Shown: positions 1 to 44,639 of the stretch, one piece after another
How positions within the stretch are numbered: position 1 is the first letter of the stretch
How the letters are laid out: each line of letters opens with the position of its first letter
From: a virus
Direction: 5' to 3' (one strand)
IMG/VR virus record: IMGVR_UViG_3300028025_004645
Location: 1-44,639 of that record
DNA length: 44,639 nt
Made by a program: the position numbers and the translations under genes
The notes under the pieces: generated by a model
Databases searched by the model: none
What the model saw: only the letters and a program-made list of their open reading frames with translations
What the model was told of the DNA's origin: nothing

Positions 1-577
1 CTCTTCTTTTCGCTTTTGCAGCATCCTCTTGCATCTGTTTAGCAATAAGAACTTTTTGTTGTTTACCAAGTTCTTTGGTCATTGCTTCAACATCAGTGAA
101 CAATGCACCAAGTTCAGGTGGTGATTGATATATCATTAACTCACGTAATTCAGTACCCATTTGTTCTAATTGTTTTCTCATTAGAACACGTTTCAAAGCA
201 CGTTTAGCTAGACTATCACCGCCGATATAAACCTCTGTAGCACTACGTTTTTCTTCTTCTTCTAATACCGCCAAACATTTAAAGTAATTGTCATAGTATT
301 GACCAAGATAATCACCAATTTCAGCATAGATGTTAGTGGTATCATCACTCTTTTTATTCAATTCAACCACACGGGCTTTTTCATCTTCTAATTGTTTCTT
401 TGCTGCAGTAGATGCTGGCTTGTCTGGTGGATGTGCCTTACTGAACTGGTCGTCCAAATCCTTGAGAACGGCTTTTACATCTCCAGCAGCACCTTTAATA
501 TCTTTATATAATTGACAGCCCTTTTTAACTGCTTGTACAGCACCATTAGCTAAGGCAAAGAGGGTAAACGGATCCAT
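1..577 (-). CDS. Phage protein of unknown function, truncated at the window edge
   Basis: This is the only gene on the minus strand. It starts at the ATG complementary to 575-577 (MDPFTLFALANGAVQAVKKG) and stays open for 192 codons to the left edge, so its C-terminus is missing. The visible part has a small-residue-rich, possibly amphipathic N-terminus, then a Lys/Glu-rich, mostly helical region (EEEEKR, RKQLEQMGTELRELM) that should form coiled coil. There are no catalytic motifs. From memory, proteins beginning like this (DPxT...AVKKG) occur near structural genes in marine T4-like phages; the link is weak and the function unknown. It diverges from the promoter at 596-624. Confidence 0.8.
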   Translation of the reverse strand, partial: MDPFTLFALANGAVQAVKKGCQLYKDIKGAAGDVKAVLKDLDDQFSKAHPPDKPASTAAKKQLEDEKARVVELNKKSDDTTNIYAEIGDYLGQYYDNYFKCLAVLEEEEKRSATEVYIGGDSLAKRALKRVLMRKQLEQMGTELRELMIYQSPPELGALFTDVEAMTKELGKQQKVLIAKQMQEDAAKAKRR

Positions 578-595
578 TTTATACCATTTTTTATA

Positions 596-624
596 TTGAC
601 TTTATAACAAAAAAATGATATAAT
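596..624 (+). promoter_or_regulatory. Sigma70-type promoter, divergent region
   Basis: TTGACT (596-601), a 17-nt spacer and a perfect TATAAT (619-624) lie in the 91-bp gap between the two divergent genes. The expected start is near 631, about 38 nt upstream of the ATG at 669. It probably drives the Sm-like gene and gp43 as an early or middle transcript read by unmodified host RNA polymerase. Confidence 0.8.
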
Positions 625-668
625 GCTTATTCAAACCAAACTATATAATTATTTAGGATAGGATTAAC

Positions 669-980
669 ATGAAAATATATGCAATGAAATTGGTAACCGG
701 AGAAGAACTCATTGGTGAAGTTGAAATGGAGGATTTTAATCAAATGGTAATTAGAAATCCATTAGGTATCGCAATTGTGCGTGGTAAAGATGGTCAACCA
801 AATGTTGGTTTTGCACCATTTCCAATACATGCACAACAAAAATCAGACTCGACTATTGCCTTGAAACGTGAACATATTGTATACTATTATGTTCCAGCAG
901 AAGATTTTATTAAAAACTACGACCAGATTTTTGGTGTAGGTATTATTCTTCCAGGCCAACAACAAATTATTACAGGTTAA
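669..980 (+). CDS. Small Sm/LSm-like phage protein, function unknown
   Basis: This 103-residue protein begins KIYAMKLVTGEELIGEVE and is predicted to be mostly beta strand. The pattern of an opening strand ending in TGEELIGEV, then NPLGIAIV and a later strand, resembles the compact Sm-like fold of small phage proteins; I infer this from the pattern and have no profile match. Its stop codon overlaps the start of the DNA polymerase gene (TAATG at 978-982), so the two are translationally coupled and share the promoter at 596-624. A role near replication is guilt by association only. Confidence 0.75.
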   Translation: MKIYAMKLVTGEELIGEVEMEDFNQMVIRNPLGIAIVRGKDGQPNVGFAPFPIHAQQKSDSTIALKREHIVYYYVPAEDFIKNYDQIFGVGIILPGQQQIITG

Positions 981-3535
981 TGACAACATTTTATACAAAC
1001 GTTCAGTCCATTGGCGGTAAAATTCTTTACCGAGGTGTCAAAGACGGTAAACGAATCAAACTAAAGATTGATTATGAACCACAACTATATCTTCCAGCTC
1101 GTAACGGTAAAGGTACACATAAATCACTTGATGGTTTAGACCTTGTTCCAAAACGATTTGATGGCATACGTGAAGCCAGAGAATACGTCAAACAATATGA
1201 TGGTCTTCCTGGTGCACCAAAAATCTATGGCAACACTAGGTTTGAATATGCATTTATTGCTGAACAACATCCAGACATGGTTGATTGGGAACAAGATAAA
1301 GTAAGTATTGCAATCATCGACATTGAGGTTGGTTCAGAAAATGGTTTCCCTGATCCATACAAAGCAGATGAACCAATCACCGCAATCGCATTAACATTCA
1401 TCAATGGCCACACCTATGTTTTTGGTTGTGGTGATTTTCGTAATGATAATCCAGACAGTGTGACTTATATTAAATGTAAAGATGAGTACACTCTTTGTAG
1501 TAAGTTTATTGAATTGTGGTCTAGAATGTATCCAGATGTTATCACTGGTTGGAACACCAAGTTCTTTGATATACCATATCTTGTCAACCGTTTTCGTAAG
1601 ATTCTTGGTGAAGACAAAGCCAAAATGTTATCACCATGGAATTACATCAGTGAACGCAAAACCAATATCAATGGTCGTTTGTTGATTGCATACAGTTTCG
1701 TTGGTATCGAATCACTTGATTATATTGAACTATACAAATGGTATGCGCCAGGCGGTAAGTCACAAGAATCTTATCGTTTGGATAATATTGCACAAGTGGA
1801 ACTTGGTGAAGGTAAGATTTCATACGATGAATATGAAAACTTACACCAACTTTACAGACTTAATTACCAACTGTTTATTGAATACAACATTAAAGACGTT
1901 GCGTTGATTCTCAAACTGGAAGATAAGTTGAAGTTAATTGAATTGGCTTTAACTCTTGCATATGATACTAAATGTAATTATGAAGATGTGTTTGCACAGA
2001 CACGTATGTGGGATTCACTGACTTATTCTTATTTGTTGGGTAAAGATATTATTGTTCCACCAAAAGAAACACAGGAAAAAGATGCTGCGTTTGAGGGTGC
2101 ATATGTTAAAGAACCACAAATTGGTCTACACAATTGGGTTGCATCATTTGACTTGAACAGTTTGTATCCACACTTGATGATGCAATATAATATTTCACCA
2201 GAAACGTTGATTGAACCAGAAAACTACACAGATGAAATGCGTGGTATTCTTTCACAAGGTGTTACTGTTGATAAACTTTTGAAAAGACAAATTGACATTT
2301 CAAGTTTGGAAGATGCCACAATTACACCAAACGGTCAATTCTTCCGTACAGACATACAAGGTTTCTTACCTAAGATGATGGTTGAGATGTATGATGACCG
2401 TAAAAAATTCAAAAAGATGATGTTGCAAGCACAACAGGAATACGAGAATGAAAAAGACGAATCCAAAAAATACGACATTGAAAAACGAGTTGCCAGATAC
2501 AACAACCTCCAACTCGCAAAGAAAGTATCCCTTAACTCTGCCTACGGTGCTTTGGGAAGTCAGTATTTTAGGTTTTATGACCTACGCATGGCTTTGGGAG
2601 TCACTACGGCAGGCCAACTTTCCATCAGATGGATTGAAGCGAAAATCAACCAATACATGAACAAACTTCTTGGTACAGATGATGATTATGTAATTGCATC
2701 TGATACCGATTCAATTTATCTACGCCTTGGTGATTTAGTGAATAAAGTGTATGGTACTGATGGTGTAGTTAAAATGCCTGCACAAAAAGTTATTGAATTC
2801 ATGGATCGTGTTTGTGAAGATAAATTACAACCACATATTGATAAATCATACCAAGAGTTGGCTGATTATGTTCATGCATATGCACAAAAGATGCAAATGA
2901 AACGAGAGGGTCTTTCAGATAAAGGTGTATGGACTGCCAAGAAGCGTTACATATTAAACGTGTATAATAACGAAGGTGTTCAGTATGCTGAACCTCACAT
3001 GAAAGTGATGGGTTTAGAAATGATTAAATCATCCACACCATCTGCTATTCGTGAGAAGATGAAGGCTGCCATTAAGTTGATGATGACTGGTACTGAACAA
3101 CAAGTACAAGACTTTATTGCCAACTTTAAGAAAGAATTTAAAACATTACCAGCGGAAGAAATATCTTTTCCACGGGGTTTAAATGGGTTAAATACTTATT
3201 CTGATCCAGTAATGTTGTTCAAAAAAGGAACACCCATTCATGTTCGTGGTGCTATTGTATATAACCACCATCTAAAACAAATGGGATTGACCAAGAAATA
3301 CCCTCTCATACAAGAAGGTGAAAAACTTAAATTTACCTATTTGAAAATGCCAAATCATTTTAAGAATGATGTGCTTTCTTTTCCCGGTAGAATACCTAAA
3401 GAGTTTGAGCTTGACAACTATATCGATTATGATGTACAATTCGACAAAGCATTTCTGGAACCAATCAGTGTCATTTTAAAATGCATGAAATGGTCTGCGG
3501 AAAAAACTAACTCTTTAGAGGACTTTTTCGGATGA
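980..3535 (+). CDS. 43: Family B replicative DNA polymerase, T4 gp43-like
   Basis: This 851-residue protein is the phage replicase, with 5'-3' polymerase and 3'-5' proofreading activity. The exonuclease domain shows DIE at D114/E116 (Exo I) and an Exo III-like YNIKDVALI. The polymerase domain shows motif A SFDLNSLYPHL (D391), motif B KKVSLNSAYGALGS (from about K514) and motif C SDTDS (D575, D577), followed by KKRYILNVY. The order and spacing match T4/RB69 gp43, which is about 50 residues longer, so the gene looks complete. It starts on the TAATG of the upstream gene and overlaps the next gene by four bases. It would work with gp41 and gp61 encoded in this window; clamp and clamp-loader genes are not in view. 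Confidence 0.98.
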   Translation: MTTFYTNVQSIGGKILYRGVKDGKRIKLKIDYEPQLYLPARNGKGTHKSLDGLDLVPKRFDGIREAREYVKQYDGLPGAPKIYGNTRFEYAFIAEQHPDMVDWEQDKVSIAIIDIEVGSENGFPDPYKADEPITAIALTFINGHTYVFGCGDFRNDNPDSVTYIKCKDEYTLCSKFIELWSRMYPDVITGWNTKFFDIPYLVNRFRKILGEDKAKMLSPWNYISERKTNINGRLLIAYSFVGIESLDYIELYKWYAPGGKSQESYRLDNIAQVELGEGKISYDEYENLHQLYRLNYQLFIEYNIKDVALILKLEDKLKLIELALTLAYDTKCNYEDVFAQTRMWDSLTYSYLLGKDIIVPPKETQEKDAAFEGAYVKEPQIGLHNWVASFDLNSLYPHLMMQYNISPETLIEPENYTDEMRGILSQGVTVDKLLKRQIDISSLEDATITPNGQFFRTDIQGFLPKMMVEMYDDRKKFKKMMLQAQQEYENEKDESKKYDIEKRVARYNNLQLAKKVSLNSAYGALGSQYFRFYDLRMALGVTTAGQLSIRWIEAKINQYMNKLLGTDDDYVIASDTDSIYLRLGDLVNKVYGTDGVVKMPAQKVIEFMDRVCEDKLQPHIDKSYQELADYVHAYAQKMQMKREGLSDKGVWTAKKRYILNVYNNEGVQYAEPHMKVMGLEMIKSSTPSAIREKMKAAIKLMMTGTEQQVQDFIANFKKEFKTLPAEEISFPRGLNGLNTYSDPVMLFKKGTPIHVRGAIVYNHHLKQMGLTKKYPLIQEGEKLKFTYLKMPNHFKNDVLSFPGRIPKEFELDNYIDYDVQFDKAFLEPISVILKCMKWSAEKTNSLEDFFG

Positions 3536-4581
3536 TATTTTTAACCTTATTGACAGCATTAGGTTTATCTGGTGTTGCTGCATACTATTCAGTTATAGGC
3601 CTAGCGGAAATCTTTCCAGGTTCTTTCTGGCCGGTTATCATTATGGGTTCAACACTTGAGGTATCAAAACTTGTAACTGTATCTTGGCTGTATAGAAACT
3701 GGAAAGAATGTCCTTTCCTTATTAAATCATATCTGTCAATTGCTGTTGTGATTTTGATGTTGATTACTTCCATGGGTATCTTTGGTTTTTTATCAAAAGC
3801 CCATCTGGAACATTCATCAGATAATGCACCACTTGTGGATAAGATTGCATTACTGGATGAGAAGATTAAAACGGAGAAAGAAAATGTCGAAGCCAACCGT
3901 AAGGCAATTAAACAGTATGATGAGGTTGTGGACCAAACTATGGGTCGCTCAACAGATGAAAAAGGTGCGGACAAAGCACAAGCGATACGCCGTGGCCAAC
4001 AGAAAGACCGTAATAGAATACTACAAGAAATTCAACAGTCGCAGGCCGCCATTGCCAAGTACTCCGAGGAACGTGCGCCTCTATCTACAGAGCTTAAAAA
4101 GGTCGAAGCGGATATCGGGCCAATCAAATACATTGCAGCCTTGGCATACGGTTCGGAGGCTTCTACTGATATTATCGACAAAGCGGTAAGACTTGTTATT
4201 CTGTTGATTATTGTGGTTTTTGATCCATTGGCAATTTTATTGGTGATTGCATACAATATGTCAATAAGACAAAAAGAAGATTTTGAAAAACGTGTTCATG
4301 AAACGTATAAGAAGGTGTATAAAGAACCAACACCTCCAACACCTGCATATGTTGATGAAGAACCAAAGAAAGAAGAAACTGTAGAAGTTAGAAAAGACAA
4401 TATGATTGTGATTGATGAAGTTAGTGGTGAATCAATACCACCAATTACATCACCAACACATGAAAAAGTTGAAGTCCATTTGGCACCAGGAATATATGAA
4501 GAACATCATGTGCCTGTTAAAAAATTGGAACCTAAGTATGATTATGATGAACCATATTCGTTTCGTGAAAAAGGAAAATAA
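3532..4581 (+). CDS. Multi-pass membrane protein with a long coiled coil, unknown function
   Basis: This 349-residue protein has hydrophobic segments at about residues 2-22, 28-50 and 62-90, a long charged coiled-coil region (about 95-195, rich in E, K and Q), another membrane segment (LVILLIIVVFDPLAILLVIAYN, about 222-245), and an acidic Pro/Glu-rich cytoplasmic tail. The DPLAILLVIAYN segment recurs in phage and bacterial membrane proteins with this layout, but I cannot name the family with certainty. It overlaps gp43 by four bases (ATGA) and sits directly before uvsX. Such a membrane protein between two replication genes is odd and could anchor replication or remodelling at the host membrane, which is speculation. 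Confidence 0.85.
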   Translation: MIFLTLLTALGLSGVAAYYSVIGLAEIFPGSFWPVIIMGSTLEVSKLVTVSWLYRNWKECPFLIKSYLSIAVVILMLITSMGIFGFLSKAHLEHSSDNAPLVDKIALLDEKIKTEKENVEANRKAIKQYDEVVDQTMGRSTDEKGADKAQAIRRGQQKDRNRILQEIQQSQAAIAKYSEERAPLSTELKKVEADIGPIKYIAALAYGSEASTDIIDKAVRLVILLIIVVFDPLAILLVIAYNMSIRQKEDFEKRVHETYKKVYKEPTPPTPAYVDEEPKKEETVEVRKDNMIVIDEVSGESIPPITSPTHEKVEVHLAPGIYEEHHVPVKKLEPKYDYDEPYSFREKGK

Positions 4582-5649
4582 ATGAGCATTCTCGACAAAA
4601 TTAAAAAGAACAGCAGTATCAAAGATTCTGCCATCTTAGCAAAATCAAAATTCTTTAATGATAAAGATATGATTCCAACCGCAGTGCCAATCATTAATGT
4701 GGCACTTTCTGGTAAGTTGGACGGTGGTCTAACACCAGGTCTTACAATGTGGGCAGGTCCATCCAAGCACTTTAAGACAGCATTCAGTTTGTTGATGGCC
4801 AAATCTTACTTGGACAAATATCCAGAATCAGCACTTCTATTCTATGATTCAGAGTTTGGCACTCCACAGTCTTATTTTGATTCTTTTGGTATTGACACTG
4901 AACGAGTATTACATACTCCACTCACAGACATTGAACAATTAAAGTTTGATGTTATGGCACAGTTGACACAACTAGAGCGTGGTGATAAATTGATTATCGT
5001 CATCGATTCGATTGGTAATTTAGCATCAAAGAAAGAAGTTGAAGATGCTTTAGCTGAGAAGTCGGTTGCTGATATGAGTCGTGCAAAACAAGTTAAGAGT
5101 TTGTTCCGTATGGTAACACCACACTTGTCTTTGAAAGACATTCCAATGATTGTTGTTAACCATACATACAAAGAGATTGGTATGTTCCCGAAAGATATCG
5201 TTGGTGGTGGTACAGGTTCATATTATTCGGCTGACAACATCTTTATCATCGGTCGCCAACAAGAAAAAGATGGCACAGAAGTTACCGGTTACAATTTTAT
5301 TATTAACGTAGAGAAAAGTAGATATGTCAAAGAAAAATCTAAAATACCTGTCAGCGTATCTTTTGACGGTGGTATTAGCACTTGGTCTGGTTTGCTGGAC
5401 CTTGCTTTGGAATCCAAGCATGTGGTTAAACCAAAAAATGGTTGGTACCAACGTGTCGATGCTGACGGTGTGATTGAAGAAAAGAATTACCGTGAGAAGG
5501 ACACCGACACCAAAGACTTTTGGATGCCTATTCTGAAACAAAAATCTTTCCGCGATTTTATTGAGAACAAATACCGTGTGGCTTCTGGAGAAATTATGAC
5601 AAGCAATATTGATGAAACATTCGATGTTGAAACTATGAATGGTGTATAA
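4582..5649 (+). CDS. uvsX: UvsX RecA-like recombinase
   Basis: This 355-residue protein is the phage RecA homologue for strand exchange and recombination-dependent replication. The Walker A region GLTMWAGPSKHFKTAF (GPSKxFKT, K65-T66) is the UvsX version of the P-loop, and KLIIVIDSIGNLASKKEVEDAL is Walker B plus the UvsX-specific continuation. DMSRAKQVKSLFRMVTP is also typical. T4 UvsX is 391 residues, so this one is slightly short but intact. The start is supported by AAGGA about 8 nt upstream. Its partners UvsY and UvsW are not in the window. Confidence 0.97.
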   Translation: MSILDKIKKNSSIKDSAILAKSKFFNDKDMIPTAVPIINVALSGKLDGGLTPGLTMWAGPSKHFKTAFSLLMAKSYLDKYPESALLFYDSEFGTPQSYFDSFGIDTERVLHTPLTDIEQLKFDVMAQLTQLERGDKLIIVIDSIGNLASKKEVEDALAEKSVADMSRAKQVKSLFRMVTPHLSLKDIPMIVVNHTYKEIGMFPKDIVGGGTGSYYSADNIFIIGRQQEKDGTEVTGYNFIINVEKSRYVKEKSKIPVSVSFDGGISTWSGLLDLALESKHVVKPKNGWYQRVDADGVIEEKNYREKDTDTKDFWMPILKQKSFRDFIENKYRVASGEIMTSNIDETFDVETMNGV

Positions 5650-5969
5650 TGATTGAAGGTATAGATTATTGCTACATCTATCCAAAGGATGATAAAACGG
5701 CAGTCAACATTAAATTTTTGGAAGGACCTTATAAAGACACCATTTTCAAATATGGTAAAGTTAAATTTAAGGAAGAAAACGATCAGGTCTATTTACTTTT
5801 TGCTTATGATGTGTTAGAATCATCAGTGAAGAAACCAGCCAAGCTGGAAAAAGATGATGACTTTAAAAACTACATTGGTGACTTATTGGTGGAAATAATG
5901 TCATCTAACATTGAACAGGAAGTAAGTGATGAAACTGGAACAGACTATTTTAAAGAATCTGATATATAA
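5649..5969 (+). CDS. Small acidic protein between uvsX and gp41, unknown function
   Basis: This 106-residue protein begins with a predicted beta-rich half (IEGIDYCYIYPKDDKTAVNIKF, LEGPYKDTIFKYGKVKF) and ends in an acidic helical half. Its start overlaps the stop of uvsX (TAATG), and its last 41 bases overlap the helicase gene. I recall small genes at the same place in marine T4-like genomes, but have no function for them. The position implies a role with recombination or helicase loading, on location alone. Confidence 0.8.
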   Translation: MIEGIDYCYIYPKDDKTAVNIKFLEGPYKDTIFKYGKVKFKEENDQVYLLFAYDVLESSVKKPAKLEKDDDFKNYIGDLLVEIMSSNIEQEVSDETGTDYFKESDI

Positions 5970-7320
5970 TGATGATTATCTACGTAAAGTATTGCCATTT
6001 CTAAAAACAGATTATTTTACAGATAGAACCGACAGGACACTTTTTAATGAAATTACATCATTCACAGAAACTTACAATTCTGCACCAACGGTTGAAGCAC
6101 TTGTATTGGCCATCAAAGAAAAACGAAATCTCACGGATGATGAAGTGGAGAAGTGTGAAACTTATCTACAAGAGATTGAACAAACTAAAGATACAGAATC
6201 CAAGATTCAATGGCTTGTTGACAAAACCGAACATTTCTGCCAAGAGAAAGCCATATACAATGCAGTATTGGAGTCCATTTCTATTCTGGATGGAAAAGAC
6301 AAAACCATCGATAAAGGTTCGATTCCCAAAATACTATCGGATGCCTTGGCGATAACCTTTGACACTTCTGTTGGTCATGATTACCTTGAAAATTCTGATG
6401 AACGATATGAATTCTATCATAAAAAAGAAGAAAGAATTCCATTTGATCTCGACTTCTTCAACAAGATAACCAAAGGTGGTTTACCTAAGAAAACACTGAA
6501 TATTGCTTTGGCAGGAACTGGTGTTGGTAAATCATTGTTCATGTGTCATGTTGCTGCAGGTGCCATGGTACAAGGCAAAAATGTTTTATACATCACCATG
6601 GAAATGGCCGAAGAAAAGATTGCTGAACGTATTGATGCCAATATGTTAAATGTCACTATTGATGACCTTATGAATTTACCGAAAGAAATGTATGATAAGA
6701 AAATTACTAAGCTCCGTGAAAAAACTGTTGGCAAACTTATCATTAAAGAATATCCAACAGCATCTGCAAGCAGCATACATTTTCGCACCTTACTCAACGA
6801 GCTCAATCTTAAAAAGTCTTTTGTGCCTGATATTATTTTTATTGATTATCTTAATATATGTTGTTCAGCCAGAATCAAAGCCGGAGCCAACGTTAACTCT
6901 TACACCTATGTTAAAGCCATTGCTGAAGAATTGCGAGGCCTTGCAGTTGAATTCGGGGTTCCAATTGTATCTGCAACACAAACCACAAGATCCGGTTTTT
7001 CTAGTTCTGACCCAGGACTTGAAGACACCTCTGAATCTTTTGGTTTGCCCGCTACAGCTGACTTGATGTTTGCTCTTATTTCTTCCGAAGAATTAGAAGA
7101 AATGGGACAGATTATGGTGAAACAGTTGAAGAATCGTTATAATGATCCAACATATTTTAAACGATTCACTTTAGGTATCGACAGGTCAAAAATGCGGTTG
7201 TATGATGTTGACCAATCTGGCCAAGATGGTATCACAGATTCAGGACAAGATAAACCTCTGAACACCTTTGGCAACAGAGAAAAACCACAGAAGAAATCAT
7301 TTGATGGATTTAAAGTATGA
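5929..7320 (+). CDS. 41: Replicative DNA helicase, T4 gp41-like (DnaB family)
   Basis: This 463-residue hexameric 5'-3' helicase unwinds the fork ahead of gp43 and works with the gp61 primase. The N-terminus (LKNLIYNDDYLRKVLPFLKTDYF) resembles T4 gp41. The RecA core has Walker A ALAGTGVGKS (from about residue 193), the switch ITMEMAEEKIAERI, Walker B PDIIFIDYLNI and the C-terminal RYNDPTYFKRFTLGIDRSKMRL. I chose the ATG at 5929 rather than the GTG at 5926 because AGGAAG lies about 8 nt upstream. It overlaps the previous gene by 41 nt and the next by four. Confidence 0.97.
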   Translation: MKLEQTILKNLIYNDDYLRKVLPFLKTDYFTDRTDRTLFNEITSFTETYNSAPTVEALVLAIKEKRNLTDDEVEKCETYLQEIEQTKDTESKIQWLVDKTEHFCQEKAIYNAVLESISILDGKDKTIDKGSIPKILSDALAITFDTSVGHDYLENSDERYEFYHKKEERIPFDLDFFNKITKGGLPKKTLNIALAGTGVGKSLFMCHVAAGAMVQGKNVLYITMEMAEEKIAERIDANMLNVTIDDLMNLPKEMYDKKITKLREKTVGKLIIKEYPTASASSIHFRTLLNELNLKKSFVPDIIFIDYLNICCSARIKAGANVNSYTYVKAIAEELRGLAVEFGVPIVSATQTTRSGFSSSDPGLEDTSESFGLPATADLMFALISSEELEEMGQIMVKQLKNRYNDPTYFKRFTLGIDRSKMRLYDVDQSGQDGITDSGQDKPLNTFGNREKPQKKSFDGFKV

Positions 7321-8423
7321 AGTTAGAATTTAATGATGCAGTACATTGTGCCAAAGTGTTTGAAGATTACTTTGGTAACTTTGACCGTATTGATGAGTAT
7401 ATGCGTGACCAGAAATTGAATTCTCTGGCTGAACTACCATCCAATCCTTTGTTTCCAATTGAAGATGAATTGTTCCAAAATTTTACAATGCATCCAAAAG
7501 ATATGAATTTTGAAGTTATTGAGATTGATACTGAAACATGGACCAATCTACTGAACATCACTTCATCACATGTAAATATTCCACCTGTTGGTCGTAATGT
7601 CAAACTGGCTGTACGTGAAACAAACACAGGAAAGTACGTAGGATTCATCCGACTTGGTTCACCTGTAATCAACTGTAAGCCACGTAATGATATGCTTGGC
7701 CAAGTGTTTACACAAAAACCTGAGTGGGGTAAACGATTCAATAACTCTGCAATGATGGGTTTTGTTATTGTGCCTGCACAACCATTTGGTTATAATTACC
7801 TTGGCGGTAAACTTTTGGCTGCAATCTGTACTTCACATGAAGTACGTGAAATTGTGAATAAGAAGTATGGTATGAATTTATGTTTGTTTGAGACTACCAG
7901 TTTGTATGGTTCATCAAAGACAGTATCGCAGTATGATGGTATGAAACCATACATCAGATATAAAGGTTTGACAGATTCTGATTTCTTGCCTATGATGCAC
8001 GGTAAACCTTATTCAGATTTACGTGATTTTGTACAAGATAAGGTTGGACCTTTGGTTGAGGATGATGCTTCTAGTAAGAAACTAAAAATCTCCATGAAGA
8101 TTATATCACTTACTAAAGCAGCACTTAAAGGTACTCCTGAAGGCGGCACATTCCAAGCAACGATTGAGAAGGCTAAAGGGTTGACAGAACAAAAAAGATA
8201 TTACATTAGTGATTATGGTTTCAGTAACATGGTCGACTATGTAAATTGTAAGACGGACGTGCTTATTCCTGGTGAAAACTATGAAAAACATAAGGTGGCA
8301 AACTTGATTGAATGGTGGAGACACAAAGCAGTCAATAGATATGTTACACTCCATAATGAAGGTCGTTTGAGAAATGAACTTGAGGTCTGGACCTCCGGAA
8401 AAGATATTCAAATTATTAGATAA
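7317..8423 (+). CDS. DUF4338/DruA-like protein
   Basis: This 368-residue protein is not a standard T4 gene. Its centre (about residues 100-225) follows the layout of the DUF4338 family, which includes DruA of the Druantia defence system: a strand GKYVGFIRLGSPV, a charged RND, a hydrophobic core MGFVIVPAQPFG, a helix LGGKLLAAICTSHEVREIV, KKYGMNLCLFETTSLYGSSK, and a later RYKGLTDSDFLP. The ET-containing strand followed by G/S and a downstream KGxT is what I rely on. It is an inference from pattern, not a search result. It overlaps gp41 by four bases, so it is co-expressed with replication genes. Confidence 0.6.
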   Translation: MKLEFNDAVHCAKVFEDYFGNFDRIDEYMRDQKLNSLAELPSNPLFPIEDELFQNFTMHPKDMNFEVIEIDTETWTNLLNITSSHVNIPPVGRNVKLAVRETNTGKYVGFIRLGSPVINCKPRNDMLGQVFTQKPEWGKRFNNSAMMGFVIVPAQPFGYNYLGGKLLAAICTSHEVREIVNKKYGMNLCLFETTSLYGSSKTVSQYDGMKPYIRYKGLTDSDFLPMMHGKPYSDLRDFVQDKVGPLVEDDASSKKLKISMKIISLTKAALKGTPEGGTFQATIEKAKGLTEQKRYYISDYGFSNMVDYVNCKTDVLIPGENYEKHKVANLIEWWRHKAVNRYVTLHNEGRLRNELEVWTSGKDIQIIR

Positions 8424-8426
8424 ATA
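8419..8426 (+). promoter_or_regulatory. Candidate late promoter GATAAATA
   Basis: GATAAATA overlaps the stop codon of the upstream gene and lies 19 nt before the ATG at 8446. It differs from the T4 late consensus TATAAATA only in the first base. The same octamer is found before the structural gene at 22801. The spacing leaves a very short leader carrying GAAGG as ribosome binding site. Confidence 0.4.
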
Positions 8427-8445
8427 CTTTCTTTGAAGGTGTTCC

Positions 8446-9522
8446 ATGGCTTACACATTTTTCCCAAAGACTGCAACTGAAATCAAACAAACTTTAAAAG
8501 GTGATAAAGGAAAGATAGAAGATATAATTAATGTCTTTGCTTATTTGAAATCAAAATTTAAAACAATTGAATCTCCAATCAACATTGATCCAGGAGCAAT
8601 TGCCAAAATTAATGTTACAAGAGATTTACAGACTGATATCGACCTCGCAAAAATAAAACGAGAAGCAAAAGTAACCAAGATAACCATGAAATTTGGATCT
8701 GGATCATCTGGTGGCCGAGGTGTGCAGAATAAAGGTAATGCTTATGAAGGACAACTTGCTGCAGCATTAAGACAATGGTGGAATGGTGAAAAGATAACCG
8801 ATTTAAAACTTTTACAAGCAGTAGATGATGTTGTTAAATTACACAATTTGAAAAAATGCAAAAAATTTATGGTAGAAGAAGTAGGAGAATTGAATAATAA
8901 ACGTCCGTTCATTTTCACTCCACAAGTTCTTATATCATCAAAGATACAGGTAATTGATAACAATTTGGGGCCAGTTGTTACAGACCTTACTTTACATTGT
9001 GACGAACAAAAGATTTATTTGAGTCTGAAAACTGGCGGTACTGTTACATTCTTTAATTCTGGTATTAGAACAGTACTTTCACCTGTTGAAATCAAAAGTG
9101 GTCGAATCAAAAATAAAGATGGATTAAAAATTCTTAATATGTTTAATATCAATGATGCATTGTTTTGTGATATCTACAATGGTAATCTTAAAAAAGGTTA
9201 TGTTGAAGATGTATGGAAAACAATGTCTCAGAAACAAAAAACTGAACTGAAAAACTTCCTAATTTCAGGTGTAGGTCACGGTTATACTATCGTTCATAAA
9301 TTGACAGGTAAGACCGAGGTTTACGAGATTGATAAGAAATACATGACCGAAGCGGCAACACCAACTTCATGTAATGTATATTATGGTGGCAAATCAGGAA
9401 CAGGTAAGCGTATTGACATGGAGATAGAAACCGGTCACTACATTCTTAAACTCAACATACGTGATACACAAGGTGGTGATGGTTATCCTACCCGTATGAT
9501 GTGTGACTACTCTTACAAATAA
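8446..9522 (+). CDS. Unknown protein, possible PD-(D/E)XK nuclease fold
   Basis: This 358-residue protein has no family I can name. Two spots are suggestive: NKGNAYEGQLAAALRQWW (a helix with a conserved-looking Glu, about residue 103), then VVTDLTLHCDEQKIYLSLKTGG (about 180-200), where an Asp starts a beta hairpin ending in SLK. An E...D...(S)xK arrangement is the signature of restriction-endonuclease-like folds. A Gly/Ser patch (FGSGSSGGRGVQNKG) precedes the helix. The C-terminal third (VYYGGKSGTGKRIDMEIETGHY) looks like a separate beta domain. A late-type promoter octamer lies just upstream. A structural role is equally possible. Confidence 0.7.
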   Translation: MAYTFFPKTATEIKQTLKGDKGKIEDIINVFAYLKSKFKTIESPINIDPGAIAKINVTRDLQTDIDLAKIKREAKVTKITMKFGSGSSGGRGVQNKGNAYEGQLAAALRQWWNGEKITDLKLLQAVDDVVKLHNLKKCKKFMVEEVGELNNKRPFIFTPQVLISSKIQVIDNNLGPVVTDLTLHCDEQKIYLSLKTGGTVTFFNSGIRTVLSPVEIKSGRIKNKDGLKILNMFNINDALFCDIYNGNLKKGYVEDVWKTMSQKQKTELKNFLISGVGHGYTIVHKLTGKTEVYEIDKKYMTEAATPTSCNVYYGGKSGTGKRIDMEIETGHYILKLNIRDTQGGDGYPTRMMCDYSYK

Positions 9523-9824
9523 TGGCACTAACAGACTTTGATAAAATTTTAAAAAGCTACGAAGATTCCGAACACGATTTCGGATTCTCTGCCGTATCTG
9601 AACAAGAATATAACTCAGCAATTAAAGAGAGTGTTAGGACTGTAGAAACAGTTAAAAACACATTATCTGAAACTGAACAAAGAATGGCTGAACTTGAGAA
9701 GATGATTATCCCTTTCCTAAAGAAACTACATAGTACAGGTGATAAGGAATACATCTATTGGCCAAACCGTAAACCTGCAATTGAAAAACAAATAGAGGCT
9801 ATTTTAAAACTGACTAGAGGATGA
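9522..9824 (+). CDS. Small coiled-coil protein, unknown function
   Basis: This 100-residue, mainly helical protein has a heptad-like segment (about residues 28-65, ESVRTVETVKNTLSETEQRM) and a C-terminal block YIYWPNRKPAIEKQIEAIL. I recall a similar C-terminal block in small proteins of other marine T4-like phages but have no function for it. It starts on the TAATG of the preceding gene and is followed after three bases by the first glycosyltransferase. Confidence 0.8.
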   Translation: MALTDFDKILKSYEDSEHDFGFSAVSEQEYNSAIKESVRTVETVKNTLSETEQRMAELEKMIIPFLKKLHSTGDKEYIYWPNRKPAIEKQIEAILKLTRG

Positions 9825-9827
9825 TTT

Positions 9828-10538
9828 ATGTCTGCGACTGTGATTTTACCAACTACTGGTGTACCAGAGTTGAAAAGTGCTGTTCAAAGTGTACTTGAAC
9901 AAACTTATGAAACTAAATGTTATGTTGTTGCTGATGGTGTAAAATACCATTCAAAAACTAGGTTAATAACAGATGATTTTTTAAGCCGAAAAAATCTAGA
10001 AAGATGTTATTTACCAATCAATGTTGGTGCCAATGGCTTTTATGGCCACCGAACATATGCAGCCTTCACGCATTTAGTTGACACAAAATATGTTTTGTAT
10101 CTTGACCAAGATTGTTGGTTAGATCCAGAACACGTTCAAAATTGTATTGATACTATTGAAAAAAACAATTTAGATTGGTCCTATTCACTTAGAAAAATCT
10201 GTGATAAAGATGGTAACTACATAACAAATGATGATTGTGAATCATTAGGTAAATGGCAATCTTATCATGGCATTAATCATATAGATACTAATTGCTATTG
10301 CCTCAAGACTGAAATTGCGATAAAATTAGCACAAGTATGGCATGGTGGTTGGGGTCAAGATAGAGTTTGGTTACAAGCTCTTTCACAATACTTTCCTAAT
10401 TTTGATTGCACCGGTAAGTATACAGTCAACTATAGAGTAGATGGTAATCCTGGTTCAGTTAATGCAGACTTCTTTCGCAATGGTAATAAAACAATGAATG
10501 AAAAATATAATGGAGTTTTCCCGTGGCAAAAAACTTAA
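9828..10538 (+). CDS. Family 2-type glycosyltransferase
   Basis: This 236-residue protein is a compact GT-A glycosyltransferase. The start MSATVILPTTGVPELKSAVQSVL and EQTY give the nucleotide-sugar-binding Rossmann-like half, and YVLYLDQDCWLDPEH carries the metal-binding DxD as DQD. Later GGWGQDRVW fits the acceptor-side region. An AGAGGA ribosome binding site lies just upstream of the ATG. It is the first gene of the sugar cluster 9828-16423, and its last 16 bases overlap the next gene. The sugar and acceptor cannot be read from the sequence. Confidence 0.88.
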   Translation: MSATVILPTTGVPELKSAVQSVLEQTYETKCYVVADGVKYHSKTRLITDDFLSRKNLERCYLPINVGANGFYGHRTYAAFTHLVDTKYVLYLDQDCWLDPEHVQNCIDTIEKNNLDWSYSLRKICDKDGNYITNDDCESLGKWQSYHGINHIDTNCYCLKTEIAIKLAQVWHGGWGQDRVWLQALSQYFPNFDCTGKYTVNYRVDGNPGSVNADFFRNGNKTMNEKYNGVFPWQKT

Positions 10539-11383
10539 TAATCGGTGCATTTACAGGATACAACTACAATCAATTAAAACCATGGGTTGAGTCTATTGAT
10601 TCTTGTGGCTTTGTTGGTGACAAAGTGATGGTTGTTGGTGATGCATCGGAAGACACTAAAAAACAATTACTTAAACGTGGTTTTCAGTTACACAATATGC
10701 CAAGAATTAATGCACCAATTCATGTTGCAAGATTCTGGTCAATCTATGACTTTCTTTACAACAACTGGAAACAATATGACATTGTTGTGACCACGGATGT
10801 CAAAGATGTTTATTTTCAAAAAGATCCTTGCCAATGGATTGAAGAACATAGAGGCAATAAACAATTAGTTGCTGGTTCCGAATCATTGCGTTACAAAGAT
10901 GAATCTTGGGGTGATGAAAATCTGTTGCAGACCTATGGTCCAGAGGTTCACGAAAGATTCAAAAACAACATCATCTATAACGTAGGAACCTTTGGTGGTA
11001 GATCCAACTATGTTAGAGATATGTGTTTCAACATCTTCACCAATTCAATCAACAGGCCAATTCCTATCGTTGACCAGGCGGTCTATAATGTATTAATCAA
11101 CACACAACCTTACAAGGATAATGTGTTGTTCACTGACCACCAAGATGGATGGGCAGTACAACTCGGTACCACTGGTGACCCATCTAAGATGGAACGTTTT
11201 CAACCAAACTTAACCGAACTTGAACCACTATTTAATTACGATAAAAAAGTAATTACAACATCAGCCGGTGAACCACATTGTATTGTACATCAATATGATC
11301 GTGTTCCACTTTGGCAGAGTTTGGTTAGAAACATGTTTAACCAAGAAGACCCCAATCAATTTTTTACATATAGGACTGCATAA
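10523..11383 (+). CDS. Probable GT-A glycosyltransferase
   Basis: This 286-residue protein begins with a GTG codon (10523), supported by GGAG at 10512-10515. It opens AKNLIIGAFTGYNYNQLKPWVESI, a Rossmann-type strand and helix, and has YDIVVTTDVKDVYFQKDP (about residues 85-103), whose TDxxDxxF pattern is the metal/nucleotide site of GT8-like nucleotide-sugar transferases. YNVGTFGG and VHQYDR near the C-terminus fit the same fold. It overlaps its neighbours on both sides, so it is part of one translated unit. The substrate is unknown. Confidence 0.75.
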   Translation: MAKNLIIGAFTGYNYNQLKPWVESIDSCGFVGDKVMVVGDASEDTKKQLLKRGFQLHNMPRINAPIHVARFWSIYDFLYNNWKQYDIVVTTDVKDVYFQKDPCQWIEEHRGNKQLVAGSESLRYKDESWGDENLLQTYGPEVHERFKNNIIYNVGTFGGRSNYVRDMCFNIFTNSINRPIPIVDQAVYNVLINTQPYKDNVLFTDHQDGWAVQLGTTGDPSKMERFQPNLTELEPLFNYDKKVITTSAGEPHCIVHQYDRVPLWQSLVRNMFNQEDPNQFFTYRTA

Positions 11384-11943
11384 TGAGTGATATTATTAGA
11401 TTCAACACAGAGACCCAAGCGTTCACCGGATACCAAATGTGTTCTGGTTATGGTCTTGGTGCCATGATTAAAGACATGGTTAATCCTGTCGGTTTAGAAA
11501 TTGGTTGCGATATCGGCGACACAAGCAATTTTCTACTTGATTCCAATCCAACATTGAACCTAACATCTGTTGATCCATATACAACTTATGTTGATTGGAA
11601 TGGCAATCACCTTTCTGGTAGAGAAGAAATGTATCAAGGTGTAGTGAAACGAATGGCTGGTTATTCAAATCGTTTTGAATTGATTCGTAGAACATCAGAT
11701 GATGCAGTTGATTTGTTTGTAGATGAATATTTTGATATCATCTTTATTGATGGCCTACATACATACGAACAACTAACTAAAGACTGTGCAAATTACTATT
11801 CTAAGTTGAAACCAGGTGGTATTTTTGCAGGACATGATTTCACTGCAATTGAAGGTGTTAATCGTGCAGCCAAAGAATTCGCATCTACGGTTAAAAAAGA
11901 TATTCTTTTAACTGAAAAAGATGTTTGGTATTGGATAAAATAA
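11383..11943 (+). CDS. Class I SAM-dependent methyltransferase
   Basis: This 186-residue protein has the SAM-binding motif I as GLEIGCDIGDTSNFLL (about residues 32-47), the acidic residue after the second strand in LTSVDPYTTY, and motif IV-like FDIIFIDGLHTYEQLTKD, then LKPGGIFAGHDF. This is the layout of small Methyltransf_24-type enzymes that modify sugars. It starts on a TAATG junction. In this cluster it most likely methylates a sugar. Confidence 0.85.
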   Translation: MSDIIRFNTETQAFTGYQMCSGYGLGAMIKDMVNPVGLEIGCDIGDTSNFLLDSNPTLNLTSVDPYTTYVDWNGNHLSGREEMYQGVVKRMAGYSNRFELIRRTSDDAVDLFVDEYFDIIFIDGLHTYEQLTKDCANYYSKLKPGGIFAGHDFTAIEGVNRAAKEFASTVKKDILLTEKDVWYWIK

Positions 11944-11960
11944 TTATTGGAGATTTTATT

Positions 11961-12995
11961 ATGACTAAAAATGTTTTAATTACTGGTGGTTGTGGATTTA
12001 TTGCACACCACGTTATTGATTTGTTCCTTCAAAAAACTGATTGGAATATTACTACACTTGACCGATTAGATTATTCTGGTAATCTAAATCGTTTGAATGA
12101 AGTCATGGAGAAATATGATGCACAAACAAAGAAACGTGTTAATATTGTTTTCCATGACCTAAAGGCTGAGATTAATCCTTTGGTTGGCAATTTCATTCAT
12201 AAGAATGGAAAGATTGACACCATTCTACATCTTGCGGCTTCATCACATGTTGACCGTTCCATCACACATCCAATGGAGTTTATACAAGACAACACCATTG
12301 GTACTGCACACTTACTTGAATTTGCTCGTAGACTGGATAGTTTAGAAACATTCTTGTATTTCAGTACAGATGAAATCTTTGGTTCAGCACCTCCTGGTGT
12401 TGCATATACCGAACGTGCAAGATACAATTCAACTAATCCATATTCCGCATCTAAAGCAGCCGCAGAAGAATTCTGTGTTGCATATGAAAACACATATAAG
12501 ATGCCTATGATGATTACACATACAATGAATGTGTTCGGTGAACGTCAAACTCCTGAGAAATTTATTCCTTTGTGTATTGACCGTGTTCGCAAAGATGAAA
12601 AGATTTATATTCACTCAAATGCAGCTCGTACAGAAGCTGGCAGTCGTTTCTATATTCACGCCGCAGATGTAGCCGAAGCACTCTTGTTTTTGATTACAAA
12701 GAAACCTGCTTCTCCAACTGATTACGGTGATGCAAAATGTGCTAAATTTAACATTGTTGGTAAAGAAGAAGTTGACAATTTAACACTCGCTAAACTTGTG
12801 GCACAAGCACAAGGAAAAGAATTGATTTATGAAATGATTGATTTCCATAATTCAAGGCCAGGACATGACTTACGTTATGCACTTGATGGTAGTTTGATGC
12901 GTAGTCTTGGTTGGGAACCAACAATTGCATTTAGTGAAAGAATTAAACAAGTGAGTGATTGGTACTTGCAGAATACAAGGTGGTTGGAACTATGA
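11961..12995 (+). CDS. NAD-dependent sugar epimerase/dehydratase, RmlB-like
   Basis: This 344-residue short-chain dehydrogenase acts on nucleotide sugars. It has the NAD-binding GGCGFIAHHVID at the N-terminus, FYFSTDEIFGSAPPG and NPYSASKAAAEEFC, giving the S/T-Y-K catalytic set with YxxxK. The STDE(I/V)xG motif is typical of dTDP-glucose 4,6-dehydratases and relatives. I placed the start at the ATG 11961 (MTKNVLITGG), which has GGAG about 8 nt upstream, instead of an upstream in-frame codon lacking one. It overlaps the C-methyltransferase gene by four bases, and a 4-keto sugar would be that enzyme's substrate. Confidence 0.92.
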   Translation: MTKNVLITGGCGFIAHHVIDLFLQKTDWNITTLDRLDYSGNLNRLNEVMEKYDAQTKKRVNIVFHDLKAEINPLVGNFIHKNGKIDTILHLAASSHVDRSITHPMEFIQDNTIGTAHLLEFARRLDSLETFLYFSTDEIFGSAPPGVAYTERARYNSTNPYSASKAAAEEFCVAYENTYKMPMMITHTMNVFGERQTPEKFIPLCIDRVRKDEKIYIHSNAARTEAGSRFYIHAADVAEALLFLITKKPASPTDYGDAKCAKFNIVGKEEVDNLTLAKLVAQAQGKELIYEMIDFHNSRPGHDLRYALDGSLMRSLGWEPTIAFSERIKQVSDWYLQNTRWLEL

Positions 12996-14206
12996 ATACA
13001 GATTATGAAGTAATTAATGAGTGTATTGCTTGTGGCAGTACAGATTTGGTACCCGTATTAGACTTGGGTGCTCAGCCTTTGGCCAATTCTTATAAGAAAA
13101 ATGCCAATGATGAGGAACAATATTTTCCACTTGCAATCAATCATTGCAATCATTGTTTCCATGTACAACTAACACACAGAGTTAATCCGGATTTGATGTT
13201 CAAAGATTATCTATATGTTTCTGGTACAACAAAAACACAACTAGACTACTTTGATTGGTTTGCTGACTTTGCGGCCGAGAAGTATGGTTCTAAGCCAACT
13301 AATGCACTTGACATTGGTTGTAATGATGGTAGTCAATTAAACTATTTTCAAGACAAAGGTGCCACAACTTATGGTGTTGACCCAGCAGAAAATTTGTTTG
13401 CAACTTCTTCAAAAAGACATAAGGTTGTCTGTGGATACTTCACAGGTAAAGAATTCGGACATGAAAAGTTTGATGTAATTACCTGTCAAAATGCGTTTGC
13501 ACACAACTTCAACCAGCTCGAGTTACTGCAAAATATTAGGAATGTTATGCACAACGACAGCCTATTGTTTGCAACGACCTCTCAATGTGATATGATTCTA
13601 AATGGTGAGTTTGATACAATTTACCATGAACATCTGTCATTTTACAATGTGAAATCTATTGATGCACTATGTAAACGGGCTGGTTTGAATTTGATTGATG
13701 TTGTTAAATCACCTGTTCATGGTATGAGTTACATTTTCATCATTTCAAAATTTGCAAAAGCACCACGTACAATACAGAACCTAATTGATATTGAAACACA
13801 AAAGGGTCTGTACAATGAAAAAACTTATGAGGCCTATGCACAGAATTGTTTGAGTAATGTTAAACAGTTTGCTGAAATCATTAGGGAAATGAGAAGCACA
13901 GGTGTACCTGTTGTTGGCTATGGTGCGCCAGCCAAAGGCAACACATTAATGAATTTTGCACAAGAAGCTCCAGATTTTATTATTGATGATAATCCTCTGA
14001 AACAGGAAATGTTTACACCAGGCAATTCTGTTCCAATTTACGGAACCGATTATCTAAAATCCAATTTTGAAAATGTAGATAAATTGTGTATTATTCCTCT
14101 TGCATGGAATTTCTTCAAAGAAATTAAGACTAGAACTAAAAATGTGAGACCAGGTAAAAATGATATTTTTGTTCGTTACTTTCCAGAATTTAAGGTAGAA
14201 GAATGA
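12992..14206 (+). CDS. Sugar C-methyltransferase (zinc-binding, TylC3/NovU type)
   Basis: This 404-residue protein has the three-part layout of NDP-sugar C-methyltransferases. First comes a zinc-binding N-terminus (CIACGSTD ... HCNHCFHVQL), then a SAM domain (ALDIGCNDGSQLNYF, TYGVDPAENL, and the conserved YHEHLSFYN). Last is a C-terminal domain with GYGAPAKGNTLMNF and FIIDDNP. Known members add a methyl to C-3 or C-5 of 4-keto deoxysugars to form branched sugars. It is translationally coupled (ATGA) to the RmlB-like gene, a sensible enzyme order. I set the start at 12992 because the longer form reads back into the upstream gene. Confidence 0.9.
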   Translation: MNTDYEVINECIACGSTDLVPVLDLGAQPLANSYKKNANDEEQYFPLAINHCNHCFHVQLTHRVNPDLMFKDYLYVSGTTKTQLDYFDWFADFAAEKYGSKPTNALDIGCNDGSQLNYFQDKGATTYGVDPAENLFATSSKRHKVVCGYFTGKEFGHEKFDVITCQNAFAHNFNQLELLQNIRNVMHNDSLLFATTSQCDMILNGEFDTIYHEHLSFYNVKSIDALCKRAGLNLIDVVKSPVHGMSYIFIISKFAKAPRTIQNLIDIETQKGLYNEKTYEAYAQNCLSNVKQFAEIIREMRSTGVPVVGYGAPAKGNTLMNFAQEAPDFIIDDNPLKQEMFTPGNSVPIYGTDYLKSNFENVDKLCIIPLAWNFFKEIKTRTKNVRPGKNDIFVRYFPEFKVEE

Positions 14207-14928
14207 GTAATTTGATTATATGTCCAGTTGGCATGGAAATGCCACATGATCCTCGATGGAAAAAGGAAGACCATTGGCGTTGGACAAACAATGATAGAAA
14301 ATACGAAACTCTCCTTGTGGTCTACAATGATTTTGAACCTGAACCTGGTTCTTATGACCACCTCATTCGTCACAAAGGTCATAAGTGGCAAATCATGCAG
14401 ACTGTTGCAAAAGACATTCCTCTTGGTAAGTACAAATACATTGGATGTGTCGATGATGACCTGATTACTGGTTATCAAGACTTCAATAAAGGTTTAGAGT
14501 TGGCCGAGAAGTTTAACTTTCAGTACTGGCAACTTTCTATGCCGCACGATTCTAGTTTGATTTATCAACCACTATTCAATGATCCTTCTTGTGACTTTTC
14601 GGAAACAAACTTCATTGAAATGGGTTCTTGCTTCTTCACCGAAGAAAAATTCAGATTCTTGATGGAGTTTATTGGCCATTGGGACTTAGAAATTGCATGG
14701 GGTATTGATAAGACATTCTATGATTTGTTTCAATGTCCAGCTCATGTGGTACATTCTGGTATGATTCATCAACCATTCCGTGATAGTTACTACGACAAGC
14801 AAAGAGCCATGGATGAAATGAATGACTATCTGTACAATAAGTATCCATCTATACTTAAACAACATTACAACCGTCAGTCCAATTTCATGGACAGACAAGA
14901 CACTTTGAAGAAGTTTAAATTGGCATGA
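14203..14928 (+). CDS. DUF707-like putative glycosyltransferase
   Basis: This 241-residue protein has IGCVDDDLITGYQDFNKGLELAEKF with a DDD in place of DxD, then FQYWQLSMPHDS, NFIEMGSCFFTEEKFRFLMEF and WDLEIAWGIDKTFYD ending in CPAHVVHSGMIHQ. The WGIDxxxxD followed by a conserved His region is characteristic of DUF707, a family assigned to glycosyltransferases. It overlaps both neighbours by four bases. The donor and acceptor are unknown. Confidence 0.75.
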   Translation: MSNLIICPVGMEMPHDPRWKKEDHWRWTNNDRKYETLLVVYNDFEPEPGSYDHLIRHKGHKWQIMQTVAKDIPLGKYKYIGCVDDDLITGYQDFNKGLELAEKFNFQYWQLSMPHDSSLIYQPLFNDPSCDFSETNFIEMGSCFFTEEKFRFLMEFIGHWDLEIAWGIDKTFYDLFQCPAHVVHSGMIHQPFRDSYYDKQRAMDEMNDYLYNKYPSILKQHYNRQSNFMDRQDTLKKFKLA

Positions 14929-15734
14929 AAAAATACCTATATTATCACATCTATTTGACAGAAGAAACAGGATGTTGGTACAATCATTTTTTGGAACAAG
15001 TCGTTGCAATTATTGATGCTGGCCTCTATACCGAAATGGAAAAGATGTTTGTTGTTTGCATTGGTAAAAAGAGTGAATTGGAATTATTCACAGGAATATG
15101 CAACACTTTTCCTAAGATTCAAATTCTAGAAACACTTTTCTTGGATGATGATAATGAGGAAAACCTTTCACTTGAACACGTTTCAACAATTGATTACAAA
15201 AATAAAAACTTGTATGATGAAACTTGGACACTGAAACACCTACAAGACCATGCAAAAAGAGAAGATGCTCACTTTCTATATTTTCATGCTAAAGGTATTA
15301 CTGTTCCTTGGAGAATGAGAGAACAAAAAATCTATTTACCTTATGTAAATTACTATTTCTGGAGAAAGTTTTTACAATGGGGTTGTATTGAGAACTGGAA
15401 ACTTTGTACAAACAAGTTATCGGACCACTCTGCATCTGGTGTCAACTTTGGAACCTGGCCTGTTCCACACTATTCTGGTGGTTTCTGGTGGTCAAAATCT
15501 GAATACATCAATAAACTTCCAGACATTAAAGAGAATGATTGGTGGGATAAGTTTAGGTCTGAGACACCACTAAACACATTCGATTCAAACAGAAATAAAC
15601 CAGAAATGTGGATAGGTACGAAACACAATGATGACTTTTTTAATATTGTGAGCCATCCTATTATGCCACCGCACGGAACATTGGTTCAGAATACATGGCC
15701 AAGATATTTTTATGAAGGCATGGTACAGAAATGA
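14925..15734 (+). CDS. Putative glycosyltransferase (HYSGGFWW type)
   Basis: This 269-residue protein has HFLYFHAKGITVPW in the middle and PVPHYSGGFWWSKSEYINKLP (about residues 177-197), followed by PEMWIG. HxSGxFWWxxxxYI is a recurring signature of short sugar transferases in phages and giant viruses, which is my only basis for the call. Trp and Tyr are abundant, as expected for sugar binding. Coupled by ATGA on both sides. Confidence 0.7.
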   Translation: MKKYLYYHIYLTEETGCWYNHFLEQVVAIIDAGLYTEMEKMFVVCIGKKSELELFTGICNTFPKIQILETLFLDDDNEENLSLEHVSTIDYKNKNLYDETWTLKHLQDHAKREDAHFLYFHAKGITVPWRMREQKIYLPYVNYYFWRKFLQWGCIENWKLCTNKLSDHSASGVNFGTWPVPHYSGGFWWSKSEYINKLPDIKENDWWDKFRSETPLNTFDSNRNKPEMWIGTKHNDDFFNIVSHPIMPPHGTLVQNTWPRYFYEGMVQK

Positions 15735-16423
15735 AGAATATCTTTTTAGTCACATCATGTATGCAACCAAAATTTGGTGTCATCAGCATGGAAGACAGGT
15801 ACAAACAAACATTAGAAACATTTGATAGTATTCGAAATAAGACAGAAGATTCTTTTATTCTATTCACCGATAGTTCACCAATACCTATTGAACAATATAA
15901 GTGGGACATTATAAAATCTAAAGTCGATTTGATTTTAAACCTAAGTGATGTTCCACAGGTTCAACAGTTTAATGAACACGAGCAGTTAAAGAGTTTTGGT
16001 GAAAATAATCTTGTATTGAGAAGTATTGGTTTCTTAAAAAGTAAGTATGACTTTAAGACAATACAAGGTAGAATGTTTAAATTGGGTGGTCGTGCTAAGT
16101 TACAAGACAATTTTAATATCAGAGATTATGACAACACCCATGGTAAATTCATATTCAAGAAACGATTGGCCAGTTGGATGCCTCCAGAAGTTCAAAGTCG
16201 GTTGGGGTCAACTCACATACTGGAAACAAGGATGTTTTCTTGGTGTACGTCTTTGGTGGATGAATATGAACAGATCCTACAAAACAATTTCCAGTTATTA
16301 AACATTGGCTTAGACACGGAACATTGCCATTTTCTTAATATTCCGAAAGATAAATTACTTGAATTCGATATGATGAATGTTGGAATGATGGTTGCCAGAA
16401 ACGGAGATTACATGCTCGACTAA
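15731..16423 (+). CDS. Putative glycosyltransferase-like protein, last of the sugar cluster
   Basis: This 230-residue protein opens MKNIFLVTSCMQPKFG and has SFILFTDSSPIPIEQYKWD, then KTIQGRMFKLGGRAKLQDNFNIRDYD and a FIFKKR strand, then TRMFSWCTSLVDEYE. The GR..L.D.F...DYD block is familiar from uncharacterised viral sugar-modifying proteins. No clean DxD is seen (TDSS may replace it), so the family assignment is tentative. Its stop codon sits inside a perfect inverted repeat (16417-16433), closing the cluster. Confidence 0.65.
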   Translation: MKNIFLVTSCMQPKFGVISMEDRYKQTLETFDSIRNKTEDSFILFTDSSPIPIEQYKWDIIKSKVDLILNLSDVPQVQQFNEHEQLKSFGENNLVLRSIGFLKSKYDFKTIQGRMFKLGGRAKLQDNFNIRDYDNTHGKFIFKKRLASWMPPEVQSRLGSTHILETRMFSWCTSLVDEYEQILQNNFQLLNIGLDTEHCHFLNIPKDKLLEFDMMNVGMMVARNGDYMLD

Positions 16424-16433
16424 TTTTTAGTCG
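16417..16433 (+). terminator. Stem-loop at the end of the sugar cluster
   Basis: CGACTAA, a TTT loop and TTAGTCG form a perfect 7-bp hairpin that includes the stop codon at 16421-16423. There is no run of T after it, so termination would be weak or factor-dependent; it might instead protect the 3' end of the transcript. Confidence 0.35.
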
Positions 16434-16485
16434 TTATGTATCTAATCCAACATTTCAAAAATCTTTAATACAAACTAAAAAGTTA

Positions 16486-16493
16486 TATAAATA
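16486..16493 (+). promoter_or_regulatory. T4-type late promoter TATAAATA
   Basis: An exact match to the T4 late consensus TATAAATA lies in the 114-bp gap before the virion-associated block. Transcription would start near 16500, about 38 nt upstream of the ATG at 16538. The leader begins ACCCTACGG, similar to ACCCTCGG downstream of the candidate late promoter at 22761. Confidence 0.8.
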
Positions 16494-16537
16494 ACCCTAC
16501 GGACAACCAAAGTGTGTTGTGTTTCAATGGGCAAACA

Positions 16538-17740
16538 ATGTTATCTTTCAAGAGTTATTTAATAGAACAAGAAGATCCTGAAGAAGGCGCCAGCCGTCAG
16601 ATTAAACATTTGACGCATGTGGAAGACCGACCACTTCAAACAGGTGAAAAGGGTGCAAAGCATGCTATTGCTTCATTGACTGCTGCAGCAGAACACATTA
16701 AGGCTGGTAATAAGTCATCCGAACTAACCACAAAATATGATGGTTCTCCTGCACTTGTTTATGGTCATCACCCAAAGACTGGTAAATTCTTTGTTGCATC
16801 AAAGTCTGCTTTCAATAAGACACCAAAGATTAACTACACATCAAAAGATGTAGATATGAATCATGGCCACGCACCTGGTCTGGCCGCAAAACTAAAAGAT
16901 GCGTTAACACATTTACCTAAGATTGCACCTAAAAAAGGTGTATATCAAGGTGATATGATGTTTGGTACAGACAAGGAAGATAAAAAAACTGAAAGGGGTG
17001 TTGGTACATCTTTTCATCCAAATCCTTCCGGTCTAACATATACTGCACACGGAACACACGAAGTTGGAGTTAAGAAAGCAAAAATTGGTGTTGTAACACA
17101 CTTATCATATCAAGGTAAAGATGCTGCAAGTCTAAATGCATCACATGAAGTTGACCATGAAAACTTCAACAAACACTCTGATGTATTCTCTGTTGATCCA
17201 AGAATGGACACATCAAAGGTGCATTTCAGTCCAGAAGAACAAAAGAAATTTACTAAACATATTACTGCAGCTCAAGCAGTACATGATACACACGGTGGCG
17301 ATATGTATGCTGGCACTAGTGACCATCACGGTGTTGGTGGTCACTTGGAAACTTACATAAATCATACCGTGAGAACAGGTGAAGAAGCTAATCATCAAAA
17401 CTTTAAGAATTGGTTAGAAACCAAGAAGAATAAAGATATTGACAAATTGAAAGTTGAGAAGAATCGTACGGCCAAACAAACAGAACTCAAATCCGAATTG
17501 GCCAAAATCGAACGCAACAAAAAACACTATAACAATCTGTTTAAGATGCACGGCCACTTACAGAATGCCAAAAATGTGTTAATTGGTGTTATGAATCAAC
17601 ACCAAGAATTCCAACACACACACGGCGGAGAATCTGCGAATCCTGAAGGATATGTTTTCCATCACGGTAAAGAATCTGATAAGTTAGTTAACCGTGCGGA
17701 ATTCTCACGTAGAAATTTTGCTGGAATAAGAAACATATGA
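16538..17740 (+). CDS. KxDG nucleotidyltransferase-like protein with capsid-targeting N-terminus (DUF6267-like)
   Basis: This 400-residue protein has the motif set of the DNA/RNA ligase-type nucleotidyltransferase fold. The lysine motif is TTKYDGSPALVYG (K66, KxDG), a motif III-like strand is GVYQGDMMF (about 137-142), motif IV is PEGYVFHHG (E370-G371) and a basic DKLVNRAEFSRRNF follows. I associate it with the uncharacterised DUF6267 family, from memory. I chose the ATG at 16538: the resulting MLSFKSYLIE matches the T4 capsid-targeting sequence in register, with the protease signature LxE at 8-10. An upstream GTG (16514) would bury this motif. Residues about 296-345 are a Lys-rich helix. It is driven by the late promoter at 16486. 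Confidence 0.8.
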   Translation: MLSFKSYLIEQEDPEEGASRQIKHLTHVEDRPLQTGEKGAKHAIASLTAAAEHIKAGNKSSELTTKYDGSPALVYGHHPKTGKFFVASKSAFNKTPKINYTSKDVDMNHGHAPGLAAKLKDALTHLPKIAPKKGVYQGDMMFGTDKEDKKTERGVGTSFHPNPSGLTYTAHGTHEVGVKKAKIGVVTHLSYQGKDAASLNASHEVDHENFNKHSDVFSVDPRMDTSKVHFSPEEQKKFTKHITAAQAVHDTHGGDMYAGTSDHHGVGGHLETYINHTVRTGEEANHQNFKNWLETKKNKDIDKLKVEKNRTAKQTELKSELAKIERNKKHYNNLFKMHGHLQNAKNVLIGVMNQHQEFQHTHGGESANPEGYVFHHGKESDKLVNRAEFSRRNFAGIRNI

Positions 17741-19533
17741 AAAAGTTTTTAGAAAAATTACACGAAGATGCACAGACCCACACACCTGTGGTAATGGCAT
17801 TTGGTCGCATGAATCCACCAACTATTGGTCATGAAAAGTTGGTTGATAGAGTTAAACAATTGGCTAAAGACTACAAAGCACCTCACCACATCATTGTGTC
17901 ACATTCTATGGACGCAAAGAAAAATCCGTTAGAACTTGCAAGTAAAATTAAACATGCAAAGAGATTTTTTCCTGGTGCAAACATTACTGGTTCAAGTAAA
18001 GAGAGACCAACATTCCTACAACACGCAGCTGCATTACATCAAGCTGGTCACGACCACTTGATAATGGTTGCAGGTTCAGATCGTATACCAGAATATGAAC
18101 AAAAACTAAACCAATATAATGGTGAGGGTCCAGGTAAACTATTCAACTTTAAGAAGATTGAAGTCAAATCTGCTGGCCAGCGTGATCCTGATGCTGAAGG
18201 TACAGAAGGTATGTCAGCCTCTAAGATGCGTGACCATGCAAGGAACGGCGACTTCAATTCTTTTAGACAGGGTGTTCCTTCTCATGTTCCAGAGAAACAT
18301 GCAAAAGAATTGTTCCGTGATGTTCGTAAAGGCATGGGACTAAATGAGAATTACAATCGTGGTCTTTTCAGAGCCATATTTGTAACAGGTGGTCCTGGTT
18401 CTGGTAAAGACATTATCATTCGTGAAGCGATTGCAGAAGCAAAAGCAGTGGAGTTGAATTCTGTACAAGCATTTGACTATCTAATGGACAAACAAAAGTT
18501 GTCCGAAAAGACAAGTGACCACCGCAGAGAAGCAATCCGCAATCGTGGACCATTGATTATTAATGGACCGGCAGATGACCATACTAGAATACTTACCATC
18601 AAGGAAGAACTGGAAGAATTAGGTTATAGTACCACTATGGTATTTGTTAACACAACCAACGAAGCCAGTAAAGAGAGAAATGAAAGATTGACAAAAACAC
18701 TTGCCGAATCAATTAGATACGATAAGTGGAAACTTGCACAGACAAGTAAACAGGCATATATTCAAAACTTCCAAAATTTTATGGAATTTGATAATAGTAC
18801 CACATTAGATGAAATTGAAGAAGATATTTCTGATACTTACGAAAAAATAAATACATTTATTGAGAATAGAAAATTCAATGAAATTGCGTTCTCTTGGTTG
18901 GAAAATCATGGTAAATATAGTGTAACTGATTCTGTTTTTAAGGAAGATGAAAATGTTAAGAAAAATTTTAGATTTGTTGAAAATTACAAAACCAAACGCA
19001 ACGGACAAACATCCACTGGACATCCAAAAGTATCAGCCGGAACCAGCCCCAGTGCAGACGGTCCAAGTGACATTACCCCAGACAATCGTGCAGGAGACAC
19101 CAACGCCGACAGTATCAAGTGGGACAGAAACGCCAAGCGTGGAGGTTACACCTTTAGAACCTACACCGAAGACTCCGGCCCCACAGTCAAAGTCTACCCC
19201 GCCACGAAAGAGAGCAACTTCAGCAAAGACAAAGAAAAAATAAAGAAAAAAGGATTGGTTGATTCTCCTACAGTCAGTCAGAGAATGAGGAATGTTTCGG
19301 GAATCAGCCAAGAATTTGATACTCGCCAACAGGGAACAGTATACCCTATGTCTGGTCTTGGCGATGTGACATATAGAGAGCAAGTCGATTTTAGAAAATT
19401 TAGAGAATCATTTAATGATCCATCAGATTCCGAAATGGGAGTAGCTGGTGTTTTAGGTGGTTCAACAAATAAAGAGCCAATGGAAAATCCAAAGGATAAG
19501 ATGGGTTACTTTAACAAGAAGAAAAAGAAATGA
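17737..19533 (+). CDS. Nucleotidylyltransferase-P-loop kinase fusion, NadR-like layout, with capsid-targeting N-terminus
   Basis: This 598-residue protein combines two enzymes. Residues about 17-200 are a cytidylyltransferase-like nucleotidylyltransferase: VMAFGRMNPPTIGHEKL carries TxGH (T29-H32), the PPAT-like variant of HxGH, and EGMSASKMRDHAR is the second motif ([ST]xxKMR). Residues about 212-370 are a P-loop kinase (VTGGPGSGKD, from about 218), with TTNEASKERNERL like zeta-toxin/AAA_33 kinases. The order is that of bifunctional NadR, though substrates cannot be read off. About 200 C-terminal residues are disordered. The N-terminus MKKFLEKLHE fits the capsid-targeting pattern with LHE at 8-10. 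Starts on an ATGA overlap. Codons 19036-19230 have unusual C-ending usage (see the overlapping frame at 18953). Confidence 0.85.
   Translation: MKKFLEKLHEDAQTHTPVVMAFGRMNPPTIGHEKLVDRVKQLAKDYKAPHHIIVSHSMDAKKNPLELASKIKHAKRFFPGANITGSSKERPTFLQHAAALHQAGHDHLIMVAGSDRIPEYEQKLNQYNGEGPGKLFNFKKIEVKSAGQRDPDAEGTEGMSASKMRDHARNGDFNSFRQGVPSHVPEKHAKELFRDVRKGMGLNENYNRGLFRAIFVTGGPGSGKDIIIREAIAEAKAVELNSVQAFDYLMDKQKLSEKTSDHRREAIRNRGPLIINGPADDHTRILTIKEELEELGYSTTMVFVNTTNEASKERNERLTKTLAESIRYDKWKLAQTSKQAYIQNFQNFMEFDNSTTLDEIEEDISDTYEKINTFIENRKFNEIAFSWLENHGKYSVTDSVFKEDENVKKNFRFVENYKTKRNGQTSTGHPKVSAGTSPSADGPSDITPDNRAGDTNADSIKWDRNAKRGGYTFRTYTEDSGPTVKVYPATKESNFSKDKEKIKKKGLVDSPTVSQRMRNVSGISQEFDTRQQGTVYPMSGLGDVTYREQVDFRKFRESFNDPSDSEMGVAGVLGGSTNKEPMENPKDKMGYFNKKKKK
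18953..19243 (+). CDS. Candidate overprinted gene inside the kinase-fusion gene
   Basis: In the +1 frame relative to the enclosing gene, an ATG at 18953 is preceded by AGGA (18941-18944) with an 8-nt gap, and the frame stays open for 96 codons to a TAA. The start at 18947 would be too near the same site. The product has a short amphipathic helix (MLRKILDLLKIT), a Pro/Thr/Val-rich linker (EPAPVQTVQVTLPQTIVQET, TPKTPAP) and a basic tail (PRKRATSAKTKKK). Over the linker the enclosing frame has 36 C-ending codons of 65, against 8 of 65 just downstream. This is expected if the second frame, where those C bases are codon position 2, is under selection. No known family. Confidence 0.4.
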   Translation: MLRKILDLLKITKPNATDKHPLDIQKYQPEPAPVQTVQVTLPQTIVQETPTPTVSSGTETPSVEVTPLEPTPKTPAPQSKSTPPRKRATSAKTKKK

Positions 19534-20009
19534 AAAAGTTTACCGAATTTGTCAAAGAATCTACACCAGAAACTGAGAAACAAGATGCTCAGGAACTGAA
19601 GCGTCAAAAAGCACATCTTTTGAATAAAGCAAAAGAGTATGCTGACCAGGCTGAAAGAGAGAAACAATTTGGCCACGGTGGTGCAGCAGAAGCTAAAGGT
19701 GAAACTATGGCCGCAGCTGCAAGCAATGTCAAAGAGAGTGCTGCATGGCAACGTTCTGCTGGAAAAAATCCAGAAGGTGGATTAAATAGAAAAGGTATTG
19801 AATCCTACCGCAGAGAAAATCCTGGTTCTAAATTGTCGATGGCTGTTACAACAAAGCCATCAAAGTTAAAACCTGGTTCAAAGGCAGCAAATAGACGCAA
19901 ATCTTTTTGTGCCAGAATGTCAGGAATGAAAAAGAGATTAACTTCTGCGGCAACTGCCAAAGATCCAGATTCAAGAATCAATAAATCACTACGCAAGTGG
20001 AATTGCTAA
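19530..20009 (+). CDS. Conserved virion-associated small protein with capsid-targeting N-terminus (DUF6321-like C-terminus)
   Basis: This 159-residue basic protein has a strongly patterned C-terminus (from about residue 84): GLNRKGIESYRRENPGSKL, then NRRKSFCARMSGM, TSAATAKDPDSRINKSLRKW and a final Cys. I recognise this block from marine T4-like phages and associate it with DUF6321; its role is unknown. The N-terminus MKKFTEFVKE matches the capsid-targeting pattern with VKE at residues 8-10. An Ala/Glu-rich helix (NKAKEYADQAEREKQF) follows. It starts by ATGA overlap with the kinase fusion, so the three CTS-bearing proteins are made in a row. Confidence 0.8.
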   Translation: MKKFTEFVKESTPETEKQDAQELKRQKAHLLNKAKEYADQAEREKQFGHGGAAEAKGETMAAAASNVKESAAWQRSAGKNPEGGLNRKGIESYRRENPGSKLSMAVTTKPSKLKPGSKAANRRKSFCARMSGMKKRLTSAATAKDPDSRINKSLRKWNC

Positions 20010-20024
20010 AAACGGAGAACAAAA

Positions 20025-20813
20025 ATGATAGACCTAAGAAAAAAAGATGATATGATTGCAGCAATTGAACAAATTCTTCAACAAGAAGCACTCAAGGGCA
20101 ATCAACACAAGATTGATAAAAATAAGAACAACAAAATTGATGCGGAAGACTTCAAGCTTCTCCGTAAAGAAGATAACGTTGATGAAGCTTTAAAGGGTAA
20201 TCAACATAAAATTGATAAGAATAAAAACAATAAAATTGATGCAGAAGATTTCAAAATGCTTCGCAAAGAAGAATCTGTTGAAGAAGGTATCAAAGACATT
20301 GCTAAGAAAGCATTCAAAGCTTTGACTGGTGGTTCCGATGAAGACCAACGTAAAAACCTACAACGTAAGATGGGTCTACCACAAACTGGTAAGAAACCAG
20401 AACCACAAAAAGAAGAAGTTGAACAGATTGATGAACTATCAAAATCAACTTTAGGTTCTTATATTAAAAAAGCAGCTGCTGACTCCACAATTTCTCGTAA
20501 AATTGGAGCTGATTTTGAAAATCGAGCAAATTCAAAAAGAAGTCCTGCAATGAAAGATGCATCTACAGCACTTTCAGATAAGTTTAAATCCGATTCACGT
20601 AAACGTAAAGCTAATGTTGATAAAGCAGTTGATCGTTTAACAAAAGAAGAAGTTCAAGGTAAAACTTTGAAACAATTTAAAGAAAATGCATTTGATTGGA
20701 AAAAGAAACCAGAACCACAACCAAGTGGCGGTTCAGGTGTAAAACAAGGTTCTCGTTATGGTGGTTCTAAACAAAAAGATAAACCAGAACAGGAAACAGA
20801 CGAAAAAAAGTAA
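20025..20813 (+). CDS. EF-hand-repeat virion-associated protein, zero-frame product
   Basis: This 262-residue Lys/Glu-rich protein contains two 33-residue repeats at residues 22-87, each with the loop DKNKNNKIDAED. D1, N3, N5, I8, D9 and D12 fit an EF-hand-type Ca2+ loop with Asp at position 12. Later EEVEQIDELSKSTLGSYIKK (about 134-153) is a block partly shared with neighbouring proteins. The rest is low complexity and probably disordered. GGAG lies upstream of the ATG. The gene ends in A_AAA_AAG followed by TAA, and the -1 frame continues open for 49 codons, so a longer 311-residue form is likely (see 20804-20959). Confidence 0.8.
   Translation: MIDLRKKDDMIAAIEQILQQEALKGNQHKIDKNKNNKIDAEDFKLLRKEDNVDEALKGNQHKIDKNKNNKIDAEDFKMLRKEESVEEGIKDIAKKAFKALTGGSDEDQRKNLQRKMGLPQTGKKPEPQKEEVEQIDELSKSTLGSYIKKAAADSTISRKIGADFENRANSKRSPAMKDASTALSDKFKSDSRKRKANVDKAVDRLTKEEVQGKTLKQFKENAFDWKKKPEPQPSGGSGVKQGSRYGGSKQKDKPEQETDEKK
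20088..20285 (+). repeat. Two tandem 99-bp EF-hand-coding repeats
   Basis: Unit 1 is 20088-20186 and unit 2 is 20187-20285, 33 codons each. The first 23 codons encode identical residues although 11 of those codons differ, all silently. Four of the last ten codons change the residue. This shows an old duplication held by selection on the protein, not a recent DNA expansion. Confidence 0.9.
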
Positions 20814-20857
20814 CTGAGGCAAAAGGACCAACCAGTCAAGAAGACGGACCTTTTGTC
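20804..20857 (+). promoter_or_regulatory. Predicted programmed -1 ribosomal frameshift signal
   Basis: The slippery heptamer A_AAA_AAG (20804-20810) is in the correct zero-frame phase, and its AAG is the last sense codon. After a 7-nt spacer a stem can form: GGCAAAAGG (20818-20826) with CCTTTTGTC (20849-20857), nine pairs including one G-U, around a 22-nt loop. AGGA (20791-20794) lies about 9 nt upstream, like the internal Shine-Dalgarno stimulator of E. coli dnaX, which uses the same heptamer. Confidence 0.65.
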
Positions 20858-20959
20858 TCTAGTATCAATGATACACACGATTTAAAGCCATTGAATCACG
20901 CAAGATACTTGGCTAAAAAATCTTTAGATAGAGTTCAAAAAGAAATGATGAACAAATAA
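20810..20959 (+). CDS. -1 frame extension of the EF-hand protein
   Basis: After a -1 slip on the AAG codon, reading continues GTA ACT GAG for 49 sense codons to the TAA at 20957-20959, giving VTEAKGPTSQEDGPF...HDLKPLNHARYLAKKSLDRV and a 311-residue fusion. The frame has no usable start codon of its own, and codon use and composition are like the surrounding coding sequence. This explains the otherwise unexplained 155-bp gap before the next gene. The alternative is a real or sequencing indel in the run of seven A. Confidence 0.6.
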   Translation, partial: VTEAKGPTSQEDGPFVSSINDTHDLKPLNHARYLAKKSLDRVQKEMMNK

Positions 20960-20968
20960 GGTACAATA

Positions 20969-22765
20969 ATGAGCAAAGCACAATTAATAAAATCTATAGT
21001 TAAAAGGGGTGGTGCAGAAAAGCCTTCTTTTGGAACTAATCCTTGGGATCCATGGTCCACAAAAGCAAACATTGCGGAAGATGCTGCTTTGAACACATAT
21101 TTAAAATCTAGAGGTATCAATCCGGAATTTGCAACAAAGGACCAGAAAGTTGCACACTCTAAGACAGGACAATTCATCAAGTGGAAAAGAGACCATATGT
21201 TGGAATCCATCACAGAAGCAATCGACAAGATGGATGTTGTCATGTTTGATATTCCATTGTTGATTCGTATGTTGGAATATGCTCGTGAAGATGCAAAGAC
21301 AGACATGGACCTACACAAGGTTGTTGAGAAGTTGATTCACATCCGTAAAAAAGGTGTGTTGACAATGAAAGACTACACCTTTGTGACAAGGCTAAGAGAA
21401 GGCCTTGAACTTGATGAAAACCACGTTGCAATAGCAATGGGTCAAATGATGGATGATGAAGGCAGTATGGTTTTGAATCAGTTGGACCAAATGGAACGTG
21501 CCGTAAAGATGGTTCGTGACTATATTGGCACAGACTATGAAAAACAACTGCCTGCATGGGTTCAGTCAAAATTAACATTGGCATCAGATTATATTGATAC
21601 TATTGGTAACTATTTGAACAGTAAGAACGAAGGTATTAATGAGGCTGCATCAGCTTCTATTCGTATGTACAAAGCTTTACAACAAGCCAAAGAGAAACGT
21701 GAACGTGAAGAACGCTTGGGTAACGAATTGTTGAACAAGAAACCACCAGAACAAAAGCCTGTACAAAAAGAAGATTTTGAACAGATTGATGAAATTGATA
21801 TAAGTTCAACACTAACATCTTTCAATAAGAATAAACCAGCTCACGCTCAAGCAAAAATTGATACAAGAACATCTGCACAACGCAAAGCTGATACTGATAA
21901 AATGTTGGCCGACCGTGCATCTGCAAAACCTAAAGTTACACATAAACCAGTTAAACCATCAACACCTGAACAACAAATAAAAAATCAGAATGATTCTATG
22001 GCGAAATCTTATGCTAGTCATAAGCCAGGTCAATATGTTGGTGATTCCGTTGGCCATCCAGAAGATACAAATATTATTTCTGAAATCGAAAGTATGACAG
22101 AAATGGATAAAAGTCAAACTCCTCCAGGTCGTGATGGCGGCAATGACGAAGCATCTAAAAAGGAATATGCCGCACAAATAACTACTCCTAAAAAAGTAGC
22201 CAAGGCTGGTGCAAAGATGCTTAATAAAATCTTTAAACCTAAACAGGACATGAAAGAAGTTGCACCTCCAGGTTTTGAGGGCACTGTCAAAGCAATGAAG
22301 AAACACAAGGACATTGATAATCCTTGGGCACTTGCATGGTCCATGAAGAACAAAGGATACAAGTCTCACAAGAAGGCTGATGGCACTCAAAAGAATGAGA
22401 ACTATCAAGACCCAATGGCCGCAACATCAATACCTAATGGCGGCGCAAACAGTCCAGATGATGTTACACCGAAAGATAAAGGTAAGAAACTAATTCAAAT
22501 GTCTAAGTCTGCTCGAATCATCAAGTCCATCTATAAAAGAAAGGGCATGAAAGAGGAGATTTATGACCATGAAAAGGAAGACAAATCTGTTGCAACTTAT
22601 GGTAAAAAACCAAAAATACAAACAACAGGTGATTCTACCATGGAGAAACCACAAGCCGCTGCAATTATGACGGGTGGCACCACCTTAACTGGTGAAAAGA
22701 GAGATACCATCGAAATCGACCCAATGATGAAGATGCGTAGTAGACCTGATTCTGGAAAAAGATAA
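20969..22765 (+). CDS. Large virion-associated modular protein, unknown function
   Basis: This 598-residue Lys-rich protein is built of blocks I recall from other marine T4-like phages. An N-terminal helical domain (about 1-225) includes MVLNQLDQMERAVKMVRDYI and LPAWVQSKLTLASDYIDTIG. Next come EDFEQIDEID, a long disordered linker, the block APPGFEGTVKAMKKHKDID with NPWALAWSMKNKGYKSHKK (about 428-468), and another linker with SARIIKSIYKRKGM resembling the first residues (AQLIKSIVKRGG). No catalytic motif is visible. An internal head or core protein is the best guess. An AAGG ribosome binding site precedes the ATG. Confidence 0.8.
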   Translation: MSKAQLIKSIVKRGGAEKPSFGTNPWDPWSTKANIAEDAALNTYLKSRGINPEFATKDQKVAHSKTGQFIKWKRDHMLESITEAIDKMDVVMFDIPLLIRMLEYAREDAKTDMDLHKVVEKLIHIRKKGVLTMKDYTFVTRLREGLELDENHVAIAMGQMMDDEGSMVLNQLDQMERAVKMVRDYIGTDYEKQLPAWVQSKLTLASDYIDTIGNYLNSKNEGINEAASASIRMYKALQQAKEKREREERLGNELLNKKPPEQKPVQKEDFEQIDEIDISSTLTSFNKNKPAHAQAKIDTRTSAQRKADTDKMLADRASAKPKVTHKPVKPSTPEQQIKNQNDSMAKSYASHKPGQYVGDSVGHPEDTNIISEIESMTEMDKSQTPPGRDGGNDEASKKEYAAQITTPKKVAKAGAKMLNKIFKPKQDMKEVAPPGFEGTVKAMKKHKDIDNPWALAWSMKNKGYKSHKKADGTQKNENYQDPMAATSIPNGGANSPDDVTPKDKGKKLIQMSKSARIIKSIYKRKGMKEEIYDHEKEDKSVATYGKKPKIQTTGDSTMEKPQAAAIMTGGTTLTGEKRDTIEIDPMMKMRSRPDSGKR

Positions 22766-22768
22766 ATA
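22761..22768 (+). promoter_or_regulatory. Candidate late promoter GATAAATA
   Basis: GATAAATA overlaps the stop codon of the previous gene and lies 32 nt before the ATG at 22801. The leader contains ACCCTCGG, like ACCCTACGG after the exact TATAAATA at 16486, and ends in a strong AAGGAG. With a terminator after the next gene, this would give a monocistronic late transcript for an abundant virion protein. Confidence 0.55.
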
Positions 22769-22800
22769 CAAACATAACCCTCGGTTAAAAGGAGAATAAA

Positions 22801-23478
22801 ATGTCATCTTGGGGAAATAACGATAACGCAGCTAACGCACCATACTGGGCCGTTAACTCAACAATAGTAAACGCAGCTGATGCAAAATCTGTTAATGCGG
22901 CACCAACAGCAGCTAACGTTGCATTACTTTATGGTAATACGACCGCTGATGTGTATACAACCAACGCAACAATTGGATTATTTCTTGTTGATGCACAAGA
23001 ATCTTTGGCAACACATGCACAACATTCTGGTTGGGTTCTAAGAACAACTGGTGCTGGTGGCCGTGCTGGCCGTGTACAAAATGAAGTTTTGGTTGCTCTA
23101 AGTAATGTTATTGGTGATGGTGATGCACAGCAATATGCAAACGTAACTATCTCATTGGCTGCACTAACTGATGCATCCGTTCTTGCAAATGCAACATACT
23201 ACGCAAATACTGTTTCGTTCACTGTTACACCAACTTTGGTTGGAAATACAGCCGCAACACTAACATATCAGTGGCAATATGTTCCATCTGAAGGTGGTGC
23301 ATGGGCAAACGTACCAGCAAACACTGTGCCAATCCGTCACGATGGTCGTACAGGTGCAACATTGTTTGCAATGCCTGGAACTACAGCAAACACAGGATCA
23401 AAGTATCGTGTTATCGTTACTGCCGCAGATCAAGGTGTATCCGCAACATCTTCAAACGCAGTTATTACTATAACGTAA
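22801..23478 (+). CDS. Abundant-type virion structural protein with C-terminal Ig-like domain
   Basis: This 225-residue protein begins MSSWGNNDNAANAPYWAV and is rich in Ala, Asn, Thr and Val with almost no Lys, unlike the lysine-rich neighbours. GWVLRTTGAGGRAGRVQNEVLVAL (about 79-102) is a block I recall from structural proteins of marine T4-like phages. Residues about 135-225 look like an Ig-like beta sandwich (SFTVTPTLVG, LTYQWQYVP, YRVIVTA), as in decoration or fibre proteins. A strong AAGGAG site, its own candidate late promoter and a terminator directly after the gene indicate high expression. A capsid decoration role is an inference. Confidence 0.85.
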   Translation: MSSWGNNDNAANAPYWAVNSTIVNAADAKSVNAAPTAANVALLYGNTTADVYTTNATIGLFLVDAQESLATHAQHSGWVLRTTGAGGRAGRVQNEVLVALSNVIGDGDAQQYANVTISLAALTDASVLANATYYANTVSFTVTPTLVGNTAATLTYQWQYVPSEGGAWANVPANTVPIRHDGRTGATLFAMPGTTANTGSKYRVIVTAADQGVSATSSNAVITIT

Positions 23479-23483
23479 TTAAT

Positions 23484-23501
23484 GGGGGACTTCGGTCCCC
23501 C
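23484..23501 (+). terminator. Intrinsic terminator with UUCG tetraloop
   Basis: GGGGGAC-TTCG-GTCCCCC forms a perfect 7-bp GC-rich stem capped by the very stable UUCG loop, followed by TCTTT. The hairpin and position just after the structural gene are as in T4-like genomes; the T run is short. Confidence 0.85.
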
Positions 23502-23509
23502 TCTTTACT

Positions 23510-23896
23510 ATGTTTGATGATTTGAATGAAGATAATTTTATGATGTATGCAGTCAAATGCTATACCTCACCCCATTGTATTATGTCGGAATTTGAGGGAG
23601 ATATCAAAAGAACGAAATACTTGAAAAGGTTGTTTCGTAGATATAAGGTAACAAAATCTCTCAAAGAACGATTGATTATGAACCATATCATTTTATTGAA
23701 CAATGTTTTTGGTCCAGAAGCTACCGCAAGAATATTGTTTTATAAGACTGATGTTCGTGATTATGATATTCTAAAAACTTTTTTAGATTATCTAGATATC
23801 ATGCCTGATTTTGTTTATGGTATAAATGGAAAAACTATAGTATCATCGGAAATACCACTAGATATAAATGTCGCAGAGATATTAAGACACATATGA
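23510..23896 (+). CDS. Conserved T4-like phage protein of unknown function
   Basis: This 128-residue mainly helical protein begins MFDDLNEDNFMMYAVKCY and contains RTKYLKRLFRRYKVTKSLKE followed by RLIMNHIILLNNVFGPEATARILFYK. I recall very similar proteins in marine T4-like phages, where they are usually uncharacterised. It overlaps the next gene by four bases and follows the terminator closely, so it depends on read-through or an unseen promoter. Confidence 0.8.
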   Translation: MFDDLNEDNFMMYAVKCYTSPHCIMSEFEGDIKRTKYLKRLFRRYKVTKSLKERLIMNHIILLNNVFGPEATARILFYKTDVRDYDILKTFLDYLDIMPDFVYGINGKTIVSSEIPLDINVAEILRHI

Positions 23897-24546
23897 AAAC
23901 ATTCAAAGAATACTTAGAAGAAAAAGGTCGTTGCTGGCCAGGTCATAAACCTGTTCCAGGTAAAAAACCTTTTTCTCCAGGCAGCTGCACAAAAGAAGAA
24001 CTTGAATTGCAGGAAGATTTGAGAAAATGGTTTGCTCAAAAATGGGTTCGCATGGACACCAAGGGAAACATTAAAGGTGATTGTGCTCGTGAACCTGGTG
24101 AAGGTAAACCAAAATGTCTACCTCAATCAAAAGCACAGTCCTTAGGTAAAGAAGGTCGTGCCAGTGCAGCAAGAAGAAAACGCAGAGAAGATCCTAATCC
24201 AGAACGCCGTGGTGCACCTATCAATGTTGCTACCGAAGAAGTTGAACAAATTGATGAAAAGAATGTTCCGACAAGTCCAGAAAAATGGGCTAGAGCTAAA
24301 TCTGCTGCGAAATCAAAATTTGCAGTATATCCATCAGCATACGCAAACGCATGGGCATCAAAGAAATATAAATCGATGGGTGGCGGATGGAGAGCAACAT
24401 CGGAAGAAGTTATGTCTGCTGCACCAACTAACGCTGTAGGCACTGGTAATATTGCAGGTTCAGGTGGCGCAGGCGGAGAACCAGGTGTTTCTAAGAAAAG
24501 AAATCCACTAATGTCATTCTACAAACGAAAAAATCCAAAGATGTAA
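23893..24546 (+). CDS. Basic virion-associated protein with capsid-targeting N-terminus (DUF5872-like)
   Basis: This 217-residue protein starts MKTFKEYLEE, the closest match in the window to the T4 internal-protein leader MKTYQEFIAE, with LEE at residues 8-10. After a Cys/Pro segment (CWPGHKPVPGKKPFSPGSC) comes a block I associate with DUF5872: KWVRMDTKGNIKGDCAREPG, KPKCLPQSKAQSLGKEGRAS and ARRKRREDPNPERRG. Then EEVEQIDEKN, PSAYANAWASKKYKSMGGG and a glycine-rich linker. It is strongly basic, as expected for a DNA-associated internal head protein. ATGA overlap with the upstream gene; TATAAATG at 23821 is a weak possible late promoter. Confidence 0.8.
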   Translation: MKTFKEYLEEKGRCWPGHKPVPGKKPFSPGSCTKEELELQEDLRKWFAQKWVRMDTKGNIKGDCAREPGEGKPKCLPQSKAQSLGKEGRASAARRKRREDPNPERRGAPINVATEEVEQIDEKNVPTSPEKWARAKSAAKSKFAVYPSAYANAWASKKYKSMGGGWRATSEEVMSAAPTNAVGTGNIAGSGGAGGEPGVSKKRNPLMSFYKRKNPKM

Positions 24547-24547
24547 T

Positions 24548-24994
24548 ATGTGGATACTTCAATGGTTGCCTAACTGGATCTTTTACGGAATATTTTTTGC
24601 AGGTCTATTAGGTCTGTTGGTCACTTACGTAATGAAATTCATACCGCTTGTATATGTGTATCGGACACCAATACAAGCGGTTTCTGTTATCCTAATCGCA
24701 TTAGGCACTTATATGTCTGGTGCAATATCAAATGAGGAAGCATGGCAGGCCAGAGTAAAAGAGATGGAAGAAAAGGTTGCTGCAGCAGAAGTACAGTCTA
24801 AAGAAGAAAATATAAAGATTGTTGAAAAAGTGGTAAAGAAGGTACAAATAGTCAAAACCCGTGGTGATGATATTGTTAAATATGTAGATAGAGAAGTGGT
24901 TAAGTATGACACGAAATTTGCTCCAGGTGGTGTCTGTGAGATACCTAAAGAGTTTATCAAGGCACACAATGATGCAGCTGAGGCACCAAAATGA
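24548..24994 (+). CDS. Probable i-spanin (Rz-like)
   Basis: This 148-residue protein has two hydrophobic segments (about residues 8-35 and 40-62), a charged coiled coil (EEAWQARVKEMEEKVAAAE through KVQIV) and the C-terminal VCEIPKEFIKAHNDAAEAP, which resembles the C.vP..f...HN.AA ending of Rz proteins. Two membrane segments instead of one is unusual. Its last four bases overlap a lipoprotein gene, as in classic Rz/Rz1 pairs. The pair would fuse inner and outer membrane in the last step of lysis. Confidence 0.75.
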   Translation: MWILQWLPNWIFYGIFFAGLLGLLVTYVMKFIPLVYVYRTPIQAVSVILIALGTYMSGAISNEEAWQARVKEMEEKVAAAEVQSKEENIKIVEKVVKKVQIVKTRGDDIVKYVDREVVKYDTKFAPGGVCEIPKEFIKAHNDAAEAPK

Positions 24995-25251
24995 AATATT
25001 TGTTGATATTATTAATGTTGACTGGTTGTTCCACCACCGTTCCTGTTACAGTAAAGTTTCCTGAAGCACCAGGTAATGTAGCAATGACTGCTTGTCCACA
25101 ATTACAAAAATTACAAGAAGATTCTAAATTGAGTGATATAAGTAAAACAATCACTATAAATTATAATACATATTACGAATGTGCTATCAAAACAGATGCA
25201 TGGATTGAATGGTATCAAAAACAAAAACATATATTTGAAAGTGTGAAATGA
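24991..25251 (+). CDS. Probable o-spanin lipoprotein (Rz1-like)
   Basis: This 86-residue protein has a short signal peptide ending in the lipobox L-T-G-C (C13), then STTVPVTVKFPEAPG and a helical domain with TACPQLQKLQED and YYECAIKTDAWIEWYQKQK. As an outer-membrane lipoprotein overlapping the i-spanin gene it completes the spanin complex and shows that the host is Gram-negative. It is less Pro-rich than lambda Rz1. Confidence 0.75.
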   Translation: MKYLLILLMLTGCSTTVPVTVKFPEAPGNVAMTACPQLQKLQEDSKLSDISKTITINYNTYYECAIKTDAWIEWYQKQKHIFESVK

Positions 25252-25769
25252 CAGAAGAACAAGAAATCACAAAAGAACGCACCGGTTGGATTATTACATT
25301 TTTGGCCGCATTTTTAGCAATTACATCATTACTTGATGGTGGCAATTCATCACAAATTTTAGATAACACCATCGAAGCAAACAATGTTTGGTCCTTTTAT
25401 CAAGCAAAGAGTATTAAACAATCGTTAGCTGAATTATCATATGATAATGCAGTTCGTAATGGTGATAAAAGAAAAGCTGAAATTATGAAAGCCAAAATTG
25501 AACGTTATGAATCCGAACCTTCTACAGGTGAAGGTAAAAAAGAATTAATGGCAAAGGCTCGTGCAATTGAAGCGGAGAGAGCAATAGCGGAACTAAAAAG
25601 TCCTTGGTACACATACTCTAATGCTTTCTATCAAATTGCAATCGTTATATTAGCCGCATCTATGTTGACAATGAGTAAACGAATGTACTGGATTGGAATC
25701 GGTCTTGGTGCTTTTGCAGTTTTATTAATGTCTCAAGGTGCTTTGTTATGGTTACCGATAACATTATAA
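25248..25769 (+). CDS. DUF4337-like membrane protein
   Basis: This 173-residue protein has an N-terminal membrane segment (GWIITFLAAFLAITSLLDGG), a soluble helical middle starting NNVWSFYQAKSIKQSLAEL, and two C-terminal segments (FYQIAIVILAASMLTMSK, YWIGIGLGAFAVLLMSQGALL). NxWxxYQAKxIK is what I associate with DUF4337, a bacterial membrane family of unknown function, so the gene is probably host-derived. It overlaps the o-spanin gene by four bases. A holin or lysis-timing role is possible but unsupported. Confidence 0.75.
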   Translation: MTEEQEITKERTGWIITFLAAFLAITSLLDGGNSSQILDNTIEANNVWSFYQAKSIKQSLAELSYDNAVRNGDKRKAEIMKAKIERYESEPSTGEGKKELMAKARAIEAERAIAELKSPWYTYSNAFYQIAIVILAASMLTMSKRMYWIGIGLGAFAVLLMSQGALLWLPITL

Positions 25770-25778
25770 GGACTGAAA

Positions 25779-26402
25779 ATGGAATTAACAAAAGAACAAT
25801 TAAAACAATTACTTCCTAAGAACCCATACATTGACCACTGGCACCATGCATTGTCAATTCTATTGCCCGATTATGAAATCAATACACCTCAGAGAATGGC
25901 TGCTTTTATAGCACAATGTTCACATGAGTCTGGTGGTTTCATGGTTCTCAAAGAGAATCTAAATTACAAAGCTGCATCTTTACGCAAGTTGTTTAGTAAG
26001 TATTTTCCAAATGATGACATTGCAAATCAATATGCATCGAAACCAAATAAACAAGAAGCAATTGCAAACCGCATCTACGCATCACGTATGGGTAATGGAC
26101 CAGAAGAATCTGGTGATGGTTATAAGTTCTGTGGCCGTGGTTTGATTCAATTGACAGGCCGTGACAACTACACATTCTTTGCTGGATCATTAAGTATCTC
26201 TGTTGAAGAAGCATCAGAATATCTACAGACATTTGAAGGTGCAGCACAATCAGCATGTTGGTTTTGGGAAACAAATAACTTGAACCAGTGGGCAGATAAA
26301 GGTGATATTGTTACATTGACTAAACGTATCAACGGCGGCACCATCGGACTTGAGGACCGCATCAAACATTATGAACATGCACTCCACGTTTTTGGAGTAT
26401 AA
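25779..26402 (+). CDS. GH19 family endolysin
   Basis: This 207-residue muralytic enzyme has the glycoside hydrolase 19 signatures AQCSHESGGF (catalytic Glu E50) and LKENLNYKA with a second Glu, then CGRGLIQLTGRDNY and CWFWETNNLN ... KRINGG. It has no signal peptide, so export needs a holin. T4 itself uses an unrelated lysozyme; the GH19 type is common in other phages. AAGGA precedes the ATG. It lies directly beside the spanins and candidate holins. Confidence 0.93.
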   Translation: MELTKEQLKQLLPKNPYIDHWHHALSILLPDYEINTPQRMAAFIAQCSHESGGFMVLKENLNYKAASLRKLFSKYFPNDDIANQYASKPNKQEAIANRIYASRMGNGPEESGDGYKFCGRGLIQLTGRDNYTFFAGSLSISVEEASEYLQTFEGAAQSACWFWETNNLNQWADKGDIVTLTKRINGGTIGLEDRIKHYEHALHVFGV

Positions 26403-26403
26403 T

Positions 26404-26838
26404 ATGAAAAAACTTATATTAATACTTGCATTGTTACCTTGTTTGGTGTTTGCACAAAAACAACCCCAAGGCGTTACTTATGACGCACAGATTATTAGAG
26501 TAACGGATGGCGATACAGTTGTTATTGCCGCACCTTTTCTACCTGCACCACTCAAACCCGAACTTGCGATACGAGTCTATGGAGTCGATACTCCGGAAAA
26601 AGGATTTAGAGGACAATGTGACAGTGAAAAACAACGTGGTGAAGCCGCAAGTGTTTTCACTAAAAATCTTATTAATGCCAGTCAACAACGACAAGTCATA
26701 CTATACGGTTGGGATAAATTTGGTGGCCGTGTATTAGGTGACATAATTTTAAACGGACAAAGCCTACGTGCTCAACTAATTGCTAATGGTTTTGCTCGTG
26801 AATATTACGGCGATGCTAAACAAAGTTGGTGTCAATAA
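26404..26838 (+). CDS. Exported staphylococcal-nuclease-like protein (thermonuclease)
   Basis: This 144-residue protein has a signal peptide (MKKLILILALLPCLVFA, cleaved about residue 17) and a full SNase domain: IRVTDGDTVVI (D35, D37), AIRVYGVDTPE (R57, D62, E65), EAASVFTKNL, GWDKFGGRVLGDI with the third catalytic Arg, and LIANGFAREYYG. It should hydrolyse DNA or RNA with Ca2+ in the periplasm. I set the start at ATG 26404, since longer forms read back into the endolysin gene. Roles could be degrading incoming or released DNA. Confidence 0.9.
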   Translation: MKKLILILALLPCLVFAQKQPQGVTYDAQIIRVTDGDTVVIAAPFLPAPLKPELAIRVYGVDTPEKGFRGQCDSEKQRGEAASVFTKNLINASQQRQVILYGWDKFGGRVLGDIILNGQSLRAQLIANGFAREYYGDAKQSWCQ

Positions 26839-26847
26839 GGAATAAAC

Positions 26848-27135
26848 ATGTCAGATAAAAAACTATTATATATAGCAATTACGATTCTTATTTTGCCATT
26901 ATCATTGGCTTTCTTTGGTGGTGATAGATTCAGATATCCTTGCCAAGATCCTGATAATTGGGATAAAGAATTTTGCAAACTACCAAAGTGTGATGTGACA
27001 AGAACTTGTCCCGAACATATTTTCAAAGGACAACGTGATCCAAGATTAGGACCAGAAACTCCTAAAGTTGCAGCACCATCAGTAACACCATCACAATGTA
27101 TTACACCAACTCAAGGAGCGAATTGTGGAAAATAA
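26848..27135 (+). CDS. Small exported or membrane-anchored Cys-rich protein
   Basis: This 95-residue protein has one N-terminal hydrophobic segment (LLYIAITILILPLSLAFFGG) followed by a Cys/Pro-rich region with FRYPCQDPDNWDKEFCKLPK, CDVTRTC and QCITPTQGANCGK, six Cys in all. The Cys are likely paired as disulfides in the periplasm. Function unknown. AAGGA ribosome binding site; it overlaps the next gene by 11 bases. Confidence 0.75.
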   Translation: MSDKKLLYIAITILILPLSLAFFGGDRFRYPCQDPDNWDKEFCKLPKCDVTRTCPEHIFKGQRDPRLGPETPKVAAPSVTPSQCITPTQGANCGK

Positions 27136-27625
27136 TAATTTTATGTATACAGAAGAACAGTTGATGGCTCGACTGAAATTCTTCATTGGTATTTGTTTAG
27201 CATTAACATTGACAGGTATTGTATTTGTTGTGTTATACTCCATCATTTTTGTAACACAGCCATTGAACGCTATTAGTCCAATTGACCAAAAGTTCTTTGA
27301 GTTGATTATTCCAATTGCAACATTTTTAACAGGTACTTTATCTGGTATTATGTTGGCAGGTAACGATAAAGATTTGAGAGCAAAAGCATTAGAAGCCGCA
27401 AATAAACCACCAACTATTTCAGGACCACCACCAAATGCACCAAACAACTCAACATCAAGCACAACAAGCCCTACTAGCAGTACAGGATTTGGAACGTCAA
27501 CGTTTGGCACCACAACATCAACAAGCACTAGTACAAGTAGCGTTGGAAGCATATCTCAACCACAAGTCGTCACCGGCTTTGGTGGAAAACCTGCACCAGC
27601 ACCAGCACCACAACCAGAACTATAA
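27125..27625 (+). CDS. Two-TM membrane protein with Ser/Thr-rich tail, holin candidate
   Basis: This 166-residue protein starts at GTG 27125, which has AAGGAG at 27113-27118 in good spacing. It has two membrane segments (FFIGICLALTLTGIVFVVLY and FFELIIPIATFLTGTLSGIML), then a short charged stretch and about 70 residues of Ser, Thr, Pro and Gly ending in APAPAPQPEL. Two TM segments near an endolysin suggest a holin or antiholin, but the long low-complexity tail is unusual and the call is tentative. Confidence 0.7.
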   Translation: MENNNFMYTEEQLMARLKFFIGICLALTLTGIVFVVLYSIIFVTQPLNAISPIDQKFFELIIPIATFLTGTLSGIMLAGNDKDLRAKALEAANKPPTISGPPPNAPNNSTSSTTSPTSSTGFGTSTFGTTTSTSTSTSSVGSISQPQVVTGFGGKPAPAPAPQPEL

Positions 27626-27633
27626 GGACTAAC

Positions 27634-27864
27634 ATGGCAACAAATCAAAAAATCTCCGAAGCAGTAGCAGAAGTCATTGAAGGAGAAATGACGGGTAAAA
27701 AGTGGTATTATAGTAAAACATTTTGGGCTAACATCATTGCAGGCGCAGCTGTTATTGCACAATCCAGTTACGGTTTCGTATTGCCTGTAGAATATCAAAT
27801 GGTAGCACTCAGCTTAATTAACATGGCTTTGCGTAAAATAACCACTGGCGCAGTCACTTGGTAA
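27634..27864 (+). CDS. Small holin-like protein
   Basis: This 76-residue protein contains KWYYSKTFWANIIAGAAVIAQ, then GFVLPVEYQMVALSLINMAL and RKITTGAV. The SKTxWxNI...A..GF.L......AL.NxxLRxIT pattern is common in small phage proteins next to lysins that are often annotated as holins. It has one or two short membrane segments. AAGGA lies just upstream. Confidence 0.65.
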   Translation: MATNQKISEAVAEVIEGEMTGKKWYYSKTFWANIIAGAAVIAQSSYGFVLPVEYQMVALSLINMALRKITTGAVTW

Positions 27865-27885
27865 AAAAATATAAAGGAAAATAAA

Positions 27886-28083
27886 ATGAAAAAATTACTA
27901 TTAGTTACAGGCCTATGCCTATCATTGTTTGCACAAGCTGCAGAAAAAGTTAAAGTGTGTGTTGACGTAAAAGACAAAGCGGGCCAAGTTGTTAAAGACA
28001 AAGCCGGCAAACCAAAACAAAATTGCAAAGAAATGAAAGTTCATAAGAAACTAGAAGGTACAGAAGTTCCTGTGAAAAAATAA
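27886..28083 (+). CDS. Short exported Lys-rich protein
   Basis: This 65-residue protein has a clear signal peptide (MKKLLLVTGLCLSLFAQAA, AxA-type site at about residue 19) and a mature part with KVCVDVKDKAGQVVKDKAGK, a small internal repeat KDKAG, and two Cys that may form a disulfide. It is strongly basic. Strong AAGGA site. The stop overlaps the IscA-like gene (TAATG). Function unknown. Confidence 0.7.
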   Translation: MKKLLLVTGLCLSLFAQAAEKVKVCVDVKDKAGQVVKDKAGKPKQNCKEMKVHKKLEGTEVPVKK

Positions 28084-28391
28084 TGTTGACAATAACTGAA
28101 GCTGCAACCGAACAGATAAAAGAAATCTTATTAGGTGAACAATCAAAATATATTAGAGCCTTTGTAGAGGGTGGTGGTTGTTCGGGCTTCAATTATGGAT
28201 TCATGTTGGATGACTTAAAGAGTGAAGATGATTTCGAATTGTCTGAACAATTAATTGTGGATTCAATAAGTATGCAGTATTTGACCGGCGCAACAATTGA
28301 TTTTAAGGTAGAACTTATGGGTGCAAATTTTGTTGTAAGTAATCCAAATGCCAAATCCACTTGTGGTTGCGGCAGTAGTTTTAGTGTATAA
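28083..28391 (+). CDS. A-type iron-sulfur carrier, IscA/ErpA/HesB-like
   Basis: This 102-residue protein is a complete A-type carrier. It has ITEAATEQIKEIL at the start, EGGGCSGFNYGF with the first ligand Cys (C33), and STCGCGSSFSV at the C-terminus (C94, C96), giving the usual three-Cys arrangement. Such proteins pass Fe-S clusters to apo-enzymes. Similar genes occur in some marine phages as host-derived metabolic genes. Candidate clients in this window are not obvious, since the RNR here is class I and not Fe-S. Confidence 0.92.
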   Translation: MLTITEAATEQIKEILLGEQSKYIRAFVEGGGCSGFNYGFMLDDLKSEDDFELSEQLIVDSISMQYLTGATIDFKVELMGANFVVSNPNAKSTCGCGSSFSV

Positions 28392-28402
28392 GAAAGAATC
28401 AA

Positions 28403-28705
28403 ATGGCAACCACAGTAGAAAGAATCGGCATCGTTGAAACTAAGGTAGAAAACCTTAATGAAAAACTAGACGATTTAAAAGTTGATGTTAAAGAGATGCA
28501 CGCTTGCCTCGATAAAACACGGGATAGTTTAACGGAAAAACTGGAGCAGATGTATACCGCATCATGTGAACAACATACCCAATTGGCTAACAAAATAGGT
28601 GACCTGGAAAAAATCCGTCAGAAAATGGTGTGGATGGTTGCCGGTGCCGTTGCGGTTCTTGGAATACTTTCTGGTCATTTGAAAGAGATACTTGCATTTT
28701 TATGA
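28403..28705 (+). CDS. Coiled-coil protein with C-terminal membrane anchor
   Basis: This 100-residue protein is a continuous helix with heptads (VERIGIVETKVENLNEKLDD ... ) followed by a C-terminal membrane segment (MVWMVAGAVAVLGILSGHL). The layout is that of XhlA-type haemolysin/holin accessory proteins, which assist lysis in some phages. Family membership is inferred from layout only. It is the last gene of the lysis/envelope block; the primase promoter overlaps its 3' end. Confidence 0.7.
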   Translation: MATTVERIGIVETKVENLNEKLDDLKVDVKEMHACLDKTRDSLTEKLEQMYTASCEQHTQLANKIGDLEKIRQKMVWMVAGAVAVLGILSGHLKEILAFL

Positions 28706-28720
28706 TAATTAGTGTATAAT
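28692..28720 (+). promoter_or_regulatory. Sigma70-type promoter for the primase operon
   Basis: TTGCAT (28692-28697), a 17-nt spacer and TATAAT (28715-28720) with an extended -10 TG (GTGTATAAT). The start would be about 28727, leaving a 26-nt leader. The 10-mer AGTGTATAAT is identical to that in the promoter at 37448-37475. Confidence 0.7.
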
Positions 28721-28752
28721 CTAGTTTCTTGTAAACTCCACACTATTTTGTT

Positions 28753-29766
28753 ATGTCCGTTTTCATTGATAGAACCTTTCTGCTAAGGGTATCCCCGAAG
28801 CTTCAAAAATTCACACAAAAGAAGGATAACCTGTACAATTTCAGGTGTCCTCTTTGTGGCGACTCAACCAAGAACAAAACCAAAGCTCGTGGTTATGTTT
28901 ACGAAAAAAAGAACAATTATTTTTATATGTGCCACAATTGTGGTGCATCCACTTCCTTTTATAATTTCCTGGAGAAGGTTGATGCAACCCTAGTTAAAGA
29001 ATATGCACTTGAGAGGTATAAAAATGGTGAACAGGGACGTGACAATTACGTTAAACCAACTTTCGAAGAATTCAAATCTGAAACCCCGAAGTTTCGTACT
29101 AAATTCGATATTCCATCGGTCGAATCGTTACCAGAAGAACATTTTGCGAAAGTGTATGTCAAATCCCGCAAAATACCAGAGCCGTTTCATGCACACCTAT
29201 ATTTTGCACAGGACTTTAAAGGCTTTGTCGAAAGTCTGCAAATAGAAAAAGAAGGACTCAAGGAAGATGATCCTAGGTTAGTCATTCCGTTTTATGATGA
29301 AAATAAAAATCTTGTGGCTTTTCAAGGTCGTGCTTTGGGTGAATCTAAACTGAGATATATCACCGTAAAGACAGACAAAGAGAATCACAAGTTGTTCGGG
29401 ACTGACCGGATCGACACGGAACAGATGATTTATGTTGTGGAAGGTCCTATTGACTCCATGTTCCTGGAGAATGCCGTGGCCACTGCCGATTCGAATTTGA
29501 TGGCTGCATCTAAACATTTTGATAAGTCAAAAATAGTTTTGGTGTATGACAACGAACCACGAAATAAAGAACTACATAAGCAGATGGACAAGGCCATTGA
29601 AGAACACTACAATGTGGTAATTTGGCCAGAAATGATTGTTGAAAAGGATATTAATGATATGGTTTTAAATGGTTTTTCACCAGATGAAATACAAGATATC
29701 ATAAGTAAATATACCTTTGTGAATCTTAGAGCAAAGATGGAATTTATTAATTGGAAAAAGACTTGA
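28753..29766 (+). CDS. 61: DNA primase, T4 gp61-like
   Basis: This 337-residue protein makes RNA primers and acts with gp41. The N-terminal zinc ribbon is RCPLCGDS (C32, C35) and MCHNCGAS (C60, C63), and the N-terminus resembles T4 gp61. The TOPRIM core shows YVVEGPIDSMF and KIVLVYDNEPRN, then KDINDMVLNG. Length matches T4 gp61 (342). No Shine-Dalgarno is visible before the ATG in the short leader, which may keep translation low. Confidence 0.95.
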   Translation: MSVFIDRTFLLRVSPKLQKFTQKKDNLYNFRCPLCGDSTKNKTKARGYVYEKKNNYFYMCHNCGASTSFYNFLEKVDATLVKEYALERYKNGEQGRDNYVKPTFEEFKSETPKFRTKFDIPSVESLPEEHFAKVYVKSRKIPEPFHAHLYFAQDFKGFVESLQIEKEGLKEDDPRLVIPFYDENKNLVAFQGRALGESKLRYITVKTDKENHKLFGTDRIDTEQMIYVVEGPIDSMFLENAVATADSNLMAASKHFDKSKIVLVYDNEPRNKELHKQMDKAIEEHYNVVIWPEMIVEKDINDMVLNGFSPDEIQDIISKYTFVNLRAKMEFINWKKT

Positions 29767-29781
29767 AATGGAGATTTTGTT

Positions 29782-30432
29782 ATGAATGTAAAATTAATAT
29801 CATACACACAGGGAGCAGATGGTAAGAATTTGTTAGAACAGGTTGCTTTTGCGGCCAGAGTCTCAAATCCTGCCAATCAAAATAATAGCGAAACATCTGA
29901 AAAGTTGGTTCGTTATCTTATCAAAAATCAACATTGGTCACCACTTGAAATGGTGAACATTTGTTTAGAAATAAACACAACAAGAGATATTGCAAGACAA
30001 ATTTTAAGGCATCGTTCATTTTCCTTTCAGGAATTTAGTCAACGATATGCAGAGGCGACTCAATTAGGTTTTGAACTAAAAGAAGCAAGGATGCAAGATA
30101 CAAAGAATCGTCAGAATAGTTTACCCAGTACAGATTTTACGTTGGATGATATGTGGCAAATTCAACAAAATAAACTTTTGGAACAAGTGCAGAAAACATA
30201 CAAGTGGGCACTTGACAATGGTATTGCTAAAGAACAAGCGAGAGCAGTATTACCAGAAGGTATGACTGGTTCACGTTTGTATATGAATGGAACGCTTCGT
30301 TCTTGGGTTCACTATATACAACTCAGGTCAGCAAACGGGACACAGAAAGAACACAGAGAGATTGCATTGGCTTGTGCTGATGTTATCGAACCCATTTTCC
30401 CTATGATTAAGGAGTACACCAATGGACAGTAA
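29782..30432 (+). CDS. thyX: Flavin-dependent thymidylate synthase ThyX
   Basis: This 216-residue enzyme makes dTMP from dUMP using FAD, NADPH and methylene-tetrahydrofolate. The signature RHRSFSFQEFSQRY (R76-Y89) matches RHRxxSxNxxSxR with Gln in place of Asn, a variant I believe is frequent in phages. LPEGMTGSRLYMNGTLRSW and QLRSANGTQKEHREIA complete the family pattern. T4 uses ThyA instead. GGAG precedes the ATG. It overlaps the MazG-like gene and heads the nucleotide block. Confidence 0.96.
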   Translation: MNVKLISYTQGADGKNLLEQVAFAARVSNPANQNNSETSEKLVRYLIKNQHWSPLEMVNICLEINTTRDIARQILRHRSFSFQEFSQRYAEATQLGFELKEARMQDTKNRQNSLPSTDFTLDDMWQIQQNKLLEQVQKTYKWALDNGIAKEQARAVLPEGMTGSRLYMNGTLRSWVHYIQLRSANGTQKEHREIALACADVIEPIFPMIKEYTNGQ

Positions 30433-30781
30433 GAATGATGTAAGAATCTTTATGGATGCATGTGACCAGAAGGCGAGGGATTTTGGTGGCCAAGCAGAGT
30501 TATACATGGACTTGGTGATGGAAGAATTTCGTGAATTGGTTACAGCTTATGCAAACAGAGACATAGTGGAAATTGCTGATGCAACAGCGGATTTAAAATG
30601 GGTTCTTGAGGGATTAGAAATCACACTGAATATACCACAACAAGAAGTTTGGGATGAAGTATCAAGAAGTAACTTGGCCAAAATCAGTTCCAGTGGCAAA
30701 GTAGAAAAAAGAAAAGATGGTAAGGTATTAAAACCAGAAGGTTGGACACCACCTAATATTAAAGCAATTATAAGAAAGTAA
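30422..30781 (+). CDS. MazG/HisE-like nucleotide pyrophosphohydrolase
   Basis: This 119-residue all-helical protein has LVMEEFRELVTAY and IVEIADATADLKWVLEG, giving the EExxE and ExxD metal-binding pattern of the MazG/PRA-PH superfamily. The C-terminal VWDEVSRSNLAKI, GKVEKRKDGKVLKPEGWTPP is typical of phage members. It probably hydrolyses a nucleoside triphosphate, for example dUTP or a damaged dNTP; the substrate is not determined. AAGGAG lies 5' of its ATG inside thyX. Confidence 0.88.
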   Translation: MDSKNDVRIFMDACDQKARDFGGQAELYMDLVMEEFRELVTAYANRDIVEIADATADLKWVLEGLEITLNIPQQEVWDEVSRSNLAKISSSGKVEKRKDGKVLKPEGWTPPNIKAIIRK

Positions 30782-30785
30782 AAAT

Positions 30786-32570
30786 ATGGAATACATGGGT
30801 GTCAAAATAGACTTAGAAAAAGATAAACTATTTGATGAATTAGGAATTAAAAGATTACAAGAATCTTACATGCGTGATGATGAAACATCACCACAACAGA
30901 GGTTTGCATATGTATCATCGTCATTTGGAAGTAATGCTGAACATTCTCAGCGCCTTTACAATTACGCCGCTAATCATTGGCTCAGTTATAGTACTCCAAT
31001 TCTTAGCTACGGCCGTTCTAAGCGTGGTATGCCTATTTCATGTTTTCTCAACTATATCGAAGATACTGCGGAGGGTTTAGTTGATAATCTTAGCGAAACT
31101 AATTGGCTTTCTATGCTTGGCGGTGGTGTTGGTATTGGCTTCGGTATACGTAGTGCAGACGACAAGAGTACTGGTGTTATGCCGCACCTCAAAATTTACG
31201 ATGCTTCATCTCTTGCTTACCGTCAGGGTCGTACTCGCCGTGGAAGTTATGCTGCTTATCTTGATATCAATCATCCCGACATTATATCATTTTTAGAAAT
31301 GCGTAAGCCAACAGGTGATCCCAATGTACGTTGCATGAATTTACATCACGGCATCAATATCACAGATGACTTTATGCAGTTGATTGAAAGTTGTATGTTG
31401 GATCCAGAAGCTGATGATTCATGGAATTTAGTTGATCCAAAGTCAAAAGAAATTCGTGAAACAGTCTCAGCTAAACATTTGTGGCAACAAATCTTAGAAT
31501 TACGTATGCATACTGGTGAACCTTATATTCACTATATTGATACCAGTAATAAAATGTTACCACAATTCCTAAAAGATAAGGGATTGAAAATACACCAATC
31601 AAATCTTTGTTCTGAAATTATTTTACCAACAAATGAAGAAAGAACTGCTGTATGTTGTCTATCATCTTTAAATTTGGAGTACTATGATGAATGGAAGAAT
31701 GAACCTTTGTTCCTTAGGGATGTTGCTGAAATGCTCGATAACGTTTTGGAGTATTTTATTACTAATGCACCTGATACCATTTCCAGGGCTATATACTCTG
31801 CTAGCCGTGAGCGTTCTATTGGCATTGGTGCCTTAGGTTTCCATGCACATCTTCAAAAGAACAATATTGCATTTGAAGGTGTAATGGCCAAGGTTGCAAA
31901 CAATCAAATGTTCAAACATATCAGAAAAGGATTGGATGATGCTAACCAAATTCTTGGCCAAATACGAGGTCCTGCTCCTGATGCTGTTAGCACTGGCCAG
32001 CGGTTTAGTCACCTCATGGCTATTGCTCCAAATGCTTCTTCTTCTATCATTATGGGAAACACTAGTCCTAGCGTCGAGCCTTATCGTGCTAATGCTTACC
32101 GTCAGGATACTTTATCGGGAGCTTTTCTAAACAAGAACAAATATCTTGACGGAATTATCAAAGGATTAACACAAACAGAAGAAGAATATAATGACATTTG
32201 GTCATCTATTATTGCAAATGATGGTTCTGTTCAACATTTGGATATTCTTGATGAAAATCAAAAAGCAGTATTCAAAACGTCTATGGAAATTGACCAACGT
32301 TGGGTGGTCGAATTGGCTGCTGACCGTCAACAATACATAGACCAAGCTCAATCATTGAATTTGTTCTTCCGTCCAGATGCACACATCAAATACATTCATG
32401 CAATTCATTTTATGGCATGGAAAAAAGGATTGAAAACTCTTTACTACTGCCGTTCAGAAAAGATTGGTAAAGCAGATAAAGTATCCAAGAAAATTGAACG
32501 TCAGGTGATTAAAGAATTGGATATGGTTCAAGTAGCACAAGGAAATGATTGTATAGCATGTGAGGGATAA
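30786..32570 (+). CDS. nrdA: Class I ribonucleotide reductase large subunit
   Basis: This 594-residue alpha subunit reduces ribonucleotides to supply dNTPs. Visible features are the substrate and radical-site residues MPISCFLN (C86), SNLCSEI with N273, C275 and E277, VCCLSSLNL with the partner Cys (C290 or C291), and the C-terminal CIAC (C589, C592) that is re-reduced by thioredoxin. Usual NrdA is about 750 residues. The missing part is the N-terminal ATP cone, so dATP allosteric inhibition is probably lost. Paired with nrdB at 33598 and a thioredoxin at 33359. Confidence 0.96.
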   Translation: MEYMGVKIDLEKDKLFDELGIKRLQESYMRDDETSPQQRFAYVSSSFGSNAEHSQRLYNYAANHWLSYSTPILSYGRSKRGMPISCFLNYIEDTAEGLVDNLSETNWLSMLGGGVGIGFGIRSADDKSTGVMPHLKIYDASSLAYRQGRTRRGSYAAYLDINHPDIISFLEMRKPTGDPNVRCMNLHHGINITDDFMQLIESCMLDPEADDSWNLVDPKSKEIRETVSAKHLWQQILELRMHTGEPYIHYIDTSNKMLPQFLKDKGLKIHQSNLCSEIILPTNEERTAVCCLSSLNLEYYDEWKNEPLFLRDVAEMLDNVLEYFITNAPDTISRAIYSASRERSIGIGALGFHAHLQKNNIAFEGVMAKVANNQMFKHIRKGLDDANQILGQIRGPAPDAVSTGQRFSHLMAIAPNASSSIIMGNTSPSVEPYRANAYRQDTLSGAFLNKNKYLDGIIKGLTQTEEEYNDIWSSIIANDGSVQHLDILDENQKAVFKTSMEIDQRWVVELAADRQQYIDQAQSLNLFFRPDAHIKYIHAIHFMAWKKGLKTLYYCRSEKIGKADKVSKKIERQVIKELDMVQVAQGNDCIACEG

Positions 32571-33209
32571 ATGAAACCTACAATTGCTTTGTTTTTACAT
32601 CAGCCAAAATGTTCAGTACAATCTGGTAATGGAATAATTAAAGCATTAGAAACACACTATAATTTTAAAATATTCACAAAGCACGAACTAGAAAATGACT
32701 TCTTCGATAATGTCGATATTGTTGCTTTTCCTGGTGGCTTGGGTGATAGTGATAGTTTTGATTTTCTGTTTAAAGATAATTGCCACCGCATTTCTGATTT
32801 TATTCATAACGGTGGCCGTTATTTGGGAATTTGCATGGGTGCTTATTGGGCTGGCAATGATTACTTTAATTTTTTGGATAATGTGAGTGTTGAACAATAC
32901 ATAACTAGACCAAATACAGACACACGTAGACCCCATGCAAAAAACTTAAAAATTGAATGGTTGGGTAAAGAAGAAAAAATGTTCTTTTATGATGGTTGTG
33001 CTTTTGGTCCAGGACAGTATGAGATTATCGCAAAGTATATGAATGATGATCCTATGGCCATCATTCAAAATAGAATAGGTTTAATTGGTTGTCATCCAGA
33101 AAGTCAACCTCATTGGTATGAATCATATAGTTGGATGAAAGGTTATTATCATGACGGAAAACACCACAAACTATTATTAAATTTTGTAAACGAATTAATG
33201 GAGAAATAG
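32571..33209 (+). CDS. Class I glutamine-amidotransferase-like protein (BPL_N type)
   Basis: This 212-residue protein has VDIVAFPGGLGDSDSF, then HNGGRYLGICMGAYWAGND with a nucleophile-type Cys (C88), and IGLIGCHPESQPHWY near the C-terminus with the His-Pro-Glu of class I amidotransferases. The elbow GICMGAYWA with the preceding NGGRYL is closest in my memory to the N-terminal biotin-protein-ligase-like (BPL_N) family. It lies between nrdA and nrdB with no intergenic space, so a link to nucleotide supply is suspected. The reaction is unknown. Confidence 0.8.
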   Translation: MKPTIALFLHQPKCSVQSGNGIIKALETHYNFKIFTKHELENDFFDNVDIVAFPGGLGDSDSFDFLFKDNCHRISDFIHNGGRYLGICMGAYWAGNDYFNFLDNVSVEQYITRPNTDTRRPHAKNLKIEWLGKEEKMFFYDGCAFGPGQYEIIAKYMNDDPMAIIQNRIGLIGCHPESQPHWYESYSWMKGYYHDGKHHKLLLNFVNELMEK

Positions 33210-33362
33210 ATGGCGAAAGATTACAGTAAATTTGAAACACAAAAAGAAATACTGTTAGAATATTTACAAGTAATGATTGCTTTACAAGATTGGCATGGAG
33301 TTGCTGATGTTGCAATGGATTTACGTGAATTAGAAGCAAAACAAAACAAGGAAAAGAAATGA
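33210..33362 (+). CDS. Small conserved helical phage protein
   Basis: A 50-residue protein starting MAKDYSKFETQKEILLEYLQ, with the block QDWHGVADVAMDLRELEA that I recall from tiny proteins of marine T4-like phages. It begins immediately after the upstream stop, and its stop overlaps the ATG of the thioredoxin gene. Function unknown. Confidence 0.75.
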   Translation: MAKDYSKFETQKEILLEYLQVMIALQDWHGVADVAMDLRELEAKQNKEKK

Positions 33363-33601
33363 AGATATTAAGATTTACAGCCTCATGGTGTGGACCATGC
33401 AAATCATTAGCAAAAAATTTAGAAGAAGCAAACCTGTCGTTGCCAATTGAAGTGGTTGATATTGATATTCAATCTGATGTTGCAGTTGAATATGGCATTC
33501 GTGGTGTACCAACCTTGGTGTTGACTGATGGTACAGTTGAGATTAAACGATTGGTTGGTTCAAAGACAGTTAAAGAGTTACAAGAGTGGGCAACAATATG
33601 A
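33359..33601 (+). CDS. Thioredoxin
   Basis: This 80-residue small thioredoxin has the active site WCGPC (C11, C14), the cis-Pro region GVPTLVL and a compact C-terminal helix. At 80 residues it is shorter than E. coli thioredoxin (about 108) and closer in size to glutaredoxins, but WCGPC is thioredoxin-type. It likely reduces the C-terminal cysteines of NrdA. It overlaps nrdB by four bases. Confidence 0.92.
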   Translation: MKILRFTASWCGPCKSLAKNLEEANLSLPIEVVDIDIQSDVAVEYGIRGVPTLVLTDGTVEIKRLVGSKTVKELQEWATI

Positions 33602-34590
33602 TTAAGAAAATTGGATCTAAACTTACGGATGAAAGAAACAGTTTCAAACCTTTCAATTATCCTTGGGCATATGATGCATGGTTGAAACACGAACAATCAC
33701 ATTGGTTACACACAGAAGTCCCAATGATGGAAGACGTTAAGGATTGGAAAAAGAAACTAACAAAAGAAGAAAAACAATTTCTAACACACATCTTTAGATT
33801 CTTTACACAAGGTGACATTGACGTTGCTGGTGGTTATGTAAACAACTATCTGCCATACTTTCCACAACCTGAAGTACGTATGATGTTGTTGGGTTTTGCA
33901 GCAAGAGAAGCATTACATGTAGCTGCTTATAGTCACCTAATCGAAACACTTGGTTTACCTGAAGCCACTTACAACCAATTCTCAGATTATCAAGAAATGA
34001 AAGACAAACACGATTATGTGTTGGACATTTCTTCTAAGAATGGTGATGCCGCTTCAACTGCAACCCACATCGCCGTGTTCAGTGCTTTCACTGAAGGGAT
34101 GCAGTTGTTCTCCTCTTTCATTATGTTATTAAACTTTCCACGCACAGGTAAGATGAAAGGTATGGGACAGATTGTTACATGGTCTATTGTTGATGAAACA
34201 CAACATGCTGAATCAATGATTAAATTATTCCGTACCTACATAGAGGAAAACAAAGAGATATGGAACGATGACCTTAAAGGACGCATATATAGTATTGCAG
34301 AAAAAATGGTCGAGTTGGAAGATAAGTTTATTGACCTCGCCTTTTCTATGGGCGCTATGGACGGTCTTTCTAGTGAAGATGTCAAAAAGTATATCCGTTA
34401 TATTGCTGACAGGCGTCTTATATCTCTTGGTCTTAAAGGCATTTTTAAAGTAAAGAAGAACCCACTACCATGGGTTGAAGAAATGATTAACGCACCAACA
34501 CACACAAACTTCTTTGAGAATCGGGCAACCGATTATGCAAAAGGTGCCTTGAGTGGTGATTGGGGAGATGTTTGGGCCAAAGCAGCTTAA
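33598..34590 (+). CDS. nrdB: Class I ribonucleotide reductase small subunit
   Basis: This 330-residue beta subunit holds the di-iron/tyrosyl radical centre. Ligands seen are D73 in FTQGDIDV, E104 and H107 in AAREALHVAAY, E in SAFTEGMQLF, and E and H in VDETQHAES. Y111, four residues after H107, is the radical Tyr position. The start is the ATG at 33598 overlapping the thioredoxin stop (ATGA) rather than the in-frame GTG 12 bases upstream. Together with nrdA and thioredoxin this makes a complete class I system. Confidence 0.96.
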   Translation: MIKKIGSKLTDERNSFKPFNYPWAYDAWLKHEQSHWLHTEVPMMEDVKDWKKKLTKEEKQFLTHIFRFFTQGDIDVAGGYVNNYLPYFPQPEVRMMLLGFAAREALHVAAYSHLIETLGLPEATYNQFSDYQEMKDKHDYVLDISSKNGDAASTATHIAVFSAFTEGMQLFSSFIMLLNFPRTGKMKGMGQIVTWSIVDETQHAESMIKLFRTYIEENKEIWNDDLKGRIYSIAEKMVELEDKFIDLAFSMGAMDGLSSEDVKKYIRYIADRRLISLGLKGIFKVKKNPLPWVEEMINAPTHTNFFENRATDYAKGALSGDWGDVWAKAA

Positions 34591-34599
34591 AGGAATAAA

Positions 34600-34788
34600 A
34601 TGGGAACAAAAACAATAACAGCAGAGTGTACAAACTGTGAATCAAGCTATGATATGATCTACATGGAAGAATTAGTATCAGAAGAATATCCGGAGTTTTG
34701 CCCATTTTGTGGTGAAACCATCGAATCGTTGTCCGAAGAAGAATATATAGATGAGGATGATGATTCTGATGGGGACAAATGGGACTAA
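34600..34788 (+). CDS. Small zinc-ribbon protein
   Basis: This 62-residue acidic protein has CTNC near the N-terminus and CPFCGE in the middle, a four-Cys zinc ribbon, followed by a very acidic tail (EEEYIDEDDDSDGDKWD). Such proteins often bind nucleic acid or polymerase, but nothing specific can be said. AGGA lies upstream. It overlaps the next gene by ten bases. Confidence 0.8.
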   Translation: MGTKTITAECTNCESSYDMIYMEELVSEEYPEFCPFCGETIESLSEEEYIDEDDDSDGDKWD

Positions 34789-35192
34789 ACTGGACATACA
34801 AAGATAAAGATTTTACAGAAGATTTGATTGGTGAGAATTATGGTTTTGTGTATCTTATAACCAACAATGTAACAAACAAAAAATACATTGGTAAGAAATT
34901 TTTCTACTCCTCAAAGACCAGACAAGTAAAAGGTAAGAAGAAACGTTTCAAAGTTTCTTCGGACTGGCAAACTTACTACGGTAGCAACGAGGAATTGAAA
35001 AAAGATGTTATAATACATGGACTAGATTCGTTTAGCCGAAAAATCATACATCTCTGTAAAAGTAAAGGTGAGTGTGGCTATCTTGAAGCAAAAGAACAGT
35101 TTGTGAATGGTGCTCTGGAGACAGATGACTATTACAATTCTTGGATTATGGTTAGGGTAAGAAAATCACACATTAAAGGATTACAATGTTAG
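34779..35192 (+). CDS. GIY-YIG-type nuclease-like protein
   Basis: This 137-residue protein contains YGFVYLITNNVTNKKYIGKK (about 21-40), where VYLIT...KYIGKK matches the GIY-YIG strand pair in a derived form, then SDWQTYYGSNEELKKDV and YLEAKEQFVNG with a Glu suitable for metal binding. This is the form found in T4-like phages beside replication genes. It could be a homing-type or branch-processing endonuclease. No intron or interrupted gene is seen here. Confidence 0.8.
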   Translation: MGLNWTYKDKDFTEDLIGENYGFVYLITNNVTNKKYIGKKFFYSSKTRQVKGKKKRFKVSSDWQTYYGSNEELKKDVIIHGLDSFSRKIIHLCKSKGECGYLEAKEQFVNGALETDDYYNSWIMVRVRKSHIKGLQC

Positions 35193-35530
35193 ACTATTTG
35201 AAAGAAGTTGGTGGGGAATTTGATGCGTTATTCTTTTTACCGATGGAAGATGAAGATAGTATCAATATCATAACAAACAAATACAAAAATCCAGGACAAC
35301 CAATAGAAGGAAACATTATTGGTTCTTGGTGGCATATTTTGTTGTTTAAATGCAACGAAGATAATGGTGATGTAGAGGAGCTCGATACCTTTGATGCCAT
35401 TTTTGCCGATCCTAGAGAATACATATCCGGATTGATTCCACAAGGTTGGTATGGCTTAATTGCAAAGAAAACCACAACCTCCAACATTTTCTTAGATGAT
35501 GCTGTTGACAAATTTAAGTCAATGATGTAA
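35186..35530 (+). CDS. Unknown phage protein
   Basis: This 114-residue acidic protein has a hydrophobic, partly aromatic centre (IEGNIIGSWWHILLFKCNED) and a C-terminal helix. No family is recognised. It overlaps the nuclease-like gene by seven bases; the -35 of the RNase H promoter lies in its last codons and the -10 starts at its stop. Confidence 0.75.
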   Translation: MLDYLKEVGGEFDALFFLPMEDEDSINIITNKYKNPGQPIEGNIIGSWWHILLFKCNEDNGDVEELDTFDAIFADPREYISGLIPQGWYGLIAKKTTTSNIFLDDAVDKFKSMM

Positions 35531-35533
35531 AAT
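35505..35533 (+). promoter_or_regulatory. Sigma70-type promoter upstream of RNase H
   Basis: A perfect TTGACA (35505-35510), 17-nt spacer and TAAAAT (35528-35533) preceded by TG (extended -10). The -10 overlaps the stop codon of the upstream gene. The start would be near 35540, about 20 nt before the ATG at 35560. Confidence 0.65.
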
Positions 35534-35559
35534 ACAAACATCTAAACTAAAAGTATATT

Positions 35560-36423
35560 ATGATTCTCGTTGATCTCAACCAAGTATTGTTGTCTGGATT
35601 AATGGCTCAAATTGCCAGCCAAAAAGGTGTTAAACTGGAAGAAGGTCTTATTAGACACATGATTCTGAACATCATCAGGACGCACCTAAAGAACTTCCGT
35701 AAAGAATATGGTGAGGTTGTACTCTGTAGTGACAACCGTAAATATTGGCGCAAGGAATTCTTTCCATTCTATAAAGCTGGTCGTAAAAAGACAAGAGAAA
35801 AATCGAGCCTCGATTGGCACTTAATTTTTGACATGCTTGCTAAATTCAAACAAGAATTGCGTGACAACTTCCCGTATAAAGTTGTTGATGTTGAGGGAGC
35901 AGAAGCGGATGACATTATTGGCACACTTGTGCCCCGTCATATCATGCATGAAAACATCCTAATCATTTCAAGTGATGGTGATTTTCTACAATTACAGATG
36001 TATAATGGTAGAAGTGAATTTACTGTTAAACAATACAATCCTACTCAAAAGAAATTTATTGTTTCGGAAAATCCAATAGCTGAACTCAAAGAAAAAATCA
36101 TCCGTGGTGATAAGGGTGATGGTATACCAAATGTACTCTCAGTTTCGGATTGTTTTGTTCGGGACATACGTCAAACACCCATCAATAAAAGTAAATTTGA
36201 CAAATTGATGGAAAAAGACTACGGTGAATGGGAAGATGAAAATGCTAGAATTGGTTACTCTCGTAACCAGACACTCATTGACTTGAGAAATATACCAGGT
36301 GATATTAGAGAGAAAATCATAAATACTTATGAGGAAACCAAACCGGCATCCAAAGGTAAGATATTGGATTATTTGATTACAAACAAACTAAAAAGTTTAA
36401 TTGATGTTATTGAGGAATTTTAA
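35560..36423 (+). CDS. rnh: RNase H / 5'-3' exonuclease, T4 Rnh-like (FEN family)
   Basis: This 287-residue enzyme removes RNA primers and flaps during lagging-strand synthesis. FEN-family acidic motifs are MILVDLNQ, VVLCSDNRKYWRKEFFPFYK, EGAEADDIIGTLV, ISSDGDFLQL and RGDKGDGIPN. Length is close to T4 Rnh (305). It has its own promoter. The stop overlaps the next ATG (TAATG). Confidence 0.94.
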   Translation: MILVDLNQVLLSGLMAQIASQKGVKLEEGLIRHMILNIIRTHLKNFRKEYGEVVLCSDNRKYWRKEFFPFYKAGRKKTREKSSLDWHLIFDMLAKFKQELRDNFPYKVVDVEGAEADDIIGTLVPRHIMHENILIISSDGDFLQLQMYNGRSEFTVKQYNPTQKKFIVSENPIAELKEKIIRGDKGDGIPNVLSVSDCFVRDIRQTPINKSKFDKLMEKDYGEWEDENARIGYSRNQTLIDLRNIPGDIREKIINTYEETKPASKGKILDYLITNKLKSLIDVIEEF

Positions 36424-36848
36424 TGAAAACGTTATATGAAATATTTGATGCTATTGATGATGCTCAAAGTAGAAAAGAGAGAATGGATATTATCAGCCAA
36501 AACTTGACACAAACATTAGTCGATGTTTTCAAGCTAACTTATCATCCAGATTTTCAATGGAAAGTAAAAGAGATACCTGAAAACTATAAAGTACCAACCG
36601 ATATGTTACCAGGTATCACACACGATAGTCTGGCACACCAATTGCGTAGATTGTATATGTTTCAAGAAGGTAATCCAACCGCTGAAACATTAACGGACAA
36701 AAGAAGAAATGAACTCTTAATTCAAATGTTGGAATCAATCGAACCTAGAGAAGCTGAAATCTTATTGGGTATATTCCAAAAAGATTTAGGAGTAAAAGGC
36801 ATAAACTATAAATTTGTAAAAGAGGCATTTCCAGACCTTCTACCATAA
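36423..36848 (+). CDS. Conserved T4-like phage protein (DUF6433-like)
   Basis: This 141-residue helical protein starts MKTLYEIFDAIDDAQSRKER, has a centre PENYKVPTDMLPGITHDSL, and ends with ESIEPREAEILLGIFQKDLG and KEAFPDLLP. I associate this with DUF6433 from marine T4-like phages, from memory. Position beside rnh is typical. Function unknown. The start resembles the capsid-targeting leader but lacks Glu at position 10. Confidence 0.8.
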   Translation: MKTLYEIFDAIDDAQSRKERMDIISQNLTQTLVDVFKLTYHPDFQWKVKEIPENYKVPTDMLPGITHDSLAHQLRRLYMFQEGNPTAETLTDKRRNELLIQMLESIEPREAEILLGIFQKDLGVKGINYKFVKEAFPDLLP

Positions 36849-37216
36849 TGGACAAAGAAAAAATAATTGTCGTATCCGGCGAATTTGATCCTATATCTTA
36901 TGATGAATTTAAATTATTAAAAAAATGCAAGTCAAAGTGTGATTGGCTTGTTGTTGGAGTACACTCTGATGATTATCTAAAATTACTCAGAAATGGCTCA
37001 AAAAACACCCACGAACAAAGAAAAGAAATAATAGAAAGTTTTTCATTTGTTGATGAAGTGTTCACCTTCAATGATATGGACGGAACATCATGCAATTTGT
37101 TGAAATTAATAAAAATGTGTTATCCTATGTCAAATATAATTTTTGTGTCAAAGACACACACAGCAAATATGCCAGAATCTCGTATTCGTGGTATAACCTT
37201 TGAGACTATTAAATAA
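36848..37216 (+). CDS. Cytidylyltransferase-fold protein with degraded active site
   Basis: This 122-residue protein has the nucleotidylyltransferase layout IIVVSGEFDPISYDEFKLLK, CDWLVVGVHSDDYL, EQRKEIIESFSFVDEVFTF and a late FVSKTHTANMPESRIRGI. In active enzymes the first motif reads G.FD..H.GH; here the histidine positions are S-Y-D-E, so catalysis is doubtful. It may bind nucleotide as a scaffold. It starts on the TAATG of the upstream gene. Confidence 0.75.
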   Translation: MDKEKIIVVSGEFDPISYDEFKLLKKCKSKCDWLVVGVHSDDYLKLLRNGSKNTHEQRKEIIESFSFVDEVFTFNDMDGTSCNLLKLIKMCYPMSNIIFVSKTHTANMPESRIRGITFETIK

Positions 37217-37230
37217 GGAGTTAAATTAAA

Positions 37231-37416
37231 GTGTCAAAATTTTCCGGTAAGTTTCGTAATTACGAAGAAGATGATAATTTCAATTTTCAACCAAGAAAAA
37301 AGAAAAAAGAACAAAAAACCATAAGAAAAAAATCTAATTATGACGATTATGATTATTTCATGGGCAATGAGGACTACCAAAAACCTGCCAGAAAAAAAGC
37401 AAGACAGTTTAGTTAA
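37231..37416 (+). CDS. Small highly charged protein
   Basis: A 61-residue protein starting at GTG 37231, with AAGGAG (37216-37221) about 9 nt upstream. It is strongly basic with Tyr/Asp clusters (PRKKKKEQKTIRKK, NYDDYDYF) and probably disordered. It may bind nucleic acid; no family is recognised. Confidence 0.65.
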   Translation: MSKFSGKFRNYEEDDNFNFQPRKKKKEQKTIRKKSNYDDYDYFMGNEDYQKPARKKARQFS

Positions 37417-37422
37417 ATTCTA

Positions 37423-37442
37423 GTGTTGTTTTTGTGCAACAC
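37423..37442 (+). terminator. Weak stem-loop after the RNase H operon
   Basis: GTGTTG and CAACAC form a 6-bp stem with an 8-nt T-rich loop just before the next promoter. There is no following T run, so it may be only a partial terminator. Confidence 0.3.
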
Positions 37443-37447
37443 ACCTA

Positions 37448-37475
37448 TTGACAAATATCCTGAATAGTGTATAAT
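37448..37475 (+). promoter_or_regulatory. Strong sigma70-type promoter
   Basis: Consensus TTGACA (37448-37453), 16-nt spacer and consensus TATAAT (37470-37475) with extended -10 TG. It is the best promoter match in the window and drives the block of very small genes from 37500, which suggests early expression. Confidence 0.85.
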
Positions 37476-37499
37476 ACACTTATTCGTTGGAGAAAATTT

Positions 37500-37838
37500 A
37501 TGATGTTCTATGTACGTATTCCTAAGTCAAAGGCCAAAAAAGTGCCTAAGGCCAAGCTTGAGCAGTACGAAATGTGGTTGAAATCTCATCAACCAACAAA
37601 ACCACTCAAAATTCAAAAATCCAATAATGTATTAAGTGATTATAAGTTGACCGCACCTGTTGGTCGTGAAACTAAACAATATAAATCATTAAATACAGGT
37701 GAAACCGGTGCAACCAAAGCTGCGGCAAAGGTCTATACTGGCACAAACATGCTGGGCATTGCAACAATGCACAAATCCAACGCTGTTCCTGTGTTTAACA
37801 GTGAAGCAGCTGTAGAAATTTCGAAGATGAGGCGCTAA
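37500..37838 (+). CDS. Conserved small basic phage protein
   Basis: This 112-residue protein begins MMFYVRIPKSKAKKVPKAKL and ends VYTGTNMLGIATMHKSNAVP with EAAVEISKMRR. I recall the C-terminal block TGT..LGI.TMHKSN.VP from marine T4-like phages. The start is set at 37500, with GGAG 8 nt upstream; longer forms would start in the promoter region. Function unknown. Confidence 0.8.
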   Translation: MMFYVRIPKSKAKKVPKAKLEQYEMWLKSHQPTKPLKIQKSNNVLSDYKLTAPVGRETKQYKSLNTGETGATKAAAKVYTGTNMLGIATMHKSNAVPVFNSEAAVEISKMRR

Positions 37839-37839
37839 A

Positions 37840-37992
37840 ATGAGCAAAAAAATGAGTTTTGTAGTAAAATTACAACGTCCTGTGTGTCGTACACCAATTA
37901 AGCCTGTGCAAGAGCACAAAAATGTAGTAAAATATGATCGTAAAGACGCTAAAAAAGCGATTATGTCATCAATTTCTGAGCTAGGAGCATAA
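37840..37992 (+). CDS. Very small basic protein
   Basis: A 50-residue protein (MSKKMSFVVKLQRPVCRTPI ... KKAIMSSISELGA) starting two bases after the upstream stop. It is basic with a predicted C-terminal helix. No family is recognised. Supported by tight packing with its neighbours and coding-like composition. Confidence 0.65.
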   Translation: MSKKMSFVVKLQRPVCRTPIKPVQEHKNVVKYDRKDAKKAIMSSISELGA

Positions 37993-37993
37993 A

Positions 37994-38140
37994 ATGTCAC
38001 AAAACACTGAGCCAAAACAAGAACCTCAAGCACCGATTGACTGGAAACCTTTAGATGAAGTCACTCGGCAATGGGCAGTTATGTCACAATTCGAAAATGA
38101 CCAAGATTGGTACAAACGGATGAAAGAATATTATGAATAA
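37994..38140 (+). CDS. Very small acidic protein
   Basis: A 48-residue protein (MSQNTEPKQEPQAPIDWKPL ... FENDQDWYKRMKEYYE) with GGAG (37984-37987) upstream. Trp/Tyr-rich C-terminal helix. It overlaps the next gene by eight bases. Function unknown. Confidence 0.65.
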   Translation: MSQNTEPKQEPQAPIDWKPLDEVTRQWAVMSQFENDQDWYKRMKEYYE

Positions 38141-38309
38141 TTCTTGGGTAACACATTTAATTGATTCTGAAGATGGTTCAGGAGACCTAATTCTACAATT
38201 CCCTGATGAACTTGTTAATGAAAAGGGTTGGAAAGAAGGCACCGTGTTAAATTTAAAAGTTGAAGAAACACCAACAGGCAATGTTATCATTGTAACCGAG
38301 AAAGAATAA
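38133..38309 (+). CDS. AbrB/SpoVT-like small DNA-binding candidate
   Basis: This 58-residue protein has the pattern GDLILQFPDELVNEKGWKEG followed by TVLNLKV and VIIVTEK. The strand, P-x-x-L helix, GW.EG turn and two more strands are typical of swapped-hairpin AbrB/MazE-type domains. In a phage this could be a small transcription factor acting on host or phage genes. It overlaps the next start by one base (TAATG). Confidence 0.7.
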   Translation: MNNSWVTHLIDSEDGSGDLILQFPDELVNEKGWKEGTVLNLKVEETPTGNVIIVTEKE

Positions 38310-40405
38310 TGGAATTACTTGAATCGAAATCACTTTTAGCCAAATTGATGGCCACCGAGAACCTTGTTGTTGAACAACGTCCGGTACCAACAGCTTCTTT
38401 TGACGTTAAGAATCGAATTTTGACACTTCCGGTTTTAGATAAGAATATTTCCAGTGCTCTGTATGACCTATTTACAGGACATGAAGTTGGCCATGCTCTT
38501 TACACACCTATAGAAGGTATGATAAAAGCCAAAGAAGAAAAAGTTATTCCGGATGTGACCAACGTGGTCGAAGATTCCCGAATTGAACGTAAAATTAAAT
38601 ACAAATACCCAGGTCTTAAAAACTCCTTTGTCAAAGCTTATGGTGAGCTTATGGACAGAGATTTCTTTGGTATCAAAGGCACTAATATCAATAAAATGAA
38701 TTTTCTTGACCGCATTAACCTACACTGTAAGGGTGGTGCAGCATTACGTATTCAATTCAATGACGAAGAACGTTCATTATTGAATGAAGTTGAAACCACA
38801 GAAACCTATGATGATGTTATTGATGTGTCGAAGAAGATCATCGAATACATGAAACGTCAATTAGAAGAACAAGAACAAAAACGTGCCAAAGCCAAAGCTG
38901 AAAACAGTGATGATGATGGTGATGATGAAAATCAATCTGAGTTTGAAGAAGTTGAGTTTGAAGACCAAGGCAATTCAAAAGAACAAACTTTTGAAGATGG
39001 TGAAGATGTAGAAGAACAAGAGGTTGAATCTAACCAACAATCCGATAGTGATGAAGTTGATTCTGTAGAAGAAGATAAACAATCAAGTCTTGAAGACCAG
39101 ATTCGTTCCTTTACTGATGCTGCATATAAAGAAAACGAAAAACAACTGTTTGATAATAGTGTTAGCCATATTATTTACGCAAATGTTCCATACCTTGATC
39201 CAAAACAAGTTGTCGATCACAAAGTAATTTGGAAAAGATATAAAGAAGAAAACTATATTTCTTCACCAGAAACGTTTTTGAAAATTCGTAATGAAAGCAA
39301 TAAGGTCGTTTCTTATCTTGTCAAAGAATTTGAAATGCGTAAGAATGCTGACCAGTTGAAACGTGCAACAACAGCCAAAACTGGTGAATTAAACATGAGT
39401 AAGATTTATTCTTATGGTTTCAGTGAAGATATCTTTAAGAAAATCACTGTTGTTCCAGGTGGCAAATCACACGGACTTGTTATGTTCCTCGATTGGTCAG
39501 GCTCTATGATTGACCACATTGGTAACACAATGAAACAACTAATCAATTTGGTATTGTTCTGCAAGAAAATGAACATACCATATGATGTATATGCATTTGT
39601 TGAAGATACAGATACAGAAAATTTGGTCAGACAAGTACCAAAAGAAAATGATATGCATTTCAAATCTTATGGTTTGATGAATCTATTGTCATCTAGAATG
39701 TCTAGTGCTGAATTCACATATGCATGTTCTTCACTAGTATGCATGGCTGGATTGAGTAAAGTCCGTAGTTCTTTTCCATATTGGATGCATATGCAAGGAA
39801 CGCCTTTGAACGCAGCAATCGTTCATGCAATGACTATCGTTCCTGAATTTCAAAAGAAAAACAAATTGCAAATCGTCAATACAATTTTCCTGACTGATGG
39901 TGAAAGTAATAATACGAATCGTTATTACCAAAAAGATCCTTATTACGGACTGACCGATGTTAATATGAAATGTGAACGATTGATTATCCGTGATCCTGTT
40001 ACCAAACACGAACAGAAGATTGATAATAGAAGTAGTTATAGCACACAACAGACAAATGCACTGATTCGTTTGTTGAAAGCACGAACAGGTTCCAACGTTA
40101 TTGGTTTCTATGTTATCAATGGCAGAGACTTCAATCGTAAAGTTCATGAATGGTTTCCAAAACAAATGAACCACGAAGAAATGAAAGACAATTTTAGAAA
40201 AACAAAGTATGCTATTCTAGAAAATACCGGATATGATGAATATTATATCTTGCGGTCAAATGGCCTAGATACCGATGAGGATTCTTCTTTTGAAGTTAAA
40301 GAAAACTCAACCTTCAGAGGTATTGCCTCTGCATTTACAAAGTACAATAGTGGTAAACATAATAGCCGAGTTGTACTGAATCGTTTTATTGGATTAATTG
40401 CATAA
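38309..40405 (+). CDS. CobT-like protein: HExGH metallopeptidase-like N-terminus, acidic linker, VWA domain
   Basis: This 698-residue protein has three parts. The N-terminus contains DLFTGHEVGHALYTP (H58, E59, H62), a zinc-metallopeptidase HExxH. Residues about 185-270 are a long Asp/Glu-rich linker. The C-terminus is a von Willebrand A domain with the MIDAS motif FLDWSGSM (D395, S397, S399) and FLTDGES (about 527-533). The order matches CobT-like proteins that pair with MoxR/CobS-type AAA+ ATPases; I recall cobS-like genes in marine T4-like phages. No AAA+ partner is in this window. Role in the phage is unknown. Confidence 0.88.
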   Translation: MELLESKSLLAKLMATENLVVEQRPVPTASFDVKNRILTLPVLDKNISSALYDLFTGHEVGHALYTPIEGMIKAKEEKVIPDVTNVVEDSRIERKIKYKYPGLKNSFVKAYGELMDRDFFGIKGTNINKMNFLDRINLHCKGGAALRIQFNDEERSLLNEVETTETYDDVIDVSKKIIEYMKRQLEEQEQKRAKAKAENSDDDGDDENQSEFEEVEFEDQGNSKEQTFEDGEDVEEQEVESNQQSDSDEVDSVEEDKQSSLEDQIRSFTDAAYKENEKQLFDNSVSHIIYANVPYLDPKQVVDHKVIWKRYKEENYISSPETFLKIRNESNKVVSYLVKEFEMRKNADQLKRATTAKTGELNMSKIYSYGFSEDIFKKITVVPGGKSHGLVMFLDWSGSMIDHIGNTMKQLINLVLFCKKMNIPYDVYAFVEDTDTENLVRQVPKENDMHFKSYGLMNLLSSRMSSAEFTYACSSLVCMAGLSKVRSSFPYWMHMQGTPLNAAIVHAMTIVPEFQKKNKLQIVNTIFLTDGESNNTNRYYQKDPYYGLTDVNMKCERLIIRDPVTKHEQKIDNRSSYSTQQTNALIRLLKARTGSNVIGFYVINGRDFNRKVHEWFPKQMNHEEMKDNFRKTKYAILENTGYDEYYILRSNGLDTDEDSSFEVKENSTFRGIASAFTKYNSGKHNSRVVLNRFIGLIA

Positions 40406-40414
40406 GGAGTTATT

Positions 40415-40645
40415 ATGGAGATGTATTCAGAATATTATGGTACAGGTAGAAAGGCTACCGTAACCAAACTAAGCCGTGGACTTGATAGACAATTTGATGT
40501 TTATGAAGTTGCTTTGTATGTTGAGAACCGAGTGGTACAGAGAACGACAATTCATTCGGAAAATGAAGCAGAAGATTTTGCCGAATCTTGGTGTCAAGGT
40601 AGTGATGGTAATCAAGTTTTATTAAATGAGGTTATTAATGGATAA
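40415..40645 (+). CDS. Small conserved phage protein, unknown function
   Basis: This 76-residue protein begins MEMYSEYYGTGRKATVTKLS and continues with a VYEVALYVENRVVQRTTIHS strand pair and an acidic helix EAEDFAESW. A good TAAGGAG ribosome binding site precedes it. No family is named with confidence. Confidence 0.75.
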   Translation: MEMYSEYYGTGRKATVTKLSRGLDRQFDVYEVALYVENRVVQRTTIHSENEAEDFAESWCQGSDGNQVLLNEVING

Positions 40646-40916
40646 AAAGACCAAAGAGATTTTCTGTATCACACAGGAAGAATGTGCTGAAGTAACACAG
40701 GCAATCTCAAAGATTTTCCGTTTCGGTTTCGACTCTGTACATCCAGTTACAAATAAAAGTAACATGCAGAGTTTAGAAGAAGAAGTTGGTGACCTTCTTG
40801 CTATGATTGATATTATGGTAGAGAAATGTATTGTTTCTGATAGTAATGTCAACGCAGCAAGAAAGGCCAAAAAAGAGAAACTGAAAATCTGGTCTAATAT
40901 TTACAAAGAGGTTTAA
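40638..40916 (+). CDS. MazG-like nucleotide pyrophosphohydrolase
   Basis: This 92-residue helical protein has CITQEECAEVTQAISKIFRF and SLEEEVGDLLAMIDIM, the EExxE and ExxD metal-binding helices of the MazG family. It may remove unwanted NTPs or affect (p)ppGpp, as proposed for phage MazG. I set the start at ATG 40638, with GAGG six bases upstream; it overlaps the previous gene by eight. It is distinct from the homologue at 30422. Confidence 0.85.
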   Translation: MDKKTKEIFCITQEECAEVTQAISKIFRFGFDSVHPVTNKSNMQSLEEEVGDLLAMIDIMVEKCIVSDSNVNAARKAKKEKLKIWSNIYKEV

Positions 40917-40920
40917 AATT

Positions 40921-41370
40921 ATGCATAAATTGATGGACAAGCTTGGCCGTTATCGGTTAATTTTAGATAGAGTGACAAAAGAACCATATATGCATCGGTA
41001 CTATTTGTTTCTCAAAGATCGTAAATGGTTTCCTTTTAATGTGGTATTACACAAGATTGTAAAATCGGATGAACCAGTTTTTCATGACCATCCATGGCCA
41101 TTTATAACCATAGTACTTAGTGGTGGTTATTGGGAACACACACCAGTCTTAGATGATAATGGTAGACAGATTGCAGACATTACACAATGGCGTGGTCCAG
41201 GTTCTATTATAATGCGTGGTTCAAAAGATTATCATTGGTTAGAACTTGACGAAAATGTTGGACCTGTTACCACATTATTCTTTATGGGTCCACAATTACG
41301 TGAGTGGGGCTTTCTGAAAGACAAATGGATACATAATGAAGAATACTTGAAACAGAGATTGTCGAAATGA
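40921..41370 (+). CDS. Cupin-like phage protein
   Basis: This 149-residue protein has VVLHKIVKSDEPVFHDHPWP (HDHPW, likely metal ligands), FITIVLSGGYWEHTP with a Glu and a His, and IIMRGSKDYHWLELDE with another His. The arrangement of a beta-barrel with H-x-H and later E and H is cupin-like. Substrate unknown; a sugar or peptide-modifying enzyme is possible. GAGG ribosome binding site; ATGA overlap with the next gene. Confidence 0.8.
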   Translation: MHKLMDKLGRYRLILDRVTKEPYMHRYYLFLKDRKWFPFNVVLHKIVKSDEPVFHDHPWPFITIVLSGGYWEHTPVLDDNGRQIADITQWRGPGSIIMRGSKDYHWLELDENVGPVTTLFFMGPQLREWGFLKDKWIHNEEYLKQRLSK

Positions 41371-41513
41371 CAGATGAAGAAGCTATAACCATGTATGAAA
41401 AAATGAAACAACATTTTGGTGACAAACTTCCTGATCCTGAACATAGTCCGATGGAATTTGCATACTTCGTAAAGATTTACAAATACTATCATGTAAATAA
41501 ACAAAACGTGTAG
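41367..41513 (+). CDS. Very small conserved phage protein
   Basis: A 48-residue protein (MTDEEAITMYEKMKQHFGDK ... MEFAYFVKIYKYYH), helical, starting on an ATGA overlap. The MYEKMKQHFG...LP.PE..P..F...VK.Y.YY pattern is familiar from marine T4-like phages. Function unknown. Confidence 0.7.
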   Translation: MTDEEAITMYEKMKQHFGDKLPDPEHSPMEFAYFVKIYKYYHVNKQNV

Positions 41514-41521
41514 GTGTAATT

Positions 41522-41662
41522 ATGAGTTTAAGTGATTGGTCATTTTTTTTATTTGTTTTTCTTTGTTTCTTTTTATTTTGGGGTGAACCTGATGTATGGG
41601 ACAAAGCTCATGAACACACAATGCAAATACTGGAACCAAAATCTTGTACGTCTGAATTGTGA
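41522..41662 (+). CDS. Tiny membrane protein
   Basis: A 46-residue protein with one very hydrophobic, Phe-rich segment (WSFFLFVFLCFFLFW) near the N-terminus and a short acidic soluble tail. It would sit in the host inner membrane. Its last codons overlap the Pho-box-like repeat upstream of the phosphoesterase gene. Confidence 0.6.
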   Translation: MSLSDWSFFLFVFLCFFLFWGEPDVWDKAHEHTMQILEPKSCTSEL

Positions 41663-41674
41663 CAGTTTTGTTAC
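41657..41674 (+). promoter_or_regulatory. Pho-box-like direct repeat upstream of the plcP-like gene
   Basis: TTGTGAC (41657-41663), AGTT and TTGTTAC (41668-41674): two 7-mers repeating every 11 bp, the geometry of a PhoB-binding Pho box (CTGTCAT, four bases, CTGTCAT). Each unit matches the consensus at 4-5 of 7 positions, depending on whether T or C is taken at position 7. It lies 26 bp before the ATG at 41700. No convincing -10 follows at the right distance, so this remains a candidate. Confidence 0.3.
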
Positions 41675-41699
41675 TAATTCCTGGAATTCTACATAATAG

Positions 41700-42497
41700 A
41701 TGACCAAAAAAACTTATCGTTCAATCTTTATTTCAGATGTACATCTTGGGACAAAAGACTGTCAAGCCGAGAAGTTGAACAATTTTCTCAAAAATAATTC
41801 ATGTGAAACGTTATATCTAATTGGTGATATAATAGACGCATGGAGAATACAACAAAACAAATGGCGTTGGAAACAATCACACACTAACGTGGTACGTAGA
41901 GTGTTGGGCCACGCAAAAAAAGGAACTCGTGTACTGTACATTGCAGGCAATCACGATGAATTCCTAAGACCAATGATACCATATGGTTTCAGTTTTGGTC
42001 TAATAGAAATACACAATCAAATGGAACACATTGGTGTAGATGGTAAACACTATCTTGTTATTCATGGTGATTTGTTTGATGGCATCACCAGACTTGCACC
42101 GTGGTTAGCATTTTTAGGAGATAAGGCATATGATATTATCCTTTCTATCAATAGTAAATTTAATTGGATTCGTCACCGTATGGGTTTTGGGTACTTTAGC
42201 CTTAGCCAGTTTCTTAAGCACAAGGTCAAAAAAGCAGTAGACTTCATATTTCATTTTGAAAAGAATCTAACTGCATACTGCAAGAAACGTGGATTTGATG
42301 GTGTTATCTGTGGCCATATACACCATGCAGAGATAAAAGAAATTGACGGCATGATATATATGAACGATGGTGACTGGGTTGAATCTTGTACTGCACTGGT
42401 TGAACACCACGATGGCCGTTGGGAAATAATAACATGGACACAGAGCAATGACAAAGAAGATACTGATAATAACGGACAACTTACCGAATCAAATTAA
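41700..42497 (+). CDS. plcP: PlcP-like phospholipase C (metallophosphoesterase, LpxH-related)
   Basis: This 265-residue protein is a complete calcineurin-type phosphoesterase: FISDVHLG (D13, H15), YLIGDIIDAW (D43), IAGNHDEFLR (N84, H85), VIHGDLFD and ICGHIHHA. The later parts FLGDKAYD, VKKAVDFIFHFE and MNDGDWVESCTALVEHHDGR match, from memory, the family of Sinorhizobium PlcP rather than E. coli LpxH. PlcP cleaves membrane phospholipids to diacylglycerol under phosphate starvation. These proteins are often annotated UDP-2,3-diacylglucosamine diphosphatase, so LpxH-type activity is the alternative. It overlaps the glycosyltransferase gene by 50 bases. There is no clear Shine-Dalgarno; a Pho-box-like repeat is upstream. 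Confidence 0.8.
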   Translation: MTKKTYRSIFISDVHLGTKDCQAEKLNNFLKNNSCETLYLIGDIIDAWRIQQNKWRWKQSHTNVVRRVLGHAKKGTRVLYIAGNHDEFLRPMIPYGFSFGLIEIHNQMEHIGVDGKHYLVIHGDLFDGITRLAPWLAFLGDKAYDIILSINSKFNWIRHRMGFGYFSLSQFLKHKVKKAVDFIFHFEKNLTAYCKKRGFDGVICGHIHHAEIKEIDGMIYMNDGDWVESCTALVEHHDGRWEIITWTQSNDKEDTDNNGQLTESN

Positions 42498-43452
42498 TGG
42501 CGTTGTTACGACCTATAAAAATATTGAGGCTCGTGCGATTCTGGACGGTTATAACGTTGTTTACATTACTCCCGGGGACTTCCGCTACTTTGATTGTCCT
42601 GGCTACAACGAAGTCAAGATTGCCTTTCCCATGGAGATGGGCAAGAAGATTGAGGAGATCAATCCGGATTATATCCATATCGCCACAGAGGGTCCTGTGG
42701 GTCTGTGGGCTAGAAAATATCTTTCAAAACATAATCTTAGGTACAATACTGCTTATCATACTAAGTTCCCTGAAGGACTTAGAGCCTTATTTGGTATCCC
42801 TGAAAGCCTTACTTGGCCTTTAGTACGTTGGTTTCATAAACACTCAGGCAAAGTCTTGACCACAACAGAAACGATGGTCAAAGATTTACACGACCACGGG
42901 TTCAAACAAAACATATTACCTTGGACCCGTGGAGTAGATAGAGATATCTTTAATAATTCTCAGCGTATTGCCAGCGCTTCCGGAGGCCCCACCCTTGTTT
43001 GTGTTTCCAGAGTTTCAAAAGAAAAGAACCTCGATGACTTCTGCAAGATACAATATCCAGGTGCCAGAAAAATAATGGTCGGCGATGGACCATATATGTC
43101 CGAGTTAGCCTTAAAGTATCCAGATGTTGAGTTCGTTGGTTTCAAGACTGGCAAAGAACTTGCATACTATTACGCAAACGCAGATGTGTTCGTATTCCCT
43201 TCAAAGTGGGAAACATTCGGCATCGTTATGATTGAGGCAATGGCTTGCGGTACACCAGTAGCTGCGTACCCAGCACCAGGACCTCTAGATGTGGTAGACA
43301 TTGGTAAGACTGGTTATCTTGGTGAGGACTTAAACTATGTTATCTCTTGCTGCTTGACACTGGATCGTAAAGATGTTATAATACATTCAAACAAATGGTC
43401 CTGGCAAAAAGCATGGGAAATATTCAGAGATAACCTAGTAACATTAAGATGA
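42448..43452 (+). CDS. agt: Agt-like GT4 glycosyltransferase (glycolipid synthesis)
   Basis: This 334-residue GT-B enzyme has the N-terminal ILIITDNLPNQINGVVTTYK, ATEGPVGLWARKYL, YHTKFPEGLRA, a C-terminal VCVSRVSKEKN and MVGDGP, and the EX7E donor site WETFGIVMIEAM followed by ACGTPVAAYPAPGP. This is the form of MgtA-like GT4 proteins, including Agt, which transfers a sugar to diacylglycerol. In bacteria agt lies next to plcP, as here. The ATG at 42448 is inside plcP; the first residues are needed for the fold, so the 50-base overlap is real and implies coupled translation. Confidence 0.85.
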   Translation: MTKKILIITDNLPNQINGVVTTYKNIEARAILDGYNVVYITPGDFRYFDCPGYNEVKIAFPMEMGKKIEEINPDYIHIATEGPVGLWARKYLSKHNLRYNTAYHTKFPEGLRALFGIPESLTWPLVRWFHKHSGKVLTTTETMVKDLHDHGFKQNILPWTRGVDRDIFNNSQRIASASGGPTLVCVSRVSKEKNLDDFCKIQYPGARKIMVGDGPYMSELALKYPDVEFVGFKTGKELAYYYANADVFVFPSKWETFGIVMIEAMACGTPVAAYPAPGPLDVVDIGKTGYLGEDLNYVISCCLTLDRKDVIIHSNKWSWQKAWEIFRDNLVTLR

Positions 43453-43646
43453 GAATCACATCAGCCGAAGTAAAACCAGTTATTCTTCCATCCGACCTGA
43501 GAGTCAAAGAAACAGAGTCTTTGGCTAAAAGGGAAGACACTCGACACAATCGGTTCATTGAATCGGTTGCTAATTATATCTACACACAGAGAGCATTCAT
43601 TAAGGCGATCAGAGCCAAAGGATCTCATATAGACATTGATTCATGA
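43449..43646 (+). CDS. Small protein of unknown function
   Basis: A 65-residue basic protein (MRITSAEVKPVILPSDLRVK ...) with a helical centre (ESLAKREDTRHNRFIESVAN). It starts on an ATGA overlap with the glycosyltransferase gene, so it is on the same transcript. No family is recognised. Confidence 0.65.
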   Translation: MRITSAEVKPVILPSDLRVKETESLAKREDTRHNRFIESVANYIYTQRAFIKAIRAKGSHIDIDS

Positions 43647-43656
43647 GGAAATCGAA

Positions 43657-44639
43657 ATGAGCATTACACATACAGTATCACTATCTAAAAAAACATTCAC
43701 GCAAGAACACGTAGAACTTTCACTGGCATACATCAATCCAAAAGTTTGGCCAGGTTATTACGATAACAAAATACTTAAAAAAGAATTTAAAACTTTAAAG
43801 TTTATTGACCGCCGTATTATGGCCATCGCAGACATTACATACGATATTCCGGAAGACCAATTAGAACCGTATCCATTAACAATGCGACAATTTGTCACAA
43901 ATAATAAGATGATGGTACAGACTGCTAGGTCTAATGGCCGTGGTTCCAAAGCACCAGATGTTTGGGCAAGTATGCGTAAAAATGGTTACGAACTTTCTCA
44001 CGTACCAATGGCTGTCGTAAAAATGATGGACAACAAAAACCATTTCAATGACGGTCGAACCAGACTAGAAGAATTGTTAGAACAAGGTTTCACACACGTT
44101 ATCGTAGACTATTATACCTGTTCAGATTGGCATTCCTTTACATCGTTTGCATTGTTTCGTAACCCGCCAGAGAAAGCACGCTCGCCACAGACATTAAACG
44201 ATGTTATTACCAATGGTGTTCAAGAAATTAAATCAGGCAGATTAAAAGATAATAAAGAAGAAATCGAAAAATATGTTAAACGTGTCACGGGTGATGCACA
44301 TGACGAAAACATATTTGGTAAAATAGTCAAGGGTATTCAAGGAGGAAAATCAGCACAATCATCTTCCCTAAATGAACATCAGGCAAGAGAATGGTTGATA
44401 ACCAATGGTTACCTCAACAACATTAAAAATAATGGTATCTATTATCTTGTTGTTGCTGCATCATCGCAGTCATCTTCTATCGTTGCTGGTGCTCACGAAT
44501 TACAAAGATTACGATCTGCTGGTATCAAAGTTAAAAAACTCAGACTCGTTATCAATCCAGGTACACTTAAAGGTGCCGATCCGGAAGATTCATGGAAAGG
44601 TATCGTTGATTCTTTTAGAAACGCTTACCATGGTAACAT
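43657..44639 (+). CDS. Unknown protein with ParB-like motif, truncated at the window edge
   Basis: An open frame of 327 codons from the ATG at 43657 (MSITHTVSLSKKTFTQEHVE) runs off the right edge. GAGG precedes the start by about 8 bases. Residues about 108-150 contain VPMAVVKMMDNKNHFNDGRT followed by RLEELLEQGFTHVIVDYY. The N-DGRTRLEELLEQG pattern resembles the ParB/sulfiredoxin-like N-terminal domain (DG.HR..A....G). Further on, REWLITNGYL and YYLVVAASSQSSS suggest a second domain. Function unknown; the missing C-terminus prevents a better call. Confidence 0.75.
   Translation, partial: MSITHTVSLSKKTFTQEHVELSLAYINPKVWPGYYDNKILKKEFKTLKFIDRRIMAIADITYDIPEDQLEPYPLTMRQFVTNNKMMVQTARSNGRGSKAPDVWASMRKNGYELSHVPMAVVKMMDNKNHFNDGRTRLEELLEQGFTHVIVDYYTCSDWHSFTSFALFRNPPEKARSPQTLNDVITNGVQEIKSGRLKDNKEEIEKYVKRVTGDAHDENIFGKIVKGIQGGKSAQSSSLNEHQAREWLITNGYLNNIKNNGIYYLVVAASSQSSSIVAGAHELQRLRSAGIKVKKLRLVINPGTLKGADPEDSWKGIVDSFRNAYHGN

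Follow-up and report, generated by a model that had tools for sequence, protein, structure and literature searches.

A PlcP-type phosphoesterase and an Agt-like glycosyltransferase encoded side by side in a T4-like phage fragment: a possible membrane-lipid operon for phosphate scavenging

Introduction

When phosphate is scarce, bacteria use the gene pair plcP-agt to replace phosphate-containing membrane lipids with sugar lipids. A similar pair was noticed in a virus fragment, IMG/VR record IMGVR_UViG_3300028025_004645, and the whole stretch of 44,639 nucleotides (hereafter the window) was analysed. The initial annotation read the pair as a lipid-remodelling module that frees membrane phosphate for phage DNA synthesis or alters the envelope, and knew of no description of such an operon working in a phage. 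We asked whether the two genes are what they appear to be, whether they belong to one pathway, and whether that pathway is connected with phosphate. The gene structure was confirmed. The interpretation was supported at the level of families, context and, in related phages, regulation, while the enzyme activities, the sugar donor, the control by PhoB and the benefit to the phage are inferred. The statement that no phage plcP-agt operon has been described was not contradicted by our literature searches, although these did not cover most subscription papers and preprints. Papers on terrestrial phage phosphate genes and on Limnohabitans phages likewise contained no mention of plcP or of this lipid pathway.

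Results

Two overlapping genes in a T4-like phage fragment

The window carries T4-type genes, including a DNA polymerase gp43 about 51% identical to that of a Synechococcus myophage, UvsX, T4 RNase H, ThyX and NrdA. The following features were identified at the locus.

41657..41674 (+): degenerate Pho-box-like direct repeat TTGTGAC-AGTT-TTGTTAC, 43 bp before the plcP start
41690..41697 (+): TACATAAT, possible -10 element directly before the start codon (function inferred)
41700..42497 (+): PlcP-type metallophosphoesterase of 265 aa, predicted phospholipase C acting on glycerophospholipids
42448..43452 (+): Agt-like GT4 glycosyltransferase of 334 aa, predicted to put a sugar on diacylglycerol
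42448..42497 (+): 50-nt overlap of the two reading frames, suggesting one transcript and coupled translation

The first protein contains the motifs D13/H15, D43, N84/H85/D86, H122-G-D and G205-H-I-H-H209, and the metal ligands D13, H15, D43, N84, H85, H122, H206 and H208 are invariant in all 164 viral sequences. The second protein contains E255-X7-E263. Pfam searches gave Metallophos (5e-11) for the former and Glycos_transf_1 (5e-25) and Glyco_transf_4 (4e-13) for the latter. The pair is not a chance arrangement: at least 596 viral stretches encode relatives of the first protein and 290 encode relatives of the second, and 78 of the 80 best GT loci have the phosphoesterase just upstream, the other two lying at contig ends. 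Both genes are under purifying selection (window against near relatives, dN/dS about 0.1 and about 0.2, respectively).

The phosphoesterase groups with PlcP and not with LpxH

Public annotation names this protein UDP-2,3-diacylglucosamine diphosphatase, that is LpxH, an enzyme of lipid A synthesis. The Pfam superfamily and the closest solved folds are also those of LpxH, and a structure model showed an LpxH-like fold with moderate confidence. However, PlcP and LpxH share a fold, so the fold match does not decide and the model was uninformative on substrate. When the two NCBIfam LpxH equivalog models were applied, the window protein scored 47.3 and 39.0 bits, against cut-offs of 134 and 190.35. 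Pseudomonas aeruginosa PlcP scored 55 and 44 bits in the same test, indicating that this is what a true PlcP looks like. The window protein is 55% identical to P. aeruginosa PlcP (PA3219) over 237 residues. In a phylogenetic tree, LpxH sequences from genomes that also hold a PlcP-type gene formed a separate clade with 99% support, and the window protein, the phage proteins and PlcP lay on the other side, within which the phage branch order is poorly resolved. The LpxH reading is therefore very unlikely.

The P. aeruginosa reference was taken from a plasmid record (pHPA0698-2). It was assigned to PA3219/PA3218 because a gene annotated as UDP-diacylglucosamine diphosphatase and a glycosyltransferase gene overlap there by 4 nt next to an adenylate cyclase gene, which appears to be the order in PAO1 (cyaB = PA3217). 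A block that looks like the chromosomal plcP-agt1 region is found on this plasmid and in two further plasmid records. A Sinorhizobium meliloti hit on pSymB was not taken as the characterised PlcP, because gene and locus were not matched.

The glycosyltransferase is Agt-like but carries an altered catalytic motif

The glycosyltransferase is 38% identical to P. aeruginosa Agt1 (PA3218) over its full length (331 residues). The PA3219/PA3218 pair was shown experimentally to make glycolipids, PA3218 making MGDG in a PlcP-dependent pathway (PMC8528852). In a tree, the phage GT4 proteins formed one clade with 100% support and a long stem, nested among bacterial Agts. The LPS transferases WaaG/WaaB and the MgtA of an Acinetobacter phage fell outside; because of long branches, only the grouping was used.

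Of 14 residues reported as essential in SAR11 GTcp (PMC8231724), 13 are kept in the window: G16, G82, G85, H104, T162, R163, R190, K195, T257, F258, G259, E264 and W320. T162 and R163 are each present in 115 of 116 phage copies and the rest in all. The exception is Asp256, which forms the catalytic dyad with His104 and lies within FPSxTDTFG. The phage motif is FPSxWETFG in 115 of 116 copies and LPSRWETFG in one, so that Glu, preceded by Trp, is found in all 116, while 55-56 of 57 bacterial Agts have Thr-Asp and 56 of 57 bacterial rows have Asp. The one bacterial exception is from a Limnohabitans MAG. The D256E mutation cost GTcp more than 90% of its activity (PMC8231724), so the phage enzyme must be compensated or altered, and its donor or acceptor may differ. 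We therefore call this protein Agt-like and not Agt. The GT4 of one near relative (locus L028, 5883-6884; individual loci are designated L with a number) looks chimeric: its last two thirds are nearly identical to those of the window, whereas its N-terminal part resembles another lineage, suggesting recombination inside the gene.

The phosphoesterase is followed by one of two unrelated glycosyltransferases

A genome scan returned bacterial relatives of the phosphoesterase with 49-59% identity, nearly all from Alpha-, Beta- and Gammaproteobacteria. In 61 of the 80 nearest, by our count, a GT4 with 37-44% identity follows directly. The phages thus hold an old capture of a bacterial operon. A plcP-like gene on a long branch in a Methylotenera MAG (L170, 4874-6744) abuts an ORF that looks phage-like and is possibly a prophage copy.

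After removal of duplicates, 127 distinct viral loci with the phosphoesterase remained. A GT4 follows in 91 and a GT2 of about 237 aa (Pfam Glycos_transf_2, 2e-19) follows in 34, for example L012 (5627-6343), L020 (3245-3955) and L049 (5901-6623). None has both, and the two with neither end at the contig edge. These proportions are biased, because half of the loci were found through the GT4. On the plcP tree the partner changes 9 times, with at least 7 changes forced by well-supported branches. One phosphoesterase with one of two unrelated glycosyltransferases, exchanged repeatedly, is what a two-step pathway predicts.

No bacterial source of the GT2 was found among the genomes searched: in 185 genomes of the class of a Limnohabitans genome there were only relatives of 24-32% identity, and none was near plcP among the best 12. 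A structure model of the GT2 showed a GT-A fold with moderate confidence but was uninformative on substrate. A contig deposited as faecal phage (L004, 3781-5705) has a PlcP-like gene (43%) followed by an unrelated glycosyltransferase (Pfam Glyco_trans_1_3), a third kind of partner, probably from Bacteroidota.

It is conceivable that the two genes are not one pathway, with the GT glycosylating another target (LPS, phage DNA or a protein) and the phosphoesterase acting on something else. The long stem and altered catalytic motif of the phage GT4 clade would fit this view, as would the alternative partner, a GT2 of unknown acceptor whose nearest solved folds are wall-teichoic-acid and sugar transferases. 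On the other hand, the strict partnering, nearly always next to plcP, the repeated exchange, and the retention of the residues reported to contact DAG in GTcp (H104, T162, R163 and W320; PMC8231724) speak against it, and we consider it unlikely.

Phosphate genes lie beside the pair in related phages

pstS is present within about 4 kb of plcP in 27 of the 127 loci, always on the same strand and typically just upstream of plcP. Among 29 long contigs, 8 hold a PstS family match, and all 8 matches lie within about 4 kb of the pair. The chance of lying within 5 kb would be about 1e-9 if the contigs were independent, which they are not fully (pairwise PstS identity 48-98%). In four loci (L121, 223-2445; L162, 515-2731; L164, 787-2991; L165, 748-2961) a phoX gene lies directly before pstS, in the order phoX-pstS-plcP-GT4. 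It encodes a PhoX alkaline phosphatase of about 740 aa with a Tat signal (Pfam PhoX 2e-121 for L165) and has its own Pho-box-like repeat. PhoH is found in 12 of the 29 long contigs. The window itself has no pstS or phoX.

Two cultured phages carry a plcP-like gene annotated as UDP-2,3-diacylglucosamine hydrolase without a GT next to it. In the SAR11 phage Mosig (L002, 7992-8729) it is beside a putative phosphate-transporter gene, and in the Synechococcus phage S-SRM01 (L003, 3998-4702) it is near psbA.

Phage PstS is 75% identical to PstS of the Limnohabitans genome, but at most 57% identical to that of 96 genomes of the class of an alphaproteobacterium, Labrys. This was used only as a host hint. 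gp23 in 9 of the 29 long contigs confirms T4-like phages. Burkholderiales hosts are likely for those relatives, and the host of the window is inferred from them.

Pho-box-like repeats precede plcP and pstS in many related phages

The upstream regions were then searched for regulatory elements. The T4 late promoter TATAAATA was found in only 1 of 122 upstream regions and is not the answer. The strict E. coli Pho-box consensus gave only a weak excess. A relaxed form, YTGTMAY-N4-YTGTMAY, which has the layout of a PhoB box, occurs 49 times in 1.17 Mb of these loci, and 29 of these are within 200 bp upstream of plcP or pstS, against 0.5 expected from the density elsewhere. Although this consensus was relaxed after first inspection, spacing, half-site and held-out tests support it: twelve other spacings gave 0-1 and six scrambled half-sites gave 0. 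A matrix made only from the pstS boxes scored at least 10 at 48% of plcP starts and at 2.1% of 1364 other genes (p = 2e-21, rows not independent). About half of the plcP genes show no clear box.

The boxes mostly begin 34-56 bp before the start codon. A TAAATA often follows 11 or 21-22 nt later, about 10 nt before the ATG, so plcP may be read from an almost leaderless message. Other genes with strong boxes are phoX and a 214-aa family without a Pfam match (MRLEDLAVRLVAVEAKLA...), often next to plcP-GT2, in which scores reach 19.7 (L018, 6812-7459; L072, 6541-7185; L057, 4195-4842).

The window has TTGTGACAGTTTTGTTAC at 41657-41674. This repeat is degenerate and scores 11.9 with the pstS-box matrix, while the opposite strand (TAGTAAC-AAAA-CTGTCAC) scores 15.5, so its orientation is unclear. 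Near relatives keep the site only weakly (scores 6.8-8.2), so for the window itself regulation is unproven. The possible -10 element TACATAAT is conserved in the near relatives L007-L010, L028 and L094. A strong Pho-box-like repeat in opposite orientation is also present at 969-986 of the window, overlapping the start of the gp43 DNA polymerase gene. Host PhoBR control of cyanophage pstS, and PhoB binding to some other cyanophage promoters, including a gp43 promoter, have been established by others (PMC10976474).

Discussion

Taken together, these results make it likely that the pair is a phage-borne membrane-lipid remodelling module of the PlcP-Agt type, used when the infected cell is short of phosphate. 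In this model, the phosphoesterase cuts the phosphate-bearing head group off host glycerophospholipids and leaves diacylglycerol, and the overlapping GT4 enzyme puts a sugar from a UDP-sugar on that diacylglycerol, so that a glycolipid takes the place of the lost phospholipid and the membrane stays intact. The freed phosphate can be used for phage DNA. In related phages the module is replaceable at its second step, often lies in an island with pstS and sometimes phoX, and is probably switched on by the PhoB protein of the host.

Alternatively, the pair might change the charge, receptors or permeability of the host envelope to block superinfection, help lysis or resist membrane attack, with the freed phosphate being incidental. 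The same enzymes in P. aeruginosa change envelope properties such as polymyxin sensitivity (PMC8528852), and phages often modify envelopes. The window also contains, at 9828-16423, a cluster of a GT2, two methyltransferases, an epimerase-like protein and several short proteins without Pfam match, which looks like a glycan or surface modification cassette. However, the pstS and phoX neighbourhood and the Pho-box-like repeats point to phosphate supply and not to surface defence, and this alternative appears unlikely.

The pair shares with the bacterial PlcP-Agt pathway (Sinorhizobium, SAR11 HTCC7211 and P. aeruginosa) its gene order and overlapping or abutting frames, and Pho-box control has been described for bacteria. 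It differs in being carried by phages, in the replacement of the catalytic Asp of the GT by Glu preceded by Trp, and, in related phages, in the possible exchange of GT4 for GT2 and the joining to phage pstS/phoX. With phage phosphate auxiliary genes under host PhoBR (cyanophage pstS, PMC10976474) the related loci share a phage gene for phosphate supply behind a Pho-box-like element next to pstS. Those genes concern uptake or recycling of phosphate, while here phosphate would come from the host's own membrane, with a replacement lipid made. LpxH shares the calcineurin-like fold and the automatic annotation, but forms a separate clade and has a different gene context.

Somewhat more likely than not, T4-like phages of presumably aquatic (probably largely Burkholderiales) bacteria carry a small Pho regulon of their own, consisting of phoX, pstS, plcP and an interchangeable diacylglycerol glycosyltransferase, each unit behind a PhoB box. 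Infected, phosphate-starved cells would then be made to dismantle membrane phospholipid for phage DNA phosphate while glycolipid fills the gap. The phage GT4 would be a distinct catalytic variant (WE for TD), and a GT2 would do the same job in sister phages. The repeated exchange of two unrelated glycosyltransferases beside one phosphoesterase makes the function of the GT2 directly testable.

Phage phosphate genes described so far in the papers we read concern uptake, signalling or nucleotide recycling. A survey of Lake Baikal viromes lists viral 'lpxH' (K03269) as an auxiliary gene under lipopolysaccharide biosynthesis, without connection to plcP, agt or phosphate (PMC9611531), and this may be the same viral gene family under another label. 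Our results suggest that 'lpxH' calls in virus surveys may hide a phosphate function, and that phages may mine the host membrane for phosphate.
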